Source: Thermoleophilaceae bacterium (GTDB lineage Bacteria; Actinomycetota; Thermoleophilia; Solirubrobacterales; Thermoleophilaceae). Taken from it: DNA of 64,000 nt. The notes under the pieces were generated by a model. The model did no database searches, was not told the origin of the DNA, and saw only the letters and a list, made by a program, of their open reading frames with translations. A program made the position numbers and the translations under genes. This document shows, piece by piece, positions 1 through 64,000 of this stretch. Numbering within the stretch: position 1 is the stretch's first letter; each line of letters opens with the position of its first letter. The stretch is taken from contig JAUJOQ010000004.1 in NCBI GenBank assembly GCA_030447725.1, forward strand, positions 227,231 through 291,230, in the 5' to 3' direction.

Positions 1-301
1 AGGGCAGGTCGCCGACCATCAGCGGCGTCTTGAGGCCGCGGCGCACCGCGGCAGCGAGCATCAGCATCTCGTCGACCGAGACCGGCACCGTGCTCGGGTA
101 GCCGAGCACCGTCATCGCCGCGGAATCTCCGACGAGGACCACGTCGACGCCGGCCTCCTCGGCCACACCGGCGCTCGGATAGTCGTAGGCGGTGACCATG
201 GCGATCGGCTCGCCGAGGGCCTTCTTCTCGCCCAGCGTGGAAAGAGTGACCGCCTTCCCCTTGGCGGCGGGGGCGGTGGCGACCTTCGGGCGCGCGCTCA
301 T
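1..301 (-). CDS. panB: 3-methyl-2-oxobutanoate hydroxymethyltransferase (PanB), partial
   Basis: Ketopantoate hydroxymethyltransferase, the first committed step of pantothenate synthesis, cut by the left window edge so only about the first 100 residues are present. The minus-strand translation begins [11 protein letters not shown] and contains [19 protein letters not shown], the typical N-terminal TAYD motif of PanB, followed by VLVGDSAAM with the Mg-binding aspartate region. The ATG overlaps the panD stop by 4 bp (ATGA), so it is translationally coupled to panD. It is the last visible gene of a minus-strand DUF2520-panC-panD-panB operon. Confidence 0.93.
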
Positions 302-678
302 GACGCCAGCTCCACGAAGGAAGGCTCGACGGTGACGATGGAGTTCTCGGCGTTCACATGCACCACCGTGGGCTCGTAGGACTCGAGCTCCGCCTCTTCG
401 TAATCGGCGTAGGAGACCACGATCACCTTGTCGCCGGTGTGCACCAGGCGTGCGGCCGCTCCGTTGACCTGCATCTCGCCGGAGCCGCGACGGCCGGCGA
501 TCGTGTAGGTCTCGAAGCGCGCTCCGTTGTCGATGTCGAGCACGTGCACCTGCTCGTGCTCACGGATGTCCGCGGCCTCGAGCAGGTCGGCGTCGACGGT
601 GATGGATCCGACGTAGTTGAGATCGCTGCCGGTGAGCGTGGCCCGGTGGATCTTGGACTTGAGCATCGTGCGTCTCAT
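298..678 (-). CDS. panD: aspartate 1-decarboxylase (PanD)
   Basis: Pyruvoyl-dependent aspartate decarboxylase making beta-alanine for pantothenate. The 126-residue product is the usual family length. It reads [21 protein letters not shown]; the Gly-Ser pair of YVGS is where the proenzyme self-cleaves to form the pyruvoyl group. I choose the ATG at 678 (MRRTMLKSK) because an AGGAG sits 7 bases upstream and the codon overlaps the panC stop as ATGA; the internal ATG at 666 is the alternative. The ORF-track version that extends to 1008 is an out-of-frame extension inside panC. Confidence 0.95.
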
Positions 679-1532
679 GGTGTCTCTCCTAGGACCTTGT
701 TGTCGATCAGCCGGGTCCGGCCCACCCGCGCCGCGACCGCGAGGACAGTCGAGCCGTTCACCTGCTCGACGGGGGCAAGATCGGTGGCGGAGCGCAGCTC
801 GAGGTACTCGGGTTCGACATCCGAGCTGTCGAACTCTGCCCGTGCCGCCGCCAGCACGACGGACGCGTCGCGCTCGCCGCGCGCCACCACGGCGTCTGCG
901 GCCTCGAGCGCCCCGTGCAGCGCGAGAGCGCGGCGACGTTCCTCGTCGCTCAGGTAGGCATTGCGCGAGCTCATGGCGAGGCCGTCGGACTCGCGCACCG
1001 TCGGGCACACCTCGATGCGCACCGGGATGTCCAGGTCCCGAACCATGCGCCCGATCACCACGCTCTGCTGGGCGTCCTTCTGGCCGAAGTAGGCCACGTC
1101 GGGCGCGACCATGTTGAAGAGCTTGGCCACGACCGTGGTGACGCCGTCGAAGTGGTCGGGCCCACGGCGATCGGGGGCGCCGCAGAGCACGCCGGAGAGT
1201 CCCCGTACCCGCACGACGACGTCGAACCCTTCGGGATAGACCTCAGAGGTGGGTGGCGCGAAGAGCAAGTCGACGCCCTCCGCTTCGGCGAGCGCCGCGT
1301 CGCGCGCCTCGTCGCGGGGGTAGGTGTCGAGGTCCTCCCCAGGACCGAACTGCGTGGGGTTCACGAACAGGGAGACCACGACGACAGAGCAGTCCTCGCG
1401 CGCCCGGCGCATGAGGGACAGATGGCCTTCGTGAAAGGAGCCCATCGTGGGCACCAGGCCGATGCGGCGGCCCGCCCGGCGGGGCTCGGCCAGCTCCGCC
1501 CGCAGCTCGGCGACGGTGCGCACGGTCTTCAC
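675..1532 (-). CDS. panC: pantoate--beta-alanine ligase (PanC)
   Basis: Pantothenate synthetase condenses pantoate and beta-alanine using ATP. At 285 residues it has the normal length. Visible motifs are [15 protein letters not shown] (HIGH-like nucleotide-binding motif, about residues 29-43), [27 protein letters not shown] and the KMSKS-like region MSSRNAYL. The GTG start overlaps the stop of the DUF2520 gene (GTGA), and its own stop overlaps panD, so the whole set is one operon with translational coupling. Confidence 0.96.
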
Positions 1533-2368
1533 AGCAGCGCCTCGCGACCGGAGAGGGCCCGGGTCCGGGCCACCAGCTCGTCGAACAGCGCCAGGCTGTG
1601 AGGCGCGATCTCGGCCACGGCCTCGCGCTGGCGGTCCACGGTGGCGTCGTCGCCCCGAGCGACCGGTCCCGTGAGGGCGCCCTCGGGGCCGAGCGCCGCC
1701 CAGTTCTCCACGGTGCTGCGCACGAGCGGCGCGAGCAGCGCGCGGGCCTCCGCGGGCTCGATGCCGGCCCCGCCCGCGACCTCCTCGGCGGTGGCCTCGA
1801 GGGCCACCAGGAAGTTCGAGGCGATCGAGGCGGCCGCGTGGTAGGCCGGCCGGTCGTCGTCGGCGATCTCGAACGGCCGCATTCCGAGGCGGTGCGCAAG
1901 CGCGGAGGCGAACTCCAGCGCGGCGGGCGTCTCGCCCGCCACGGCGCACCCAACGCCGGCGAAGCGCTCCAGGGCTCGCTCGGCCGGCTTTGGGAGAGCT
2001 TCTGCATGACCAGCGTGGACAACCTCGCCGACGCTCCCCGAGGTGAATGTCTGCAGCGGATGCAGGCCGAAGGCCGTGGCGCGGGCGGCGGTCAGGGCCG
2101 TGAGCGGCGTGGCGCCGCTGGTGTGGCCGACCAGGGGCACGAGCCCGGCCACCGCGGCCGCGGCCGCCGGGATTTCGGCGTCGGGCACGCACAGCAGGAC
2201 GGCATCGGCGCCCGCGGGCGGCTCCTTGTGATCGAGCGGACCGTGGACCTGCACCCCCGACCCACGCAGTGCGGTGCACAGGGCCGTGCCGAGGCGCCCA
2301 CGGCCGACCACGGCGACTCTCGCGCGCGAGGGCACAGGGGAAAGGGAGTCTGTTCGGTTGGGTGCCAT
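1529..2368 (-). CDS. Rossmann-like/DUF2520 protein of the pantothenate operon
   Basis: A 279-residue NAD(P)-binding protein with an N-terminal Rossmann fold (VVGRGRLGTAL, about residues 20-30; later VLLCVPDAEIP) and a C-terminal helical DUF2520 domain. Genes of this type sit next to panC in many actinobacteria, including mycobacteria. The position at the head of a panC-panD-panB operon suggests a dehydrogenase of the pathway, possibly a substitute ketopantoate reductase (no panE is seen here, but only the window is visible). Start set at ATG 2368; the ORF track extends further upstream to 2431 without support. Confidence 0.85.
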   Translation of the reverse strand: MAPNRTDSLSPVPSRARVAVVGRGRLGTALCTALRGSGVQVHGPLDHKEPPAGADAVLLCVPDAEIPAAAAAVAGLVPLVGHTSGATPLTALTAARATAFGLHPLQTFTSGSVGEVVHAGHAEALPKPAERALERFAGVGCAVAGETPAALEFASALAHRLGMRPFEIADDDRPAYHAAASIASNFLVALEATAEEVAGGAGIEPAEARALLAPLVRSTVENWAALGPEGALTGPVARGDDATVDRQREAVAEIAPHSLALFDELVARTRALSGREALL

Positions 2369-2533
2369 ATCCGTTCCAGTTCCCGGCGTGCGGGATACCG
2401 TTCGGTCTGGTCTCCTGCAGTCCACTCCCAAGGTCGGGTAGCAGCCGCACCACAGAGGATACCGCTACCTCGGACTTTTCCCCACCGCACCCGCGCCAAC
2501 CCGCCGCCCGGCGCGCCTAGGCTGCCGTGAACG
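2369..2533. promoter_or_regulatory. divergent intergenic promoter region
   Basis: 165-bp gap between the leftward pantothenate operon and the rightward udg-tsa operon, so it must hold two divergent promoters. For the rightward genes TAGGCT at 2518-2523 is a plausible -10 box only 10 bases before the ATG, which would give a very short leader. No clear operator was recognised. Confidence 0.4.
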
Positions 2534-3175
2534 ATGGGCCGCCCTGCCGCAGAGCGACGCCAGGATCTCGTATCGCTGTACCGCGAGGCCCAGGCCTGCA
2601 CCCGCTGCCCCCTGCACTTGACCCGCACCCAGGTGGTGTTCGGCGCGGGCAACGCGGACGCCGACCTGATGTTCGTGGGCGAGGCGCCCGGCGTCAACGA
2701 GGACGCCCAGGGCGTCCCGTTCGTGGGGCGGGCGGGCAAGCTCCTGGAAGAGCTGCTGGTGGACAACGGCCTGAGCCGGTCCGATGTCTTCATCACGAAC
2801 GTCCTCAAGTCGAGGCCCCCGGGCAACCGCGATCCGCAGCCGTCGGAGATCGACGCCTGCCGGCCGTACCTCGGGCGCCAGGTAGCCCTGATCGAGCCGC
2901 GCTTGATCTGCACGCTCGGCAACTTCGCCACCAAGCTCCTGAGCGGGTCCCCGCGCGGGATCACGCAGGTGCACGGCGAGCCCCGGCGCCGCGAGATCGG
3001 CGGCCGCTCGGTGCTCCTCTACCCGTTGTTTCACCCTGCGGCGGCCCTGCGCACGCCAAAGGTGAAGGAGCAGCTGGCGCGGGACTTCGCGCGGCTGCCC
3101 GCGCTGCTGGCCGAAAGCGCGCCTGTGCCGGTAGAGACGGCATCGGCCGCCGAGCAGCTGGGCCTGCTGGACTGA
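2534..3175 (+). CDS. family 4 uracil-DNA glycosylase (4Fe-4S)
   Basis: Removes uracil from DNA in base excision repair. The 213-residue product has the family 4/5 features: the paired cysteines ACTRCPL near residue 25, the uracil-binding loop GEAPGVNEDAQGVPFVG, two further cysteines (DACRPYL and LICTLGN) completing a 4Fe-4S site, and the C-terminal loop HPAAAL. The GEAPG form is typical of family 4 thermophile-type enzymes. It lies directly before tsaE on the same strand with a 19-bp gap. Confidence 0.93.
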   Translation: MGRPAAERRQDLVSLYREAQACTRCPLHLTRTQVVFGAGNADADLMFVGEAPGVNEDAQGVPFVGRAGKLLEELLVDNGLSRSDVFITNVLKSRPPGNRDPQPSEIDACRPYLGRQVALIEPRLICTLGNFATKLLSGSPRGITQVHGEPRRREIGGRSVLLYPLFHPAAALRTPKVKEQLARDFARLPALLAESAPVPVETASAAEQLGLLD

Positions 3176-3194
3176 TCCCCGCCACACTTCGGGT

Positions 3195-3605
3195 GTGGCC
3201 GTCGAGACGTCCAGCTCGGAGGAGACCGCCGCCGCCGGCGCGGAGCTGGCCGGCCGGCTTCAGCCGGGCGACGTGGTCCTCGTGAGCGGGGACCTCGGCA
3301 GCGGCAAGACCACCTTCGTGCGTGGCGCGTGCCGGGCGCTCGGTGTCGACGGTCCGGTGACAAGCCCCACCTTCACGATCGGCACGCTGCTCGCCGGCCG
3401 CGTCGAGGTGGCCCACCTCGACCTCTACCGCCTCGGCTCGCTCGCCGGCGAGGACGCCGCGCTGCTCGAGGACTATCTGACCCCCGAGCGGATCGGATTC
3501 GTGGAGTGGCCTGCCGTGGGCGAGCCGGCCATTGCGCGGGTGGTCGCGCGAGTACGGATCGAGCACGTGACAGAGGAACGGCGCCGTATCGAGATCACGC
3601 GATGA
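3195..3605 (+). CDS. tsaE: tRNA t6A biosynthesis ATPase TsaE
   Basis: P-loop protein of the TsaBDE complex that makes N6-threonylcarbamoyladenosine at position 37 of ANN-decoding tRNAs. 136 residues with Walker A GDLGSGKTTFVRG (about residues 34-46), SPTFTIGT and the HLDLYRL segment typical of the family; FVEWP follows. The start is GTG. The stop overlaps the tsaB start (ATGA). The cluster tsaE-tsaB-rimI-tsaD is a classical arrangement. Confidence 0.95.
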   Translation: MAVETSSSEETAAAGAELAGRLQPGDVVLVSGDLGSGKTTFVRGACRALGVDGPVTSPTFTIGTLLAGRVEVAHLDLYRLGSLAGEDAALLEDYLTPERIGFVEWPAVGEPAIARVVARVRIEHVTEERRRIEITR

Positions 3606-4273
3606 ACATCCTCGGGATCGACACCTCGACGGCGGTCAGCGCGGCGTGTGTGCTGCGAGGCGACGGCCAAGCCTTCGGGGTGGAGCCGCCGCCGGCGGCC
3701 TTGGAAAGAGGTCCGGCTCATTCGCGGGAGTTGATGCCCGCGGTGGCGCACTGCCTGGAGGAGGCCGGCCTGGACTACCGCGATCTCGATGTGGTGGCGG
3801 TGGGAGCGGGTCCCGGCGCCTTCACCGGCCTGCGCATCGGGGTGGCCACCGCCCGCGCTCTGGCGCGGGCGCACGACGCCGAGCTGCGCGCCGTGTCCTC
3901 GCTCGCCGCTCTGGCGCTGTACGTCGAGGAGCCGGTGGTCCTGCCGCTGATCGACGCCCGCCGCGGCGAGCTGTTCGCCGCGCTCTACGAAGATGGGCGG
4001 CGGACGATGGAGCCTTTCGCCGCTGCGCCTGAGGATGTGGCAGCCAGGGTGGCGGCGACCGCCAGGGACCCACTGGCTGTCGGAGACGGCTCGGTACGAT
4101 TCAGGGAAGTCCTGGAAAGGGCGGGCATCCGTGTGGCAGCCCCCGGGTCGCCGACCCATGTGGTGCGAGGGTTGTCGGTGTGCCGGCTGGGCTCCACCGC
4201 GTCACCCGGACACCCCGACGCCGCTCTCCCCGACTACCTCAGGCTCCCCGACGCCAAGCCCCTCCCAAGATGA
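3602..4273 (+). CDS. tsaB: tRNA t6A biosynthesis protein TsaB
   Basis: Inactive ASKHA-fold partner that dimerises with TsaD in t6A synthesis. 223 residues beginning MNILGIDTSTAVSAACVL with GAGPGAFTGLRIGVATARAL, the family signature, and LIDARRGELFAALY. The start ATG overlaps the tsaE stop and its stop overlaps rimI, indicating coupled translation. The C-terminal third is less conserved, as usual for TsaB. Confidence 0.95.
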   Translation: MNILGIDTSTAVSAACVLRGDGQAFGVEPPPAALERGPAHSRELMPAVAHCLEEAGLDYRDLDVVAVGAGPGAFTGLRIGVATARALARAHDAELRAVSSLAALALYVEEPVVLPLIDARRGELFAALYEDGRRTMEPFAAAPEDVAARVAATARDPLAVGDGSVRFREVLERAGIRVAAPGSPTHVVRGLSVCRLGSTASPGHPDAALPDYLRLPDAKPLPR

Positions 4274-4770
4274 CCCCACCGCTCGAGATTCGCCGCCTCA
4301 CCTACGCGGACCTGCCGCAGGTCATCGCGGTGGAGCGCCGCGCCTTCGGCACCCCGTGGTCGCTGGCCATGTTCGTGCTCGAGCTTTCCAAGCCCTCCGG
4401 GATCTGCCTTGCCGCCGTACGCGACGGGCACATCGTCGGCTACCTGGTCTGCTCGCGATACGACGTGGTGTGGCACGTGATGAACGTCGCGGTGGACGAC
4501 CGGCTGCGCCGCGAAGGGGTCGCCACCGCCCTGATCGAGCGGCTGTTCGCGATCGCCGACGGACCGGGCGAGCGGTACACCCTCGAGGTGCGCACCTCCA
4601 ACGAAGCGGCGATCAAGCTCTACGAGCGCTTCGGGTTCAGGGCGGCCGGGCGGCGCCGGGGCTACTACCACGACAACCGCGAGGACGCCGTGATCATGTG
4701 GCGTACGTCCGAGGGCGAGGCGCCGGGAACCGCGTCGCCGCCTCAGAACCGGGCCGGCACGGCGCGATAG
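4270..4770 (+). CDS. rimI: ribosomal protein S18 alanine N-acetyltransferase RimI
   Basis: GNAT-family acetyltransferase, annotated from context and sequence as RimI. 166 residues: IRRLTYADLPQVIAVERRAF at the N terminus, VMNVAVDDRLRREGVATAL (acetyl-CoA pyrophosphate loop, RREGVA form of R/QxxGxG/A), LEVRTSNEAAIKLYERFGF and YYHDNREDAVIM. The position between tsaB and tsaD is typical. In this setting the true substrate could include other proteins; only the family is certain. Confidence 0.9.
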   Translation: MTPPLEIRRLTYADLPQVIAVERRAFGTPWSLAMFVLELSKPSGICLAAVRDGHIVGYLVCSRYDVVWHVMNVAVDDRLRREGVATALIERLFAIADGPGERYTLEVRTSNEAAIKLYERFGFRAAGRRRGYYHDNREDAVIMWRTSEGEAPGTASPPQNRAGTAR

Positions 4771-4773
4771 AGC

Positions 4774-5760
4774 GTGATCCTCGCGCTCGAGACGAGTTGC
4801 GACGACACCTGCGCTGGGGTCGTGGGCACGGATGGCGAGGTGCTCTCGAGCAGGGTGGCGTCCCAGGGGCTGCTGCACGCCCGCTACGGAGGGGTGGTTC
4901 CCGAGGTGGCCGCCCGGAGCCACCTGGAGGTGGTCGACGCGGTGGTCGACGACGCGCTCGAGTTGGCGGGCGCTGCGCTGGACGACGTGCGATCGGTGGC
5001 CGTGACCCACGGGCCCGGTCTGATCGGGGCGCTGCTGGTCGGGGTGTCGTGGGCCAAGGCGCTGGCGGCCGCTCGCGGACTGCCGCTGACGCCTGTCGAT
5101 CATCTCCACGGCCACGTGGTGGCCAGCACGCTGCGCCCCGAGCCGATCGAGGCGCCCTACCTGTGCCTGGTGGCAAGCGGGGGGCACACCTTCCTGGCGC
5201 GGGTCGACGATCCGCGCTCCTACACCGTGCTGGGGCAGACGCTGGACGACGCGGCCGGCGAGGCCTTCGACAAGGGCGGGCGGCTGCTGGGGCTCGGCTA
5301 TCCGGGCGGGCCCGAGGTCGATCGGCTGGCCCGGGACGGCGACCCCGAGGCCTTCGACTTCCCGCGGTCCGCCCCCGGGGAGCTGGACTTCAGCTTCAGC
5401 GGCCTCAAGACGGCCCTGCTCTACAAGATCCGGGACCTGGGAGATGCGGAGGCCGAGCTGCGCAAGCCCGATCTGGCCGCCTCCTATCAGTCCGCCATCA
5501 CCGCGGCGCTGTCAGCCCGGGTCGCGCGGGCGGTAGGCAGGGAGCGCCTTCAGCGGCTGGCGATCGGCGGCGGGGTGGCGGCCAACTCGGACCTGCGGGC
5601 GCGGCTCACCGAGCTGTGTGGCGCCCTCGGCGTGCAACTTTGGGCGCCGCCGCCGAGCCTGTGCACCGACAACGCGGCGATGATCGGGGCGGCGGCGCGC
5701 TTCACCGAGCCGATCGAGTACCCGCATTACCTGACCCTGGATGCGGCGGCACGGCTGTGA
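4774..5760 (+). CDS. tsaD: tRNA threonylcarbamoyltransferase TsaD
   Basis: Catalytic subunit transferring the threonylcarbamoyl group to A37 of tRNA. 328 residues starting with GTG, MILALETSCDDTCAGVV. The metal-binding histidines are in HLHGHVVAS (HxxxH), preceded by VTHGPGLIGALLVG; SGGHTFL, GEAFDKGGRLLGLGYPGGP and FSFSGLKTALLY are family signatures, and GGGVAANSDLR is present near the C terminus. The stop overlaps the next gene start (GTGA). Confidence 0.96.
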   Translation: MILALETSCDDTCAGVVGTDGEVLSSRVASQGLLHARYGGVVPEVAARSHLEVVDAVVDDALELAGAALDDVRSVAVTHGPGLIGALLVGVSWAKALAAARGLPLTPVDHLHGHVVASTLRPEPIEAPYLCLVASGGHTFLARVDDPRSYTVLGQTLDDAAGEAFDKGGRLLGLGYPGGPEVDRLARDGDPEAFDFPRSAPGELDFSFSGLKTALLYKIRDLGDAEAELRKPDLAASYQSAITAALSARVARAVGRERLQRLAIGGGVAANSDLRARLTELCGALGVQLWAPPPSLCTDNAAMIGAAARFTEPIEYPHYLTLDAAARL

Positions 5761-5999
5761 AGCTCACTCTCTACGGCAAGGCCGGCTGCTGTTTGTGCGA
5801 CGAGGCCAGGGCGGCGGTCGCCGAGGTCCGCGAGGACGTCTCGTTCGACCTCGAAGAGGTGGATGTATCGCTCGACCCGCGTTTGAATCGCGAGTACGGG
5901 GAGCGGATCCCGGTGATAGACGTCAACGGTGAGGAGGCCTTCGAGCTCGGCGTGGACGCCGCCGCCCTCCGAAAGCTGCTCGATACAGTGCAGACGTGA
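5757..5999 (+). CDS. glutaredoxin-like protein
   Basis: Small thioredoxin-fold protein of 80 residues (DUF836/glutaredoxin-2-like). It begins VKLTLYGKAGCCLCDEARAAV, with a CxxC-type active site preceded by an extra cysteine (CCLC), then RIPVIDVNGEEAFELG with the cis-proline loop. It overlaps tsaD upstream and rex downstream by 4 bp each. A glutaredoxin-like gene directly before rex is common in actinobacteria and fits a redox role, but the substrate is unknown. Confidence 0.85.
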   Translation: MKLTLYGKAGCCLCDEARAAVAEVREDVSFDLEEVDVSLDPRLNREYGERIPVIDVNGEEAFELGVDAAALRKLLDTVQT

Positions 6000-6667
6000 A
6001 CCCGGTCGACCGCCTGAGGCCCCAGGGCCCACTGGAGCAGGCCCCTCCGGAAAGGCTGTCGATAGGGGTGGCGGCGCGGCTCGCACGCTATCTCCAGGTG
6101 CTCACCCAGGCCAGGAAGATGGGCAAGGAGACGATCTCCTCGCAGGAGCTGGCCGACTACACCCACGTCAACTCGACGCAGATCCGCCGTGATCTGTCGG
6201 GCTTCGGCAAGTTCGGCAAGCGGGGCGTGGGCTACAACGTCGACTCGCTGGTCTCGCAGATCCGCAAGATCCTGCGCACGGCTGGTCAGCACAACATCGC
6301 GCTGTTCGGCGCCGGCCACCTCGGCAAGGCGATCGCCGGCTCGGACGTCTTCGCCGACCATGGCTTTCAGGTGGTTGCGCTGTTCGACATCGACCCGGAG
6401 AAGGTGGGCAAGAGGGTCTCCGACCAGCTCGAGGTGCGCCCGTTCGAGGACTTCCGGAAGGTCGCTCAGCAGGAGGAGATCGTGGTTGGGGTGCTCGCCG
6501 TTCCCCCGGACGCGGCTCAGGAGGTGGCCGACGAGCTGGTTGCCAACGGCGTGAGGATCATCTTCAACTACACCGAGGCGTTGCTCGGTGTGCCGCCGGG
6601 AGTCACCGTGCACACCTCGAGCCCCGCGGTGGACCTGCTCTACGCGCTGTACTTCTACCTCGCCTAG
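5996..6667 (+). CDS. rex: redox-sensing transcriptional repressor Rex
   Basis: NADH/NAD+-sensing repressor. 223 residues with an N-terminal winged helix (about residues 20-85: SIGVAARLARYLQVL, TQIRRDLSGFGKFGKRGVGY) and a Rossmann domain (ALFGAGHLGKAIAG, about residues 98-111), then ALFDIDPEKVG for NAD discrimination and FNYTEALLGVPPGVTVHTSS. GTG start overlapping the glutaredoxin-like stop. No sequence resembling TTGTGAA-N4-TTCACAA was seen in the window, so its targets lie elsewhere or use a diverged site. Confidence 0.95.
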   Translation: MNPVDRLRPQGPLEQAPPERLSIGVAARLARYLQVLTQARKMGKETISSQELADYTHVNSTQIRRDLSGFGKFGKRGVGYNVDSLVSQIRKILRTAGQHNIALFGAGHLGKAIAGSDVFADHGFQVVALFDIDPEKVGKRVSDQLEVRPFEDFRKVAQQEEIVVGVLAVPPDAAQEVADELVANGVRIIFNYTEALLGVPPGVTVHTSSPAVDLLYALYFYLA

Positions 6668-6677
6668 TGTCCGGCTG

Positions 6678-7826
6678 ATGCTCGACATGCTGCGGGCGCG
6701 CGAGGTCTTCGAAGCCTCGGAGGACTTCACCGTCGGGCTCGAGGAGGAGTTCGGCATCCTCGATCCCGGCACGCTCGCACTCGCCCACCGCTTCGAGGCG
6801 CTGCGCGACGCCGCGGAGGCCGAGGACGAGGTGCTGGCGGAATCGGTGGCCGGCGAGCTGATCGAGTCCGAGATCGAGATCCGCTCGGGCCGAGGGGCCG
6901 GCTTCGCCGATGCGGTAGCCCGCCAGGCCGAGCACCGCACCCGGCTCTTCCGCCTGGCCTCCGGCCACGGGGCGCTGCTGTCGGCCACCGGCACGCACCC
7001 CTTCAGCACCTGGCAGGAGCAGCGGGTGATCGACACGGAGCACTACCGCCGTGTGGAGAAAGGCCTGCAGTACGTGGCATGGCGCAACAACACCTTCAGC
7101 CTGCACGTGCACGTGGGCATCCGGAGCGCCGACCGCGCCATCGCGGTGTGTGACCGGCTTCGCCCGGTCCTTCCCGAGCTCCTCGCGCTCTCGGCCAACT
7201 CCGTGTTCCTGGACGGCCGCGACTCCGGACTGCAGTCCGCCCGCAGCCAGATCTTCACCAAGAGCTTCCCGCGATGCGGGATTCCCGACGCCTTCGGCGC
7301 GTTCGCCGAGTACGCGGACTATGTCGACCTCCTGGTGCGCACGCATTCGATCGTGGAGCACACCCAGCTGTGGTGGAGCGTGCGCCCCCACCACTCCTTC
7401 GGCACTGTGGAGATCCGGATCTGCGATGCCCAGTCGACAGCCGAGGAATCGACGGCGCTCGCCGGGATGATCGTGGCCTGCACCGCGCAGTCGGCGCTCG
7501 ACCACGACGAAGGCGTGCCCTTCGAGCACCCCTCCCGGCGGCTCGTCGAAGAGAACTTCTGGCGGGCCATTCGGTACGGGCTCGACGGCAGGCTGATCGA
7601 CCTCGAGCGCGGCGAGGAGTTCCCCGCGCAGGCCGTGAACGACCGCCTGCTGGCCTGGACGGCGCCGGCACGCGCGATGCTCTCCCTCGACGTGAGCCTG
7701 CCCGCCGAGAACGGAGCGCAGCGCCAGCGGCGGGCTCTGGCCGGCGGCGCGTCGATCGAAGAGGTGTTCGCCGCGGAGGTGTCCGCGACCCAGCACACGT
7801 ATGCTGGTCCCAGGGTGACGCATTGA
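6678..7826 (+). CDS. carboxylate-amine ligase, GCS2/YbdK family
   Basis: ATP-dependent glutamate-cysteine-ligase-like enzyme of 382 residues. Motifs: FTVGLEEEFGILDP near residue 20, ESEIEIRSG, SLHVHVGI, LSANSVFLDGRDSGLQSARSQIF and FGTVEIRICDAQST, all typical of the GCS2 family. The natural substrate cannot be told from sequence; YbdK-type enzymes make gamma-glutamyl or other amide bonds. Start at ATG 6678, 10 bases after the rex stop; the longer ORF-track start lies inside rex. Its stop overlaps the next gene. Confidence 0.88.
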   Translation: MLDMLRAREVFEASEDFTVGLEEEFGILDPGTLALAHRFEALRDAAEAEDEVLAESVAGELIESEIEIRSGRGAGFADAVARQAEHRTRLFRLASGHGALLSATGTHPFSTWQEQRVIDTEHYRRVEKGLQYVAWRNNTFSLHVHVGIRSADRAIAVCDRLRPVLPELLALSANSVFLDGRDSGLQSARSQIFTKSFPRCGIPDAFGAFAEYADYVDLLVRTHSIVEHTQLWWSVRPHHSFGTVEIRICDAQSTAEESTALAGMIVACTAQSALDHDEGVPFEHPSRRLVEENFWRAIRYGLDGRLIDLERGEEFPAQAVNDRLLAWTAPARAMLSLDVSLPAENGAQRQRRALAGGASIEEVFAAEVSATQHTYAGPRVTH

Positions 7827-8275
7827 TGCACGACGAGACCGCAGAGCCGACCGAGGAGGAGCTGCGCGCAGCGCTCGAAGAGCAGATGCGCCACATCCGC
7901 GTGGAGGATGTGATCCTCCAGACGGTGGCCACGCTGGTCAACCTGGCCGCCCGCAGGCTCGGCCTGGCTACGGCGCCGGGAGAGGATCCGAGCGAGGAGC
8001 GCGACATCGAGCAGGCCCGACTGGCGATCGAAGCCGTGCGCGCGCTCGTGCCGCTGAGCCCTCCGGAGCAGGTCGAGCCGGTCCGTCAGGCGCTCACTCA
8101 GCTGCAGATGGCGTTTGCGCGCGAGACGCAGGCCGCCGGCGGCCCACAGCCGCCCGCCGAGCCTGTCCCGCCCGGCGCCCCTGATCCCGCCGCGAGCCGG
8201 GCCCAGGGCCCCGGCGCGGCGGAAGACGAACGCGCCAAGGCCCGCTCGAAGATCTGGACGCCGCCGGGCAGTTGA
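7826..8275 (+). CDS. DUF1844 family protein
   Basis: 149-residue protein of unknown function. The conserved core is IRVEDVILQTVATLVNLAARRLGL near residues 28-51, followed by DIEQARLAIEAVRALVPL; the C-terminal third is proline/alanine rich and low complexity, ending KARSKIWTPPGS. DUF1844 proteins occur widely in actinobacteria near core genes, with no established role. It overlaps the ligase upstream and the phosphorylase downstream by a few bases, so it is part of the same operon. Confidence 0.82.
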   Translation: MHDETAEPTEEELRAALEEQMRHIRVEDVILQTVATLVNLAARRLGLATAPGEDPSEERDIEQARLAIEAVRALVPLSPPEQVEPVRQALTQLQMAFARETQAAGGPQPPAEPVPPGAPDPAASRAQGPGAAEDERAKARSKIWTPPGS

Positions 8276-9081
8276 GCGGGCAGTCGAGGGACGTCGTCGG
8301 AATCTTCGGCGGCTCGGGCTTCTACCGCTTCCTCGACGATGTCGAGGAAGTCGCCGTCGACACGCCCTACGGTCCGCCGTCGGCGCGTGTTCGCATGGGT
8401 GAGATCGAGGGGACGCCGGTGGCGTTCATGCCCCGCCACGGCGACGAGCACGCGCTGCCCCCGCACCGGATCAACTACCGGGCAAACGTCTGGGCCATGA
8501 AGCAGGTTGGCGTGACCCGGGTGGTAGGTCCGTCGGCCTGCGGGGCGCTCAAGGCCGAGCTCGAGCCCGGCACGTTCGTGCTCTGCGACCAGTTCGTGGA
8601 CCGCACGCGGGGGCGTGAGGACACCTTCTACGACGGGCCGCAGACCACCCATGTGTCCGCCGCAGATCCCTACTGCGCCGATCTTCGCCGCACGCTGGCC
8701 GAGACCGCCCGCGAGCTCGACATCCCGGTCGTCGAGGGCGGGACCGTGGTGGTGATCCAGGGCCCCCGTTTCTCGACGCGCGCGGAATCGCGGTGGTTCG
8801 CCACGGCCGGGTGGGACGTGGTAAACATGACCCAGTACCCGGAGGCGTGGCTGGCCCGCGAGCTCGAGCTCTGCTACGCCAACGTCTCGCTGGTCACCGA
8901 CTACGACGTCGGGTTGGAAGGACTCCCGGACGTGCCCGCGGTCTCCGCGGAGGCGGCGTTCGCCGTGTTCTCCGAGAACCTCGATAGACTTCGTGCGCTT
9001 TTGTTCCGGGCGGTGCCGAAGGTGGGGCCTCAGCTGGACGACTCATGCGCAACGGCTCTGTCGAGCGCGATCGTCCACTAG
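8272..9081 (+). CDS. mtnP: S-methyl-5'-thioadenosine phosphorylase
   Basis: Purine nucleoside phosphorylase class II enzyme, 269 residues, TTG start (TTGAGC overlapping the DUF1844 stop). Motifs: VGIFGGSGFYRF (phosphate-binding), MPRHGDEH, PHRINYRANVWAMK, GPSACGALK, VVIQGPRFSTRAESRWF, VNMTQYPEA and LVTDYDVG. The aspartates of TDYD at the purine site fit MTA specificity, whereas 6-oxopurine PNPs carry Asn there. Likely role is methionine salvage. It closes the operon; a palindromic repeat follows. Confidence 0.88.
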   Translation: MSGQSRDVVGIFGGSGFYRFLDDVEEVAVDTPYGPPSARVRMGEIEGTPVAFMPRHGDEHALPPHRINYRANVWAMKQVGVTRVVGPSACGALKAELEPGTFVLCDQFVDRTRGREDTFYDGPQTTHVSAADPYCADLRRTLAETARELDIPVVEGGTVVVIQGPRFSTRAESRWFATAGWDVVNMTQYPEAWLARELELCYANVSLVTDYDVGLEGLPDVPAVSAEAAFAVFSENLDRLRALLFRAVPKVGPQLDDSCATALSSAIVH

Positions 9082-9108
9082 GCGCTTTCAGCAGCGCGAT
9101 CGTCTCGG

Positions 9109-9178
9109 GGAGGAGCGCAGCCGGAACGTTGTTCCGGCGAGCACCGCACCGGAGATTCTCCGGTGAGCACCGCAGCAT
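9109..9178 (-). repeat. copy of the GGAACGACGTTCC palindromic repeat
   Basis: Reading the minus strand, GGTGCTCGCCGGAACAACGTTCCGGCTGCGCTCCTC matches the units at 15.44-15.69 kb with one or two changes; the core palindrome is at 9120-9138. A second imperfect unit (CACCGGAGATTCTCCGGTG) sits beside it at about 9147-9165. The copy lies between mtnP and hppA in inverted orientation relative to the 15-kb array, and it contains the GTG that the ORF track uses as the hppA start. Confidence 0.8.
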
Positions 9179-9204
9179 CCACTAACAACCGGAGGACCTT
9201 CCCC

Positions 9205-11289
9205 TTGACCGAGTTCCTGACCGACTACGGGATCATCGTTGCCCTGGCGTGTGCCGGCGCGGCGGTGCTCTATGGCATCTCCACCACGCGTTGGCTGCTT
9301 GCGAAGTCGCCCGGCAACGAGGAGATGGTCTCGATCTCGCAGGCCGTCCAGGAGGGCGCCGGCGCCTACCTCAACCGCCAGTATCAGATCATCGGCATCG
9401 TGGCCGTGGTCCTGGCCGTCCTCCTGGCCGTCGCGCTGGACATCGAGACCGCGATCGGATTCGCGATCGGCGGCGCCTTCTCGGGCGCGGCGGGCTACAT
9501 CGGCATGAACGTGTCGGTGAGGGCCAACGCCCGTGTGGCCGAGAGCGCCCGCGGAGGCGTCGGTTCGGCCTTGGACGTGGCTTTCAAGGGCGGCGCGATC
9601 ACCGGCATGCTCGTGGCGGGACTGGCCCTGCTCGGCGTGGCCGGCTACTACGGCGTGCTGCTACTGGCCGGCGTGGAGGAGAAGGAGGCCATCGACGCGC
9701 TCGTGGGCCTGGGCTTCGGCGGCTCGCTGATCTCCGTGTTCGCCCGTCTCGGCGGCGGCATCTTCACCAAGGCCGCTGACGTGGGCGCGGACATCGTCGG
9801 CAAGATCGAGGCCGGAATCCCCGAGGACGACCCCCGCAACCCCGCCGTGATCGCCGACAACGTCGGCGACAACGTGGGCGACTGCGCCGGCATGGCGGCC
9901 GACCTCTTCGAGACCTACGCGGTGACCGCGGTCGCCGTGATGCTGCTCGGGGTGCTGACCTTCAGCGAGTTGGGCGCCGTCACCGTCTATCCGCTGGTGA
10001 TCGGCGGCGTGTCGATCCTGGCCTCGATCGTCGGCACGTTCGCGGTGCGCAGCCGGCAGGGCAACGTGGAGCGCGCCCTCTACCAGGGCCTGATCGTCTC
10101 CGGCGTGCTGGCCGCGCTGGCCTTCCTCCCGATCACATTGGCGCTGATGGACGACCTGTCCTTCCAGGGCGGCGCCTCGGAGCTGATAACCGGCGGTGGC
10201 GCAGTGGCCAGCGGCTTCGACTTCTGGCTCTGCACCCTGATCGGCATCGGCATCACCGCCGGGCTGTTCGTGATCACCGACTACTACACGTCCACGCGCT
10301 TCCGGCCGGTGAGGACCACCGCCCGGGCCTCGCAGACGGGTCACGCCACCAACATCATCCAGGGCCTGGCCCAGGGCTTTCAGTCCACTGCGGCGCCGGC
10401 GATCCTGCTGGCTCTTGGCATCCTGGCCGCGAACGAGCTGGCCGGCATCTACGGCATCGGGGTGGCCGTGATGGCGCAGCTCTCGCTCACCGGGCTGATC
10501 GTGGCGCTCGACGCCTTCGGCCCGATCACCGACAACGCCGGCGGCATCGCCGAGATGGCGGAGTTGCCCCAGGACGTGCGCGACGTGACCGATCCCCTCG
10601 ATGCGGTCGGCAACACCACCAAGGCGGTGACCAAGGGCTATGCGATCGGATCGGCCGTGCTGGCCGCCCTCGTGCTGTTCGCGGCCTTCATCGAAGAGCT
10701 GCGCGCGGAGGCGTCCAGGGAAGGTGAGGTGCTGCAGGGCTTCGACATCTCGCAGCCCGAGGTACTCGTCGGGCTGCTGATCGGCGGCATGATGGTGTTC
10801 CTGTTCGTGGCCTTCTCGATCGAGTCGGTCGGTCGCGCCGGTGGCCTGGTGGTGGAGGAGGTCCGCCGCCAGTTCAAGGAGAAGCCGGGCATCATGGACC
10901 GCTCCGAGAAGCCCGACTACGCGAACTGCGTGTCGATCGTGACCACCGCCGCCCAGAAGGAGATGATCGCCCCTGCGCTCATCCCGATCGTTGTGACGGT
11001 GGTCGTGGGCGTCCTGTCCTACCAGGCCCTCGGCGGCCTGCTGATCGGCGTGATCATCGTCGGCTTCTTCACGGCGGTCTCCATGACCGCCGGAGGTGGC
11101 GCCTGGGACAACGCCAAGAAGCTGATCGAGGACGGCGAGTATGGAGGCAAGGGCTCCGAGGCCCACGAGGCCTCGGTGACCGGCGACACCGTCGGTGACC
11201 CCTACAAGGACACCGCCGGGCCGGCGATCAACCCGATGATCAAGGTGGCGAACATCGTCGCGATTCTGATCATCCCGTTCCTGGTCTAG
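9205..11289 (+). CDS. hppA: membrane-bound proton-translocating pyrophosphatase
   Basis: Membrane pyrophosphatase coupling PPi hydrolysis to ion pumping; about 694 residues with some 16 membrane segments. Catalytic motifs are [35 protein letters not shown] and, near the C terminus, [36 protein letters not shown] has lysine at the position that separates classes, which marks the K+-independent (H+-pumping) type. I choose TTG 9205 because GGAGGA lies 8 bases before it; the ORF-track GTG at 9163 lies inside the palindromic repeat and has no Shine-Dalgarno. Confidence 0.95.
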
Positions 11290-11388
11290 CGATACGTCGC
11301 TGGCTGGTCGCCAGGGCGGAGGGCTCGGCTGGGGCCGTATTTCTTAACGCCGGGGGACGGGCGCCTGGTGACTCTGTAGCTTCCGCCC

Positions 11389-13272
11389 GTGGCTGAGAGG
11401 CGCCCCAAGGACACCGGCCTCGAGCGGGTGCTCGGCACGGGGGCTCTGTTCAGCACCGCCTACGGCAACGTGGGCAGCTCGATCTACTACGCGCTCGGGC
11501 TGGTCGCGATCTTCGCCCTGGGCATGACGCCGGTGGTGTTTCTGATCGCCGGCCTGATCTTCCTCTGCACCGCGGCGACCTACACCGAGGCGACGACGAT
11601 GTATCCGGAGGCCGGCGGCTCCTCGTCGTTCGCGCGACGCGCCTTCAACGAGTTCTGGTCGGCAGTGACGGCGTGGGGCCAGATGCTCAACTACATCATC
11701 ACCGTCGCGATCTCGGCGTTCTTCTTGCCCCACTACCTCGGGATCGTCTGGGAGCCGCTGCTCACGGCGCCTGGGGACATCATCGCCGGGATCGCGGTGG
11801 TGGTCTTTCTCGGCGCGGTCAACGTGTTCGGCGCACGGGAGGCCGCCAGCCTCAACGTCGTGCTTGCCGTGGCCGATTTCCTCACCCAGGTGGCGCTCGT
11901 GGTGCTGGGCATCGTGCTGGTGCTGTCGCCCGAGACGCTGGTGGAGAACGTGGACTTCGGCGTGTCGCCGACGCTGAGCGACTTCCTGATCGCGATTCCC
12001 GTCGGGATGGTGGCCTTCACCGGCATCGACACGATCTCCAACATGGCGGAGGAGGCGCGCGACTACGGCGAGACGGTCCCGCGCGCGATGAGCGGGGTGG
12101 TGGTCGCCGTGATGACGATCTCGCTGACCCTGCCGGCGGTCGCGCTGTCGGCGATGCCCGTAGAGGACGGGCGCACGCTGCTCGCTCTCGGACCCGAGGA
12201 GGGCGGGTTCGCAGACAATCCGGTGCTCGGCGTCGTGCAGAATCTGCGTCTGGGCTCGCTCGAGCCGATCGCCGAGATCTACGTCGGGCTGCTGGCCGCC
12301 ACGATCCTGCTCGTAGCCACCAACGCCGGGCTGATCGGGCTGTCGCGGCTGAGCTACTCGATGGGCCAGTACCGCCAGCTGCCCGAGCGCCTGCGCCGGC
12401 TTCACCCGCGCTTCCGGACCCCCTACGTGGCGATCATCGTGTTCGGCCTGCTCGCCTGCGTGACGATCCTCCCGGGACAGGCCGAGTTCCTCGGCACCGT
12501 GTACGCCTTCGGCGCGATGCTGGGATTCACGGTCGCTCACGCATCGGTGATAGCGCTGCGCTTCCGGCATCCGGACGCCGAGCGCCCCTATCGTTCGCCC
12601 TGGAACGTGCGCGTGCGCGGCACCGAGGTGCCGATGACCGCCGTGTTCGGAGGCCTCGGCACCGGGGCGGCCTTCGTGGTCGTGACAGTGCTCAACGTCG
12701 AGACCATGATCATTGGCGGGCTCTGGATATCGATGGGGATCGCCGTCTACGTGATCTACAGGCGCCGCCAGGGGCTGACCCTGCGAGAGACCAACAAGAT
12801 CGTGATGCCGAAGCCCGTGGTCGAGCACGAGGTGGAGTACGAGTCGGTGCTCGTGGCCTTCGAGGACGGGCGCTTCTCGGGGGCGGCGGTCTCGACAGCC
12901 TCCCGGCTCGCGGCCCGCAGACGGCGCGGCATCCACGTGCTGGTCACGATCTCCGTGCCACCCAACTCGCCGATCGACGCCGCGATGCCCGAGCAGGAGG
13001 CCCTCGCGCAGACGGCCATCGACTCCGCCCGAGTGCGAGGCGGGCGCCGTGTGACCGGACATTGGGAGAAGGTGCGGCCCGGACAGGCCGGCCGGCGGAT
13101 CACCGACGAGGCGAGAGAGATCAATGCGCGGGCGATCGTGATGACGCTGCCGCCGCGGCGCACGGGCTCGTCGCTGTTCGGCAAGACAGTCGAGACCGTA
13201 CTGTCCGACCGGCCCTGCCGGGTGATCATCGATTCCTCGCCGAGGACCGAGGCGGCTGCCACCGACGGGTGA
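11389..13272 (+). CDS. APC-superfamily permease with C-terminal USP-like domain
   Basis: 627 residues: a membrane domain of about 12 helices (residues 15-460) and a cytosolic universal-stress-like domain (about 475-620: VEYESVLVAFEDGRFSGAAV, ending SDRPCRVIIDSS). The first helix reads YGNVGSSIYYALG. It would usually be annotated as an amino-acid permease. However, the neighbouring TrkA proteins and the similar mycobacterial order (an APC gene beside ceoB/ceoC) make K+ or K+-linked transport a real alternative. GTG start. A paralogue follows at 13474. Confidence 0.85.
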   Translation: MAERRPKDTGLERVLGTGALFSTAYGNVGSSIYYALGLVAIFALGMTPVVFLIAGLIFLCTAATYTEATTMYPEAGGSSSFARRAFNEFWSAVTAWGQMLNYIITVAISAFFLPHYLGIVWEPLLTAPGDIIAGIAVVVFLGAVNVFGAREAASLNVVLAVADFLTQVALVVLGIVLVLSPETLVENVDFGVSPTLSDFLIAIPVGMVAFTGIDTISNMAEEARDYGETVPRAMSGVVVAVMTISLTLPAVALSAMPVEDGRTLLALGPEEGGFADNPVLGVVQNLRLGSLEPIAEIYVGLLAATILLVATNAGLIGLSRLSYSMGQYRQLPERLRRLHPRFRTPYVAIIVFGLLACVTILPGQAEFLGTVYAFGAMLGFTVAHASVIALRFRHPDAERPYRSPWNVRVRGTEVPMTAVFGGLGTGAAFVVVTVLNVETMIIGGLWISMGIAVYVIYRRRQGLTLRETNKIVMPKPVVEHEVEYESVLVAFEDGRFSGAAVSTASRLAARRRRGIHVLVTISVPPNSPIDAAMPEQEALAQTAIDSARVRGGRRVTGHWEKVRPGQAGRRITDEAREINARAIVMTLPPRRTGSSLFGKTVETVLSDRPCRVIIDSSPRTEAAATDG

Positions 13273-13291
13273 CGAGCCTAGGATCAGGTCC

Positions 13292-13477
13292 ATGAGCCGC
13301 GGCTACCTGCTCGCGACGCGCGCCCTCGGCGCCCTTCTGCTCCTGGCCGGGCTGGCGATGGCCGGCACGGCGCTGGCGCAGGGGGGTGGACCGCTCGCCG
13401 TGGGGGTGATCATCGGCATCGCATTTGTCCTGGCCGGCGGTGGCAGGCTCTGGCTCGCGCGTGGCGGAGGGCCGTGA
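13292..13477 (+). CDS. small two-helix membrane protein
   Basis: 61 residues with two hydrophobic segments (LLATRALGALLLLAGLAMAG and LAVGVIIGIAFVLAGGGRLW). No family recognised. It is supported by its stop overlapping the next permease start (GTGA) and by TAGGAT at 13279-13284, a -10-like box exactly 7 bases before the ATG, which would give a leaderless transcript. It may be a small accessory subunit of the following permease, or merely a coupling ORF. Confidence 0.6.
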   Translation: MSRGYLLATRALGALLLLAGLAMAGTALAQGGGPLAVGVIIGIAFVLAGGGRLWLARGGGP

Positions 13478-15432
13478 GCCCGCAGCGCGACGGTGGCGGC
13501 CGGGTGCGGGAGGGGTTGCGGCGCAGCTCCGAGCAGGCCGACGCTCGGATAGCCCGCAGCCTCGGTGAGCCGGCGCTGTTTGCGATCGCGCTCAGTGGCA
13601 TCGGGGCAGCCATCTACTTCGCCCTCGGAGTCGTTGCGGGCGACGCGCTGGGGCTGACCCCCGTTGTCTTCCTGGTGGCCGCCCTGCTGTTCGTCGTCAC
13701 GATGCTCACCTACGTCGAGGGAAACTCCCTGCACCCTGAGCGTGGCGGTGCATCGACCTTCGCGCGGTACGCCTTCAACGAGCTCTGGAGCTTCGTGGCC
13801 GGATGGGCCATCCTGCTCGACTATCTGATCGTGATGGCGATCGGGGCCTTCGCGGTGTCGCACTATCTGAGCGCGTTCTGGGGCCCGGCGGCCGATCCGG
13901 GGATCGAGTTGGTGATCACGGCAGCGACGCTCGCGTTCGTCGCCTGGCGCAACGTCGAGGGGCTGACTGCCGAGCGGCTGCGCTTCGTCCTGCGGCTGTC
14001 CCTGGCAAGCCTGGTGCTGATGATCGCGATCATCGTCTTCGGCGCCGCCACGCTGTTCGACGCCGGCGCAGTGATCGACTCGATCGATCTCGGCACCGCC
14101 CCCGGCTGGGACGACCTGATCTTTGCGGCGGCGGTGGCCACGGTGGCCACGACGGCCATCGAAGCGGCGTCGGGGCTGGCTGGGGATCTGCGCGTGGGCC
14201 GTCGGGGGCTGCGCCGGGTCGTGACCGCCGGCGCGGGAGCGGTGTTGCTCGTATTCGGTGGGGTGTCGGCGATCGCCTTGATGGCTGTACCCGTGCGGGG
14301 CGGGGAGACCGAGCTCGGCACCCGTTTTCAGGATGCGCCCGTGCTCGGCGTCGTCTCGGCCTTCGACCCCGCGTGGGTAGCCGACGGCTTTCGCTATGCC
14401 GTTGGCGCGATGGGCGCGCTGGTGCTCGTGCAGGCCGTCAACGGTCAGATGCTCGGGCTCTCGCGGCTCTCGTACTCGCTTGCGACCAACCGGCAGGTCC
14501 CCAGCCTGGCCGGGCGACTGCACCCGCGCCGGTCTACGCCGTACGTGGCCATACTCGTCGCTGCGGCGCTGGCGTTCGCCCTCAGCATTCCCGACGTCGA
14601 TTTCGCGATAGGGATCTTCGCGTTCGGCGCGATGCTGGCGTTCACGATCGCCCACGTGGCGGTGATCGTCCTGCGCTTCCGCGAGCCGCACCGCGAGAGG
14701 GTGTTCAGGATTCCCCTCTCCATCCCTGTGGGCGGCGGCTCGGTTCCGCTGCCCGCGGCGCTCGGGGCGCTGCTGTCGGGCGCGGGCTGGTTGAGCGTGA
14801 TCGCGTTTCACGAGGGCGCGCGCGTGGTGGGCGGCCTTTGGATGGCGGCGGGCCTGGTGCTCTACGTCGTATATCGACGCAGCCAGGAAATGCCGCTCAC
14901 GAAGCGGTTCACCATTCCCGAGGAAGCTCTACGGGAGGCCAAGGACGTGCAGTACGGCAGCATCCTCGTCCCGGTGTTCGGCGTGGCGCTCGACGACGAC
15001 ATCGTGGGCACCGCCGGCAGGCTGGCGGCCGAGGAGGCCGGCGACGGCGAGGGCGGCGCCGTGCTGGAGGCGCTCTACGTGTTCGAGATACCGATGTCAC
15101 TGCCGATCGACGCGCGGGTGCCCGAAGAACGGGTGCAGAAGGCGCGGGAGACGCTGGCCCGCGCCAAGGAGGTCGGTGAGGAGTACCGAGGCGTGGAGGT
15201 GGCCACCGCCATGGTGCGCGGGCGTACCGCCGGCGGCGCGATCGTGACCGAGGCCCGCCGCCGCGGAGTCGAGGCGATCGTGCTGGCCGCCGAGGCGCCG
15301 AGTCGCATTCGCGGCGGTGGAACGATGGGCGGGCACGGTCTGGCCCGTGACCGCTTTGCGGGGGAGATCACCCGCTACGTGATCGAGAAGGCCGACTGCA
15401 AGGTGCTGCTCACCGCGCCGCCCGCGGATTGA
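13474..15432 (+). CDS. second APC-superfamily permease with C-terminal USP-like domain
   Basis: 652-residue paralogue of the 11389 gene. The membrane domain (IGAAIYFALGVVAGDALGLTPVVF, HPERGGASTFARYAFNELW) is followed by a USP-like domain from about residue 490 (VQYGSILVPVFGVALDDDIVGTAGRLA, ending IEKADCKVLLTAPP). It differs from the first copy in helix 1 (LSGIGAAIY instead of YGNVGSSIY). GTG start overlapping the small membrane protein. Substrate unknown; position next to TrkA-type genes argues for an ion-linked function. Confidence 0.84.
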   Translation: MSPQRDGGGRVREGLRRSSEQADARIARSLGEPALFAIALSGIGAAIYFALGVVAGDALGLTPVVFLVAALLFVVTMLTYVEGNSLHPERGGASTFARYAFNELWSFVAGWAILLDYLIVMAIGAFAVSHYLSAFWGPAADPGIELVITAATLAFVAWRNVEGLTAERLRFVLRLSLASLVLMIAIIVFGAATLFDAGAVIDSIDLGTAPGWDDLIFAAAVATVATTAIEAASGLAGDLRVGRRGLRRVVTAGAGAVLLVFGGVSAIALMAVPVRGGETELGTRFQDAPVLGVVSAFDPAWVADGFRYAVGAMGALVLVQAVNGQMLGLSRLSYSLATNRQVPSLAGRLHPRRSTPYVAILVAAALAFALSIPDVDFAIGIFAFGAMLAFTIAHVAVIVLRFREPHRERVFRIPLSIPVGGGSVPLPAALGALLSGAGWLSVIAFHEGARVVGGLWMAAGLVLYVVYRRSQEMPLTKRFTIPEEALREAKDVQYGSILVPVFGVALDDDIVGTAGRLAAEEAGDGEGGAVLEALYVFEIPMSLPIDARVPEERVQKARETLARAKEVGEEYRGVEVATAMVRGRTAGGAIVTEARRRGVEAIVLAAEAPSRIRGGGTMGGHGLARDRFAGEITRYVIEKADCKVLLTAPPAD

Positions 15433-15440
15433 GGTTAAGG

Positions 15441-15690
15441 TCCGGTGCTCGCCGGAACGACGTTCCGGCTGCGCTCCTCCCCCGGGGTCCGGTGCTCGCC
15501 GGAACGACGTTCCGGCTCTCCTCCCCCGGGTCCGGTAGGTCCGGTGCTCGCCGGAGAGCCATCCGTGCGGTGCTCGGCCGAGAGCCTGCGGTGCGGTGCT
15601 CGCCGGAACGACGTTCCGGCTGCGCTCCTCGCGAGGCGATCGGCCTGTGCTCCTCCGGCAACGTTCCGGCTGCGCTCCTTCCCGGGGGGC
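15441..15690 (+). repeat. array of GGAACGACGTTCC palindromic repeats
   Basis: This fills most of the 313-bp gap between the permease and the first TrkA gene. Units of the form GGTGCTCGCCGGAACGACG-TTCCGGCTGCGCTCCTC start near 15444, 15491 and 15595; degenerate units start near 15543, 15570 and 15647. The core GCCGGAACGACGTTCCGGC is a palindrome able to form a 9-bp hairpin. Unit spacing is irregular (about 47, 52, 27, 25, 52 bp). An inverted relative lies at 9109-9178. This resembles a REP-type dispersed repeat, not a CRISPR. Confidence 0.85.
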
Positions 15691-15745
15691 GGCCCCTGCG
15701 GTCCAGGAGTCGCCCAGATGAGCAGCCGTGGCTATTGTGGGCGCC

Positions 15746-16192
15746 ATGTTCGTCTTGGTCGTGGGTTCCGGTCGCGTGGGCTCGGCAATCGCCAAGTCGA
15801 TGCTCGCCGAGGGTCACGACGTGTCCGTGCTCGACGAGAACCCGGAGGCCATCGCGCTTCTCAACCGGGGGCAGGATCTCAGCTGGGAGGACCTCGGCGG
15901 GTCGTTCACGGTTGGCACCGCCCTGGAGATCGACGCGTTGCTGGCCGCCGGAATCGACCGCGCGGACGCGTTCGTGGCCTCCACCGACGGTGACAACACC
16001 AACCTGGTGATCGCCCAGATCGCTCAGCGCCGCTTCGACGTGGAGCGGGTGGTGGTGCGCGTGCTCGATCCGGGCCGGGCCCGCTGGTACGCCGAGCAGG
16101 GCCTGCAGACCGTCTGCCCGACGCAGACAGCCATCGAGCTGCTCGAGGCCGCCGTGCGCGGTCAGATCTCCTTCGAGGGAGTATCCGGCTGA
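15746..16192 (+). CDS. TrkA-N (RCK) domain protein, single domain
   Basis: 148-residue NAD-binding RCK protein: FVLVVGSGRVGSAIAKSMLAEGHDVSVLDENPEA is the Rossmann N terminus (GxGxxG plus acidic residue), then ALEIDALLAAGIDRADAFVASTDGDNTNL. It lacks an RCK C-terminal domain, like CeoB-type partners. It is followed 16 bp later by a two-domain TrkA. Such pairs act as cytosolic gating subunits for K+ transport. Start ATG 15746, with TATTGT exactly 7 bases upstream; the ORF-track GTG at 15728 is less likely. Confidence 0.88.
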   Translation: MFVLVVGSGRVGSAIAKSMLAEGHDVSVLDENPEAIALLNRGQDLSWEDLGGSFTVGTALEIDALLAAGIDRADAFVASTDGDNTNLVIAQIAQRRFDVERVVVRVLDPGRARWYAEQGLQTVCPTQTAIELLEAAVRGQISFEGVSG

Positions 16193-16208
16193 TGCGGGGC
16201 CGAAGCTG

Positions 16209-16895
16209 ATGTACATCCTGATCGTCGGCGCCGGCAAGGTCGGCTGGAACCTCGCGCGCGAGCTGGTCGAGAAGACGAACGAGGTGATCGTGATCGAGAG
16301 CAGCCGCCGCCGCTATGAGGTGGTGGAGGAGGAGCTCGAGCACTCGATCCAGTACGGCGACGGCACGGAGCTCTGGGTGCTCGAGCGTGCCGGCATCGAA
16401 CGGGCCGACCTCGTGATCGCGGTCACCGGCGATGACGAGGACAACATCTTGATCTGCCAGATGGCGCGCGAGAAGTACGGCGTGGACCGGGTGGTGGCCC
16501 GCTGCAACAACCCCCGCAACCTTCAGCACTTCGAGCTCCTGGGCGTCAAGCCGGCCATCTCGGCCACCGACTTGATCCTCCGGCTGATCGAGCACGAGGT
16601 ACCCAAGTACGGACTCGTGCATCTCCTGGATCTCAAGGAGGAGCGCCTCGAGATCATCGAGATGGAGGTCGCTGAGGGATCGGCCGCCGACGGCGCCAAG
16701 GTGGCGGACCTCGGCCTTCCCGACGGCTCGCTGGTGATCTCGATCCTGCGCGACGGCGGCGGGTTCGTGCCCAAGGGCGATTCGGTGATCCGCGCGGACG
16801 ACGAGGTGCTGTTGGTGCTCGACATCGGTCTCGAGGACTCGGTCACCGAGCGCTTCTCGCGCCGCGCGCCTGCGACCAGCGCCGATTTCCGCTAG
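16209..16895 (+). CDS. TrkA-type potassium uptake regulatory protein
   Basis: 228 residues with RCK-N (YILIVGAGKVGWNLARELVEK at the N terminus; YGDGTELWVLERAGIERADLVIAVTGDDEDN) and RCK-C domain (about residues 140-217, RLEIIEMEVAEGSAADGAKVADLGLPDGSLVISILRDG). Likely forms octameric gating rings with or beside the preceding single-domain protein. No TrkH/KtrB membrane subunit is in the window; the adjacent APC-USP permeases are the nearest transport candidates. Confidence 0.9.
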   Translation: MYILIVGAGKVGWNLARELVEKTNEVIVIESSRRRYEVVEEELEHSIQYGDGTELWVLERAGIERADLVIAVTGDDEDNILICQMAREKYGVDRVVARCNNPRNLQHFELLGVKPAISATDLILRLIEHEVPKYGLVHLLDLKEERLEIIEMEVAEGSAADGAKVADLGLPDGSLVISILRDGGGFVPKGDSVIRADDEVLLVLDIGLEDSVTERFSRRAPATSADFR

Positions 16896-16897
16896 GG

Positions 16898-18127
16898 GTG
16901 TCCGTCCGGGAGGTCGACCACTTTCTCGTGGGCGGGGGACTGGCCGCAGCCATGTGCGCGCGCACGCTGCGGGACGAGGGGGCGGAGGGCGAGATCGTGC
17001 TCGTGGGCCGCGAGCCCGATGCGCCCTACCAACGGCCGCCGCTGTCGAAGGGATACCTGCGCGGCGAGAGCGCCCGCGCCGATGCTCTCGTGAGCGCTGA
17101 GGGATGGTGGGAGGACAACGACGTCGAGCTGCTCACGCGTACGAGCGTGATGAGGCTCGACCCGGTCGAGCGGCTGGCCACGCTCTCCACCAGGGAGCAG
17201 GTGCGCTTCGGCAAGGCGCTGCTGGCCACGGGCGCCAACGTCCGCCGACTGCGCGTGGAGGGGTCCGAGCTCGAGGGCATCCACTACCTGCGCGCCTTCG
17301 GCAACTCCGACGCGATCAGGGAGGACATCGCCGAGGCTGAGCAGGTGGTGATGATCGGCGGCAGCTACATCGGCTGCGAGGTGGCGGCGTCGCTCGTCGC
17401 CGGCTTCGACCGCCGCTGCGCCGTGGTGATGCAGGAAGAGGTCACGCTCCAGCGCTCGTTCGGGACCGAGATCGGCGGCTTCTTCGGCGGCCTTCTCACC
17501 GATCACGGGATCGCGGTTCACGGCACCGACGAACTGGAGCGCTTCGAGGGCTCCGCCGGCCGTGTCGGCCGCGTGGTCACCAAGCGCGGCCTGGAGCTGG
17601 AATGCGACTGCGTGGTGGTCGGCGCCGGCGTGATGCCCGACGTGATCTTGGCCCGCGCCGCGGGGCTCGACGTGGGCGAGTCGGGCGGCGTCCGTTGCTC
17701 GTCGCGGCTGGAGACCTCCGTGCCGGGCATCTACGCCGCCGGTGACATGTGCGAGTACGACAGCGTGGTGCACGGGCGCCCGATCCGTGTGGAGCACTCC
17801 GACGTGGCCGCCGAGCACGGAAAGACGGCGGCGCTGAACATGCTCGGCCGCGACGTGCCGCACGAGACCATCCCTTACTTCTTCTCCGACCTGGCCGACT
17901 GGGCCTCGATGGAGTACGTCGGACCGGGGTCCGGTGAGCCGGTCATCCGCGGCTCGTTGGAGGGCGGCGACTTCACGGCCTTCTACGTCGATGGCGGCCG
18001 GGTCACTGCCGCGCTCACCGTTGGGCGAAGTGACGACCTCGAACACGCGCGGCGTGTGATCCGCGCCGGCGACCACGTCGACGCCGCCAGGCTCGGCGAC
18101 GAGGGCAGCGACCTCGCCGTCCTTTAG
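16898..18127 (+). CDS. FAD-dependent pyridine nucleotide-disulfide oxidoreductase family protein
   Basis: 409-residue flavoprotein of the ferredoxin/rubredoxin-reductase or AIF-like type. FAD-binding VDHFLVGGGLAAAMCARTL at the N terminus, PYQRPPLSKGYLRG, an NAD-binding VVMIGGSYIGCEVAASL near residue 150, and a second FAD motif IYAAGDMCEYDS near residue 285. The C terminus carries the reductase domain found in ferredoxin reductases. GTG start two bases after the TrkA stop. The electron acceptor is unknown. Confidence 0.86.
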   Translation: MSVREVDHFLVGGGLAAAMCARTLRDEGAEGEIVLVGREPDAPYQRPPLSKGYLRGESARADALVSAEGWWEDNDVELLTRTSVMRLDPVERLATLSTREQVRFGKALLATGANVRRLRVEGSELEGIHYLRAFGNSDAIREDIAEAEQVVMIGGSYIGCEVAASLVAGFDRRCAVVMQEEVTLQRSFGTEIGGFFGGLLTDHGIAVHGTDELERFEGSAGRVGRVVTKRGLELECDCVVVGAGVMPDVILARAAGLDVGESGGVRCSSRLETSVPGIYAAGDMCEYDSVVHGRPIRVEHSDVAAEHGKTAALNMLGRDVPHETIPYFFSDLADWASMEYVGPGSGEPVIRGSLEGGDFTAFYVDGGRVTAALTVGRSDDLEHARRVIRAGDHVDAARLGDEGSDLAVL

Positions 18128-18129
18128 CG

Positions 18130-19167
18130 GTGCCTCCTGCGATGGACGTTTCCGGCGAAGCCTCCCGCGGGGTCGAGGTCACGCTCCCGAGGCGCGAGAC
18201 GCCGGCCCTGGCGGTGCTGGCGCGCCGGCTGGCGATCGCCCTGGGTCTGATGGGCTTCGTGGCGCTCGTGTCGTGGCTCGGGAGGTCTGGCTACCGCGAC
18301 TCGGCGGGCGGCGAGGTGGGGCTGCTCGACGCCATCTACTACGCCACGGTGAGCATCACGACCACCGGCTACGGCGACGTCGTCCCCGTGACCGCGGAGG
18401 CGAGGCTGGTCACGACGCTGCTTGTGACGCCGGCGCGGGTACTGTTCCTGATCCTGCTGGTCGGCACCACGCTCGAGTTCCTCGCCGAGGACGCGCGTGA
18501 GAACCTCCGGGTCCGGCGCTGGAGGGCATCCTTGAAAGATCACACCATCGTCTGTGGCTTCGGAACCAAGGGCAGGAGCGCCGTAGACGCCGTGGTGGCC
18601 GGGGGGACGAGCCGCGAGCGGATCGTGGTGATCGACAACTCGCCCGACGCCCTCCAGGCCGCCCGCTCGGCCGGGATAGCCGCCGTCACGGGCAACGGCG
18701 AGGAGACCGCCGTGCTCGAGCAGGCCGGGATCGGAAAGGCGAGCGCCGTGGTGGTCGCCCCCGACCGCGACGACACGGCAGTCCTGATCACCCTCACCGC
18801 CCGTGAGCTCAACCGTGGCGTGACGATCGTGTCCGCCGTGCGCGAGGCCGAGAACGCGCACCTGCTGCGCCAGAGCGGCGCCGACTCGGTGATCACGTCG
18901 TCCGCAGCCGCCGGGCGGCTGCTGGGGCTCGCCACGGAGACCCCGCGTCTGGTCGAGGTGCTGGAGGACCTGCTGACCGTGGGCGAGGGCCTCGACCTGA
19001 TCGAGCGCGAACCGACCCAGGACGAGCTCGTCGGCCGGGGCTCCGCGCGAGGACAGCTCGTAGTCGCCGTGATCCGGGGCGGCGAGATGATCCGCTTCGA
19101 CGACCCACGGGCCGCGGAGCTGCGCTCAGGCGATCGGGTGGTCTGCGTGTGCAGCCAGCGCGTGTGA
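18130..19167 (+). CDS. two-helix potassium channel with RCK domain
   Basis: 345 residues: an N-terminal pore module with two helices (LAIALGLMGFVALVSWLG; LLVTPARVLFLILLVGTTLEFL) flanking the selectivity filter TTTGYGDV, then an RCK domain starting KDHTIVCGFGTKGRSAVDAV with an NAD/ligand fold, and a TrkA-C-like end. Architecture matches MthK/Kch-type ligand-gated K+ channels. GTG start two bases after the oxidoreductase stop; ATG 18142 is an alternative. Supports a K+ theme for the 11-19 kb block. Confidence 0.9.
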   Translation: MPPAMDVSGEASRGVEVTLPRRETPALAVLARRLAIALGLMGFVALVSWLGRSGYRDSAGGEVGLLDAIYYATVSITTTGYGDVVPVTAEARLVTTLLVTPARVLFLILLVGTTLEFLAEDARENLRVRRWRASLKDHTIVCGFGTKGRSAVDAVVAGGTSRERIVVIDNSPDALQAARSAGIAAVTGNGEETAVLEQAGIGKASAVVVAPDRDDTAVLITLTARELNRGVTIVSAVREAENAHLLRQSGADSVITSSAAAGRLLGLATETPRLVEVLEDLLTVGEGLDLIEREPTQDELVGRGSARGQLVVAVIRGGEMIRFDDPRAAELRSGDRVVCVCSQRV

Positions 19168-19228
19168 TCGCCGTATGTCCCCATAGGTCCCGGCCGGAAT
19201 CGCGGCTCTATAGTTCTCTGCTCTCCAG

Positions 19229-19299
19229 TGGGGACTGGTGTAACGGCAGCACGCCACTCTCTGGAAGTGGAAGTTGGGGTTCAAATCCCTGGTCCCCAG
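19229..19299 (+). tRNA. tRNA-Gln (anticodon CTG)
   Basis: 71-nt cloverleaf. The acceptor stem TGGGGAC pairs with GTCCCCA, with G as discriminator; the anticodon stem is CCACT/AGTGG and the loop CTCTGGA gives anticodon CTG; the T loop is TTCAAAT. CCA is not encoded. The T1-A72 pair is typical of tRNA-Gln. A possible -10 box TATAGT lies at 19209-19214. Confidence 0.92.
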
Positions 19300-19331
19300 T
19301 ATCCGTCCGCGGTGCTCCACAACGGCATGCA

Positions 19332-19454
19332 ATGAAGACCGACGAGCGCGCCGGTGACACCGCCGTGATCAAGGCCGATCTGGACAGGACCGGCGGCTAC
19401 AGGGGGTACTGCCCCATCACCGATCGCGCCCTCGGCGTCTCCGCCAGCCACTAG
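19332..19454 (+). CDS. possible 40-residue ORF of unknown function
   Basis: MKTDERAGDTAVIKADLDR then TGGYRGYCPITDRALGVSASH. It ends 13 bases before the next gene and has no recognisable Shine-Dalgarno. The composition is protein-like but nothing is recognised. It may be a leader ORF for the zinc-ribbon gene or chance. Confidence 0.25.
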   Translation: MKTDERAGDTAVIKADLDRTGGYRGYCPITDRALGVSASH

Positions 19455-19467
19455 GAGGAAGGAACGC

Positions 19468-19668
19468 ATGCCGGCGGTCGCCGTCACCGTGTGTCAGAAG
19501 TGCGGGGAGTCCAGCCGGCGGGTGCTGGCGGACTTCCACTCGTCCACCACGATGCCGGCGTGCGACTCCTGCGGCGGCCATCGGCAGGTGCTCCGGATCT
19601 TCTACGACCGCCGGCTCAGGAACGAGGCCGTGACCGAGGAGCGCCGCTCCGACCGCGGCTCACCCTGA
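19468..19668 (+). CDS. small zinc-ribbon protein
   Basis: 66 residues with two CxxC knuckles (CQKCGE near residue 9 and CDSCGG near residue 32) spaced like a zinc ribbon. A strong AGGAGGAAGG Shine-Dalgarno stands 6 to 8 bases before the ATG. The rest is basic and charged. No function can be assigned; similar tiny zinc ribbons often bind nucleic acid or ribosomal partners. It is followed convergently by the ABC exporter genes. Confidence 0.6.
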   Translation: MPAVAVTVCQKCGESSRRVLADFHSSTTMPACDSCGGHRQVLRIFYDRRLRNEAVTEERRSDRGSP

Positions 19669-19680
19669 CCGGAGGTGGCG

Positions 19681-21465
19681 TCAGGCAGCCGCCTGGCGCG
19701 ACCAGTCGCGGTAGAGGCGCGCGTAGGGCCCGTCGGCCTCCAGGAGCTCGTCATGGGTGCCCTGCTCGGCCACCTGACCGCTGTCGAGCACCACGATGCG
19801 GCCGGCGTCGCGGATGGTGGACAGGCGGTGGGCGATCACGATCGCGGTACGGCCGGCCAGCAGCCGCCGGAGGCCGTGCTCGATCCGTGCCTCGGTGTGC
19901 ACGTCGACGTTGGACGTGGCCTCGTCGAGGATCAGCAGGCGGGGATCGGCAGCCGCTGCCCGGGCGAAGGCCACGAGCTGGCGCTGCCCCGCGGACAGGT
20001 GCCCTCCCCGCTCGCCCACCTGCATCCCGTATCCCTCGGGCATGCGCTCGATGAACTCGTGCGCACCCACGGCGCGGGCCGCCGCCTCGACCTCGCCCTG
20101 TCCGGCGCCCGGCCGCCCGAACGCTATGTTCTCGGCCACGGTGCCGGAGAAGAGAAAGCCCTCCTGGGGGACCACGCCCAGCTGAGAGCGCAGGGAGTGC
20201 TCGGTCACGTGACGCAGATCGTGGCCGTCGATGAGCACCCGTCCACTGTCGGGGTCGTAGAAGCGGGCCACGAGCTTTGCGAGCGTCGACTTGCCGGCGC
20301 CGGTGGCGCCAACCAGCGCCACGGTCTGACCGGGCGGCACCGTGAGCGACACATCCCGCACGGCCGGGGCTCCCGTGCCGCCGTAGGAGAAGCTCACGTC
20401 TTCGAAGCGCACCTCTCCCCGTACCCTCGGCAGCTCCACGGCGCCGGCGGCGTCGCGCAGGTCGGGCTCCTCGTCGAGCAGCCCGAAGATCTTGTCGAGA
20501 GCGGCCATGCCCGCCTGGTAGGTGGTGTAGAGCTGCGACAGCTGCTGAATAGGGTCGAAGAAGGTCTGCACGTACAAGATGAACGAGACCAGCACGCCGA
20601 TCTCGATCGCCCCCGCCGAGACCTGGCTCCCCCCGTAGAGGAGGATCGCCGCGGTGGCGACCGCCGACAGCAGCTCTACCCCGGGGAAGTACGCCGCGTT
20701 GAGCCTCACCGTGCGCATGTTCACCTCGCGGTGCTCGTCGTTGAGCTGGCCGAAGCGGCTCACGTGGCGAGGCTCCTGCGCGAAGGCGCGCACGACCCGC
20801 ACTCCCGACAGGGTCTCCTGCAGGTAGGCGGTGACGGCAGCGATCTTCTCGCGCGTGAGGCGGTAGGCGTCAGAAGAGGCGATTCGAAACAGCAGGCTCC
20901 CCGCCGCCAGGATCGGGAAGACGGCGAAGGTCACGAGGGCCAGCTCGGCATCGAGGAACAGCAGGATCGCCGCCGTTCCGATCAGCGTCAGTGACGACGA
21001 GAAGAGCGTCACCACGCCGTCGCTGACGAGGTGGTCGAGCGCCTGAACGTCGTTGGTCAGGCGGGAGATCAGCACGCCGGTCTTGTTTCGCGAGTAGAAG
21101 CCGATCGACAGGGACTGCAGGTGGGAGAACACCCGGGTGCGCAGGTCTGCCAGCGCCCGCTGGCCCACCCAGTTGACGAGGTAGGTCTGGATGTACAGAG
21201 CCGCCCAGTTCAGCCCCGCGGCGACCAGGAAGGCGATCAGCACCACCGTCAGGGCGCGGGTGTCCCCATCCTGGATGCCGTCGTCGATGGCGCGGCCCGC
21301 CAGGTAGGGCGGGGCGAGCGCGGCGGCGGTGGCCACGAGCAGGGCGGCGAACATCGCCGCCACCCGTGTGCGGTAGGGGCGCAGCAGGACCGCCAGCTGG
21401 CGCAGCTTGCGCGTGCGCCCGCGCTCGCCGCGGACCGCGGCCCAGATCCTCCCGGCGCGGGTCAC
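19681..21465 (-). CDS. ABC exporter half-transporter, canonical ATPase subunit
   Basis: 594 residues: six-helix exporter domain (about 20-330) and nucleotide-binding domain. Walker A GATGAGKST, Q loop in VVPQEGFLFSG, signature LSAGQRQLV (altered from LSGGQ), Walker B LLILDEATSNVD with the catalytic Glu, and switch VIAHRLST. Together with the upstream gene this makes a heterodimeric exporter in which this subunit gives the catalytic Walker B and the other gives the intact signature. GTG start overlaps the upstream stop. Substrate unknown (multidrug or lipid type). Confidence 0.92.
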   Translation of the reverse strand: MTRAGRIWAAVRGERGRTRKLRQLAVLLRPYRTRVAAMFAALLVATAAALAPPYLAGRAIDDGIQDGDTRALTVVLIAFLVAAGLNWAALYIQTYLVNWVGQRALADLRTRVFSHLQSLSIGFYSRNKTGVLISRLTNDVQALDHLVSDGVVTLFSSSLTLIGTAAILLFLDAELALVTFAVFPILAAGSLLFRIASSDAYRLTREKIAAVTAYLQETLSGVRVVRAFAQEPRHVSRFGQLNDEHREVNMRTVRLNAAYFPGVELLSAVATAAILLYGGSQVSAGAIEIGVLVSFILYVQTFFDPIQQLSQLYTTYQAGMAALDKIFGLLDEEPDLRDAAGAVELPRVRGEVRFEDVSFSYGGTGAPAVRDVSLTVPPGQTVALVGATGAGKSTLAKLVARFYDPDSGRVLIDGHDLRHVTEHSLRSQLGVVPQEGFLFSGTVAENIAFGRPGAGQGEVEAAARAVGAHEFIERMPEGYGMQVGERGGHLSAGQRQLVAFARAAAADPRLLILDEATSNVDVHTEARIEHGLRRLLAGRTAIVIAHRLSTIRDAGRIVVLDSGQVAEQGTHDELLEADGPYARLYRDWSRQAAA

Positions 21466-23237
21466 AGGCCCGCCACCTCGCGCTCCGCGGACTCGCGGGT
21501 GAGGAACACCTGGTCGGGCAGTCCGCGCTCCACGAAGTCGCGGTACAGATCGGAGCTCGCGAGCAGCTCCTCGTGGGTGCCTCGCGCGGCGATCCGGCCG
21601 TCCTGAAGCACCGCGATCTCATCCGCCAGGGCGATGGTGGACAGCCGGTGGGCGATCACGAAGGTGGTGCGACCCTCCATCGCCTCCTGCAGGCCGTCCT
21701 TGATCTGACTTTCGGTGGTGGCGTCGACGCTGGAGGTGGCGTCGTCGAGGATCAGGATCCTGGGCTCGGCCAGCAGGCCCCTGGCAACGGCCACACGCTG
21801 GCGCTGGCCCCCCGACAAGCTGAGCCCCCGCTCGCCCACCACCGTCTCGTAGCCCTCGGGCAGGCTTCGGACGAACTCCTCGACGCCCGCCCGGCGGGCG
21901 GCCCGTCGAACCTCTTCGTCACTAGCCTCCGGGCGCCCGTAGGCGATGTTCTCGCGCAGGCTGGCGGAGAACAGGAAGGCGTCGTCGGAGACGAGGGCGA
22001 TCTCGCGCCGCAGACAAGCCACATCGATGTCGCGCACGTCGGAGCCGTCGATGAGCACCGTTCCCTCGTCCACGTCGTACAGGCGACCGATCAGCGAGAC
22101 GAGTGTGGTCTTGCCCGAGCCCGTGTCACCCATCAGGGCGATCGTGCGGCCGGCTTCGACCTCGAGGTCCAGGTCGCGCAGCACGGGGGTGCTCGCGCCC
22201 TCGGGCGTGAAGGAGACGCCGCGCAGCTCGACCCGGCCGCCACCGGCGGGTAGCTCGGGCGCGTCGGGAGGCGCGGTGAGTCGTGGAGGGCGGTCGAGGA
22301 TCTCGAACACCCGCGCCCCGGACGCGACGGCGCGCTGGGCCATCCCCAGCGAGACGCCGAGGGTGCGCATCGGCGAGGTGAGCATCACCACATAGCCGTA
22401 GAAGGCCACGAACTCGCCGACAGTGATCGTGCCCTCGATGGCCTGGCGCCCGCCCACGAGCAGGATCGCGGCCAGGCCGAGCTGGGGCAGAAAGCCGATG
22501 AACGGGTTGTAGAAGGCCCGCAGCCGGGTCGAGATCATCGACTGGTCGAACACCCGCGCCACCGCCTGATTGAACCGGTGCAGCTGGCGCTCCTCCTGCG
22601 CGAAGGCCTTGACCACGCGCACTCCGGACACGTTCTCCTCGGCTTCGGCGGTGAGCTCCGCGATCCGCTGCTGCACCTCCTGGGCGGCAGGCCGGTTGCG
22701 GCGCCCGTAGCGGGAGGCGACCCAGACGGCCCAGGGCATGGGCGCAAGCGCGACCAGCGCAAGCCCCGGGTTGACGGCGAGCATCACGCCGGCGGCTATC
22801 ACGATCGTGAGCGTCGACTGAAGCAAGAAGATCAGCCCGTAGCCCAGAAAGAAGCGCACCGACTGCAGATCCACCGTGGCGCGCGACATCAGCTGCCCGG
22901 TCTGCTGGGAGTCGAAGAAGCCGAGCTCGAGAGACTGCAGATGGGCGTACATGCGGTTGCGCAGGTCGACATCGACGGCTAGCGACACCCGTCCGGCGAC
23001 CAGGCGCCTCACCACGGAGAAGCACAGCCGCCCCAGGGCGGCCGCGACGATCACGAGCGCAAGCGGGGTGAGGCTGGCGCCGCCGTTGCGGATGTCGTCG
23101 ACGGTGCGCCCGACGATGTAGGGGATCAGCACTCCCGAGCCCATGGCGGCGGCGGCCAGCGCAAACGAGACGATCACCCCGGAGCGGTAGGGGCGAAGGA
23201 AGCCCATGAGCCTGCGAAACGTCTGCACGCCCAACAC
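21462..23237 (-). CDS. ABC exporter half-transporter, degenerate ATPase subunit
   Basis: 591 residues with exporter domain (about 15-320) and ATPase domain: Walker A GDTGSGKTT, signature LSGGQRQRV, Walker B ILILDDATSSVD where the catalytic Glu is Asp. Asp there, and LSAGQ in the partner, place both defects in the same composite site, as in TM287/288- or BmrCD-type heterodimers. GTG start; a promoter-like and palindromic sequence lies immediately upstream, so the mRNA may be leaderless or nearly so. Confidence 0.92.
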   Translation of the reverse strand: MLGVQTFRRLMGFLRPYRSGVIVSFALAAAAMGSGVLIPYIVGRTVDDIRNGGASLTPLALVIVAAALGRLCFSVVRRLVAGRVSLAVDVDLRNRMYAHLQSLELGFFDSQQTGQLMSRATVDLQSVRFFLGYGLIFLLQSTLTIVIAAGVMLAVNPGLALVALAPMPWAVWVASRYGRRNRPAAQEVQQRIAELTAEAEENVSGVRVVKAFAQEERQLHRFNQAVARVFDQSMISTRLRAFYNPFIGFLPQLGLAAILLVGGRQAIEGTITVGEFVAFYGYVVMLTSPMRTLGVSLGMAQRAVASGARVFEILDRPPRLTAPPDAPELPAGGGRVELRGVSFTPEGASTPVLRDLDLEVEAGRTIALMGDTGSGKTTLVSLIGRLYDVDEGTVLIDGSDVRDIDVACLRREIALVSDDAFLFSASLRENIAYGRPEASDEEVRRAARRAGVEEFVRSLPEGYETVVGERGLSLSGGQRQRVAVARGLLAEPRILILDDATSSVDATTESQIKDGLQEAMEGRTTFVIAHRLSTIALADEIAVLQDGRIAARGTHEELLASSDLYRDFVERGLPDQVFLTRESAEREVAGL

Positions 23238-23238
23238 T

Positions 23239-23254
23239 TTACTTTATGAAGTAA
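23239..23254. promoter_or_regulatory. palindrome TTACTT-N4-AAGTAA at the ABC exporter start
   Basis: Perfect 6+6 bp inverted repeat (TTACTTTATGAAGTAA) two bases upstream of the exporter GTG. It is one of the few AT-rich spots in the area and contains the stop end of the next minus-strand gene. It could be an operator for a MarR/TetR/GntR-type regulator of the exporter, overlapping its -10 region; no regulator gene is adjacent. Confidence 0.4.
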
Positions 23255-23696
23255 GGAGTCCGGCGATCGCGTCACGGCGAAAGTCGAAGATCCGGTCGAT
23301 GTCGCACCGGACCAGCGGGTGCGCGAGCTCACCGACCGGCCAGGCCGGTAGCGCGTAGCGCACGGTGTCCCTCATCAGAGTGCCCGACCCGGAGGGCTCG
23401 AAGGTGTGCGTGTGGTGCCAGAGCCGGTAGGGGCCGGCCAGCTGCATGTCCACGAAGCGCGCTCCGGGCTCCCACTCCTCGATGCGGGTGAGCCAGTCCA
23501 CAGCCACGCCGCGCAGGCGTAGGCGGTACTCGATCAGCGCGCCCGGGCGCATCTCTATATCGCCGCCGGTGAGCACCTCGAAGCGCAGCAGCGGAGGCGT
23601 GAGGCGCTCGAGGTTGTGTGCGGCGGCGAAGAATGCGAAGACCGTCTCCACGGGGTGGGGCAGAGACTGCTCGCGCTCGAGCCGGTGGATTCGCAT
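23244..23696 (-). CDS. SRPBCC (START-like) ligand-binding family protein
   Basis: 150 residues starting MRIHRLEREQSLPHPVETVFAFFAAAHNLERLTPP, the usual opening of SRPBCC/polyketide cyclase-like coenzyme-Q-binding proteins (ligand-cavity fold), with GALIEYRLRLRG, DMQLAGPYRLWHHTHTF and LMRDTVRYALP. Ligand unknown. Start at ATG 23696; the ORF-track extension runs into the divergent transporter gene. It lies just upstream of the ABC exporter on the same strand and may be co-transcribed. Confidence 0.82.
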   Translation of the reverse strand: MRIHRLEREQSLPHPVETVFAFFAAAHNLERLTPPLLRFEVLTGGDIEMRPGALIEYRLRLRGVAVDWLTRIEEWEPGARFVDMQLAGPYRLWHHTHTFEPSGSGTLMRDTVRYALPAWPVGELAHPLVRCDIDRIFDFRRDAIAGLLTS

Positions 23697-23760
23697 CTTT
23701 CTCGATGTACGGCCGCGCGGCCTCCCCGGCCCACGGCGACGGATAGCGTGCAGGACAGCG

Positions 23761-25017
23761 ATGACGGCGGCGATCGTGATCTTCGTTGTGGGACTGGCGT
23801 TCATCGCCAGCGAGCGGGTGCACCGCACCAAGGTGGCGTTGGCGGGGGCGGCTCTGGTCGTCGTGACCCAGACGATCGACCAAGAGCACGCCATCGAGGC
23901 GGTGGACTTCAACACGCTCGGCCTGCTCGCGGGGATGATGATCATCGTCCGGCTGACCGAGCCCACCGGCATCTACAACTACATGGCGATCAAGGCAGGG
24001 CAGATCTCGCGCGGGCGCCCGCTGGGGGTGGTGGTGGCGCTCACGGGGACCACCGCCCTGCTGTCGGCGTTCCTCGACAACCTCACCACCATCCTCTTGA
24101 TGGTTCCGATCACCTTCCTGCTGGCGGATACCCTGGACATTCCGCCGATCCCGCTGGTGATCATGGAGATCATCGCCAGCAACATCGGCGGCACGGCGAC
24201 TCTGATCGGTGACCCGCCCAACATCCTGATCGCGGGGGCGACGGGGCTCAGCTTCAACCAGTTCCTGTTCAACCTGGCGCCGATCGCGTTGCTCACGCTG
24301 ATCGTGGTGGTGTCGCTGCTCTATCTCTTCTACCGCTCGCAGCTTCAGATCGAGCCGGCTAACCGCACGAAGGTGATGGAGCTCGACCCGCGCAAGTCGA
24401 TCGAGGACGCCGACGAGCTGCGGCGCACCATGCCGGTGCTCGTGGGCACGGTGATCGCCTTCTTCTTCCACCAGGCGCTCGGCATGGAGCCCGCGACGGT
24501 GGCGCTCACCGGCGCCTCGGTGATGCTGTTGATCACCAGGCAGTCGCTCGAGAGCGCCCTGGCGGAGATCGAATGGCCCACGCTGTTCTTCTTCCTGGGG
24601 CTCTTCGTGATGGTGGGGGCGTTGGAGGAGACAGGGGCGATCAAAGAAGTAGCGGACGGCATCGCATCGGTCACCGCCGGTGACCGGACCGCCGAGCTGC
24701 TGGGGATCGCTGGGGTGGCGGCGATCGGTTCGGCGGTGGTGGACAACATTCCCTTCACCGCCACGATGATCCCGGTCGTGGAGCAGCTTCAGGAGGGCAG
24801 CTCCGGGGACAACGCCTACTGGTGGTCGCTGGCTCTGGGCGCCTGCTTCGGCGGCAACGCGACGATCATCGCGGCCGCCGCCAACGTGGCGGCATCGGGC
24901 ATGGCCTCCCGCGCCGGCCAGCCGATCGGCTTCATCCAGTTCGCCCGCATCGGGGTGCCCGTGACCCTGATCTCCATGGTGATGGCCACGATCTACATAG
25001 TTCTCCGGTACCTATGA
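23761..25017 (+). CDS. ArsB/NhaD-type ion transporter
   Basis: Membrane transporter of 418 residues in the ion transporter superfamily (ArsB/NhaD/P-protein). About 11 helices; signatures FLDNLTTILLMVPITFLLAD and NIGGTATLIGDPPNILIAGATGLSF in the first half, and VVDNIPFTATMIPVVEQL and GACFGGNATIIAAAANVAASGMA in the second half, show the inverted repeat hairpins. Substrate may be Na+/H+, arsenite or an anion; sequence cannot decide. Start ATG 23761 gives a clean first helix. CBS gene follows 19 bp downstream. Confidence 0.86.
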   Translation: MTAAIVIFVVGLAFIASERVHRTKVALAGAALVVVTQTIDQEHAIEAVDFNTLGLLAGMMIIVRLTEPTGIYNYMAIKAGQISRGRPLGVVVALTGTTALLSAFLDNLTTILLMVPITFLLADTLDIPPIPLVIMEIIASNIGGTATLIGDPPNILIAGATGLSFNQFLFNLAPIALLTLIVVVSLLYLFYRSQLQIEPANRTKVMELDPRKSIEDADELRRTMPVLVGTVIAFFFHQALGMEPATVALTGASVMLLITRQSLESALAEIEWPTLFFFLGLFVMVGALEETGAIKEVADGIASVTAGDRTAELLGIAGVAAIGSAVVDNIPFTATMIPVVEQLQEGSSGDNAYWWSLALGACFGGNATIIAAAANVAASGMASRAGQPIGFIQFARIGVPVTLISMVMATIYIVLRYL

Positions 25018-25036
25018 CCGAGCGGAAGGAGAGAGG

Positions 25037-25513
25037 ATGAGCCCCAGGTCGCTCACCAAGTCAGTGATCCGTCAGGTGCCCCTGTTGAGGGCCGACGATC
25101 GTGTGGCCGATGCCTCCGCTGCGCTCGTGAGCGCCGAGCTTCCCGCATTGCCCGTGGTCGACCCCGACGGCGCTCTGCTGGGGATCTTCGGGGAGCTGGA
25201 GCTGATAGAGGCGCTGTTCCCGGGCTACCTCGGCGCCCTGAAGTCCGCGGCGTTCGTGTCCGCCTCCATCGAGGACGTGATCGAGAAGCGGCTCGAGTGC
25301 CGGTTCGATCCGGTGTCCAAGCACACGAACACCGAGCACATCGCCGCCGGTCCAGACCACTCGGACACCCAGCTGGCCGAGACCTTCCTGCACCACGGGG
25401 TGTCGATCGTCCCCATCGTGGACGCCAACTCCGTGCTCGGCGTGGTCACCCGCACGGAGTTCCTACGCGGGCTGGTCGAGCGCTTCCTGCAGCGCGTCGA
25501 CGACAGCCCCTGA
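25037..25513 (+). CDS. tandem CBS-domain protein
   Basis: 158 residues with two CBS motifs: VPLLRADDRVADASAALV/LPALPVVDPDGALLGIF (about 14-60) and HSDTQLAETFLHHGVSIVPIVDANSVLGVVTRTEFL (about 112-150). The middle has a His/Cys/Asp-rich stretch (ECRFDPVSKHTNTEHIAAGPDH). Likely an adenine-nucleotide sensor regulating the preceding transporter, given the same strand and 19-bp gap. GAGAGG-type Shine-Dalgarno precedes the ATG. Confidence 0.85.
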   Translation: MSPRSLTKSVIRQVPLLRADDRVADASAALVSAELPALPVVDPDGALLGIFGELELIEALFPGYLGALKSAAFVSASIEDVIEKRLECRFDPVSKHTNTEHIAAGPDHSDTQLAETFLHHGVSIVPIVDANSVLGVVTRTEFLRGLVERFLQRVDDSP

Positions 25514-25552
25514 GCTGGTCGCTGCATCGTCCGTTAGTAGATTGGCCGCGTG

Positions 25553-26965
25553 ATGCGCTCCACCAAGATCGTGGCCACCATCGGCCCCGCCTCCGACGAG
25601 CCTGCCGTGCTCGAGCGGATGATCGAGGAGGGCATGGACGTGGCCCGGCTCAACTTCGCGCACGGGAACGCGGACACGCACGCCGAGACCACCCGGCGCA
25701 TCCGGGCAGCCGCGGAGAGGGTGGGCAGGAGGGTGGCGATCCTGGGCGACGTGCCAGGTCCCAAGCTGCGCATCGGCCCGGTGGCGGGAGGAGTCACAGA
25801 GGTGCCGACCGGATCCGCGCTCGTCCTCACGACTCGTCCCGTGGAGGGCGGCCCGGGATGCCTGCCCGTGGCGTGGCAGGGCCTGTCCGACCTGGTGCGG
25901 GCCGGCGACGTGATCTATCTGGCCGACGGAGCGATCCGGCTGCGCGTGAGCGCCACCAGCCCCTCGGATGTGGTGACCGATGTCGAGGTGGGAGGCAGCG
26001 TGGCCTCGCGACAGGGGCTCAACCTGCCCAACGTGACCACGTCGCTGCCGACGATCAGCGCCGACGACCTGGCTCTGATCGACACGGGACTTCAGATGGG
26101 CGTCGACATGCTCGCTCTCTCGTTCGTGCGCAGCGCCGACGACCTCCGGCCGGTGCGTGAGCATCTGGCCTCCCGAAAGAGCGGGATCCCCCTGATCGCG
26201 AAGATCGAGAAGCCCCAGGCGGCCGCTTCGGCGGAGGCGATCATCGAGGCGGCCGACGCGATCATGATCGCCCGCGGCGACCTGGGCATCGAGTTGCCGA
26301 TCGAAGAGGTGCCGCTCGTGCAGAAGCGCCTGCTGGTGCTGGCCGGACGCAGGGCCGTGCCGGCGATCACCGCCACCCAGATGCTCGAGTCGATGGTCAA
26401 CTCGCCCCGGCCCACCCGCGCGGAGGTGGCCGATGTCGCCAACGCGATCTTCGACGGCACCGACGCCGTGATGCTCTCCCAGGAGACCGCGGTCGGCAGC
26501 CACCCCGTCGAGGCGGTGCACATGATGTCCCAGATCGCGAGAGCCACCGAGCGCGAGCTGCCCTACGGCCGCTGGCTGTCCGAGCGTGGCCCCCAGGCCA
26601 GCAACCAGCACCACGCCATCGCCTTCGGCGCCGTGGGGGCGGTGTATCAGCTGGGCCTGAAGGCAATCGTCTGCCCCACTCGGTCGGGCACCACCGCCAG
26701 GCTGGTTTCCTCCTACCGGCCCAGGGCTCCTGTGCTGGCGCTGTGCACCGACACTGCGGTCATGCGCCGCTGCACGCTGCTGTGGGGAGTGAGGGCCACC
26801 ATGCGCGAAGAGGCTACGGACACCATGGACCTGCTCGAGGAGTGCGCCGCCGCGGCGGTGGAGGAGGGACTGGCGGTGAAGGGCGACAAGATCGGCATCA
26901 CCGCGGGGCTGCCGCCGGGACGCAGCGGGGGTACCAACCTGTTCAAGGTCCACGACATCGAATAG
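25553..26965 (+). CDS. pyk: pyruvate kinase
   Basis: Glycolytic enzyme making ATP and pyruvate from phosphoenolpyruvate. 470 residues with STKIVATIGPAS, ARLNFAHGNADTH (Ser of the common NFSHG is Ala), GDVPGPKLRIG, SFVRSADDL, AKIEKPQAA and IMIARGDLGIELPIEEV, ATQMLESMVNSPRPTRAEVADVANAIFDGTDAVMLSQETA and a C-terminal regulatory domain with CPTRSGTTARLVSSYRP. Start ATG 25553 is preferred over the adjacent GTG 25550; TAGATT at 25538-25543 could be the -10 box of a leaderless mRNA. Confidence 0.96.
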   Translation: MRSTKIVATIGPASDEPAVLERMIEEGMDVARLNFAHGNADTHAETTRRIRAAAERVGRRVAILGDVPGPKLRIGPVAGGVTEVPTGSALVLTTRPVEGGPGCLPVAWQGLSDLVRAGDVIYLADGAIRLRVSATSPSDVVTDVEVGGSVASRQGLNLPNVTTSLPTISADDLALIDTGLQMGVDMLALSFVRSADDLRPVREHLASRKSGIPLIAKIEKPQAAASAEAIIEAADAIMIARGDLGIELPIEEVPLVQKRLLVLAGRRAVPAITATQMLESMVNSPRPTRAEVADVANAIFDGTDAVMLSQETAVGSHPVEAVHMMSQIARATERELPYGRWLSERGPQASNQHHAIAFGAVGAVYQLGLKAIVCPTRSGTTARLVSSYRPRAPVLALCTDTAVMRRCTLLWGVRATMREEATDTMDLLEECAAAAVEEGLAVKGDKIGITAGLPPGRSGGTNLFKVHDIE

Positions 26966-26980
26966 CCCCCGATACGCGGC

Positions 26981-27184
26981 CTACCGGCTCACATGCTCCT
27001 CGGCTATGTCCGACGATGCCACCGTCTCCCGGAATCCGAAGGGAGCTTCGAAGCGGCGCTCGGTGCTGAACATCGGGATCCGCCGCTCGAGGGTCCCCAG
27101 GCAGCGGGGGCACTCCTCCATGATGGAGTGAGCCGCTCCGCTGTAGAGGCTCATCCGGCAGTTCGGGCAGTTCAGGTAGGCCAC
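26981..27184 (-). CDS. small CxxC zinc-ribbon protein
   Basis: 67 residues, GTG start: MAYLNCPNCRMSLYSGAAHS then IMEECPRCLGTLERRIPMF, with two CxxC knuckles 19 residues apart. The LYSGAAHS / CPRCLGTLERRIPMF pattern looks like a conserved family of short actinobacterial zinc ribbons, but no function is known. Convergent with pyk, 15 bp away. Confidence 0.6.
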   Translation of the reverse strand: MAYLNCPNCRMSLYSGAAHSIMEECPRCLGTLERRIPMFSTERRFEAPFGFRETVASSDIAEEHVSR

Positions 27185-27332
27185 AGGCGTCTCCCCGCGT
27201 GTTTGAGTGCTTTGCGAGGTCCACGCCGTCGCATCCGCTCGACAGTGCGTCCCAGTGCCATTCGCCAGCCTTCGCGTCGCTCAGACGCCGCTCGTGCCGA
27301 ACGCCAACAGTACCTGATCCGAAAGCTCCGAA

Positions 27333-27619
27333 CTAGTTTTCGCCTAGCTCCGGGCTGAGCATGAATATCTCCACGCTCAGGTCGGGGTCGATGTTGTTGT
27401 TGCTCATGAACGCGACCACCTTCCGGTCGATCTGGCCCTCGACCAGGGCGATCAGGTCCTGACTCATCGCCGACTGGAAGTCTGAACGGACCTCCAGCAC
27501 CCGGCCCGAGTGGCCTGTCTTCACGAGCGTGCGCTCTCCCTCCTCAGGATATGGACGGCGCCGTTCGAGATAGCCGCGGCTGTCGTTCCACGTCGCGCTA
27601 CCGCCGATTCTTCAGCCAT
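27333..27619 (-). pseudogene. broken DUF2294 gene
   Basis: The C-terminal half reads ERTLVKTGHSGRVLEVRSDFQ...VVAFMSNNNIDPDLSVEIFML, a clear DUF2294 end. In another frame upstream, from the ATG at 27619, MAEESAVARRG...AAISNGAVHILRRE resembles the N terminus of the same family, then stops (ARS*). The roughly 30-40 residues that normally join them (GRGPTKA... motif, present in the intact copy at 36132) are missing. So an internal deletion plus frameshift has broken the gene. The 63-residue track ORF is the remaining C-terminal piece. Confidence 0.65.
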
Positions 27620-27776
27620 GGAAGCCTCCGTGCTATGCGTCCTCTGGTGTGAGACCACCGGAAGGGAGAGGAAGCATCAGAGCCCCGCAAGCAGTACGTT
27701 CAGTGCGGAAGATGGACGCCCACGTGGGGACCGCCCCTCATCGAGGTGACGGTCCCCTGCGGCCCGGCTCACGTCG

Positions 27777-28799
27777 TTACGCGTTGGCGAGGTCGCGCTC
27801 GGCGGCCTTGAGTACGCCGGCGCGGTTCTTGTGTGCCCGCTCGTAGGAGCGGACGTCCTTCGCGCGCTCATCGTCGCCCTCGCCGAGCACGGACTCGATC
27901 TCGGCGACGGAAAGCTCGTCATAGCCCGGCCACGGCTCGTCTCCACGCAGGGATGTGACCTTGCTGAGCACCGTGGTCCGGTTCTGGTTCTTTCGCTCGT
28001 AGGAGTCGACCTTCGCCAAGTCGATCTGAGAGAGCTCGTTCAACTTGCTCACGATCTCGTCGGCCGTCAGCTCGTCGTAGCCGGCGATGGCGAGATCCTC
28101 CTCTGAGGCCACCGCGCCCTTGGCCTGCCCTTCGGCCTGGGCCACGCCCGGGACCTTGCGAGCTTTGCGCGCGCCGCGCTTTGCCCGGGTGGTCGTTGCG
28201 CCGGCGGTCTTCTTCGCCTTCTCGCCGGCATCCCGCACCGCGTCGGCCGCGCCCGTCTTCGACACGTCATACGAGCCGTTTCCTTCGACTTCGGCCGCGA
28301 CCACCGCATCGGTGAGCTTGGGAATCTCTCCGAGGACACGGTCGAGCATCTTCTGCTCGTCCGAGCGGATGGAGGCGGCCAGGTCGGCCGTCGTCGTGTC
28401 GCCGACAGAGCGCGCGAGGCGCTCGAGCGCCGTGTAGGTCGCAATCTCGAGCGCCTCGGTCGCGCAGGCGTCCTTGGCGTTCTTGAGCACCTTCTCTTCC
28501 CCGCCGCTGCCGCGAACGAGGTCGACGGGGGTCTTCGCGATGGCCACTACCTGGCCGATCACGCCCTCCGCCGCCCCGACGGCGACCTGGAGCGGGTTCT
28601 TGCCCGAGCCGAGATCGCTCAGGCGATTCTCCAGGCGCTCGGCATGATCGCGCGTCTCGTTCAGGTGCTTCTCCAGCCCACTGCGATAGGAGCCGCTGGG
28701 AGTCATCGCGATCTGCGACTGCAGCACACGGGTCAAACCGATCTCCGTGGCGTGGGCTTCGTTGAGGTACTGCATCACCTTCTGCTGGGACTGACTCAT
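27777..28799 (-). CDS. DUF892/YciF-like ferritin-fold protein with C-terminal repeat domain
   Basis: 340 residues. N-terminal four-helix ferritin-like domain (about 1-160: QQKVMQYLNEAHATEIGLTRVLQSQ, HLNETRDHAERLENRL, DACATEALEIATYTALERLA, SDEQKMLDRVL), a basic Ala/Lys/Arg linker (AGEKAKKTAGATTTRAKRGARKARK), then two copies of an AGYDELTADEIVSKL / PGYDELSVAEIESVL module each followed by a YERxxxNRxxVL segment. Such proteins are typical of stress-induced actinobacterial genes. AAGGAGG stands 8 bases before ATG 28799. Confidence 0.82.
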   Translation of the reverse strand: MSQSQQKVMQYLNEAHATEIGLTRVLQSQIAMTPSGSYRSGLEKHLNETRDHAERLENRLSDLGSGKNPLQVAVGAAEGVIGQVVAIAKTPVDLVRGSGGEEKVLKNAKDACATEALEIATYTALERLARSVGDTTTADLAASIRSDEQKMLDRVLGEIPKLTDAVVAAEVEGNGSYDVSKTGAADAVRDAGEKAKKTAGATTTRAKRGARKARKVPGVAQAEGQAKGAVASEEDLAIAGYDELTADEIVSKLNELSQIDLAKVDSYERKNQNRTTVLSKVTSLRGDEPWPGYDELSVAEIESVLGEGDDERAKDVRSYERAHKNRAGVLKAAERDLANA

Positions 28800-29083
28800 C
28801 GAGTCGGCCTCCTTCTCATTGACATGTGTTGAAACCCGCACCCACGAAGGTGGCGGGAGGCCCGGCATCCAGCCGGGCGTGAAGACTGTGAGGTCGAACC
28901 GGGTATCGGCCCGGGTGTATCGGCCGTGTTCGACCTGGCGTCAGCTGCTTCCAGTCCCGAGTGCCCGCAACGGGAGGTCGCAAACCGTCAAGTTCGGGCC
29001 GAGACTTGCTCTACGTCGGTCAGTGCCAGCGCTGGCCTCGGATCGACCGCCGACCGCTTCGGTCGCCTGAAGGTGGGGCATGC
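28800..29083. other. intergenic region upstream of the DUF892-like gene
   Basis: 284 bp separating two minus-strand genes. It contains a strong short hairpin GCCCGGC-ATCCA-GCCGGGC at 28860-28878, in what would be the 5' leader of the DUF892-like gene, and an imperfect inverted repeat just before it. No gene seen. Confidence 0.35.
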
Positions 29084-29308
29084 TCAACCCTCCCGGCGCA
29101 CGAGCAATCGGAAGTTTCGCCACCACGTGTGGTCGAGGTCGCCCGCGACCTCGGCGAGCGTCGAGCCGTCGCTTTCGAGCAACGCGTATTCGATCCTCGG
29201 CGGGCGTACCGCAACGTTGACCGAACGCACGTAGGCGACCGTCGCACAGGGCGGGCGGCTCAGCCAGAGCTGGTCGGGCTGCGGCGTGCTCCGATCGGTT
29301 TTGGGCAC
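29084..29308 (-). CDS. small protein of unknown function
   Basis: 74 residues from GTG 29308, MPKTDRSTPQPDQLWLSRPPC through YALLESDGSTLAEVAGDLDH to TWWRNFRLLVRREG. GAGGAGG lies 6 bases before the GTG, which is why I prefer it over the longer track ORF. The C-terminal part looks conserved-protein-like, but no family is recognised. Confidence 0.5.
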   Translation of the reverse strand: MPKTDRSTPQPDQLWLSRPPCATVAYVRSVNVAVRPPRIEYALLESDGSTLAEVAGDLDHTWWRNFRLLVRREG

Positions 29309-29456
29309 AGCGGACCTCCTCAGGGTCTTGGGAGGATCCGCGTGAACGCCGGCGAGACGATCAGCGTCGCCGTGTATAGCCCGACGGTCCGGATTGACGG
29401 GCTCGTTCGCCCAGACCACCGCTGACAACCGTAATACCGAGGGGTAATCCGTCTAA

Positions 29457-29830
29457 ACACTCGCTCTGTTCACGGCGCTGACGAAGGTCGTAACGGGGTG
29501 GTGGGCCGCACGGCGGGCCGGCATCGGGCGGGCAGGGCGCGCGGGCCGGCGCGGCGCGCGCGGGCCGGCGCGGCGCTGATCGCCCGCGTCGAGTTCTCGA
29601 TCGTGATCGCCGGCCTCGGTGTCGCAGCGGGAGTCGAGTCGGACCTCGGCCCGCTCGCTGCCGGCTACGTATTGCTGCTTGCGCTGGTAGGACCCATCGT
29701 CATGCGCTTCGACCAGCGGCTGCCGCCACTCGTCGACCCGCTCGACCGCTTTCTCGAGCGCGTCCCCTTGCGGTGGCTCACCCGGCGGGTGCGGCGGGTC
29801 GGGGCGACCGCGGGCGGCGAACGGGGGTGA
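29457..29830 (+). pseudogene. C-terminal remnant of a CPA2/Kef-type cation antiporter
   Basis: Two frames together give the end of a Kef-type Na+(K+)/H+ antiporter: ALFTALTKVVTGWWAARRAGIGR in one frame from 29457, then AGAALIARVEFSIVIAGLGVAAG and LGPLAAGYVLLLALVGPIVMRF in another. Between them lies a perfect 19-bp tandem duplication (CGCGCGGGCCGGCGCGGCG twice, about 29540-29577), and the frame is lost there. An in-frame stop stands immediately upstream at 29454-29456 and no further antiporter sequence precedes, so the N-terminal majority is gone. Confidence 0.7.
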
Positions 29831-30023
29831 GATGCCGATCGGCGCGGTTGCCAGCGAGATACAGCCACCGCCGGTGCTACGCTCGCCTTGGGTGGCGCTT
29901 GGTTCGCTGACGGGCCCTGGTACAGGTCCGGCGACGCACATGGCCGCGGCTCGCTAAGAGAACCCGACGGGGATACGCACCGTTCCTTCTGGGGATGGTG
30001 GTGGACCCAGTGAGGAGGCCTCT

Positions 30024-30437
30024 ATGGGGCCTGTCGTTTCATCAGCCGGCGAGCTCTGGGACCAGTCGTCCCCTTGGCTTTCCGAGTCGTGGAGCAGCCG
30101 CGCCTTGGGCGTGCGAGTGGAGGAGCAGGGCACCACCGTCCTCGTGCGTCTGATCGGAGAGTTCGACCGGGCGTGCGTCAGTCGCGTCGAGGCTGCGCTG
30201 CAGCGTCTCTCTGAAGGGCACATCAGGCGCGTGGTGTTTGACCTGAAGGGGCTCAGCTTCCTCGACTCGAGGGGCCTCATGGCGATCCTGAGGGCAAACG
30301 AGCGGTCACGCACCGAGCCGTTCGAGGTGGTCGTCGTACGACCACGGGGGCTCGCGAGCCGGGTCTTCACGCTTACCGGCGCAGGTACGCAACTCCAGAT
30401 TGTCGATCACATCCCGCGCACCAACGGCACGGCCTAG
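30024..30437 (+). CDS. STAS-domain protein (anti-anti-sigma factor type)
   Basis: 137 residues; the STAS domain occupies about 30-130: VRVEEQGTTVLVRLIGEFDRACVSRVEAAL, VVFDLKGLSFLDSRGLMAIL. The serine in FLDSRGL is the site that is phosphorylated in SpoIIAA/RsbV proteins, so it can take part in partner switching. No kinase or sigma factor is adjacent; an RsbW-like gene and sigma gene lie at 43.2-44.4 kb. GAGGAGG precedes the ATG by 5 bases. Confidence 0.83.
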   Translation: MGPVVSSAGELWDQSSPWLSESWSSRALGVRVEEQGTTVLVRLIGEFDRACVSRVEAALQRLSEGHIRRVVFDLKGLSFLDSRGLMAILRANERSRTEPFEVVVVRPRGLASRVFTLTGAGTQLQIVDHIPRTNGTA

Positions 30438-30567
30438 CGCTGGGTCCCGATGTCCTCCAAGCGGCCTGGCCAGCCGCGCGACCCCTCCTGGGATCCGCGC
30501 GCGCGGCGCTGACCATCCCGCGGCCCCCGCCGGTTCCTGAGGGCGCCAGACGAGTACGAAGGCGAAG

Positions 30568-31062
30568 TCAAAGCGCCATCGACATGTAGGTGCTGTTCGG
30601 ACTCAGCCTGTAGCTGCCGAACGGTCCGCACGGCCTGAATCCTGCGCGTGCGTAGAGCGCCCGCGCGGGAGCGAACGCCGGCATCGACCCTGTCTCAAGG
30701 CTCATTCGGCGAAAGCCGCGATCGCGGGCGACGCCCACGAGGTGATCGACCATTGCTCGGCCGACCCCGCGACCTCGTGCAGCTCGGGCGGTGTGCATGG
30801 ATTTCAACTCCGCGTGGCGCTCGTCAAGCTGCGTCAGCGCTGCTACTCCGAGGAGCTCGCCGTGGAGGCGAAAGCTGAAGAACATGACGGCAGGATCTAC
30901 GAGACCGTCCACGTCGAGCGCATGAACGTCCTCGGGCGGGCTGTGCAGGTTGGCGAACGCGAGGTGACGCTCCAACAGCTCGCGGACGTCCTCGGCTCGC
31001 GGGTCGTCAATTGAGATCTCACCCTCAAGCACCGCCACGAACTTACGCAATGTCCAACACAT
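30568..31062 (-). CDS. GNAT-family N-acetyltransferase
   Basis: About 164 residues. ISIDDPRAEDVRELLERHLAF opens the fold, LKSMHTARAARGRGVGRAMVDHLV carries the acetyl-CoA loop (RGRGVG), SLETGSMPAFAPARALYARAGFRPCGPFGSY closes it. The substrate is unknown; this subgroup is usually annotated simply as GNAT. The start is uncertain (ATG 31062, an upstream TTG 31074 or GTGs 12-15 codons further in); none has a clear Shine-Dalgarno. Confidence 0.8.
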   Translation of the reverse strand: MCWTLRKFVAVLEGEISIDDPRAEDVRELLERHLAFANLHSPPEDVHALDVDGLVDPAVMFFSFRLHGELLGVAALTQLDERHAELKSMHTARAARGRGVGRAMVDHLVGVARDRGFRRMSLETGSMPAFAPARALYARAGFRPCGPFGSYRLSPNSTYMSMAL

Positions 31063-31149
31063 CACGCCGGGCAAGAAGCTCGTCGTAACCGTCGAGCCCC
31101 TCGACCGGACGCCGCGACGGCCGAGCTCGCCTGGGCATAGCCAGCGCGG

Positions 31150-31800
31150 TCAGGCTGGGTTCGGTTGCCATTGCTCACCCCGGCGGACGCGTTCGAAGCC
31201 GATCCATACCGAGTTCATGGCTGTCGTGACCATGCGTTCGCGCGGGACGTGGCGATGGTCGAACCACCAGAGCGCAAGGCCTTGGAGTACCGACCGCAAC
31301 ACCTCCCAGGCCATGTCGATGGACTCTCCATCGTCGGCGCCGGCGATGTGCTCTGAGCCGGTCTCTGCGGCGAGGAGCGGGAGCAGAGCGGCGCGGCTCT
31401 GGACGGCGACCTGGGCGTGGATGGCCTGGACCTCTGGGTGTCCACTGGTGTCGCGAAAGAGCATCTTCCAGGCGTAGGGGTGGGTCTCGACGTAGCCGAA
31501 CCAGGCGTCGAAGGCGCGGGCCATGCGCTGCTGGGGAGGATCGTCGCCGACGAAGTGCTGCTGCCAGACGCCTCGCAGCTCGGTGAAGTGGCGCTCCAAC
31601 AGGCGTCGGTGAAGGTCCGGCTTGGACTCGAAGTGGTCGTAGAGGACTGGCACCGACACGCCCGAACGCCGCGCGATCTCGTCCATGGACGCGCCGTGGT
31701 AGCCCAAGTCGGCGAACAGCTCCGTGGCCGCTCGCTCGATGACCTCTTTGCGTTCAGCCGCGGGCATCCGCCTGCCCGGCACGGTGGGGGCGTTTGACAA
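31150..31800 (-). CDS. TetR-family transcriptional regulator
   Basis: 216 residues from TTG 31800. N-terminal helix-turn-helix: RKEVIERAATELFADLGYHGASMDEIARRSGVSVPVLYDHFESKPDL, then a ligand-binding domain with ETHPYAWKMLFRD and SIDMAWEVLRSVLQGLALWWF. The track ORF starts at 31821, but that would put a perfect operator-like palindrome inside the coding region; TTG 31800 has GGGAGGA five to six bases upstream and places the operator over the ribosome binding site. Divergent from the FAD monooxygenase, which it likely controls along with itself. Confidence 0.87.
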   Translation of the reverse strand: MSNAPTVPGRRMPAAERKEVIERAATELFADLGYHGASMDEIARRSGVSVPVLYDHFESKPDLHRRLLERHFTELRGVWQQHFVGDDPPQQRMARAFDAWFGYVETHPYAWKMLFRDTSGHPEVQAIHAQVAVQSRAALLPLLAAETGSEHIAGADDGESIDMAWEVLRSVLQGLALWWFDHRHVPRERMVTTAMNSVWIGFERVRRGEQWQPNPA

Positions 31801-31817
31801 CCTAGTCCTCCCTAGGT
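31800..31817. promoter_or_regulatory. putative TetR operator 1 (ACCTAG-N6-CTAGGT)
   Basis: Perfect 6+6 bp inverted repeat ACCTAG-TCCTCC-CTAGGT directly upstream of and touching the proposed TetR start codon, covering its Shine-Dalgarno. A second copy with the same spacing lies 34 bp away. CTAG is rare in GC-rich bacterial genomes, so two pairs here are unlikely by chance. Confidence 0.65.
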
Positions 31818-31833
31818 ACATTCTCGCATATCG

Positions 31834-31851
31834 ACCTAGTCGGCACTAGCT
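31834..31851. promoter_or_regulatory. putative TetR operator 2 (ACCTAG-N6-CTAGCT)
   Basis: ACCTAG-TCGGCA-CTAGCT, matching operator 1 in 10 of 12 half-site positions by symmetry and in its 6-bp spacer length. Centre-to-centre distance to operator 1 is 34 bp. It lies about 30-50 bp before the FAD monooxygenase start, where it could block that promoter. Confidence 0.6.
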
Positions 31852-31882
31852 TACGGTTCGGTGGCCTTGGAGGCAAGTGGCC

Positions 31883-33274
31883 GTGAGCCGGGCCACCGGA
31901 ACATTTGACGTCGTTGTGGTGGGCGCTCGCTGTGCCGGTTCCCCGTTGGCGACGCTGTTGGCTAGAGAGGGGATCACCGTCGCGCTGATCGAGCAGGCGA
32001 GCTTTCCCAGCGCCACCCTCTCCAGCCACATCTTCGAAGCGGACGGCCTGGCGGTCCTGAACCGCCTGGGCGTGATCGACCGGCTGCAGGCCGCCGGCGC
32101 TCCCATGGTCAACCGCGTCGACTTTCGGGTCGAAGATGTCCACACGGTCGTCCCCTGGCCGCGGGAGTCGGGCGACGTGGGGGGACTGGCGTCGGTCCGC
32201 CGCCGCGTGCTCGACACCGTCTTGGCCGACGCCGCCGAGCAGGCCGGCGCCTCGGTGTGCATGTCTACAAAGGCTGTCGGCCTGCTGAAGGACGAGGGCC
32301 GTGTCAGCGGGCTGAGGGTCGCGGACCCCACTGGCGAGTTCGAGCTTCGTGCGCGTCTGGTCGTTGGCGCCGACGGACGCAGCTCCACCGTCGCGCGTCT
32401 GGCCGGCGCACGCAAGTACAACGTCACCGCCAATCAGCGCGCTCTCTACTGGGCGTACTTCGAAGCCGCGGACATGGGGTCGGAGCCGACCTTTGTCTCT
32501 CACCGCTGGGGCGATCGCTTCCTGCTGGGGATCCCCATCGACGGCGGTCTCTATCAGGTGCTGGTCTGGCCGGAGTTCAGCGAGCGCGCCCGACTGCGTG
32601 CCGACCTGGAGGGGACCTTTATGGAGCAGGCCCGCAGCTGCGAGCCCATCGCCAAGGCCATAGCCGGCGCTCGCAGAGTCGACAAAATCGTCGGGGCGGT
32701 GCGCTGGGAGTGCTATTTCCGCGACGCTGCCGGCCCGGGCTGGGTGCTGGCCGGAGATGCCGGCCACTTCAAGGACCCGGCCCCGGGGCGTGGCATCTCC
32801 GACGCTCTGCACCAGGCCGAGGCGCTGTCCGCGGCCATCGCCGTGGGGCTCGCGGGGTCTGACGAGAGGCTCGACGAAGCGATGACTCGGTGGGGGCGCT
32901 GGCGAGACGACGAGTTCGCAGAGCACTACTGGTTGGCCTCCGACCTGGGGGCCGCCGGTGAGCTTCCGGCCGTCCTGCCCGAAGTCTTCCGCGCGCTGCA
33001 CGCCAAGGGACGGGCGGACGTCTTCTTCAACCTGATCAATCATCGCGCCAAACCCTCAAAGGTCCTCACTCCGCGACGAATTCTCGGCGCCACCCTCCGA
33101 GCGCTGTATCGCCACCGCCGGCCGCGGGTGCTGGCCGAGGTGGCCACTCTCGGAGCCCAGGACAGGCGACGGCGCAAGCTCAACCGCCACCCTGAATACG
33201 CCGCCCACGAACCGTCTTTCGAGCCGGCCGACGACCCGATCCTTACTACCGCTCGGGCAAGGCGATCGTTCTAG
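31883..33274 (+). CDS. FAD-dependent monooxygenase / geranylgeranyl reductase-like oxidoreductase
   Basis: About 463 residues of the UbiH/GGR-like flavoprotein family. FDVVVVGARCAGSPLATLLAREG is the FAD-binding Rossmann start, RRRVLDTVLADAAEQAG the conserved arginine region, RLVVGADGRSSTVARLAG the DG motif, and GPGWVLAGDAGHFKDPAPGRGISDALHQAE the second FAD motif. Probably oxidises or reduces a hydrophobic small molecule. GTG 31883 is 9 bases after GGAGG and is preferred to GTG 31877. Divergent TetR neighbour suggests induction by its substrate. Confidence 0.86.
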   Translation: MSRATGTFDVVVVGARCAGSPLATLLAREGITVALIEQASFPSATLSSHIFEADGLAVLNRLGVIDRLQAAGAPMVNRVDFRVEDVHTVVPWPRESGDVGGLASVRRRVLDTVLADAAEQAGASVCMSTKAVGLLKDEGRVSGLRVADPTGEFELRARLVVGADGRSSTVARLAGARKYNVTANQRALYWAYFEAADMGSEPTFVSHRWGDRFLLGIPIDGGLYQVLVWPEFSERARLRADLEGTFMEQARSCEPIAKAIAGARRVDKIVGAVRWECYFRDAAGPGWVLAGDAGHFKDPAPGRGISDALHQAEALSAAIAVGLAGSDERLDEAMTRWGRWRDDEFAEHYWLASDLGAAGELPAVLPEVFRALHAKGRADVFFNLINHRAKPSKVLTPRRILGATLRALYRHRRPRVLAEVATLGAQDRRRRKLNRHPEYAAHEPSFEPADDPILTTARARRSF

Positions 33275-33291
33275 CGAGAGGGGCAGGCCCG

Positions 33292-33720
33292 ATGCCGACC
33301 ACCGCCAACCTCACATATCCGGCGCCAGCGCTCGGTCTGCTTCGGGACCTGCTGATTGTCGCCGTGCTGGTATCGATCGTGCACTACGCCGACAACGTCG
33401 CCAACTACGCCGACTATCCGGCCCCGACCTCAGCGCCCGCGCCGTCGCAAGAGCTCATCACCGCCTCGTGGTTCATCTTCACCGCTTTCGGGGCTGCCGG
33501 CCTCGCCTTCTTCGTCCGGCGGCGGATCACCCCTGCCGCCGCCTGCCTAGCCGTCTACTCGATGAGCGGCCTTGTGGGCCTGGGCCACTACACCGTCCCT
33601 GGCGCCACCGACATGGCGTGGTGGCGCCAGCTCCATGTCGTCGCGGACATTGCGTGCGGCATCGCCGTCCTCGCCTTCGCCGTCTGGATCGTGCGACGCC
33701 GACGGGCCTATGGCCTTTGA
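33292..33720 (+). CDS. four-helix membrane protein of unknown function
   Basis: 142 residues with four predicted helices: LLRDLLIVAVLVSIVHYADNV, SWFIFTAFGAAGLAFFV, AAACLAVYSMSGLVGLGHYTV and LHVVADIACGIAVLAFAVWIV. Two histidines in helices (VHYAD, GLGHYT) are notable but unassigned. It lies 17 bp after the monooxygenase on the same strand and is likely in the TetR-regulated unit; a quinone- or small-molecule-related role would fit but is a guess. Confidence 0.7.
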   Translation: MPTTANLTYPAPALGLLRDLLIVAVLVSIVHYADNVANYADYPAPTSAPAPSQELITASWFIFTAFGAAGLAFFVRRRITPAAACLAVYSMSGLVGLGHYTVPGATDMAWWRQLHVVADIACGIAVLAFAVWIVRRRRAYGL

Positions 33721-33747
33721 GCCGATGATTGTGCGTCTGCAGAGCCA

Positions 33748-33820
33748 TAGCTCCGGGTGGAATCGAACCACCGACCTCTCCATTATGAGTGGAGCGCTCT
33801 AACCGCTGAGCTACGGAGCC
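33748..33820 (-). tRNA. tRNA with CAT anticodon (elongator Met or Ile2)
   Basis: Minus-strand cloverleaf of 73 nt: acceptor GGCTCCG/CGGAGCT with discriminator A, D arm GCTC-AGCGGTTA-GAGC, anticodon stem CTCCA/TGGAG with loop CTCATAA (anticodon CAT), T arm with TTCGATT. CCA is not encoded. It is not an initiator type (paired G1). Met versus lysidine-modified Ile2 cannot be settled by eye. Two partial relatives lie at 34888 and 36580. Confidence 0.9.
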
Positions 33821-34032
33821 GCGGGCCCGAGGATACCCGTCCTAGAGCGGAATCCGGGCTCGCGGCAACGCGGCGAGAGGCGGGGGTGGCAACGCGGGTG
33901 GCAACACCGCGTCTGCGCCGCGCCGGCCGCCCCAACTTTTGAGCCCCCCGGGTCGCCGTGTTAGGCGCAGCCCGTCTCAGAAGCGATGCCTAGGGGTTGC
34001 GCCATACCCTCGTTGCCCTGATACTCAGCCGC

Positions 34033-34392
34033 GTGCGGACCCTCGTTGTGCTCCTAGCCTTTGGCACCGTCGCGCTGGCCGCCAGCCTCGCCCTCGCCCC
34101 CGCAGCATGGGCGGCCCACAACATCGACAAGCGCCGCTGCTCGGCGCCGCCGATCATCGACGCCACCGCGATCTATGTCCGGTATGTGCGATGCGATACC
34201 GGGCGCAACGTCGCCGTTCGGTGGTTTCGCCGCGACCGGGCGTGCACCGTCCAACGGGACTGCTTTGTAAGGGCCGGCGGCAGGCTGTTGCGGTGCCGTG
34301 CCCAACGGGGGTACGACTCCGGGGTCATCGTGTTTTGCGTGGGGCGCAACTCCCGCCAGGTCGAGTTTGCGGCCAGGAGACGGGCCGGATAG
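34033..34392 (+). CDS. small secreted cysteine-containing protein 1
   Basis: 119 residues from GTG 34033: signal peptide MRTLVVLLAFGTVALAASLALAPAAWA-AH, then a basic mature part with six cysteines (KRRCSAP, YVRCDTG, RACTVQRDCF, LLRCRAQ, IVFCVGR). The YVRC...VAVRWF and GVIVFC...RQVEF pattern resembles the following gene, so they are probably tandem paralogues. No function known. The longer track start would precede the signal peptide without support. Confidence 0.6.
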   Translation: MRTLVVLLAFGTVALAASLALAPAAWAAHNIDKRRCSAPPIIDATAIYVRYVRCDTGRNVAVRWFRRDRACTVQRDCFVRAGGRLLRCRAQRGYDSGVIVFCVGRNSRQVEFAARRRAG

Positions 34393-34715
34393 TGCGATCG
34401 GTTCATTGGACCCGTTTGAAACGGGCGACAATTGGGCTGGCCTTGGTCATGGGCATCGTGGGTGCGCCAGCCGCCGAGGCCAAGACATGCGCGAACACCT
34501 ACGGCGGTGACGTGATCGGCGCCTACAACATGCGCTGCAGTAAGGCTCGCGACGTGGTGCGTACCTGGGCGGTGCGTTACAAGCGCGATGGGAAATACAA
34601 CCGCACGGTGCTCCGCTTCGGCTGCCGCAAGACGGTCCAGAGATACGAGGGGATTCAGATGATTTGCCGACGCGGCGAGAAGAAAGTCCTGTTCTACCCG
34701 AACGTGCCGCGCTAG
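34392..34715 (+). CDS. small secreted cysteine-containing protein 2
   Basis: 107 residues from GTG 34392, overlapping the previous stop by one base (TAGTG). Signal peptide MRSVHWTRLKRATIGLALVMGIVGAPAAEA, then KTCANTYGGDVIGAYNMRCSKARDVVRTW and LRFGCRKTVQRYEGIQMICRRGEKKVLFY: four cysteines. The spacing YNMRC-ARDVV...C...MIC-RRGEKKVLF echoes the upstream protein. Probably an exported domain of unknown role. Confidence 0.62.
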   Translation: MRSVHWTRLKRATIGLALVMGIVGAPAAEAKTCANTYGGDVIGAYNMRCSKARDVVRTWAVRYKRDGKYNRTVLRFGCRKTVQRYEGIQMICRRGEKKVLFYPNVPR

Positions 34716-34887
34716 ACCCCAGAGGCCGTTTTGCGGCCAGCGGGTTTCGCTCTTGTGGTCGGGTCGCTGCTCTGCTCGGCGTGCAGTGGTTCGTATGACG
34801 AGGACGAAGCGATTGTTGTCGACTAGATGCGGCCGGGCAAGCGGAATTGGTGAGAACAGCCGGAATTGACCGCAACCGCTCGAGCTG
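34716..34887. other. intergenic stretch without a supported gene
   Basis: About 170 bp between the secreted protein gene and the tRNA fragment. It holds a 31-codon ORF from TTG 34731 with a lipobox-like LLCSAC, too short to trust. Nothing else recognised. Confidence 0.3.
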
Positions 34888-34928
34888 ATTATGAGTGGAG
34901 CGCTCTAACCGCTGAGCTACGGAGCCGC
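34888..34928 (-). repeat. 41-bp exact duplicate of the 5' half of the CAT tRNA
   Basis: Identical and in the same orientation to 33782-33822: two upstream flank bases, then the acceptor 5' strand, D arm and anticodon stem up to the CATAAT of the loop. The 3' half is absent. It and the intact gene enclose 1.07 kb with two secreted protein genes. It may be a scar of tRNA-targeted integration or of a partial tandem duplication. Confidence 0.85.
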
Positions 34929-35028
34929 CCCGCGAGCCTAGTCCGTGCCAGAGCCGAATCCGACCCCGGGGCGGGCGCTGGGGAGCCAGAAAAGCAAGGG
35001 TGACAGCGCCCAACCCGAAGTCAATGTC

Positions 35029-35382
35029 TCACGGCTGGCCTTGACCGCGCAGCCCCGCGAGACAGCCCGCGAACACAGAACGCTGGAACTTCGCGACATA
35101 GCCTCGTGCGTACCGCTTCGCAATCCGCAACGGGTTGTCGGTCTCCATCCCTAAGCCCTTCGCGACCTGCCTCGGCGCCTCTGTCCCGCACACACCCTTC
35201 GCCTCGTGGTACTTCTCGTCCGGCGACTCCGAGACCCTCGGCTGCCCCGAAGCAGCATCCTCAGCCTTCGCGGCGGGCCGTGGCGGATCCGAGGTAGTTT
35301 CGGCTCCATCGCTCGAGTCGTCCGCGCAAGCGGGGAGCGAGAGGACGAACACGAGGGCGAGTAGAGGCAGCAGTTCGCGCAT
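35029..35382 (-). CDS. putative small lipoprotein
   Basis: 117 residues with a lipoprotein signal MRELLPLLALVFVLSLPAC (lipobox LPAC at residues 16-19), an acidic Ser/Asp/Pro linker, then GVCGTEAPRQVAKGLGMETDNPLRIAKRYARGYV and an ending FAGCLAGLRGQGQP. Two further cysteines. The C-terminal segment looks like a small conserved exported domain (xVAKxLG...xxxAxxYAxG) but no function is assigned. Confidence 0.6.
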   Translation of the reverse strand: MRELLPLLALVFVLSLPACADDSSDGAETTSDPPRPAAKAEDAASGQPRVSESPDEKYHEAKGVCGTEAPRQVAKGLGMETDNPLRIAKRYARGYVAKFQRSVFAGCLAGLRGQGQP

Positions 35383-35434
35383 CTGCCGAGCGTAACCGTC
35401 ACCACCCTTGACACCGCGCTACTCTTCGTTGTGG

Positions 35435-35488
35435 TGGGGGTCCTCAATGGGGGCCGCCGTTGTGTGGGGGTCCTCAATGGGGGCCGCC
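35435..35488 (+). repeat. 24-bp direct repeat, two copies
   Basis: TGGGGGTCCTCAATGGGGGC-CGCC occurs at 35435-35458 and 35465-35488, a 30-bp period. It lies upstream of the second STAS gene in otherwise unassigned sequence. Confidence 0.7.
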
Positions 35489-35574
35489 CCGCCGGGAGGG
35501 AGCGACGGGACGCCTCTGGCCCCAGGCCAGGGAGGAGGACCGTCGGACTGCGAGGTCCGCTCAGGAGGTCCTCT

Positions 35575-35979
35575 TTGCCCACCCTCAGTCCACCCGACCC
35601 CGTCGTTCACGGAAGCGGCTCGTCCGCCCCCCTCACGCTGGTGAAACCGGCCTGGGTGACTCGCAGCGGGTTGCTCCACTTACTGGTGAGAAACGACGCC
35701 AGCGACTGGACTCTGGAACTCGACGGCGAGCTGGACCGCTCGAACGTCGCTGCCTTGGAGCAGGAGATCCTGCTGGCGGAGGCGGCGGAGGCTGCCACGA
35801 TCACCATCGATCTCCGCCGCCTGGATTTCACAGATCTGAGTGGGGTGAGGGCGATAGTCAGAGCCCACAGCAGATCCCCCGAGCCTGGACGGGTACGGAT
35901 CGTGGAGGGGCCCAGAGCAGTTCGTCGCGCGTTCAGGCTGGCAGGGCTCGACGCCGAGCTGTTGTTCGAGACCGGCTAG
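35575..35979 (+). CDS. second STAS-domain protein
   Basis: 134 residues from TTG 35575, chosen because AGGAGG lies 6 bases upstream and the length then matches the 30024 STAS protein. STAS core: DWTLELDGELDRSNVAALEQEIL, ITIDLRRLDFTDLSGVRAIVRAH. The phosphorylatable serine is in FTDLSGV. Probably partner-switch signalling. The track start at 35431 would run through the direct repeats and is unlikely. Confidence 0.72.
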   Translation: MPTLSPPDPVVHGSGSSAPLTLVKPAWVTRSGLLHLLVRNDASDWTLELDGELDRSNVAALEQEILLAEAAEAATITIDLRRLDFTDLSGVRAIVRAHSRSPEPGRVRIVEGPRAVRRAFRLAGLDAELLFETG

Positions 35980-36131
35980 GCCCCCGGCGGCTCGGCCGAT
36001 GCCTGCTCGGCGACGATGCGTTGTCGCACGGTGAGTCAAGGGCTAGCCTTCGTCTAGTTCACAGTCGCTCGCCTGGTCTTATTTCCCTCCCTTTTCGCGC
36101 GGCAACTCCAGAGGGATCGTAAGCCGGCACG

Positions 36132-36557
36132 ATGGAAGCCGAGTACCAGGGCCAGACCGAAGCACAGGAGCACCATCGCACCAACCTGATGGCGGTCTCC
36201 AACGAGATGGTGCGCCTCTACAAGGAGCAGTTCGGGCGCGGGCCGACGAAGGCCCGGGCCGGGTACGTCGGGCCGGACACCCTCGTCTCGACGCTGGAGC
36301 ACAGCTTCACGCCGGCCGAGCGCAAGATGGCCGAGGCCGGTGAGCACCAGCGCCTACGGGAGCTGCGCCTCTACTTCCAGCACGCCGGCGAGAAGGAGTT
36401 CGTCGGCGCCGTCGAGCAGATCACCGGTCGCAGGGTACGGGCGTTTACATCCGGGACAGACAGGCACTCCGACGTGTCGACCGAGACCTTCTACCTCGAG
36501 CGCGACGGCGCAGCCGGCGGCTCGCTCGTCGAGCGCGACGAAGAACTCGCCCTCTAG
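36132..36557 (+). CDS. DUF2294 family protein
   Basis: 141 residues: NLMAVSNEMVRLYKEQFGRGPTKARAGYVGPDTLVSTLEHSFTPAERKMAEAG, then FVGAVEQITGRRVRAFTSGTDRHSDVSTETFYLE. This is the order of DUF2294, a small domain of unknown function. It serves as the intact comparison for the broken copy at 27333-27619. The start could also be ATG 36189. Confidence 0.72.
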   Translation: MEAEYQGQTEAQEHHRTNLMAVSNEMVRLYKEQFGRGPTKARAGYVGPDTLVSTLEHSFTPAERKMAEAGEHQRLRELRLYFQHAGEKEFVGAVEQITGRRVRAFTSGTDRHSDVSTETFYLERDGAAGGSLVERDEELAL

Positions 36558-36579
36558 CTCGGACGCGCCCTCTCTCGGG

Positions 36580-36622
36580 CGGATGAAGAGCGAAGCGCTC
36601 CGACTGCTGAGCTAGGGAGCCG
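36580..36622 (-). repeat. degenerate tRNA 5'-half remnant
   Basis: Minus strand GGCTCCCTAGCTCAGCAGTCGGAGCGC... keeps the acceptor 5' strand and an intact D arm (GCTC/GAGC) but the anticodon stem does not pair and no 3' acceptor strand follows. Its upstream flank (CTCGCGAGGC before the G1) matches that of the 34888 copy, so homology extends outside the tRNA. Confidence 0.6.
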
Positions 36623-36662
36623 CCTCGCGAGCATGGTTCGCGCCATCGGCGAACATGGGCCG

Positions 36663-37550
36663 GTGCAACCCGGTTCACGCACGCTGATGGCGGTCCCCAA
36701 CGTGAGTGAGGGCCGCGACGCGAGGACCCTCGAGGCGCTCCGCCACGCGTTCTCCCCGGCCCATGTGCTCGACCTGCATGCCGACGCGGATCACGGCCGG
36801 TCGGTGTACACGCTCGCCGCGGAGCAGGGCGCCCTTTCCGACGGCCTCGTGTCGGGCGCGGCCGGCGCCCTGCGAGCCATCGACCTGCGCCGCCACGAGG
36901 GGCTGCACCCCTTCGTGGGAGCGCTCGACGTGATGCCGGTGGTGTACCTCGACGATTCGCGGCGCGGGCCGGCCTGTGCCGAGGCTGTCACCGCTGCCGC
37001 GCGCATCGGCGCCGAGCTCGAGCTGCCCGTGGTGCTCTACGGCGAGCTCGCCACGCGGCCCGAGCACCGCGAGCGCGCGTCGCTGCGCCGGGGAGGGGCC
37101 GCCGGACTCGCCGAGCGGATCGAGGCCGGGGAGGTGGCGCCGGACTTCGGCCCCCGCCGCGCGCATCCCTCCGCCGGCGTGGTGCTGGCCGCTGCGCGGG
37201 CGCCGCTGATCGCGTTCAACGTTGACCTGGTGAGCGACGATCCCGAGCTGGCCCGGCGCATCGCGGCGGAGATCCGTGAGTCCGGCGGCGGCCTGCCGGG
37301 AGTGCGTGCGATGGGGCTGTACCTGAGCGAGCGTGGGTGCGCCCAGGTCTCCACCAACGTCCACGATCACCTGGCCACCCCTCTGCGGGCCGTCGTGGAG
37401 GCGGTCCGCCTGCGGGCTGAGGTCGCCGAGGCCGAGCTCGTGGGGCTGGCACCGGAGGCAGCGCTGGAGGGCTTTCCCACCGACGTCAGCCTGCGCGGCT
37501 TCGCGCCCGAGCGGCACGTGATCGAGAACGCGTTACGCTCAGGCGGATGA
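36663..37550 (+). CDS. glutamate formimidoyltransferase (FTCD N-terminal type)
   Basis: About 295 residues. LMAVPNVSEGRDARTLEALRHAF matches the VPNFSEGRD opening; [56 protein letters not shown] and MGLYLSERGCAQVSTNVHDH are family motifs including the catalytic His region. It transfers formimino groups to tetrahydrofolate in histidine breakdown; without hut genes nearby it may instead serve folate one-carbon repair. Start GTG 36663 or ATG 36687; the track ATG 36633 lies beside the tRNA remnant. Confidence 0.85.
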   Translation: MQPGSRTLMAVPNVSEGRDARTLEALRHAFSPAHVLDLHADADHGRSVYTLAAEQGALSDGLVSGAAGALRAIDLRRHEGLHPFVGALDVMPVVYLDDSRRGPACAEAVTAAARIGAELELPVVLYGELATRPEHRERASLRRGGAAGLAERIEAGEVAPDFGPRRAHPSAGVVLAAARAPLIAFNVDLVSDDPELARRIAAEIRESGGGLPGVRAMGLYLSERGCAQVSTNVHDHLATPLRAVVEAVRLRAEVAEAELVGLAPEAALEGFPTDVSLRGFAPERHVIENALRSGG

Positions 37551-37572
37551 CCGTCCCGAAGGCTCTCTAGGC

Positions 37573-37920
37573 ATGGCCCAGACCAAGAAGAAGCGCCGGC
37601 GCAAGCACCGCGGCACGCCCGCGGGGACGATCGAGCGCGCGGGCAGGACCGGCCAGCCCCGCACCCGCGAAGACGCCAAGAAGATCGCTCGCGAACGCCG
37701 GGTGGCCCGAATCGATCGTGAGCCCACTTGGCGCGGGTCGATCAACCGGGCGGCGATCGCGGCGATCGTCTTCGGCGCCCTGATGATTCTGATCTTCCAG
37801 AGGGCGCCCAGGGATGCCGCGGTGCTGGTGCTGTTCATGTTCCTGCTCTACATCCCGCTCGGGTACGTGACCGATCGGGCGATCTACAACTTTCGCCGGC
37901 GCCGCCAGAGCCAGAGATAA
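37573..37920 (+). CDS. small basic membrane protein
   Basis: 115 residues: a highly basic N terminus (MAQTKKKRRRKHRGTPAG, RTREDAKKIARERR) and two hydrophobic segments (AAIAAIVFGALMILIF and AAVLVLFMFLLYIPLGYV), ending RRRRQSQR. Similar proteins occur beside glyoxalase II-like genes in actinobacteria; function unknown. Topology with both ends inside is likely from the positive charges. Confidence 0.72.
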   Translation: MAQTKKKRRRKHRGTPAGTIERAGRTGQPRTREDAKKIARERRVARIDREPTWRGSINRAAIAAIVFGALMILIFQRAPRDAAVLVLFMFLLYIPLGYVTDRAIYNFRRRRQSQR

Positions 37921-37925
37921 CCCAC

Positions 37926-38564
37926 ATGGACGTGCGTGTGTTCACCGTCGGGATGGTGCAGGAGAACTGCTACCTGCTCCGCCGCGACGGCTCCGACCGG
38001 GCGGTCATCGTCGACCCCGGTGAGGAGGCCGCGCGACTACTGGGGGCAATCGACGAGCTGGGGGTTGAGCTTGACGCGATCCTGCTCACTCACACCCACT
38101 TCGATCACGTGGGCGCGGTTGCGCCGGTGGCGAAGGCGACGGGCGCCGAGGTGTGGGTGCCGGAGATGGAGAAGCCCGTGCTCTCGGACATCAACGCCTT
38201 CGTGCCGTGGCCGGAGTTCGGCCCATTCGAGAGCTGGGACGCCGAGCACACCGTCTCCGGCGGGGAGCGGCTGACACTGGGAGGCTTCGACATCGACGTC
38301 GTGTTCACGCCGGGCCACAGTCCCGGGCACGTGACGTATTCGATCCCCGACGAGAGCGCCATCCTCTCCGGCGACGTCCTGTTCCAGGGCTCGGTGGGAC
38401 GTGTGGACCTGCCAGGTGGCGACTGGCCGACGCTGCTGGGCTCGATCCGGACGCTGCTGGACACGCTCCCGCCGGAGACGACCGTGTACCCCGGCCACAT
38501 GGGCGTCACGACGCTCGGCGCCGAGCGAGCGAGCAATCCCTTCCTGGCCGAGCTGGCCCGGTAG
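37926..38564 (+). CDS. metallo-beta-lactamase fold hydrolase (glyoxalase II-like)
   Basis: 212 residues. VGMVQENCYLLRRDG, then the metal motif LTHTHFDHVG (HxHxDH), TPGHSPGHVTYS, ILSGDVLF and TVYPGHMG give the full set of zinc ligands. The family includes hydroxyacylglutathione hydrolases and related thioester hydrolases; actinobacteria lack glutathione, so the thiol is unknown. Placed directly before hisS, as in mycobacteria. Confidence 0.88.
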   Translation: MDVRVFTVGMVQENCYLLRRDGSDRAVIVDPGEEAARLLGAIDELGVELDAILLTHTHFDHVGAVAPVAKATGAEVWVPEMEKPVLSDINAFVPWPEFGPFESWDAEHTVSGGERLTLGGFDIDVVFTPGHSPGHVTYSIPDESAILSGDVLFQGSVGRVDLPGGDWPTLLGSIRTLLDTLPPETTVYPGHMGVTTLGAERASNPFLAELAR

Positions 38565-38566
38565 GG

Positions 38567-39811
38567 ATGGCTCCCGCCAAGCTGCAGGCCCCGAAGGGGA
38601 CCTTCGACATCCTGCCGCCCGACGGCCGCCGCCGTGACGCCCTGCGCGCCGTGGCGGACGACCTGCTCGGGCGCGCGGGCTACGACGCCTTCGAGTCCCC
38701 GATCATCGAGGACACGGACCTCTTCGCCCGTGGGGTGGGCACCTCGACGGACATCGTGCAGAAGGAGATGTTCACCTTCGAGGACAAGGGAGGCCGGTCG
38801 CTGACGCTGCGGCCCGAGGGTACTGCGGGGGCCTGCCGCGCCTACGTGGAGCACGGCATGCACAAACGCCCGCAGCCGGTCAAGCTGCGCTACTGGGGCC
38901 CTTTCTTTCGTCACGAGGCGCCGCAGGCCGGCCGCTTTCGCCAGTTCGCGCAGATCGGCGCCGAGGCCCTGGGGTCGGATGACCCCTCGCTGGACGCGGA
39001 GCTGATCCTCCTGCTCGGAGACCTGCTCCAGCGCTCGGGGGTGCAGAGCCGCCTGCGGCTGTCGAGCCTCGGCAACGCCGGCACCCGCGCAGCCTACGGC
39101 GAGCAGCTGCGCGCCCACCTCCGCGATCGCGAGTCCGAGCTGTCGGAGGAGGTACGCGGGCGCATCGACGCCAACCCGCTGCGCGCCTTCGACTCCGACC
39201 ACGAGGGCACCCGAGCGGTGATGGCCGATGCGCCGCGGCTGATCGATGGCCTCGATCGCGAGGATGCCGAGCACTTCGCCGAAGTGCGGGCCATGCTCGA
39301 CGATGCCGCGGTGTCCTACGACCTCGATCCCACCCTGGTCAGGGGCCTCGACTACTACACGCGCACCGTGTTCGAGTTCGAGAGCCGTTCTCTGGGAGCG
39401 CAAAGCGGCGTGGGAGGCGGCGGACGATACGACGGCCTGGTGGAGCGGCTCGGCGGCCCGGCGACGCCTGGGGTGGGCTGGGCGGCCGGCGTGGAGCGGA
39501 TCGTGCTGGCCGGCGACACCGCCTCCGAACACGAGTCGCCGGTCTACGTGGCGATCGCCACCGAGCAGCATCGCCGGGCCGCCTTCGCCCTCGCGCGTGA
39601 GCTGAGGGGGATGGGGGTCGCCGCCCAGGTCGAGCAGGCCGGCCGTTCGATGAAGGGCCAGATGAAGCACGCGGGCCGCCTGGATGCGTCCGCGGTGGTG
39701 ATCGTGGGCGACGAGATCGAGGTCAAGGACATGAGCACGGGCGAGCAGGTGTCGGTGGCGGACGCTGGTGAGGCGGTCGCCGTCGTGGCCGGGGGTGCGA
39801 TGTCCGGATGA
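38567..39811 (+). CDS. hisS: histidyl-tRNA synthetase
   Basis: Class II synthetase, 414 residues. KLQAPKGTFDILPP at the N terminus, TLRPEGTAGACRAYVEH, motif 2 KLRYWGPFFRHEAPQAGRFRQF, HisA motif LVRGLDYYTRTVFEF, HisB motif GVGGGGRYDGLVERLGG, and a C-terminal anticodon-binding domain (YVAIATEQHRRAAFALARELR, MKHAGRLDASAVVIVGDEIE). Start ATG 38567, three bases after the hydrolase stop; stop overlaps aspS. Confidence 0.96.
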   Translation: MAPAKLQAPKGTFDILPPDGRRRDALRAVADDLLGRAGYDAFESPIIEDTDLFARGVGTSTDIVQKEMFTFEDKGGRSLTLRPEGTAGACRAYVEHGMHKRPQPVKLRYWGPFFRHEAPQAGRFRQFAQIGAEALGSDDPSLDAELILLLGDLLQRSGVQSRLRLSSLGNAGTRAAYGEQLRAHLRDRESELSEEVRGRIDANPLRAFDSDHEGTRAVMADAPRLIDGLDREDAEHFAEVRAMLDDAAVSYDLDPTLVRGLDYYTRTVFEFESRSLGAQSGVGGGGRYDGLVERLGGPATPGVGWAAGVERIVLAGDTASEHESPVYVAIATEQHRRAAFALARELRGMGVAAQVEQAGRSMKGQMKHAGRLDASAVVIVGDEIEVKDMSTGEQVSVADAGEAVAVVAGGAMSG

Positions 39812-41547
39812 CCGACACCTTCGACAACCGCTTCCGCAGCGCGTGGGCGGGCGAGGTCCGCCCTGAGCAAGCCGGTGAGGACCTGAGGGTCGCCGGCTGG
39901 GTGCACCGCCGGCGCGACCACGGCGGCCTGATCTTCATCGACCTGCGTGACCGCGAAGGCATTCTGCAGCTTGTGGTTCACCCAGAGCATGCCTCGACGG
40001 CGCACGAGGCGGCGAAGGCGCTGCGGGCCGAGGACGTGATCAGCGTCTCCGGCAAGCTGGTGGAGCGCGAGGAGGGCACCGTCAACCCGGATCTGCCCAC
40101 CGGCGAGGTCGAGCTCGAGGTGGCCTCATTCGACCTGCTCGCCGACGCGCAGACGCCGCCGTTTCAGGTCGACGAGGACGAGCCGGTGAGCGAGGAGCTG
40201 CGGCTGCGCTACCGCTACCTCGACCTGCGCAAGCCGCGGATGGCCGAGGCGATCGTGCTGCGCCACCGCGTGACCTCGACGATCCGACGCTACTTCGAGA
40301 AGGCCGGCTTCCTCGAGGTGGAGACGCCGATGCTCACCCGCTCCACCCCGGAGGGAGCGCGGGACTACCTCGTGCCAAACCGCCGCCAGCCGGGCACCTG
40401 GTACGCGCTGCCCCAGTCGCCCCAGCTCTTCAAGCAGCTGCTGATGATGGGCGGCCTGGAGCGCTACTTCCAGATCGTGCGCTGCTTTCGCGACGAGGAC
40501 TTCCGCGCCGACCGCCAGCCGGAGTTCACGCAGCTGGATGTGGAGATGTCCTTCGTGGAGGAGGACGACGTGATGGCCGTTTGCGACGCTCTGATGCCCG
40601 AGGTGCTGGCCCTGGGGGGCATCGAGCTCGGAGGCCCGATCGAGCGAATCCCATACGACGAGGCGCTGCTGCGCTACGGCACCGACCGTCCCGACCGCCG
40701 GATAGCGATCGAGATCGAAGACCTCGGGCAGGTGTTCGCGTCATCGACGTTCAAGGTGTTCTCCGCCGCGCTCGAGGGCGGCGGCGTCGTGCGCGGGATG
40801 AGTGCGACCGGCGAGTTCCCGCGCAGCCGGTTCGACGCGCTCACCGAGAAGGCGCAGTCAATCGGCGCCAAGGGCTTGGTCTGGGGCGTGGTGGAGGCGG
40901 ACGGCTGGCGCTCCCCGGTGGCCAAGTTTCTCTCGGAGGAGGAGATCGCGGGCCTGATAGCGGCCACCGGCGCCGAGGTGGGCGACGCGATCCTCGTGGT
41001 TGCCGACGAGCCCGCCACCGCCGCGCGGGTGCTCGGCGAGCTGCGCCTCGACGTCGGCGTGCCGCGCGAGGGCCATGACCTGCTGTGGGTCACAGACTTC
41101 CCGATGTTCGACTGGAACTCCGACGAGCGCCGCTACGACGCCCTCCACCATCCCTTCACCGCGCCGAGCGGGGACCTCGACGCCGACCCCGGCGCGTGGA
41201 GGAGCCGCGCCTACGACCTGGTGTGGAACGGCACCGAGCTCGGCGGGGGGTCCATCCGCATAAACACGCCCGACGTGCAGTCCAAGGTCTTCGCCGCACT
41301 CGGGATGTCGGAGGAGCAGGCCCGCGAGCAGTTCGGCTTCCTGCTCGAGGCGCTGACCTACGGCACGCCCCCGCACGGGGGCATCGCCTTCGGCATCGAC
41401 CGGATGGTGGCGCTGCTCGGTGGGCGCTCCTCCATCCGTGACGTGATCGCCTTCCCGAAGGCCGCCAGCGGAGCCGATCCGCTCACCGGCGCCCCAGCCG
41501 GGGTGGACGATCGCCAGCTGCGCGAGCTGGGCCTGCGATATGCCTGA
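39808..41547 (+). CDS. aspS: aspartyl-tRNA synthetase, probably non-discriminating
   Basis: 579 residues with N-terminal OB fold (VAGWVHRRRDHGGLIFIDLRD), RYRYLDLRKPRM, motif 2 FKQLLMMGGLERYFQIVRCFRDEDFRADRQPEFTQLD, bacterial insertion (GAD) domain, and motif 3 HGGIAFGIDRMVALL. The histidine of RRRDHGG is the residue linked to relaxed tRNA recognition (Leu in discriminating enzymes such as that of E. coli), which predicts charging of both tRNA-Asp and tRNA-Asn with GatCAB repair. ATG overlaps the hisS stop. Confidence 0.95.
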   Translation: MTDTFDNRFRSAWAGEVRPEQAGEDLRVAGWVHRRRDHGGLIFIDLRDREGILQLVVHPEHASTAHEAAKALRAEDVISVSGKLVEREEGTVNPDLPTGEVELEVASFDLLADAQTPPFQVDEDEPVSEELRLRYRYLDLRKPRMAEAIVLRHRVTSTIRRYFEKAGFLEVETPMLTRSTPEGARDYLVPNRRQPGTWYALPQSPQLFKQLLMMGGLERYFQIVRCFRDEDFRADRQPEFTQLDVEMSFVEEDDVMAVCDALMPEVLALGGIELGGPIERIPYDEALLRYGTDRPDRRIAIEIEDLGQVFASSTFKVFSAALEGGGVVRGMSATGEFPRSRFDALTEKAQSIGAKGLVWGVVEADGWRSPVAKFLSEEEIAGLIAATGAEVGDAILVVADEPATAARVLGELRLDVGVPREGHDLLWVTDFPMFDWNSDERRYDALHHPFTAPSGDLDADPGAWRSRAYDLVWNGTELGGGSIRINTPDVQSKVFAALGMSEEQAREQFGFLLEALTYGTPPHGGIAFGIDRMVALLGGRSSIRDVIAFPKAASGADPLTGAPAGVDDRQLRELGLRYA

Positions 41548-41805
41548 CACGGGGCGCCGGCGCTGCTAGCGTCCCGTCTGGCTCGAACTTGTACGCCAGC
41601 CGGCTCATCTATGTTGAGCCAACACCACTGGAGTGGGAGTCCGACTCGGGGCGTTTCCAGGCTTTCGCAGTCAGGGCCGCGCCGGAGGACACCCAAGCTT
41701 GCCAACGCAGGCCCAACTCCCGAGGCGGCAGCGGCAGGTTGGGGCCATCCAGAAGCTCCAGATCATCGGCGGGCCTTTCGGCGGGCAGCACTTATCCTCA
41801 GGCCG
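41548..41805. other. intergenic region before mnmA
   Basis: 258 bp. A perfect 6-bp stem hairpin GGCTCA-TCTATGT-TGAGCC lies near 41603-41621 without a T-run; it may end the aspS transcript. TATCCT at 41793-41798 is a -10-like box exactly 7 bases before the mnmA ATG. The overlapping 74-codon track ORF has no support. Confidence 0.4.
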
Positions 41806-43260
41806 ATGGCTGATTCCCTGCGCGACCACCTCGAAAGTCCGCGCGGCCGGGGCGTGTTGGCGTGCGCCCCCCACACCGGCGCAGCAGGAGGCGCCCCTTG
41901 CGGCGACATCGTGCGGATCTCGGTACGCGTGGAGGGCGACCGGGTCGTGGAGGCCGGCTTCGAGGCCGGCGGCTGTGCGGCGGCGCGCGCGGCCGGCAGC
42001 GCTACGGTCGAGATGGTGGAGGGCGCGCCGCTGCTGGACGCCGCGTCGGTGACCCCCGCGGCGATCGCGTCAGAGCTCGGCGGACTCTCCCCTGTGGCGG
42101 CTCACGCCGCCGACCTGGCGGCCGACGCCCTGCACCGGGCCCTCGGGCTGGCCGCGCGCGACGGCGCCGCATCTATAACGCCCGACCCCGGCCGTACCCT
42201 GGTCGCGATGAGCGGAGGGGTCGACAGCGCCGCCGCCGCCCAGCTGGCGCTGGAGGCAGGCGAGCAGGTGCTGGCGGTGACGCTGGAGCTGTGGTCGGAC
42301 CCCGGCACCGACGGGGAGCGCAGCTGCTGCTCGCCGCAGGCGGTCACGGGCGCCCGGGCGCTGGCGCATGGCATGGGCATCCCCCACCTCACGCTCGACC
42401 TCCGCGACCAGTTCCGGACCGCGGTGGTCGACGACTTCCTGGCCGGCTACGCGGCGGGTGGCACCCCGAACCCCTGCGTGCGCTGCAATGGCCTGGTGCG
42501 CTTCGACTTCATGCTGGCACTGGCGCGACGGCTGGGCGCGGCACGCCTGGTCACCGGCCACTACGCCCGGATAGCCGGTGACGCCGAGGGGCTGCTGGTG
42601 CAGGCCGGCGTCGATCCCGTCAAGGACCAGAGCTACGTGCTGGCCCGGCTCACCGGCTCAGAGCTCGAGCGTCTGCGCTTCCCCCTCGGCGAGCTGGAAA
42701 AGCGGCGGGTGCGCGAGCTGGCGCGGCAGGCGGGGCTGCCAGTGGCCGAGAAGCGCGAGAGCCAGGACCTCTGCTTTCTCGCGGGTACGGGTACGCGCGA
42801 CTTCATGCGCCGCCACGGTGGGGGGACGGTTGGCGCCGCGGCGGTGAGTGGCGACATCGTCGATCGCGACGGCCGCGTGCTCGGACGCCACGGCGGGCAT
42901 CAGGGCTTCACCGTCGGGCAGCGGCGGGGGATCGGCGTCTCCGCCCGCGAGCCTCTCTACGTGCTGTCCAAGGACGCGCGGCGCAACCGCGTGGTGGTGG
43001 GGCCGCGCGCGGCCCTTGCCACGCGCAGGGTCGGTCTGGGGCCGGTGCGGCTGCACCGGCGCGGGGCGGCGGTCCAAGCCGTACGCGTGCGCTATGGCGC
43101 ACCGTCGATGTCGTGCGCCGCCGCCGATGTCCGCGCGGGCGGGCATGCGAGCCTCGAGCTCGAGCTGGACCGCGAGGTGCGGGGTGCGGCGCCCGGCCAG
43201 ACGGCGTGCCTGATGCGCGGCGACCTCGTGGTGGGCTGGGGGACGATCGCCGGTGGCTGA
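41806..43260 (+). CDS. mnmA: IscU-like scaffold domain fused to tRNA 2-thiouridylase MnmA
   Basis: 484 residues. Residues about 1-115 match IscU/SufU: GGAPCGDIVRISVRV and FEAGGCAAARAAGSATVEMVEG carry the first two cluster cysteines, while the third (HCxxLAEDAI in IscU) is Ala in AAHAADLAADAL. From about 125 on it is MnmA: ATP loop VAMSGGVDSAAAA, catalytic NPCVRCNGLVRFDFM and SQDLCFLAG cysteines, TGHYARI, DQSYVLARL, FTVGQRRGIGVS, ending with a beta-barrel domain. Makes s2U34 in tRNAs for Lys, Glu, Gln. The fused domain may deliver sulfur or an Fe-S cluster. Confidence 0.93.
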   Translation: MADSLRDHLESPRGRGVLACAPHTGAAGGAPCGDIVRISVRVEGDRVVEAGFEAGGCAAARAAGSATVEMVEGAPLLDAASVTPAAIASELGGLSPVAAHAADLAADALHRALGLAARDGAASITPDPGRTLVAMSGGVDSAAAAQLALEAGEQVLAVTLELWSDPGTDGERSCCSPQAVTGARALAHGMGIPHLTLDLRDQFRTAVVDDFLAGYAAGGTPNPCVRCNGLVRFDFMLALARRLGAARLVTGHYARIAGDAEGLLVQAGVDPVKDQSYVLARLTGSELERLRFPLGELEKRRVRELARQAGLPVAEKRESQDLCFLAGTGTRDFMRRHGGGTVGAAAVSGDIVDRDGRVLGRHGGHQGFTVGQRRGIGVSAREPLYVLSKDARRNRVVVGPRAALATRRVGLGPVRLHRRGAAVQAVRVRYGAPSMSCAAADVRAGGHASLELELDREVRGAAPGQTACLMRGDLVVGWGTIAGG

Positions 43261-43642
43261 TCGGATCGTCATCGAGGCTCCGTTGGACGAGACCTATGGG
43301 CCCGTCGTCCGTCTGATCGTCAGCGGCATCGCAGAACGCGCGAACTTCGGCTTCGAGGCGATGGACGATCTGCAGCTGGCCATCGAGCGGCTCCTGGCCG
43401 AGGCGGGCTCCGACGGCCGTGTGACCATGAGCTTCGAGCTTGTCCAGGGCCGCATCCGGACCAGGATCGGTCCGCTGCCGGAGACCGGGCTTGCCGACGC
43501 GCTGCAGGATACGGACGTCACACCGGGCCGATTGTCGCTCCGCCAGATCCTGGACACCGTGGTGGACTCCTTCGGAGTCGACGCCGCGATCGACGGCGCG
43601 ATCGTCGTGCGGCTCGAGAAACTGGTGGCGGCCGCGCCGTGA
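43253..43642 (+). CDS. RsbW-like anti-sigma factor with degenerate ATP site
   Basis: 129 residues aligned to RsbW/SpoIIAB over the first half: RIVIEAPLDETYGPVVRLIVSGIAERANFGFEAMDDLQLAIERLLAEAG. The N box (SEACTNAVQH in RsbW) is reduced to ERLLAEAG without the Asn, and no DxGxG lid follows (RIGPLPETG). It probably still folds and may bind the downstream sigma factor, but kinase activity is doubtful. GTG start overlaps the mnmA stop by 8 bp; stop overlaps the sigma gene. Confidence 0.75.
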   Translation: MADRIVIEAPLDETYGPVVRLIVSGIAERANFGFEAMDDLQLAIERLLAEAGSDGRVTMSFELVQGRIRTRIGPLPETGLADALQDTDVTPGRLSLRQILDTVVDSFGVDAAIDGAIVVRLEKLVAAAP

Positions 43643-44400
43643 GACACGCCGGCGACGACGCGAAGGCACGCGCCCGCGTCGAGGATCGTGAGCTGTTGCG
43701 CCTCTGCCGCGAGGAGGGCGACAGCAAGGCCCGCGAGCAGCTCGTGCAGCGCCATCTGCCGCTGGTGCGCTCCCTGGCGCGGCGCTACGCCGGCAGGGGC
43801 GAGCCGCTCGAGGACATCGAGCAGGTCGGGGCGATTGGACTGCTGAAGGCGATCGACCGCTTCGAGCTCGAGCGCGACGTGTCCTTGACCACCTATGCCA
43901 CCCCCAACGTGGTGGGTGAGATAAAGCGCCACTTTCGCGACAAGGGATGGGCGATCAGGGTGCCGCGGGCCCTGCAGGAGCTGCACGCCAAGATGTCTCC
44001 CACGATTGAGCGGCTGACCTCCAAGCTGGGCCGCTCGCCGAGCGTTGGAGAGATCGCGACCGCGCTTGGGGCAACGCCGGAGGAGGTGCTCGAGGCGTTG
44101 GAGGTCGGCTCGGCCTACACCACCCTCTCGCTGTCGGCATCGCCTCAGGGCGCAGAGGGGGACTCCGATCCGCTGGACGCGATCGGAGAGGAGGACGTCG
44201 GCTTCGAGCGGTCCGAGGACAGGGTCTCGCTGGCGCCGGCACTCGGCATCCTTCCTCCCCGGGAGCGCGAGATCCTGCGCATGCGCTTCGAGGATGGACT
44301 GCCCCAGACCCAGATCGCCGACCGGGTCGGCCTCTCCCAGATGCACGTCTCACGCCTGATCCGGAAGTCGCTGGCCGTGATGCGCGACGAACTGCAGTGA
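43639..44400 (+). CDS. RNA polymerase sigma factor, SigB/SigF family
   Basis: 253 residues with region 2 (HLPLVRSLARRYAGRGEPLEDIEQVGAIGLLKAIDRFELERDVSLTTYATPNVVGEIKRHFRDKGWAIRVPR), region 3 (GRSPSVGEIATALGATPEEVLEAL) and region 4 helix-turn-helix (LPPREREILRMRFEDGLPQTQIADRVGLSQMHVSRLIRKSL). The VGEIKRHFRDKGWA form is characteristic of SigF/SigB stress sigma factors. Coupled to the RsbW-like gene by GTGA overlap, and overlaps the next lipoprotein gene. Confidence 0.93.
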   Translation: MRHAGDDAKARARVEDRELLRLCREEGDSKAREQLVQRHLPLVRSLARRYAGRGEPLEDIEQVGAIGLLKAIDRFELERDVSLTTYATPNVVGEIKRHFRDKGWAIRVPRALQELHAKMSPTIERLTSKLGRSPSVGEIATALGATPEEVLEALEVGSAYTTLSLSASPQGAEGDSDPLDAIGEEDVGFERSEDRVSLAPALGILPPREREILRMRFEDGLPQTQIADRVGLSQMHVSRLIRKSLAVMRDELQ

Positions 44401-45974
44401 ACATCGGCGCGGCCTACCGCGCTCGCGCGCTCTCCTTCCTGCTGATCGTCGGCGCCCTGATCGGCGTGGGCTGCTCTCCCGGCGGCCAGCCCGAGCTCAG
44501 TGGCGCGCGCGAGGGTGGCTCGGTCTCCGTGGCGCTGGCTTCGGCTCCCGACAGCCTCGATCCCGCCGTGGCCGCCTCGCCGACCGCGCTGCAGGCGCTC
44601 TGGCTCTCACACACTCCTGTGCTCACGTACGCGCGGGGCGAGGGGGAGGCGGGAACCCAGGTCATTCCCGGCCTGGCCGTAGACATGCCCGAGGTATCGG
44701 ACGGCGGGCGCACCGTGAAGCTCCGGCTCCGCCAGGGGCTGCGGTACTCCGACGGACGGCGGGTGGTGGCCGGCGACTTCGAGCGCGCGATCAAGCGTGC
44801 CCTGCGCCTCAACGTCCACGGCCTCGATCTGTTCGGCGACATCAAGGGTGCGCGCCGCTACTCCCGGTCCCTGCTTGCGGGAGCGGACATAGCCGGCATC
44901 TCGGCCGATGGGCGGACCGGCGAAGTGCGGATCGACCTGCGCCGGCCCGATCCCGACCTTACCCATTCGCTGGCGCAGCCGATGGCTGCGCCGGTGCCCG
45001 CCGGCACCCCCATGCGCGACCTGAGCAGCCGGCCGCCTTCCGGGGTGGGCCCATACAGGTCCGTGCCCGCTCGCCCCGGCACGGCCTTCGTGCTCGAACG
45101 CCGACGCGGCTTCCGCCTGCCGGGGGTGGCCGCCGGCCTCGTGGACGAGGTCTCGGGCGAGGTGATCCGCGACGCCGGTGCGCAGTCGCAGGCGGCTATC
45201 GACAGCCGCGTCGACGTAGCCGAGGGCGAGCCCCCCGTCAACCTGGTGGCACGAATCCGCTCCGAGCTCAAGGATCGCTATTCAGAGCACCTCACGCTCG
45301 CCCTCGACTACCTGGCCATGGATGTGAGCCGGCCGCCGTTCGCCGGCGAGGACATGCGCCGGGCTGTGAGCTACGCGATCGACGAGACCGCGCTCGAGCG
45401 CCTGCGGGACGGGTTCCTCGCGCCCACCTGCAACGTGGTGCCGCCACAGGTCGTGGGCTACCGGGCGCTCGATCCCTGCCCCTACGGCGAGCGGGAGCAG
45501 AACTCGGACGTGGTCAGGGCGCGCGAGCTCGTGAAGGACTCCGCGCGGCGGCCTCCACCGGTGATCGTGTCCGCCGAGGGCAGGCGCGCCGCAGCGCTGG
45601 AGCGCTACCTGGTCCGCACCCTCGACAAGGTCGGCTTCCGCGCCCGGCGCGCTCGCACCGCAGGCGAGCAAACCCAGGCTCAGGTCTCATTCGCGCGGGT
45701 GGAGCCGGTCCTGCCGCTGCCTGGGCGCTACCTCGAGGTCGTGGACGACAGCGTCCTGGATCGCCGCATCGATCTACTCGGGCGCGAGGCCCCGGCCCAG
45801 GACTCGGCCGACGACTGGGCGGCTCTCGATCTTGAGGTGGTGGAGGGAGCGGAGGTCGCCCCCTACGGCGTCGAGACCGTCGGCGTGCTGATGTCCGAGC
45901 GGATGGACCCCGAGAACTGTTTGCTCTATCACCCCGTCTTCGGCCTCGACTGGTCGAGCCTCTGCCTGCGCTGA
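44397..45974 (+). CDS. ABC transporter substrate-binding lipoprotein, peptide/nickel type
   Basis: 525 residues; lipoprotein signal LSFLLIVGALIGVGC (lipobox GVGC about residue 26), then SBP family 5 motifs: SVALASAPDSLDPAVAASPT, LRQGLRYSDGRRVVAGDFERAIKRAL and FAGEDMRRAVSYAIDETAL. It lacks any adjacent permease or ATPase genes. Co-located with the sigma gene by a 4-bp overlap, so possibly stress expressed or a sensor. Ligand unknown. Confidence 0.85.
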   Translation: MNIGAAYRARALSFLLIVGALIGVGCSPGGQPELSGAREGGSVSVALASAPDSLDPAVAASPTALQALWLSHTPVLTYARGEGEAGTQVIPGLAVDMPEVSDGGRTVKLRLRQGLRYSDGRRVVAGDFERAIKRALRLNVHGLDLFGDIKGARRYSRSLLAGADIAGISADGRTGEVRIDLRRPDPDLTHSLAQPMAAPVPAGTPMRDLSSRPPSGVGPYRSVPARPGTAFVLERRRGFRLPGVAAGLVDEVSGEVIRDAGAQSQAAIDSRVDVAEGEPPVNLVARIRSELKDRYSEHLTLALDYLAMDVSRPPFAGEDMRRAVSYAIDETALERLRDGFLAPTCNVVPPQVVGYRALDPCPYGEREQNSDVVRARELVKDSARRPPPVIVSAEGRRAAALERYLVRTLDKVGFRARRARTAGEQTQAQVSFARVEPVLPLPGRYLEVVDDSVLDRRIDLLGREAPAQDSADDWAALDLEVVEGAEVAPYGVETVGVLMSERMDPENCLLYHPVFGLDWSSLCLR

Positions 45975-46001
45975 AGTGCGGTCCACCTAGACTCCGAGCC
46001 G

Positions 46002-48617
46002 ATGACGGCGGCCGAGATTCGCGAGCGGTTTCTCTCCTTCTTCGAGGAGCGCGGGCACCTGCGGGTGCCTTCGGCCTCGCTGGTGCCCGCGAGCTACGAC
46101 CCCACGGTGCTGCTCACGACCGCCGGCATGCAGCCGTTCAAGCCCTACTTCCGCGGCGAGGAGGAGCCGCCGTCACGGCGCCTCACCTCCTGCCAGAAGG
46201 TGTTCCGCTCGACCGACATCGAGAAGGTGGGCACGACGGCGCGCCACCTGACGTTCTTCGAGATGCTCGGCAACTTCTCGGTCGGCGACTACTTCAAGCG
46301 GGGAGCGGCCGAGTACGCCTGGGAGCTGTCAACGCAGTTCTTCGGGTTCGATCCCGAACGGGTCTGGATCACGGTGTTCGGCGGCGACGACGCCCTGGGC
46401 CTCGGATCGGACGAGGAGGCGGTCGCCTGCTGGCGCTCGATCGGCGTTCCCGACGACCGCATCGTCCGGCTCGGCACCGAGGACAACTTCTGGTGGTCGG
46501 GACCCACCGGGCCCTGCGGCCCGTGCTCAGAGCTCTATCTCGACCGGGGCCTCGACTTCGGTGGTGAGGACGACCTCCCTGGCGACGAGACCGAGCGCTT
46601 CCTGGAGTTCTGGAACCTGGTGTTCATGCAGTACGAGGTGCACGCCGACGGCTCGCTGACCGACCTGCCGCAGCTGAACATCGACACGGGGCTCGGCCTC
46701 GACCGCCTCGCGGCGATCCTCCAGGACGTGCCCTCGGTGTTCGAGACCGATCACTTCCAGCCCCTGGTCCGCTTCGGCGAGGAGCGCTCGGGTCACCGCT
46801 CGGGCTCCGACGCGCCCACCACGCGCGCGCTGCGAGTGCTGGCCGACCACGGTCGCGCCGCGACCTTCCTGCTGGCCGACGGCGTGGTGCCCTCCAACGA
46901 GGACCGCGGCTACATCCTGCGGCGCATCCTGCGAAGGGCGATCCAGCAGGGCCGCGTGCTGGGCATCGGCCAGAGCTTTCTCGCCGATCTCTGCGAGGTG
47001 GTGATCGAGACCATGGGCTCGGCCTACCCCGAGCTGCGCGAGGAGCGCGAGACGATAGCCCGCTGGGCCGCCGCCGAGGAGGAGGGCTTCGGCCGCACCC
47101 TCGCCCAGGGCGAGCGCCTGCTGGCCGACCTCGTGGCTCGCGCGCGCGAGGAAGGTGCCTCCGAGGTGAGCGCAGAGGACGCCTTCCGGCTGCACGACAC
47201 CTACGGCTTTCCCTTCGAGATGACCAAGGAGCTGCTCGACGAGGCCGGCCTCGCGGTCGACGAGCAGCGGTTCGCCGCGCTCATGGAAGAGGCGCGCAAG
47301 CTCGCGCGCACCAGCTCCCGCGATACCGGAGCCGACAGCTCCGCCGAGCGTGCGGCCGGCTTCGCCAAGGCGGCGGGGTTTCAGACCCGCTTCGTGGGCT
47401 ACGAGTCGACCGAGGCGGACACGGTGGCGCGGGCCGTGGAGCGCGAGGACGGCAACGTGCTCGTCAAGCTCGAGGACAGCCCCTTCTATCCCGCCGGCGG
47501 CGGTCAGGTGTCCGACGCCGGAACGGTGGAGACCGGCTCGGGACGCGCCAGGGTGGTCGACGTGTTCCGGCTGGGCTCCGATCAGGCGCTGGCGCTCGAG
47601 CCCGTGGAGGGCGAGATCGCCGCGGGCGAGCCGGTGCACGCGACGGTGGACCGCGATACCCGCCTGGCCACGATGCGCAACCACACGGCCACCCACCTGC
47701 TGCACGCCGCCCTGCGCGAGCGCCTGGGCGCGCACGTGCGCCAGGCCGGCTCCTACGTGGGACCGGACAAGCTGCGCTTCGACTTCGCCCACGGCGAGCG
47801 CCTCTCCGAGGCCGAGCTGCGCGATGTCGAGGCGCGCGTGAACGGCTGGGTGGCGGCCAACCGGCCCGTACGCGCCATCGAGATGGGGCTGGACGAGGCG
47901 CGCAACCTTGGCGCGATGGCCCTGTTCGGGGAGAAGTACGGCGACTGGGTGCGGATGGTCGAGGTGGACGAGGTGTCGCGGGAGCTGTGCGGCGGCACGC
48001 ATGTGGCCACCACCGCAGAGATAGGGCTCTTCCACGTGACCGCCGAGACCTCGAGTGCCTCCAACGTCCGGCGCATCGAGGCCGTGACGGGCGCCGTGGC
48101 CGCCGAGCTGTTCGAGGAGCGCACGGCTCGGCTGCGCGAGCTGTCGGGCCTGCTCAAGGCGCCCGAGGGAGAGCTGGTCCGGGCGGTCGAGAAGCTGACC
48201 GCCCGCGCGCGTGAGGCCGGTAGGCGCGCTGGAGTGGCAGACGACGCCGCCACCGCAGAACGCCTGGTGGCGGCCGCTGAGGATGTGGCCGGCGTCGCGG
48301 TGGTCGTGGAACGCAGCGAGGCCGCGGACACCAAGGCCCTGCTGGCGCTGGCCGACCGGGTTCGGCAGCGCCTGGGAGACGCCGTCGTGGTGCTGGGCGC
48401 CGCGAGCGACGGGCGCGCGCAGCTCGTGGCGAACGTGGCTCCCGCGGTGGTGGCGCGCGGCGTGAAGGCCGGGGAGGTGGTGCGCGCGGCGGCAGAGGTC
48501 GTGGGAGGCGGCGGCGGGGGCCGCGACACGATGGCGCAGGCCGGCGGACGCGACCCCGCGAAGCTCGACGAGGCGCTCGGGACGGCGCGCGCGACGATCG
48601 GGCGGTCGCTTTCCTAG
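46002..48617 (+). CDS. alaS: alanyl-tRNA synthetase
   Basis: 871 residues, normal length. Catalytic domain: FEERGHLRVPSASLVP, TTAGMQPFKPYFRGEE, ARHLTFFEMLGNFSVGDYFK, WWSGPTGPCGPCSELY; editing domain with HTATHLLHAALRERLG and CGGTHVATTAEIG zinc/hydrolysis motifs; C-terminal C-Ala region ending with a glycine-rich segment GGGGGGRDTMAQAGG. TAGACT at 45988-45993 is a plausible -10 box 8 bases before the ATG. Followed one base later by ruvX. Confidence 0.97.
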   Translation: MTAAEIRERFLSFFEERGHLRVPSASLVPASYDPTVLLTTAGMQPFKPYFRGEEEPPSRRLTSCQKVFRSTDIEKVGTTARHLTFFEMLGNFSVGDYFKRGAAEYAWELSTQFFGFDPERVWITVFGGDDALGLGSDEEAVACWRSIGVPDDRIVRLGTEDNFWWSGPTGPCGPCSELYLDRGLDFGGEDDLPGDETERFLEFWNLVFMQYEVHADGSLTDLPQLNIDTGLGLDRLAAILQDVPSVFETDHFQPLVRFGEERSGHRSGSDAPTTRALRVLADHGRAATFLLADGVVPSNEDRGYILRRILRRAIQQGRVLGIGQSFLADLCEVVIETMGSAYPELREERETIARWAAAEEEGFGRTLAQGERLLADLVARAREEGASEVSAEDAFRLHDTYGFPFEMTKELLDEAGLAVDEQRFAALMEEARKLARTSSRDTGADSSAERAAGFAKAAGFQTRFVGYESTEADTVARAVEREDGNVLVKLEDSPFYPAGGGQVSDAGTVETGSGRARVVDVFRLGSDQALALEPVEGEIAAGEPVHATVDRDTRLATMRNHTATHLLHAALRERLGAHVRQAGSYVGPDKLRFDFAHGERLSEAELRDVEARVNGWVAANRPVRAIEMGLDEARNLGAMALFGEKYGDWVRMVEVDEVSRELCGGTHVATTAEIGLFHVTAETSSASNVRRIEAVTGAVAAELFEERTARLRELSGLLKAPEGELVRAVEKLTARAREAGRRAGVADDAATAERLVAAAEDVAGVAVVVERSEAADTKALLALADRVRQRLGDAVVVLGAASDGRAQLVANVAPAVVARGVKAGEVVRAAAEVVGGGGGGRDTMAQAGGRDPAKLDEALGTARATIGRSLS

Positions 48618-48618
48618 T

Positions 48619-49029
48619 ATGCGCGTGCTGGCGCTGGACCACGGGGAATCCCGCTGCGGCTGCGCGGTGTCCGACCCTTCGGGGACCCTGGCTTCGCCCC
48701 TTGCCGCGATCGAGCGGCCCGAGACCCGCAAGGGTCTCGCCCGGGTGACCGAGCTCGCCGCCGGGCTGGAGGCGGAGCTGATCGTGGTAGGGCTGCCGGT
48801 CACTCTCGGCGGCGAAGAGGGGATGCAGGCCGAGGCGGCCCGTGAGTTTGCTCGCCGTCTGGAGGAGAGGGTCGGGGTACCGGTGGAGCTCTACGACGAG
48901 CGGTTGACCACCCGGATGGCCGAGGCCACCGGAGGGAGCGCCGACGCCGACTCCCGCGCGGCCGCTCACCTGCTGGAGAGCTACCTGACCGCTCGTGCAG
49001 GCCGGTCGTCGGCACCGGAGATGTCGTGA
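48619..49029 (+). CDS. ruvX: Holliday junction resolvase-like RuvX/YqgF
   Basis: 136 residues with RNase H-like fold: VLALDHGESRCGCAVSDPSG (first catalytic Asp), LIVVGLPVTLGGEEGMQAEAAREFA, VPVELYDERLTTRMAE. The family is implicated in pre-16S rRNA processing and recombination. Order alaS-ruvX-mltG-aroE matches mycobacteria. The stop overlaps mltG. Confidence 0.93.
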   Translation: MRVLALDHGESRCGCAVSDPSGTLASPLAAIERPETRKGLARVTELAAGLEAELIVVGLPVTLGGEEGMQAEAAREFARRLEERVGVPVELYDERLTTRMAEATGGSADADSRAAAHLLESYLTARAGRSSAPEMS

Positions 49030-50630
49030 GTCCTGAGCGCAGCCACGAGGAGCGTGAGCGCGCGCGGCTCGCGCGGGAAGCCAAGCGTGCGGCGCGCGAA
49101 GGGCGGCCTCCCCCGCAGGCGCTGCCCCCCATCGAGGTACCCCCGCCGCCGGCGGGCGCCGGCACACCGCAACCGCCCCCCGAGGTGGTCGCGCCGCCAC
49201 AGGACACGCCCGCTCCTCGGCGACCCGATCCGCCGCCGCCGTTCGAGCCGTTGCCGCCGGCTGAGGCGGAGCCGGTCGCGCCGGCTGAGGCGGAGCCGGT
49301 TGAGCCGGTCGCGCCGGTGGACCCCGAGCCGGTCGCGCCGACTGAGCCCGAGCCGGTCGCGCCGACTGAGCCCGAGCCGGTCGCGGCGGCCGAGCCCGAC
49401 CCCGCGGCGGAAGTCGAGGGCGCGGCGGCGCCGCCGGTGCACCCCACACGGCCCGTGCGCAAGCTGCCGAGCGCTCGGCGGGCACCGGCGCCGCCGCCCC
49501 AGCCCCCCGACCGCGGCGCGGCTCGCCGGGCCAGGGCACAGAGCATCCTCGAACGCAGACGCGCACGGGGCGCAGGCCCCAGTCATGATCGCTTCCCCCG
49601 GCGCAGGCTCATCCCGCTGGCGGTAGCCGGCGTGCTGGCCCTGACGGTGGCCTGGTTTCTGTTCTCGCTCTACCAGCCGTTCAAGGGAGAGGGTGAGGGC
49701 ACCGTGGCCGTCACGATCCCCTCGGGCTCCGGAGTGGGGGCGATCGCGGACCTGCTGGCTGAGCGGGGCGTGGTCTCGAGCTCGTTCTTCTTCCGAGCGC
49801 GGGCCACGCTCTCCGGGCGCTCGGGGGACTTCAAGGCCGGACGGTTCTCGCTGCGCGAAGACATGAGCTACGCCACCGCAATGGACGCGCTGGCTCAGTC
49901 GCCCGCGGAGCAGACCGTGAGCATCACCGTGCCCGAGGGCCGGGCGCGGCGTGAGGTCAAGGCCCTGATAGGAGATGACCTCGAGGGCGACTACCTGGCG
50001 CTCACGAAGCGTTCCCCGCTGCTCGACCCGGCGAACTACGGGACCAGAGGCGCGAGCAATCTGGAGGGCTTTCTGTTTCCCGCGACCTATGAGCTCAAGC
50101 GCGGTCAGGGCAGCCGGGAGCTGGTCTCACAGCAGTTGCGGGCCTTCAAGCGCGAGTTCGCCAAGGTGGACATGAGCTTTGCCAAGCGCAAGAACCTCAC
50201 GCGCTACGACGTGCTGGTGATCGCGTCGATGGTAGAGCGCGAGGCCCAGGTGGCCGAGGAACGGCCCATGATCGCCTCGGTGATCTACAACCGCCTCAGC
50301 GAGGGCATCCCGCTGGGGATAGACGCAACCATCCGGTTCGCCACCAACAATTGGACTCGTCCACTCACCGAGTCGGAGTTGGCGGTCGACTCGCCCTACA
50401 ACACACGTGAGCGACAGGGCCTGCCGCCGGGGCCGATCGGCAGTCCCGGGCTCTCGTCGCTCCGGGCCGCGGCCAGGCCGGCGAAGACCGGCTTCCTCTT
50501 CTATGTGGTCAAGCCCAACGCGTGCGGCGAGCACGCGTTCTCAGAGACCGACGCCGAGTTCCAGGCCGACGTGGACCGCTACAACCAAGAACGCGAAGCG
50601 CGCGGCGGCAAGTCCCCGACGGACTGCTGA
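49026..50630 (+). CDS. mltG: endolytic transglycosylase MltG
   Basis: 534 residues. Long cytoplasmic N terminus (about 1-190) rich in Pro/Ala/Glu with repeats EPVAPTEPEPVAPTEPEPVA, one transmembrane helix LIPLAVAGVLALTVAWFLFSLY, then LysM-like and YceG domains with catalytic Glu in VIASMVEREAQVAEERP and IYNRLSEGIPLGIDATIRFA, SPYNTRERQGLPPGPIGSPG. Cleaves nascent peptidoglycan strands. GTG start overlaps ruvX; stop overlaps aroE. Confidence 0.93.
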   Translation: MSPERSHEERERARLAREAKRAAREGRPPPQALPPIEVPPPPAGAGTPQPPPEVVAPPQDTPAPRRPDPPPPFEPLPPAEAEPVAPAEAEPVEPVAPVDPEPVAPTEPEPVAPTEPEPVAAAEPDPAAEVEGAAAPPVHPTRPVRKLPSARRAPAPPPQPPDRGAARRARAQSILERRRARGAGPSHDRFPRRRLIPLAVAGVLALTVAWFLFSLYQPFKGEGEGTVAVTIPSGSGVGAIADLLAERGVVSSSFFFRARATLSGRSGDFKAGRFSLREDMSYATAMDALAQSPAEQTVSITVPEGRARREVKALIGDDLEGDYLALTKRSPLLDPANYGTRGASNLEGFLFPATYELKRGQGSRELVSQQLRAFKREFAKVDMSFAKRKNLTRYDVLVIASMVEREAQVAEERPMIASVIYNRLSEGIPLGIDATIRFATNNWTRPLTESELAVDSPYNTRERQGLPPGPIGSPGLSSLRAAARPAKTGFLFYVVKPNACGEHAFSETDAEFQADVDRYNQEREARGGKSPTDC

Positions 50631-51457
50631 TGCCGCGTACGCTGCTCGGGGTCGCCGGCTTCCCGGTGGCCCACAGTCGCTCGCCGGCCATGCACAACGC
50701 GGCTCTGGCCGAGCTGGGACTGGACTGGCTATACGTTCCGGTGCCCGTGCCCGCGGAGCGGTTCGAAGAAGCGGTGCGGGCGCTGCCCGGCTCGGGCTTC
50801 AAGGGGCTGAACGTGACCGTGCCGCACAAGGGCGCCGCCCACAGGCTCGCTGACCGGCACAGCCGAGCCGCCCAGGCGATCGGCGCCGCCAACACGCTCA
50901 CCTTCGGTCCAAACGGGGAGGTCGAGGCCGAGAACACCGACGCCGGCGGGCTACTCGACGCCGTTGGCCAGCCGGTGGCCGGCCTGCGGGCGCTCGTGTT
51001 GGGGGCCGGCGGGTCGGCTCGGGCCGCGGTGTGGGCTCTGATCGACGCGGGTGCGGCCGAGGTGTCGGTCTGGAACCGCACCCCCGAGCGAGCGGCACAG
51101 CTCGCCTCCGACCTTGGCGCCCTGCACGCCGGCCGACCCGGGCAGGCGGACGTGCTCGTGAACTGCACAACCGTCGGGCTCGATGGCTCGGTGGACGCCG
51201 CCGAAGCCCAGGCTGCGCTGGGCCTCGACCGGATCGACCCTCCGGACACCGTGGTCGATCTCGTGTACGGGCATCGCGCGACGCCGGTCGTGGCATGGGG
51301 CCGGTCCCACGGCTCGCGGGTGGTGGAGGGACTGGAGGTGCTCGTGCGCCAAGGGGCCCGCAGCCTCGAGCTGTGGACCCATCTCGACGCGCCAATCGAG
51401 ACGATGAGATCCGCTGCCACGGGCTCTCGGGGCGAAGGAGGGGGCGTGGGGCCCTAA
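50630..51457 (+). CDS. aroE: shikimate dehydrogenase
   Basis: 275 residues. GVAGFPVAHSRSPAMHNAAL is the shikimate-binding start, GLNVTVPHKGAAHRLAD carries the catalytic Lys (PHK), ENTDAGGLLDAV the NTD motif, LVLGAGGSARAAVWAL the NADP site with WNRTPERA. Makes shikimate in the chorismate pathway. ATG overlaps the mltG stop (ATGA). The C terminus has an extra Gly-rich tail. Confidence 0.94.
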   Translation: MPRTLLGVAGFPVAHSRSPAMHNAALAELGLDWLYVPVPVPAERFEEAVRALPGSGFKGLNVTVPHKGAAHRLADRHSRAAQAIGAANTLTFGPNGEVEAENTDAGGLLDAVGQPVAGLRALVLGAGGSARAAVWALIDAGAAEVSVWNRTPERAAQLASDLGALHAGRPGQADVLVNCTTVGLDGSVDAAEAQAALGLDRIDPPDTVVDLVYGHRATPVVAWGRSHGSRVVEGLEVLVRQGARSLELWTHLDAPIETMRSAATGSRGEGGGVGP

Positions 51458-51481
51458 ACATTCGTCCAGTCCGGGTCGATA
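51455..51481 (+). promoter_or_regulatory. sigma-28-like promoter 1 of the pilus locus
   Basis: TAAA-N16-GTCGATA, close to the FliA/WhiG consensus (TAAA-N15-GCCGATAA). The -10 box ends about 8 bases before the ATG at 51490, so the transcript would be leaderless or nearly so. It opens the type IV pilus gene cluster. Four similar sites follow in the locus. Confidence 0.45.
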
Positions 51482-51489
51482 CGGCGCGT

Positions 51490-52071
51490 ATGGCACTTTC
51501 CCGCCCCCTGCTGCTGGTGCTCCTCGGCCTGATGCTGGCCACCGCGACGCTGTTTGCCGCCCGTGGCGCCAACCAGAGCGCAGCCGATACCGCCTCGAGC
51601 CCCGTGGTGCCCACACCGGTGTCTCCGGAACCCGCCGAGAAGGCGGCCGATCACAACGCAAAGCCTGGGGCCGATCACGACCCGAAGCCCGCTCGGAAGC
51701 GTGAAGCGCCCGGCGCCGGCCGCGAGGAGTCCGCCCGCCCGGCAACCGCCGCAGCGGCACTGCCCGCGGGTGTCCCCGCTCGGGTGGGGCGCGCCCTGCG
51801 CGACCGCAAGGTCGTGGTCCTGTTCTTCGGACAGGGCGGCGCCGACGACCGGGCAACCGCCCGGGCCGTGGCGTCCCTGCGTGGGTTGAAGCGCATCGCG
51901 ATCTTCAGGGACGGCATCCAGAACCTGGTCAAGTACCGTGGAATCGTCAGCGGTCTCGGCGTGGCCCAGGCCCCTGCCGTCGTGATCGTTTCCACGAGGC
52001 GCCGCGCGCGGCTGATAGAGGGGTTCGTCGACTCGGGCACCCTCAGCCAGCACGTAGTGGACGCCCGATGA
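51490..52071 (+). CDS. membrane-anchored or secreted thioredoxin-like protein ahead of pilB
   Basis: 193 residues: N-terminal signal/anchor MALSRPLLLVLLGLMLATATLFAARG, a Pro/Ala/Lys-rich linker to about residue 90, then a compact domain VGRALRDRKVVVLFFGQGGADDRATARAVASLRGLKRIAIFRDGI...VAQAPAVVIVSTRRRARLIEGFVD. The VVVLFF...AQAPAVVIV layout resembles a thioredoxin fold without CxxC. Overlaps the pilB start by 4 bp, so it likely serves the pilus system. Confidence 0.68.
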   Translation: MALSRPLLLVLLGLMLATATLFAARGANQSAADTASSPVVPTPVSPEPAEKAADHNAKPGADHDPKPARKREAPGAGREESARPATAAAALPAGVPARVGRALRDRKVVVLFFGQGGADDRATARAVASLRGLKRIAIFRDGIQNLVKYRGIVSGLGVAQAPAVVIVSTRRRARLIEGFVDSGTLSQHVVDAR

Positions 52072-53810
52072 GTGAGCCCGCCCCGGCCGCCACAGCTTCC
52101 GCGCCGCAAGGCACCGGCAACGGCCTTACTCCTCCCAGGCGGCGAAGCGGTCCATCGCGGGTCATCGGCGATGTGATCGTCGACCTCGGTTATGTGGATC
52201 GCGAGCGCGCCGACGCCGCAGTGGAGGAGTCACGCCGGCTTGGCAAGCGCGTGGGGCAGGTGTTGGTCGAAGCCGGCGCGCTCAGCCCCGAGCAGCTTGC
52301 GCACGCGCTGGCCGAGCAATTCGGGCTCGACTACGTCGACCTGAACGTCTATCAGACCGACGTGTCGGCGATGAACCTGGTCTCCCACAAGGCGGCCCGG
52401 AGGTTCGAGGCAGCGCCACTCGGCTTCGACGAATCCGGCGCGCTGGTGGTCGCGATGGCCGACCCGTCCAACATCCTGGCGCTCGACGACCTCAAGCTGA
52501 TGACCGGGCACGAGATCCGCCCTGCAGTCGCGTCCGCCGAAGACGTGGCGAACCTGATCAGCCGCATGACCCGCCTGGAGGACGCGGTCGCGGAGGCGAT
52601 CGGGGACGAAGAGGAAGAGGACGGCCTCGCGCCGGTCACCGACATCCGCGAGACGTCCGCCGACGCGCCGATCATCAAGCTGGTCAACTCGATCATCGCG
52701 CAGGCCGTGGAGCAGGGCGCCTCCGACGTTCACCTCGAGCCCGACGGCCGCGACATGCGCGTCCGCTTCCGTGTCGACGGCGTGCTCGCGGAGACGACCA
52801 CGATCCCGCGCCGGATGGTGGCGGGCGTGGTCTCGCGCATCAAGATAATGGGCGAGCTCGACATCTCCGAGAAGCGCCTGCCCCAGGACGGCCGGGTGGG
52901 GCTCAAGGTGGAGGGGCACGGTGTGGACGTGCGCATAGTGACGATGCCCTCCGTGCTCGGCGAGGGCGTGGTCATGCGCCTGCTCGACAAGGGCAAGGCC
53001 CTGGTCGACCTCGACGCGCTGGGGATGTCCGCCCACGCCCGCGACCGCTTCGAGACAGGCTTTCGCAAGGCGCACGGCGCAGTGCTCGTGACGGGCCCGA
53101 CCGGCTCGGGGAAGAGCACGACCCTCTACAGCGCGCTCAACATGATCAACTCGATCGACAAGAACATCATCACGATCGAGGATCCGGTCGAGTACCAGCT
53201 CCCGGGCGTCAACCAGCTGCAGGTGAACCTGAAGTCCGGCCTGAGCTTCGCGCGCGGCCTGCGCTCGATGCTGCGCGCCGACCCCGACGTGATCATGGTC
53301 GGCGAGATCCGCGACGCGGACACGGCCCGGATCGCCGTGGAGTCCGCCCTCACCGGCCACCTCGTGCTGTCCACGCTGCACACCAACGACGCTCCGTCGG
53401 CCGTCACGCGCCTCACCGAGATGGGCATTGAGCCCTTCCTCACCGCGTCGGCCCTCGACTGCGTGGTGGCCCAGCGCCTGGCGCGCCTCCTGTGTCCCCA
53501 CTGCAAGCGCCCGAACACCTACAGCGCGGCCGCGCTGGCGGCCGCCGGCCTACCCGCCAGCCACGAGGTCGTGGCCTACGAGCCGGTGGGCTGCAGCCGC
53601 TGCAAGGGCACCGGCTACAAGGGCCGCCTAGGTCTGTACGAGGTGATGCCGATCACCGACGAGATCCGCAGCATGGCCATCGAGCGCACCTCTTCGGAGG
53701 AGATCGGGCGCGTTGCCGTCGAGCAGGGCATGACCGTCCTTCGCGAGGACGGCTTCGAGCGGGTCAAGCAGGGCGTCACGTCCATAGCCGAAGTCGCGCG
53801 TGTCACGTAA
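52068..53810 (+). CDS. pilB: type IV pilus assembly ATPase PilB
   Basis: 580 residues. N-terminal T2SSE_N domain (about 30-150: VIGDVIVDLGYVDRERADAAVEE, LGKRVGQVLVEAGAL), then ASDVHLEPDGRDMRVRFRVDGVL, Walker A VTGPTGSGKSTTLYSAL near residue 345, Asp box TIEDPVEYQLPGVNQLQVN, Walker B MLRADPDVIMVGEIRD, His box TGHLVLSTLHTND, and C-terminal zinc site LCPHCKRPN/CSRCKGTGYKGR. Powers pilus extension. ATG overlaps the preceding gene. Confidence 0.95.
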   Translation: MSEPAPAATASAPQGTGNGLTPPRRRSGPSRVIGDVIVDLGYVDRERADAAVEESRRLGKRVGQVLVEAGALSPEQLAHALAEQFGLDYVDLNVYQTDVSAMNLVSHKAARRFEAAPLGFDESGALVVAMADPSNILALDDLKLMTGHEIRPAVASAEDVANLISRMTRLEDAVAEAIGDEEEEDGLAPVTDIRETSADAPIIKLVNSIIAQAVEQGASDVHLEPDGRDMRVRFRVDGVLAETTTIPRRMVAGVVSRIKIMGELDISEKRLPQDGRVGLKVEGHGVDVRIVTMPSVLGEGVVMRLLDKGKALVDLDALGMSAHARDRFETGFRKAHGAVLVTGPTGSGKSTTLYSALNMINSIDKNIITIEDPVEYQLPGVNQLQVNLKSGLSFARGLRSMLRADPDVIMVGEIRDADTARIAVESALTGHLVLSTLHTNDAPSAVTRLTEMGIEPFLTASALDCVVAQRLARLLCPHCKRPNTYSAAALAAAGLPASHEVVAYEPVGCSRCKGTGYKGRLGLYEVMPITDEIRSMAIERTSSEEIGRVAVEQGMTVLREDGFERVKQGVTSIAEVARVT

Positions 53811-53828
53811 CCGCGCGCGCTGCCGATA
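53803..53828 (+). promoter_or_regulatory. sigma-28-like promoter 2 (before pilT)
   Basis: TCACG-N14-GCCGATA at the end of pilB; the same TCA-N16-GCCGATA geometry recurs at 58240 and 62650. The -10 box ends about 9 bases before the pilT ATG. An AGGAG Shine-Dalgarno also overlaps, which weakens the case that this is a start point rather than a chance match. Confidence 0.35.
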
Positions 53829-53837
53829 GGAGAACTC

Positions 53838-54911
53838 ATGGAACTTGACTTCGCAGATGTGCTGATCGAGGTGATGGAGAGGGGGGCCTCGGACCTCCAC
53901 CTGACCGCCGGGTCGCCGCCGATGGTGCGCAAGCGCGGCGTGTTGGGCCCGCTCGACTACCCAACCCTCACGCCCCAGGCGGTCCGCGAGATCGTCTACT
54001 CGATCCTCACCAACGACCAGCGCCAGAAGCTGGAGACCGACTGGCAGATCGATCTGGCCTACTCGATCCCCGGCCGCGCGCGCTTTCGCGTGAACGCCTT
54101 CTTCCAGCGCGCGGCCCTCGGCGCGGCCTTCCGCCTGATCCCCCAGGAGATCCCCGTGCTCGCCGACCTCGGCATGCCGCCCGTGCTGCGCGACTTCGTC
54201 GAGAAGCCACGCGGGTTCGTGCTGGTCACGGGACCCACCGGCTCGGGCAAATCCACGACCCTGGCGGCGATGATCGACCTGATCAACGAGACGCGCGAAG
54301 AGCACATCCTGACGATCGAGGACCCGATCGAGTTCCTCCACAGACACAAGAAGTGCATCGTCAACCAGCGGGAGGTCGGCGCCGACGCCAAGACTTTCGC
54401 AGCGGGCCTGAAGGGTGCGCTGCGCCAGGATCCCGATGTGATCCTCGTGGGCGAGATGCGCGACCTCGACACGATCTCCACGGCCCTCACGGCCGCGGAG
54501 ACCGGCCACCTGGTCTTTGCCACGCTTCACACCCAGGATGCGGCCCAGACGGTCGACCGCATCGTCGACGTCTTCCCACCCTCACAGCAGCAACAGGTAC
54601 GGGTGCAGCTGTCGGTGGCCCTCCAGGGCATCGTGACCCAGCAGCTCCTGCCGACCGCCGACGGCGATGGCCGCACCGTGGCCGCCGAAATCCTGGTACC
54701 GACCCCCGCCGTGCGCAACCTGATACGCGAAGGCAAGACGCACCAGATCTACTCCACGCTGCAGACGGGCGGCAGCCACGGGATGCAGACGATGGACGCA
54801 TCGCTGGCCGACCTAGTGCGCCGGAACCTGATCACCCGTGACCTGGCCGAAGCCCGCTCATCGGCCCCCGACGAGCTGCGGCGCCTGATGGGCACCGTGC
54901 GGGTCGCCTAG
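53838..54911 (+). CDS. pilT: type IV pilus retraction ATPase PilT
   Basis: 357 residues, the usual PilT length. ASDLHLTAGSPPMVRKRG, YSIPGRARFRVNAFFQRAALGAAFRLIP, Walker A VTGPTGSGKSTTLAAMIDLIN near residue 130, Asp box TIEDPIEFLH, Walker B LRQDPDVILVGEMRDLDTI, His box TGHLVFATLHTQDAAQTVDRIVDVFP, and AEILVPTPAVRNLIREGKTHQIYS. Drives pilus retraction and therefore twitching or DNA uptake. AGGAG stands 5 bases before the ATG. Confidence 0.96.
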   Translation: MELDFADVLIEVMERGASDLHLTAGSPPMVRKRGVLGPLDYPTLTPQAVREIVYSILTNDQRQKLETDWQIDLAYSIPGRARFRVNAFFQRAALGAAFRLIPQEIPVLADLGMPPVLRDFVEKPRGFVLVTGPTGSGKSTTLAAMIDLINETREEHILTIEDPIEFLHRHKKCIVNQREVGADAKTFAAGLKGALRQDPDVILVGEMRDLDTISTALTAAETGHLVFATLHTQDAAQTVDRIVDVFPPSQQQQVRVQLSVALQGIVTQQLLPTADGDGRTVAAEILVPTPAVRNLIREGKTHQIYSTLQTGGSHGMQTMDASLADLVRRNLITRDLAEARSSAPDELRRLMGTVRVA

Positions 54912-54913
54912 CC

Positions 54914-56128
54914 GTGGCCACGTTCGCGTTCAAGGCACTGGATCTGGCGGGCACCCCGACACGCGGGGAAGTCGACGCCGAGACCAAGCAGTCCGTGGCC
55001 TCCCAGCTGCGTGCCAGGGGCCTGATCGTCACCGACATCGAGGAGCAGAAGTCCGCCGACGCCGGCGATCTGCTGGCGAACTTCAAGAAGGTCAAGGCGC
55101 CCGAGCTGACGATCGCGACCCGCCAGCTGGCGACGATGATCTCGTCGGGCATGTCGCTCCTGCGCACGCTGTACGTGCTCGAGGAGCAGACCGACAACGA
55201 CAAGCTCAAGGAGGCCTTCGTCGCCGTCCGCCGGGACGTGGAGGCCGGCCTCGCCTTCTCGGATGCCCTCCGGCGCCACCCGAAGATCTTCAACGACCTC
55301 TACGTGGCGATGGTTGCCGCGGGCGAGACCGGCGGCATCCTCGAATCCACTCTGATCCGAGTGGCCGACCAGCTCGAGAAGGACGACTCGCTGCGGCGCC
55401 AGATCAAGGCCGCGATGATCTATCCGGCCATGATCGGCGGCTTCGCGCTGCTGGTGCTGGTGGCTCTCATCACGTTCCTGGTGCCCGTCTTCGAGCAGGT
55501 GTTCAAGGACTTCGGCGGCGAGCTGCCGCTGATCACCAAGTTCACCGTCGGGCTCTCGCACCTGATGATCGACCGCTGGTATCTGCTGATCGGAACCGTC
55601 GCCCTGCTCGTGTTCGCCTTCCGGCGCTGGAAGAGCAGCGACAAAGGCCAGATCCAGTGGGACCGGCTCAAGCTCAAGTTCCCGATGCAGATCGGAGACA
55701 TCGTGCAGAAGGTCGCCCTCGCCCGGTTCTCACGGACGTTCTCCAGCCTCGTGGCCGCCGGCGTGCCGATGCTGGAGGCGATCGACATCACCGGGCGCAC
55801 GTCGGGCAACAAGGTGATCGAGATGGCCATGGACGACGTGGGAGAGTCGGTCAAGAACGGCGGCACCCTTGTCGCCCCCATGATCAAGGTTCCCGAGGCC
55901 TTTCCGGTGCTCGTGACCCAGATGATCGGAGTGGGGGAGGAGACCGGCGCGATCGACACCATGCTCAGCAAGATCGCGGACTTCTACGAGGACCAGGTTG
56001 CTGCCGCCGTGAAGGCGCTCACCTCGATCCTCGAGCCGTTGATGATCATCATCGTGGGCGGCATCGTCGGCTTCATCGTGATCGCGATGTACCTGCCGAT
56101 GTTCAAGGTCTACGACCAGATCAAGTAG
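54914..56128 (+). CDS. pilC: type IV pilus inner membrane platform protein PilC
   Basis: 404 residues with two T2SSF domains: TFAFKALDLAGTPTRGEVDAETK start, LTIATRQLATMISSGMSLLRTLYVLEEQ, DALRRHPKIFNDLYVAMVAAGETGG in the first; ALARFSRTFSSLVAAGVPMLEAIDITG, VTQMIGVGEETGAIDTMLSKIADFYE in the second; three hydrophobic segments including FALLVLVALITFLVPVF and MIIIVGGIVGFIVIAMYLPMF. GTG start two bases after pilT. Confidence 0.95.
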   Translation: MATFAFKALDLAGTPTRGEVDAETKQSVASQLRARGLIVTDIEEQKSADAGDLLANFKKVKAPELTIATRQLATMISSGMSLLRTLYVLEEQTDNDKLKEAFVAVRRDVEAGLAFSDALRRHPKIFNDLYVAMVAAGETGGILESTLIRVADQLEKDDSLRRQIKAAMIYPAMIGGFALLVLVALITFLVPVFEQVFKDFGGELPLITKFTVGLSHLMIDRWYLLIGTVALLVFAFRRWKSSDKGQIQWDRLKLKFPMQIGDIVQKVALARFSRTFSSLVAAGVPMLEAIDITGRTSGNKVIEMAMDDVGESVKNGGTLVAPMIKVPEAFPVLVTQMIGVGEETGAIDTMLSKIADFYEDQVAAAVKALTSILEPLMIIIVGGIVGFIVIAMYLPMFKVYDQIK

Positions 56129-56168
56129 CGCCTCCGCGGCCAAAACCATTTATGGTCTAGTTCTGGGC

Positions 56169-56489
56169 ATGACCTCGGCCGAACTGGTACGCAAGGCCCG
56201 CACGCGTCATGGGCTGAACCAGGCAAGCTTGGCGCGGCGCTGTCGAACGAGCCAGACCCACATCAGCCGCATCGAGCGGGGCGAGGTGTCACCCAGCGTC
56301 GAGACTCTCCAGCGAATCCTGCGGACCTTGGGCGAGAGGCTGGAGCTGGGCGCCGTTCCGGCGCCGCGGGGCAACGAATCGGACGCCGAGGTCCGCGCGG
56401 ACATGGAGCTCTCGCCCGCCGAGCACCTGCTCCAAGCGGCCGAGCTGTCCTTTGCGCTGACGACGATCGCCGGGAGTCCGCAGCGATGA
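56169..56489 (+). CDS. XRE-family helix-turn-helix protein (antitoxin-like)
   Basis: 106 residues; HTH_XRE at about 4-60: LVRKARTRHGLNQASLARRCRTSQTHISRIERGEVSPSVETLQRIL. The C-terminal part (AEHLLQAAELSFALTTIAGS) likely contacts the partner. It overlaps the following nucleotidyltransferase gene by 4 bp, the layout of a toxin-antitoxin or antitoxin-like pair of the AbiEii/MNT type. It interrupts the pilus gene cluster. Confidence 0.78.
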   Translation: MTSAELVRKARTRHGLNQASLARRCRTSQTHISRIERGEVSPSVETLQRILRTLGERLELGAVPAPRGNESDAEVRADMELSPAEHLLQAAELSFALTTIAGSPQR

Positions 56490-57027
56490 GCCGTGGCGAC
56501 GACTCGCACTCACCCGCCGGCCGGCGCTCCGAGCCCCCGATGCGACCGCTCGACCTGCTCGCGGCTCTGCGCCGGCACGACGTCGAGTTCGTCGTCATCG
56601 GCGGCTACTCGCTGGCGGCCCACGGCTACGTGCGCGCGACGAAGGACGTGGACGTCGTACCTGAGCCCAACCGAGCAAACCTCAGCAGGCTCCTGGCTGC
56701 GCTCGATGAACTCGATGCCGAGCCCTTGGCAAGGGGCGACTTCAAGGCGGAAGAGGTGCCCGAGCTCAACCTCCAGAACCTCGAGATGGGGGGAAACTGG
56801 CTGCTGCGGACACGGTACGGGCGTCTGGATGTCATGCAGTACGTCGAAGGCATGAAGAGCTACGGCAGCTGCGGGCCGGAGCGATCACCCGCGAGCTCCC
56901 CGGCTTCGACCGGCCTCCGCTGTTCGCGGGGCTCGACGACCTGATCGCTCTCAAGCAGGCAGCGGGCCGCGATCAAGACCTCGCCGACATCGCCGAGCTC
57001 GAACGCAGGCGACAGGCCAAGGGATGA
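56486..57027 (+). pseudogene. frameshifted nucleotidyltransferase (AbiEii/MNT-like)
   Basis: First frame: DLLAALRRHDVEFVVIGGYSLAAHGYVRATKDVDVVPEPN with the GGxS and DxD motifs of minimal nucleotidyltransferases, to VMQYVEGMKSYG. Then the frame changes: the continuation AGAITRELPGFDRPPLFAGLDDLIALKQAAGRDQDLADIAELERRRQAKG lies in another frame and ends at the TGA at 57025-57027. The track ORF instead runs into SPASSPASTGLRCSRGSTT. One small indel near 56860-56880 is enough. True mutation or sequencing error cannot be told apart. Confidence 0.78.
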
Positions 57028-57036
57028 GACCAGGGG

Positions 57037-57465
57037 CTACTCCTCGACTTCGATCACGCCGATCTTGCGCCGCTCGCCGGTCTCCCCCGGCGTAAAGGTC
57101 ACGGCGTACTTCTCGGGCGGTCCGGCCAGCACGTCGAACCGGGCCGGCCCGTTGGGCACGGCCGGCGCGGTCAGTCCCAACCGCTCGATCTCGACCTGGC
57201 CGGGCTCGTAGGCCGTGACGGTCACCGTGACGGCTCGCCCGGCCGGCACGGTCCTGGTCTCCGGCTGGAGGTCCGCCTCGAAGGCGATCTCGACGGGAGG
57301 GCCCGGGCCGGGGGCAGGCCCGGCCGTCGGAGTGGATCCCTTCCGCGGCGGAGCTTCGGCGGCGGTGTCGGCCTTCTCCTCCTCTGGTGGCCGGGAGACG
57401 GACGCGGCGATCGCGGCCAGGCCTAGCACGATGGCGAACAGCAGGAGTGCGCGACGAAGCTCCAC
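57037..57465 (-). CDS. membrane-anchored protein with cupredoxin-like domain
   Basis: 142 residues, GTG start: MELRRALLLFAIVLGLAAIAASVS is a signal anchor, a Pro/Ala-rich linker follows (about 25-60), and the C-terminal domain VEIAFEADLQPETRTVPAGRAVTVTVTAYEPGQVEIERLGL...PARFDVLAGPPEKYAVTF looks like a beta-sandwich of cupredoxin type, but no copper ligands (His/Cys/Met) are seen. Opposite strand to the pilus genes. Function unknown. Confidence 0.62.
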   Translation of the reverse strand: MELRRALLLFAIVLGLAAIAASVSRPPEEEKADTAAEAPPRKGSTPTAGPAPGPGPPVEIAFEADLQPETRTVPAGRAVTVTVTAYEPGQVEIERLGLTAPAVPNGPARFDVLAGPPEKYAVTFTPGETGERRKIGVIEVEE

Positions 57466-57534
57466 GGACGTGCCCGATCCTAGTCACGCCGGGAGGGCAT
57501 GGACGAATGGACTACTGCGAAATGAACGACTTCC

Positions 57535-57561
57535 TAAAGGTCTGCCGGGAGGGCGTCGATC
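57535..57561 (+). promoter_or_regulatory. sigma-28-like promoter 3 (before the riboswitch and pilA)
   Basis: TAAA-N16-GTCGATC, the same spacing as promoter 1. A start about 7 bases downstream (near 57568) would begin the RNA at GGCAACC, exactly at the 5' edge of the GEMM riboswitch, which supports it. Confidence 0.5.
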
Positions 57562-57564
57562 TAA

Positions 57565-57677
57565 GGGGCAACCAGAGTCACGGTGACAAAGGCAAACCCG
57601 TCGCGAGGCGGGGGCGCAAAGTTCCGGGACTCCATCAGGGACTCAATCCCCCTGGAGGAGTCGGCCGAGCTGCCACC
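57565..57677 (+). ncRNA. GEMM-type (cyclic di-GMP-I) riboswitch
   Basis: The leader of pilA contains CAAAGGCAAACC, then a 6-bp stem CCCGTC/GGCGGG closed by the GNRA tetraloop GCGA, then the junction GGCGCAAAG and a second long stem (GGGACTCC...GGAGGAGTC) with an inner AGGG/CCCT hairpin. This order, AAAGGCAAACC - GNRA hairpin - CGCAAAG - second hairpin, is the GEMM-I signature. A hairpin AGTCGCTCCT...AGGA...GCGACT at 57682-57717 before the AGGAGG of pilA may be the expression platform. Ligand c-di-GMP versus 3',3'-cGAMP not decidable by eye. Confidence 0.88.
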
Positions 57678-57757
57678 TTGGAGTCGCTCCTAGGAAAAGG
57701 CAGGAGCCGCGGCGACTGGCACCAGACCATCCAGTCACTCCAAACAGGAGGTAGCAA

Positions 57758-58162
57758 ATGCTGCGGAAGCTCAGTCAGCGTATCCATTCCGAGGAGAAGG
57801 GCTTCACCCTTATCGAGCTCCTCGTCGTCATCCTGATCATCGGCATCCTGGCCGCGATCGCCCTGCCAGCCTTCCTTGGCCAGCAGACGAAGGGCCAGGA
57901 CGCCTCGGCCAAGTCGGACGCCCGTAACGCGGTCTCCCAGATGGAATCGTGCTACACGGACGCCGAGACGTACATCGGCTGCGCCGCCAAGCTGCCGGCC
58001 GGTTCCAACGTGGTCGTGGCTACCCCCGAGGCAGCCGACTCCTACAAGGTTACCGCCACGTCGAAGTCTGACAACACCTTCTCCATCACGAAGGCGGCCA
58101 ACGGCACCACCAGCCGCACCTGTACGGGTACGGACGGCGGTTGCAACGCCGGTACGTGGTAA
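57758..58162 (+). CDS. pilA: type IV major pilin PilA
   Basis: 134 residues. Leader MLRKLSQRIHSEEKG then FTLIELLVVILIIGILAAIALPAFLGQQ: the prepilin cleavage site is G-F with Glu at mature position 5, followed by the N-terminal assembly helix. Mature part has a cysteine pair near C50 and C59 and another pair CTGTDGGC near the end. AGGAGGT lies 5-6 bases before the ATG. Controlled by the upstream riboswitch and followed by a strong hairpin terminator. Confidence 0.95.
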   Translation: MLRKLSQRIHSEEKGFTLIELLVVILIIGILAAIALPAFLGQQTKGQDASAKSDARNAVSQMESCYTDAETYIGCAAKLPAGSNVVVATPEAADSYKVTATSKSDNTFSITKAANGTTSRTCTGTDGGCNAGTW

Positions 58163-58183
58163 CAAGTCCAACCAGAAGCAGTC

Positions 58184-58211
58184 ACGAGGCGGGCCCGCGG
58201 GCCCGCCTCGT
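58184..58211 (+). terminator. strong hairpin terminator after pilA
   Basis: 28-bp perfect palindrome ACGAGGCGGGCCCGCGGGCCCGCCTCGT, capable of a long GC stem, followed by TCGTTGTGT. It lies 22 bp after the pilA stop and 30-odd bp before the next promoter-like site. The absence of a pure T-run is common in actinobacteria. It would make pilA an independent transcript. Confidence 0.72.
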
Positions 58212-58239
58212 CGTTGTGTATGACCGCGGCGGCGAATCC

Positions 58240-58266
58240 TCACCTTTCGCCCCGTGCTGCCGATAA
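58240..58266 (+). promoter_or_regulatory. sigma-28-like promoter 4 (minor pilin operon)
   Basis: TCACC-N14-GCCGATAA, the best match to the FliA/WhiG -10 box in the window. The -10 box ends 7 bases before GTG 58274, the start I choose for the next gene, so the mRNA would be leaderless. It lies just after the pilA terminator, where a new promoter is needed. Confidence 0.55.
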
Positions 58267-58273
58267 CGTTGAG

Positions 58274-59677
58274 GTGGCCGCCTCTCCGCTCACTCGCACG
58301 CTTCGCGACCAGCGCGGCTTCACCCTGCTCGAGGTCCTGGTCGCGATGCTCATCCTGACCGGAGGCGTGCTCGGCACGGTCGCGCTGATCGACGGCGCGA
58401 ACGCGTCGACGTCCTTCACCAAGGGTCGGGTGGGAGCCACCAACCTCGCACGTGAGCTGACCGAAACCTCGCGGTCGATCGACTACGACACGCTCACCAC
58501 TGCGGCGCTCGCCGGCGAGCTGCAGGCCAGGCCGGGCCTCACCGACTCGGACCCCGCGATGTCCGGCTGGCAGCTCAAGCGCCGGGGGATCACCTACACC
58601 GTCGGGTCGTCGGCGTGCATCTTCGACGATGCCACCGACGAGACGGCCGCCCACGACGCCACCTTCTGCTCGAACTCGGCCACCACTCCGCCGGGGGATA
58701 CCAACCCCGACGACTACCGGCGCGTGAGCTTCGACGTGACCTGGAAGAGCCGGGGCGAGCCCGGGAAGGTTTCCCAGAGCACCCTGATCACCAACCCTTC
58801 CGGCGGCCTCGGGCCGAGCATCCTCGACATCGTCGGCCCCGACATCTGGACCGACGAGACCGCCCAGCCCCCGCCCTACACGGTCTTGAGCACACCTGCC
58901 GCGACCGTGCGCTGGTCCGCGGACGACGGCACCTCGGGCGGCAACGCCACCGGCGGGCCGACCGAGTGGCCGTTCACCTGGCAGCTCGGGACGAAGGGCG
59001 CCTGGTCGTGCCCCAACACACCTGACTGGCTGGTCGACGGCGCCTACGTCCTCACGGCCCAGGCCTTCGACGTCCGCGGCATCCCCGGCGACCTGAAGAC
59101 CAAGACGGTGACTCTCGACCGCTCGGCCCCGGCGCCGCCGTGCGGGCTCAAGGGCGGTCTGAACGGCGCGAAGTTCGAGCTCGAGTGGTCGCGGAACCCC
59201 GAGCGCGACATCAAGGGCTATGAGGTGTACCGGCGCAAGGTGGGCCCCGAGACGGCCGACCCGATCGTATGCAACCGCACCACGAAGACCGAGTGCGTCG
59301 ACCAGAGCCCCCTACCGCTCGGCACGGTGGTGAACTACTACGTCGTCGCCATCGACGGAGGGGGCAGGCGCGGGCAGTCGGCAGACTTCTCCATCCTCCA
59401 AGCCGCGAACGAGGCGCCGCTACCGCCAGGTCAGCTCACCGGGAGCATCGAGGACGGCCAGCCCGTGCTCAGATGGACGGCCGCAACCGACGCCGACGGC
59501 ACGATCGCCTTCTACCGCATCTATCGCGACGGCACCGCGCTCGCGGACCGCTACGGCGCCACCAGCGGACCGCAGCTCTCGTTCACCGACAAAGGTGCGA
59601 CGGGGCACCAGTACTGGGTGACCGCGGTCGACGACAAGTTCGCCGAGTCGCTGCCCGTGGGACCGGTGAGCCCGTGA
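58274..59677 (+). CDS. large minor pilin with fibronectin type III-like domains (PilV-like)
   Basis: 467 residues from GTG 58274: leader MAASPLTRTLRDQRG then FTLLEVLVAMLILTGGVLGTVAL (prepilin site, Glu5). After the pilin part (to about 190) come two Ig/FN3-like domains: PPCGLKGGLNGAKFELEWSRNPERDIKGYEVYRRK and PPGQLTGSIEDGQPVLRWTAATDADGTIAFYRIYRDG. Probably a tip or adhesion subunit. The track start (58214) and ATG 58220 would give a 34-residue leader, longer than usual. Stop overlaps the next gene (GTGA). Confidence 0.82.
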   Translation: MAASPLTRTLRDQRGFTLLEVLVAMLILTGGVLGTVALIDGANASTSFTKGRVGATNLARELTETSRSIDYDTLTTAALAGELQARPGLTDSDPAMSGWQLKRRGITYTVGSSACIFDDATDETAAHDATFCSNSATTPPGDTNPDDYRRVSFDVTWKSRGEPGKVSQSTLITNPSGGLGPSILDIVGPDIWTDETAQPPPYTVLSTPAATVRWSADDGTSGGNATGGPTEWPFTWQLGTKGAWSCPNTPDWLVDGAYVLTAQAFDVRGIPGDLKTKTVTLDRSAPAPPCGLKGGLNGAKFELEWSRNPERDIKGYEVYRRKVGPETADPIVCNRTTKTECVDQSPLPLGTVVNYYVVAIDGGGRRGQSADFSILQAANEAPLPPGQLTGSIEDGQPVLRWTAATDADGTIAFYRIYRDGTALADRYGATSGPQLSFTDKGATGHQYWVTAVDDKFAESLPVGPVSP

Positions 59678-60627
59678 ACCGCGTCCGCGGCCAGGACGGC
59701 TTCACGCTGCCGGAGCTGCTGACGGCGATGACCATATTCCTCTTCATCCTGGGCGCGACGCTGACCACGTTCGACAGCTTCGTGGCGCGCACCGCCACCA
59801 ACACCAAGCTCAACGACGCCGCCGACCAGGCGCGCACCTCGATGGACCGGATCGCGCGCCAGCTGCGCAACCTGGCCAGCCCGACCACCGCCAACGTGAA
59901 GTCCATCGAGCTCGCCGGCGCGTACGACCTCGTGTTCCAGACTGTCGATCCCGCGAAGCGGCGGGTGCGCTACTGCCTTAACTCGAGCGATCCCGCGAAG
60001 TCGACGCTGTGGGCTCAGACTCAGGCCTTCCCCCTCAGCGGCGCCGATCCCGGCCTCCCCTCGACGAGCTCCTGCCCCGGCCCGATCACGACAGGCGGCT
60101 GGAAGGATCAGCGGGTGGCGGCCGCCAACGTGGTGAACCGCTACAACGGCGCCGAACGCAACGTCTTCTACTACTCGGGCCTGTTGGCCGACGGCGACAC
60201 CGCCAAGATCACCGTGATCCGCTCGGAGCTGTTCCTCGACACGGCTCCCGCCAAGGCGCCGGCGGAGATCTCGATCGCCACGGGAGCCTACCTTCGCAAC
60301 CAGAACCAGAAGCCGGTGGTGCCGGACACCAGTGTCGTCAACTCTCCGCTCGGCTCGCGGCGGTTCATCCTGAACGGCTCGGCGGCCTACGACCCCGAGG
60401 GGCGCACGCTCGACTACTTCTGGTACAAGGGCAGCGGCTCCGACCCCGCGAGCCTGCCGAGCTGCGCCGACAGCGCAACCCAGACCGGCGGCGGCTACAC
60501 CTGCATCGGGCGCGGGTTGACGACCGAGTACACCTTCCCGGCCACCGACTCCAGCCCGCAGCCGATCACGCTGAAGGTCGTGGACCCCGGCGGGCTGTCG
60601 GCCACGTTCACGAAGGCGGGTCTGTAA
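59674..60627 (+). CDS. minor pilin PilW-like with PKD-like C-terminal part
   Basis: 317 residues. MNRVRGQDG-FTLPELLTAMTIFLFILGATLTTF is the prepilin leader and N helix (Glu5 retained although Pro at 4). A coiled N-terminal helix DQARTSMDRIARQLRNL follows. The end RRFILNGSAAYDPEGRTLDYFWYKGSG...TLKVVDPGGLSATF looks like a PKD/Ig domain. GTG start overlaps the previous stop; stop overlaps the next start (TAATG). Probably a pilus tip complex subunit. Confidence 0.82.
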   Translation: MNRVRGQDGFTLPELLTAMTIFLFILGATLTTFDSFVARTATNTKLNDAADQARTSMDRIARQLRNLASPTTANVKSIELAGAYDLVFQTVDPAKRRVRYCLNSSDPAKSTLWAQTQAFPLSGADPGLPSTSSCPGPITTGGWKDQRVAAANVVNRYNGAERNVFYYSGLLADGDTAKITVIRSELFLDTAPAKAPAEISIATGAYLRNQNQKPVVPDTSVVNSPLGSRRFILNGSAAYDPEGRTLDYFWYKGSGSDPASLPSCADSATQTGGGYTCIGRGLTTEYTFPATDSSPQPITLKVVDPGGLSATFTKAGL

Positions 60628-61877
60628 TGGCCGGGCGGTTGCGCCGTGAGGAGGGCTGGACGGTGGTCACCGCCGTCTTGGTGCTGATGATGATGATGAC
60701 CTTCGGCCTGGCGGCCTACGCGGTGGTGGACACCCAGACCGCACAGTCGAAGGGGGAGCGCAACCGCGAGTCGTCGTTCAACCTCACCGAGGGCGCCCTG
60801 CAGCAGCAGGGCTACGTGCTGGGCTTCAACTGGCCGGCCGCCGCGCCGGGATACACGGACTGCTCGTTCGGGGCGGGCACGAACACGACTCCCGCCGGTC
60901 AGTGCCCGCAGCCGGCCAACCTGGTTGGAGGCAACTTCAGCCAGGCGGACTTCGCCGAGGGCGTGAGTTGGACGACCGTCGTGCGCGACAACCGCATCGG
61001 TGGCGCCACGCCACAGAACAGCGACGTCTACGACTCCACGGTGAACACTACGCCGTGCCAGGGCACGACCGCGGTGCCGTGCCGGTGGGACTCCAACAGG
61101 GACGGCAAGCTCTGGGTCCGCGCTAGCGCCACCGTCAGGGGGAAGACCCGCGACATCGTGGCCCTGCTCAAGCGCGAGCGCCTGACCGAGGACTTCCCGC
61201 GCGTGACCGTGAAGTCCGATTACTTCAGGACAACCAACAATGGGAACAAGGTGATCATCGACAGCACGGGCGGACAGATCGTGACGCGCTGTCAGTACGT
61301 GCCGCCGGGCCAGCCCTGCGCCGACTACGAGGTGGCCAAGGGGCAGGTGACGCCCGCAGGGTCAATCGTCCAGGAGCCGCCGCAGACCGTGCCGACGATG
61401 GACGACGCCAAGCTGGCGCGCTTCAAGGCGACAGCCGCGAGCTCCAACCCTCCGGGCTACTACACCTCCTGCCCCACCAGCCTTACCGGCCCGGTGGTCT
61501 ACATCGACGTCCCGGCGGGCACCCACTGCACGCTCTCGGCGAGCGCCGTGTGGAACTCTCCTACCGACCCGGGGCTGGTGATCATGCCCCAGGGAAGAAT
61601 GAGCCTGACCGGAGGATCTACTTTTCACGGCGTGCTCTACTTCGCAAACAAGGAGAACTACACCGGCTACGTGCTTAGCCTCGGTGGCAATGCCGAGGTG
61701 ATCGGCGGCGTGATAATCGACAACGGCGGGGGAATCGAAGTGGGCAGCTCCGGCAGCGGAGGCTCGAATGGCCCCAATGTCAAGTTCTCGGCCAACGCCT
61801 TCAAGGCGCTCGCCACCTTCGGGACCGCAGGCCTGATTCAGAACACCTGGCGCGAGCTGCCTCCAAACTCCGGCTGA
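60627..61877 (+). CDS. PilX-like minor pilin-associated protein
   Basis: 416 residues. MAGRLRREEGWTVVTAVLVLMMMMTFGLAAYAVV: a short basic leader, Gly before Trp-Thr, and an N-terminal helix, like PilX proteins where the leader is atypical (no Glu5). The rest is a large extracellular part with cysteines in pairs (TTPCQGTTAVPC, TRCQYVPPGQPC) and a C-terminal beta-rich region (VVYIDVPAGTHCTLSASAVW, HGVLYFANKENYTGYVLSLGGNAEVIGGVIIDNGG) resembling polymer-forming repeats. Function: minor pilus component. Confidence 0.75.
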   Translation: MAGRLRREEGWTVVTAVLVLMMMMTFGLAAYAVVDTQTAQSKGERNRESSFNLTEGALQQQGYVLGFNWPAAAPGYTDCSFGAGTNTTPAGQCPQPANLVGGNFSQADFAEGVSWTTVVRDNRIGGATPQNSDVYDSTVNTTPCQGTTAVPCRWDSNRDGKLWVRASATVRGKTRDIVALLKRERLTEDFPRVTVKSDYFRTTNNGNKVIIDSTGGQIVTRCQYVPPGQPCADYEVAKGQVTPAGSIVQEPPQTVPTMDDAKLARFKATAASSNPPGYYTSCPTSLTGPVVYIDVPAGTHCTLSASAVWNSPTDPGLVIMPQGRMSLTGGSTFHGVLYFANKENYTGYVLSLGGNAEVIGGVIIDNGGGIEVGSSGSGGSNGPNVKFSANAFKALATFGTAGLIQNTWRELPPNSG

Positions 61878-62644
61878 TGACCGTCTCAGAAGCGGCCGCG
61901 CTGGCGGCGTTCGCCGCGCCTCTCGGCGCCGTGATCGGCAGCTTCCTCAACGTGGTCATCCACCGGCTGCCATTGGGGCAGTCCCTGTCCACCCCTCGCT
62001 CGCACTGCCCCGCCTGCGAGCAGCCGATCAGGCCGCTGGACAACGTGCCGGTGCTTTCCTGGCTCGTGCTGCGGGGCCGGTGCCGCGAGTGCGGAGTGCG
62101 GATCTCGGCCCGGTACCCGCTGGTGGAGCTCGTGACCGCGCTCGCCTTCGCGGCGGTGGTGCTCACGCACGGGGCGAGCACGGACCTGTGGGCGTTCCTG
62201 CCCTTCACCGCGGTGCTGATCGCCGTCGCGGGGATCGACCTGGACCACCGGATCGTTCCGAACAAGATCGTGCTTCCCGCCGCGCTCTGGGCGCTGGCCA
62301 CGGCTGCGCTGCTGCGCACCGATCAGCTGCCCGAACTGCTCATCTCCGGCTCGGCCGCCTTCGCCCTGCTGCTGCTCGCCGCGCTGGCCTATCCCGGAGG
62401 CATGGGGATGGGGGATGTGAAGCTGGCGGGCGTGATGGGGCTCTACCTGGGCTCTGCCATCGCTCCCGCGCTGCTCGTGGCCTTCGTGGCGGGCACCGCG
62501 GCGGGTCTATACGCGCTCGCCCGCGAGGGCTCGGCGGCGCGCAAGAAGGCCGTGCCCTTCGCCCCGTTCCTGGCGCTGGGCGGCTTCGTCGGCATCGTGG
62601 CGGGGCCGGAGCTGGTGGAGCTCTATGTGACGAAGTTCCTGTAG
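61877..62644 (+). CDS. pilD: prepilin peptidase / methyltransferase PilD
   Basis: 255 residues, eight or so membrane segments. N-terminal GSFLNVVIHRLPLGQSLSTPRSHCPACEQPIRPLDNVPVLSWLVLRGRCRECGVRISARYPLVELVTA contains the four-cysteine zinc motif of the methylase domain; catalytic aspartates are in IDLDHRIVPNK and GMGMGDVKLAGVMG (GxGD). It cleaves the leader of all pilins here and methylates the new N terminus. ATG overlaps the preceding stop. Confidence 0.95.
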   Translation: MTVSEAAALAAFAAPLGAVIGSFLNVVIHRLPLGQSLSTPRSHCPACEQPIRPLDNVPVLSWLVLRGRCRECGVRISARYPLVELVTALAFAAVVLTHGASTDLWAFLPFTAVLIAVAGIDLDHRIVPNKIVLPAALWALATAALLRTDQLPELLISGSAAFALLLLAALAYPGGMGMGDVKLAGVMGLYLGSAIAPALLVAFVAGTAAGLYALAREGSAARKKAVPFAPFLALGGFVGIVAGPELVELYVTKFL

Positions 62645-62649
62645 AGCAG

Positions 62650-62676
62650 TCAAGCCCGGGGCGGTAGTGCCGATAG
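62650..62676 (+). promoter_or_regulatory. sigma-28-like promoter 5 (before pilM)
   Basis: TCAAG-N14-GCCGATAG in the 53-bp gap after pilD, with the same geometry as sites 2 and 4. Predicted start about 62683, leaving a short 15-base leader before the pilM ATG at 62698. Confidence 0.5.
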
Positions 62677-62697
62677 AGGGGGGGACCCCCTTCGCCC

Positions 62698-63642
62698 ATG
62701 GCCTTCTCACTCCGAAACAGATCCGACCACGACAGCGTCGGCCTCGACATCGACGACCGCTTCCTGGCCGCCGTCGTGACCGCCGGCGGAGCCATCCGGC
62801 AGGCGGCGAGCATGGACCTTCCCGAGGGGCTCGTGCGTGACGGCGAGGTGGTCGACCCGGCCGGCCTGGCCGAGGCGATCAAGCGCTTCGTGTCCGACCA
62901 CAAGCTCCCGAGGGCCGTGCGCCTCGGAGTCTCCAACCAGCAGATCGTGGTGCGCATGATCGAGCTGCCGCCGATCGAGGATCCGAAGGAGCGCGACGTC
63001 GCAGTCAGTTTCCAGGCCGCAGAGGCCATCGCGATGCCTCTGGAAGAGGCGATCCTCGACTACCAGCTCATCGAACGGGTGTCGGTCGCCGCCGGCGGGG
63101 AGCGCGAGCGCATCGTTGTCGTGGCCGCTCGCAAGTCGATGATCGAGCCGCTGCTCGAAGCGTCCAGAGCGGCCGGCCTGAAGGTCCAGGGCGTCGACCT
63201 CAACGCGTTCGCCCTCGTGCGCACGCTCACCACGGCCCGAGTCGACTCGGATCCGCTGGGCGATGACGCTCGCGTGTACTGCCATCTGGGCGGGGTGACG
63301 AACCTCGCCATCGCCGTGGGCTCCACCTGCGTCTTCACCAGGCCCCTGACCACTTCAGCGGACTCCGACGATACGGATATCGCCTCCTCGCTGGCCGAGA
63401 AGATCCGCCTCTCGATCGACTTCCACCTCAACACGCCCGGCGCCCGCACGGTCGCCGACGTGGTGCTCTCCGGCCCCGGCGCCCAAAGCGAGGGACTGCT
63501 GCACGCGCTCAACGGGCTGATCGGCCGTCCGGTCAGCTTGGCCGAGCCCCTGGGAACGCTCGGCGCGTACACCGTGGCGCCCGACGAGGCTCCCCACCGC
63601 TACACCGTGGCCGCCGGGCTGGCCCTTGGAGCGGCAGCATGA
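62698..63642 (+). CDS. pilM: type IV pilus assembly protein PilM
   Basis: 314-residue actin-like ATPase of the pilus alignment complex: VGLDIDDRFLAAVVTAGGAIRQAASMDLPEGLV, RLGVSNQQIVVRMIELPPIE, DYQLIERVSVAAGGERERIVVVAARKSMIE, VQGVDLNAFALVR, VYCHLGGVTNLAIAVGSTCVFTRPL and VADVVLSGPGAQSEGLLHALNGLIGRPVSLAEPLG. Recruits PilN via its N-terminal peptide. Stop overlaps pilN (ATGA). Confidence 0.93.
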   Translation: MAFSLRNRSDHDSVGLDIDDRFLAAVVTAGGAIRQAASMDLPEGLVRDGEVVDPAGLAEAIKRFVSDHKLPRAVRLGVSNQQIVVRMIELPPIEDPKERDVAVSFQAAEAIAMPLEEAILDYQLIERVSVAAGGERERIVVVAARKSMIEPLLEASRAAGLKVQGVDLNAFALVRTLTTARVDSDPLGDDARVYCHLGGVTNLAIAVGSTCVFTRPLTTSADSDDTDIASSLAEKIRLSIDFHLNTPGARTVADVVLSGPGAQSEGLLHALNGLIGRPVSLAEPLGTLGAYTVAPDEAPHRYTVAAGLALGAAA

Positions 63643-64000
63643 GGCCCGTCAACCTTCTCCCTGAACGCGACCGTGCTCAGGCCCCCGCGGCTGCCGGCGG
63701 CAGCTCATACGTGGTGGTGGGTGTGCTCGCCGCGCTGCTGCTGGCCGTATTCGCCTACGTGGTCACGAGCAACCAGATCAACTCGCGCACCACCGCAATC
63801 GCCGAAGCGGAAGCCGAGGCGACCCAGGCCGAAACGCGCGCTGCGTCCTTCGGGTCCTTTCAGCAGTTCACTCAGATCAAGGCGGCGCGGCTGGCCTCGG
63901 TCAAGACCCTCGCCGACACGCGCTTCGACTGGGAGCGCCTGATGCGCGAGCTCGCGCTGGTGCTGCCGTCGGGCTCCTCGTTGATCGCTGTCACCGCGTC
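63639..64000 (+). CDS. pilN: type IV pilus assembly protein PilN, partial
   Basis: Truncated by the window end; about 120 residues visible: MRPVNLLPERDR is the conserved PilN start that binds PilM, then a transmembrane helix SYVVVGVLAALLLAVFAYVVTS, and a coiled-coil start NQINSRTTAIAEAEAEATQAETRA, WERLMRELALVLPSGSSLIAV. Frame given by ATG 63639, overlapping the pilM stop by 4 bp. Confidence 0.92.
   Translation, partial: MRPVNLLPERDRAQAPAAAGGSSYVVVGVLAALLLAVFAYVVTSNQINSRTTAIAEAEAEATQAETRAASFGSFQQFTQIKAARLASVKTLADTRFDWERLMRELALVLPSGSSLIAVTA

What the first reader, a model, noticed from the sequence alone, without database searches (positions are those of the whole stretch)
41806..43260. IscU-like scaffold fused to MnmA, with the third cluster cysteine missing
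The N-terminal 115 residues of this MnmA align to IscU/SufU including GGAPCGD and GGC, but the third ligand (HC in IscU) is replaced by Ala. MnmA normally receives sulfur through relay proteins; a covalently attached scaffold suggests either a sulfur relay or an Fe-S cluster used by the thiolase, which some MnmA/TtuA-type enzymes need. The lost cysteine argues against a normal scaffold and for a repurposed one.
Basis: partly seen in the sequence, partly recalled or inferred. Interest (0 to 1): 0.7.

Follow-up and report, generated by a model that had tools for sequence, protein, structure and literature searches.

The report
Iron-sulfur scaffold domain fused to MnmA
In a broad set of early-branching Actinomycetota, the enzyme that puts sulfur on the wobble base of tRNA (MnmA) carries, welded to its front end, a domain descended from the iron-sulfur scaffold IscU that has lost part of its cluster-building site in every lineage yet usually keeps exactly enough to hold one metal ion, so it looks like a scaffold turned into a tethered sulfur carrier.

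Summary
Window 41806-43260 (+) encodes 484 aa: a complete IscU/NifU-fold domain (residues 1-118) joined to a full "C-type" MnmA (131-481). Scaffold ligands C32, D34, C57 and H100 are present; the third cysteine is Ala101. This is not a local accident: by hand count 92 of 159 genomes in the class sample have the co-linear fusion, and it recurs in a few other families of the phylum. Elsewhere (e.g. Clostridia) the same two proteins are separate neighbouring genes.

New here: among 119 fused domains none keeps the full five-residue IscU site. Where the Cys-Asp-Cys triad survives, exactly one of His or Cys3 survives with it (77 His-only, 12 Cys3-only, 0 both, 0 neither); 22 of 23 separate IscUs keep all five. 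Both types are scattered on the tree. That is the signature of a single-metal site, not of an Fe-S scaffold. The genome's one recognisable desulfurase, SufS, carries the HxHD motif that charges zinc-SufU. Best reading (about 50%): a metal-gated persulfide carrier and desulfurase dock tethered to a [4Fe-4S]-type MnmA. Chemistry is inferred; no paper describing the fusion was found.

The parts
41806..43260 (+). IscU-MnmA fusion gene, 484 aa (P0001)
   Evidence: full chain AlphaFold2 pLDDT 95.3, pTM 0.93
41806..42159 (+). IscU/NifU_N-fold domain, residues 1-118
   Evidence: Pfam 5-113; fold match 4eb5_C TM 0.88
41899..41901 (+). C32 = scaffold Cys1, the most conserved ligand; inferred persulfide acceptor
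41905..41907 (+). D34 of the CGD motif, metal ligand in ISCU and SufU
   Evidence: PMC11021402
41974..41976 (+). C57 = scaffold Cys2
42103..42108 (+). H100-A101: the HC pair of IscU with the Cys (third ligand; persulfide acceptor in human ISCU2) replaced by Ala
   Evidence: PMC11021402
42160..42195 (+). short linker, residues 119-130
   Evidence: secondary structure
42196..43248 (+). MnmA part, residues 131-481, PP-loop SGGVDS at 136-141
42325..42330 (+). C174-C175, the 'CC' of C-type MnmA
42475..42486 (+). C224-x-x-C227 (NPCVRCN), cluster-type motif of C-type MnmA
   Evidence: invariant in 68 fused sequences
42772..42774 (+). C323 (SQDLCF), third cluster/catalytic cysteine of MnmA
   Evidence: invariant
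39808..41547 (+). aspS, directly upstream; AspS-MnmA-AlaS order recurs in relatives
46002..48617 (+). alaS, downstream in the same run of genes

Best explanation
The gene is a permanent fusion of IscU with MnmA that arose from the widespread iscS-iscU-mnmA gene neighbourhood. The N-terminal domain no longer builds Fe-S clusters. It binds one divalent metal (Zn or Fe) through C32, D34, C57 and H100, docks on a cysteine desulfurase (SufS in this genome; an adjacent desulfurase in other families), has C32 released from the metal and loaded as a persulfide, and hands the sulfur to the attached [4Fe-4S]-type MnmA, which thiolates U34 of tRNA. Shown by sequence and structure prediction: the fusion, the IscU fold, the loss of Cys3, the four-ligand pattern, the C-type MnmA motifs, SufS with HxHD as the only recognisable desulfurase in this assembly, and the neighbouring-gene arrangement in other lineages. 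Inferred: metal binding and identity, docking, the acceptor cysteine, the direction of sulfur flow and the cluster in MnmA.
For: Ligand pattern: fused domains with C1-D-C2 intact keep exactly one of His/Cys3 (77 His, 12 Cys3, 0 both, 0 neither), while 22 of 23 separate IscUs (nearly all next to an mnmA) keep all five; the one exception is a split member of a fused family. Each type needs at least 3 changes on well-supported branches of an MnmA-only tree. C-D-C-H is the Fe/Zn site of free ISCU, and Cys3 is the specific persulfide acceptor of human ISCU2 (PMC11021402). In SufU, Cys1 accepts the persulfide from SufS after a SufS His replaces it on zinc (PMC10216065). In the E. coli IscS-IscU structure Cys1 is the cysteine nearest the IscS loop and was proposed as first acceptor (PMC2854127). 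This genome's SufS aligns to B. subtilis SufS, E 3e-133, with 'HPHD' conserved; the second NifS-like protein, on contig C9, lacks the expected catalytic Cys by inspection. Cys1 outlives the others: it is the only ligand left in 17 of 18 f9 sequences (the eighteenth aligns a His uncertainly) and present in all 18, and it is clearly lost in only 2 of 118 fused sequences with data. Desulfurase genes abut the fusion in f23, f10 and f11; desulfurase, IscU and MnmA occur as separate neighbours in f29 and f6. MnmA cluster motifs are invariant while scaffold ligands erode.
Against: No biochemical evidence. The domain's chemistry is lost altogether in f7 (a truncated remnant without cysteines) and in some f16 members, and the domain itself is gone in some f8 members, so MnmA can work without it. 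In human ISCU2 Cys1 is dispensable for persulfidation, so Cys1 as acceptor rests on SufU and on the E. coli model. The high pTM of the full chain suggests a fixed rather than swinging domain; whether C32 can reach MnmA's cysteines was not measured because no coordinates are returned. The four-ligand site could be purely structural. The genome is 93.75% complete, so a missing IscS is not excluded, and a TusA-like protein is present.
Confidence: 0.5

Rival explanations
1. Dedicated cluster donor: the fused domain is still a scaffold that assembles an Fe-S cluster and delivers it to the [4Fe-4S] site of the attached MnmA.
For: All fused MnmA are C-type with CxxC and a third Cys; separate IscU genes next to MnmA in f6, f29 and other phyla have the complete assembly site; f10, f11, f54 and part of f8 keep three cysteines.
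Against: 0 of 119 fused domains keep all five assembly residues; Cys3 is absent in about 90% of them; f9 keeps essentially one ligand although its MnmA motif is intact. MnmA without the domain is the rule in the rest of the phylum sample.
Confidence: 0.15
2. Docking or structural module only: the domain holds a desulfurase (or tRNA) near MnmA, and its metal site, where kept, just stabilises the fold; sulfur goes straight from the desulfurase to MnmA.
For: Repeated erosion of ligands, a cysteine-free truncated remnant in f7, loss of the whole domain in parts of f8; very confident single-body model of the full chain (pTM 0.93); zinc is reported to affect IscU stability (PMC4243993, title and abstract only).
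Against: Does not explain why Cys1 is kept in 18 of 18 f9 sequences after nearly every other ligand is gone, and explains less directly why exactly four ligands are kept in 89 of 89 cases with an intact triad.
Confidence: 0.3
3. Chance read-through, assembly error or decaying fusion without function.
For: Two f23 members are split by a stop or frameshift (L122, L263).
Against: The same junction in roughly 90 genomes of the class sample and about 25 more in the phylum sample, with invariant C32, D34, C57 across a 55-sequence subset and N-domain identity to relatives not far below that of the whole chain.
Confidence: 0.02

Closest known systems
C-type MnmA (Shigi 2020, [4Fe-4S]-dependent tRNA 2-thiouridylase; reviewed in PMC11784392)
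   Same: Whole catalytic part, with CC, CxxC and C motifs and PP-loop
   Different: The C-type enzymes described there are not reported with a scaffold domain
IscU / NifU_N (A. fulgidus IscU 4eb5, E. coli IscU)
   Same: Fold, N-terminal helix, CGD and GC motifs, His
   Different: Third cysteine lost; covalently joined to an enzyme that uses sulfur; never keeps all five assembly residues when fused
SufU, zinc-dependent sulfurtransferase (B. subtilis, M. tuberculosis)
   Same: Same superfamily; four-ligand metal site; Cys1 as acceptor (inferred here); a SufS with HxHD is present
   Different: His instead of Cys3 as fourth ligand in this protein; scores far below the SufU model cut-off; this genome has a separate SufU-like gene beside sufS
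Apicomplexan MnmA with a predicted SufE-like N-terminal domain (PMC10219651, Discussion)
   Same: A desulfurase-partner fold placed in front of MnmA, proposed as sulfur relay
   Different: Different fold (SufE-like, predicted only) in eukaryotes
iscU-mnmA gene pair of Clostridia and others (e.g. C. perfringens nifU CPE1784 / trmU CPE1783, PMC6958937; loci L153-L169)
   Same: The same two proteins encoded side by side, mostly abutting or overlapping
   Different: Separate genes, complete IscU assembly site

Membership tests
MnmA (C-type) | MnmA family model over curated cut-off | tested here: met
   NF001138 327.1 bits (284); TIGR00420 266.3 (236.95)
MnmA (C-type) | CC, CxxC and C cysteine motifs | tested here: met
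   RSCCSP, NPCVRCN, SQDLCF
MnmA (C-type) | [4Fe-4S] cluster and s2U34 activity | not testable with these tools
   needs purified protein
IscU scaffold | NifU_N fold | tested here: met
   Pfam E 9e-24; TM 0.88 to 4eb5_C
IscU scaffold | Five-residue assembly site Cys, Asp, Cys, His, Cys | tested here: not met
   C32, D34, C57, H100, then A101
IscU scaffold | iscU equivalog model over cut-off | tested here: not met
   TIGR01999 53.6 bits against 192.4
IscU scaffold | Assembles and transfers an Fe-S cluster | not testable with these tools
   needs purified protein
SufU | SufU equivalog model over cut-off | tested here: not met
   TIGR01994 36.7 bits against 92.5
SufU | Cys-Asp-Cys-Cys zinc site | tested here: not met
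   fourth ligand is His, third Cys is Ala; the f8/f10/f11/f54 fusions match it by ligand type only
SufU | A SufS with the zinc-swapping His (HxHD) in the genome | tested here: met
   partnership itself not tested
SufU | Cys1 takes persulfide from SufS | not testable with these tools
   needs purified proteins

The most novel reading that the evidence does not exclude
After fusing to MnmA, IscU was converted several times independently from a cluster scaffold into a single-metal, persulfide-carrying domain by discarding either His or Cys3 but never both, giving a one-chain sulfur pathway (desulfurase to tethered carrier to [4Fe-4S] MnmA) that does the job of the Tus relay.
Probability: 0.35. 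Interest if true: 0.8.

Novelty: new variant of a known kind. Interest (0 to 1): 0.6.

Why it matters
How sulfur reaches MnmA, and whether its Fe-S cluster matters, is disputed (PMC11784392). Here nature has fused the putative donor to the acceptor, so which cysteines are needed can be tested in one polypeptide. The alternative loss of His or Cys3 also separates the metal-binding role of the IscU site from its cluster-building role by natural variation in several lineages.

Tried and rejected
Chance or frameshift origin: rejected, same junction in many genomes. Correlation of scaffold loss with a switch to D-type MnmA (DxxC): tested and absent, all examined fused, truncated and neighbouring actinobacterial MnmAs are CxxC. 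A compensating cysteine for the lost Cys3: none conserved; C20 is not among the conserved columns. Adjacent desulfurase in the window: none; the own genome has SufS and SufU on another contig. A TusA-like protein exists, so a TusA route is not excluded. Literature searches for the fusion gave no paper describing it (open-licence papers only).

Full report
What is there. The frame at 41806-43260 (+) encodes 484 residues. Residues 5-113 match NifU_N (E 9e-24) and 131-481 match MnmA models above their curated cut-offs. The gene sits in a tightly packed run: hisS, aspS, this gene, a small ORF, a sigma factor, a lipoprotein-like ORF and alaS (hisS, aspS and alaS named from their sequence by inspection). 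Folded alone the N-terminal domain gives mean pLDDT 93.4 and its best solved match is A. fulgidus IscU (TM 0.88, rmsd 1.5). The full chain gives pLDDT 95.3 and pTM 0.93, with MnmA structures and IscU structures as the two sets of matches. The pTM suggests, without coordinates to prove it, that the two domains have a fixed arrangement.

How common. Searching the class with the whole protein (159 genomes), I counted by hand 92 with a match running through both domains. Family codes are the tool's: f1-f4 are the window's order. One named contig, L170, 'Solirubrobacterales bacterium', carries the fusion and nests in the f1-f4 clade. In the phylum sample (257 genomes) the fusion recurs in f23, f54 and f16, and a very degenerate form in f34; the rest listed have MnmA alone. 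f7 has MnmA with a short cysteine-free stretch that looks like a remnant of the domain.

Where it came from. In f29 and f6 the order is cysteine desulfurase, IscU, MnmA as separate genes, and in f23, f10 and f11 a desulfurase abuts the fused gene. Desulfurases were recognised by a PLP-lysine motif, not by a family model. In Clostridia, Patescibacteria, Desulfuromonadales and Syntrophaceae the two proteins are adjacent separate genes, mostly abutting or overlapping. In the window's order the desulfurase is no longer adjacent. This is a neighbourhood-to-fusion series.

The ligand pattern. States at Cys1-Asp-Cys2-His-Cys3 were read from one alignment of 119 fused and 23 separate domains. Separate: 22 of 23 keep all five; the exception is a split f23 member (L122). 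Fused with Cys1, Asp and Cys2: 77 keep His and lack Cys3, 12 keep Cys3 and lack His, none keep both, none keep neither. Fused with a broken triad: 27 lack both, 3 show His (one a truncated f5 contig, one f16, one f9 where the alignment is uncertain). On an MnmA-only tree (92 rows, quick method) the His type needs 5 changes, at least 3 on starred branches, and the Cys3 type likewise, so the pattern is not one inherited event. The number of truly independent events is still small, about five, and the tree has many open forks. The f1-f5 and f23 groups have His; f10, f11, f54 and part of f8 have Cys3; f9 keeps Cys1 in 18 of 18 with Cys2 and Asp lost. I noticed this rule in the first 84 fused sequences and then checked it on 35 more, where it held; most of the added ones are f5 and f23, so they are not independent lineages.

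What that means. C-D-C-H is the tetrahedral metal site of free ISCU, while Cys3 is the residue that specifically receives the persulfide in human ISCU2 (PMC11021402). SufU holds zinc with cysteines and an aspartate and takes the persulfide on Cys1 when a SufS histidine replaces it on the metal (PMC10216065). The fused domains have kept what a single-metal site needs and discarded the rest. The genome's only recognisable desulfurase is SufS (the second strong match, on C9, lacks the expected catalytic Cys by eye), and it keeps the HPHD motif when aligned to B. subtilis SufS. I therefore favour a metal-gated carrier. Each chemical step is inference.

The catalytic half. All actinobacterial MnmAs examined here are C-type at NPCxxCN and SQ[DE]xCF, the class reported to need a [4Fe-4S] cluster (Shigi 2020, via PMC11784392); the first CC pair is reduced in part of f8, f9 and f16. 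C224, C227 and C323 are invariant among 68 fused sequences. Scaffold ligands erode while these do not, so an intact scaffold site is not needed to keep the MnmA cluster motif.

Limits. No biochemistry; genomes in the whole-genome set are unnamed; the survey outside the phylum is not a census; the literature held is open-licence only; the window genome is 93.75% complete. The count of 92 and the split into fused and unfused rely on alignment start positions.

Noticed in passing
L068-L073 (family f7): MnmA preceded by a short stretch that aligns to the strands and last helix of the scaffold domain but has no cysteines; looks like a shrunken remnant still kept in frame.
   Followed up: partly
L080-L087, L123-L132 (family f9): Fused domain keeps Cys1 in 18 of 18 sequences while Asp, Cys2 and Cys3 are gone; the genomes checked also have a separate strong NifU_N match.
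   Followed up: partly
L122 and L263 (family f23): Scaffold domain and MnmA split by a stop or frameshift; in L122 the separate scaffold ORF still shows the fused-type C-D-C-H-A site, so either re-fission or sequencing error.
   Followed up: partly
L078, L079, L269-L272 (family f8): MnmA with no scaffold domain inside a clade that otherwise has the fusion: apparent secondary loss.
   Followed up: no
window 43253-43642 and 43639-44400: A 129-aa ORF with no Pfam match overlapping the end of mnmA, followed by a sigma-70 family factor; position suggests an anti-sigma/sigma pair inside the run of tRNA-related genes.
   Followed up: no
G000 contig C9:235299-236036 (L144): Cysteine-desulfurase-like protein without the usual catalytic cysteine, by inspection.
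   Followed up: no
window 44397-45974: A solute-binding lipoprotein-like ORF (by inspection) between the sigma factor and alaS, an odd neighbour for translation genes.
   Followed up: no
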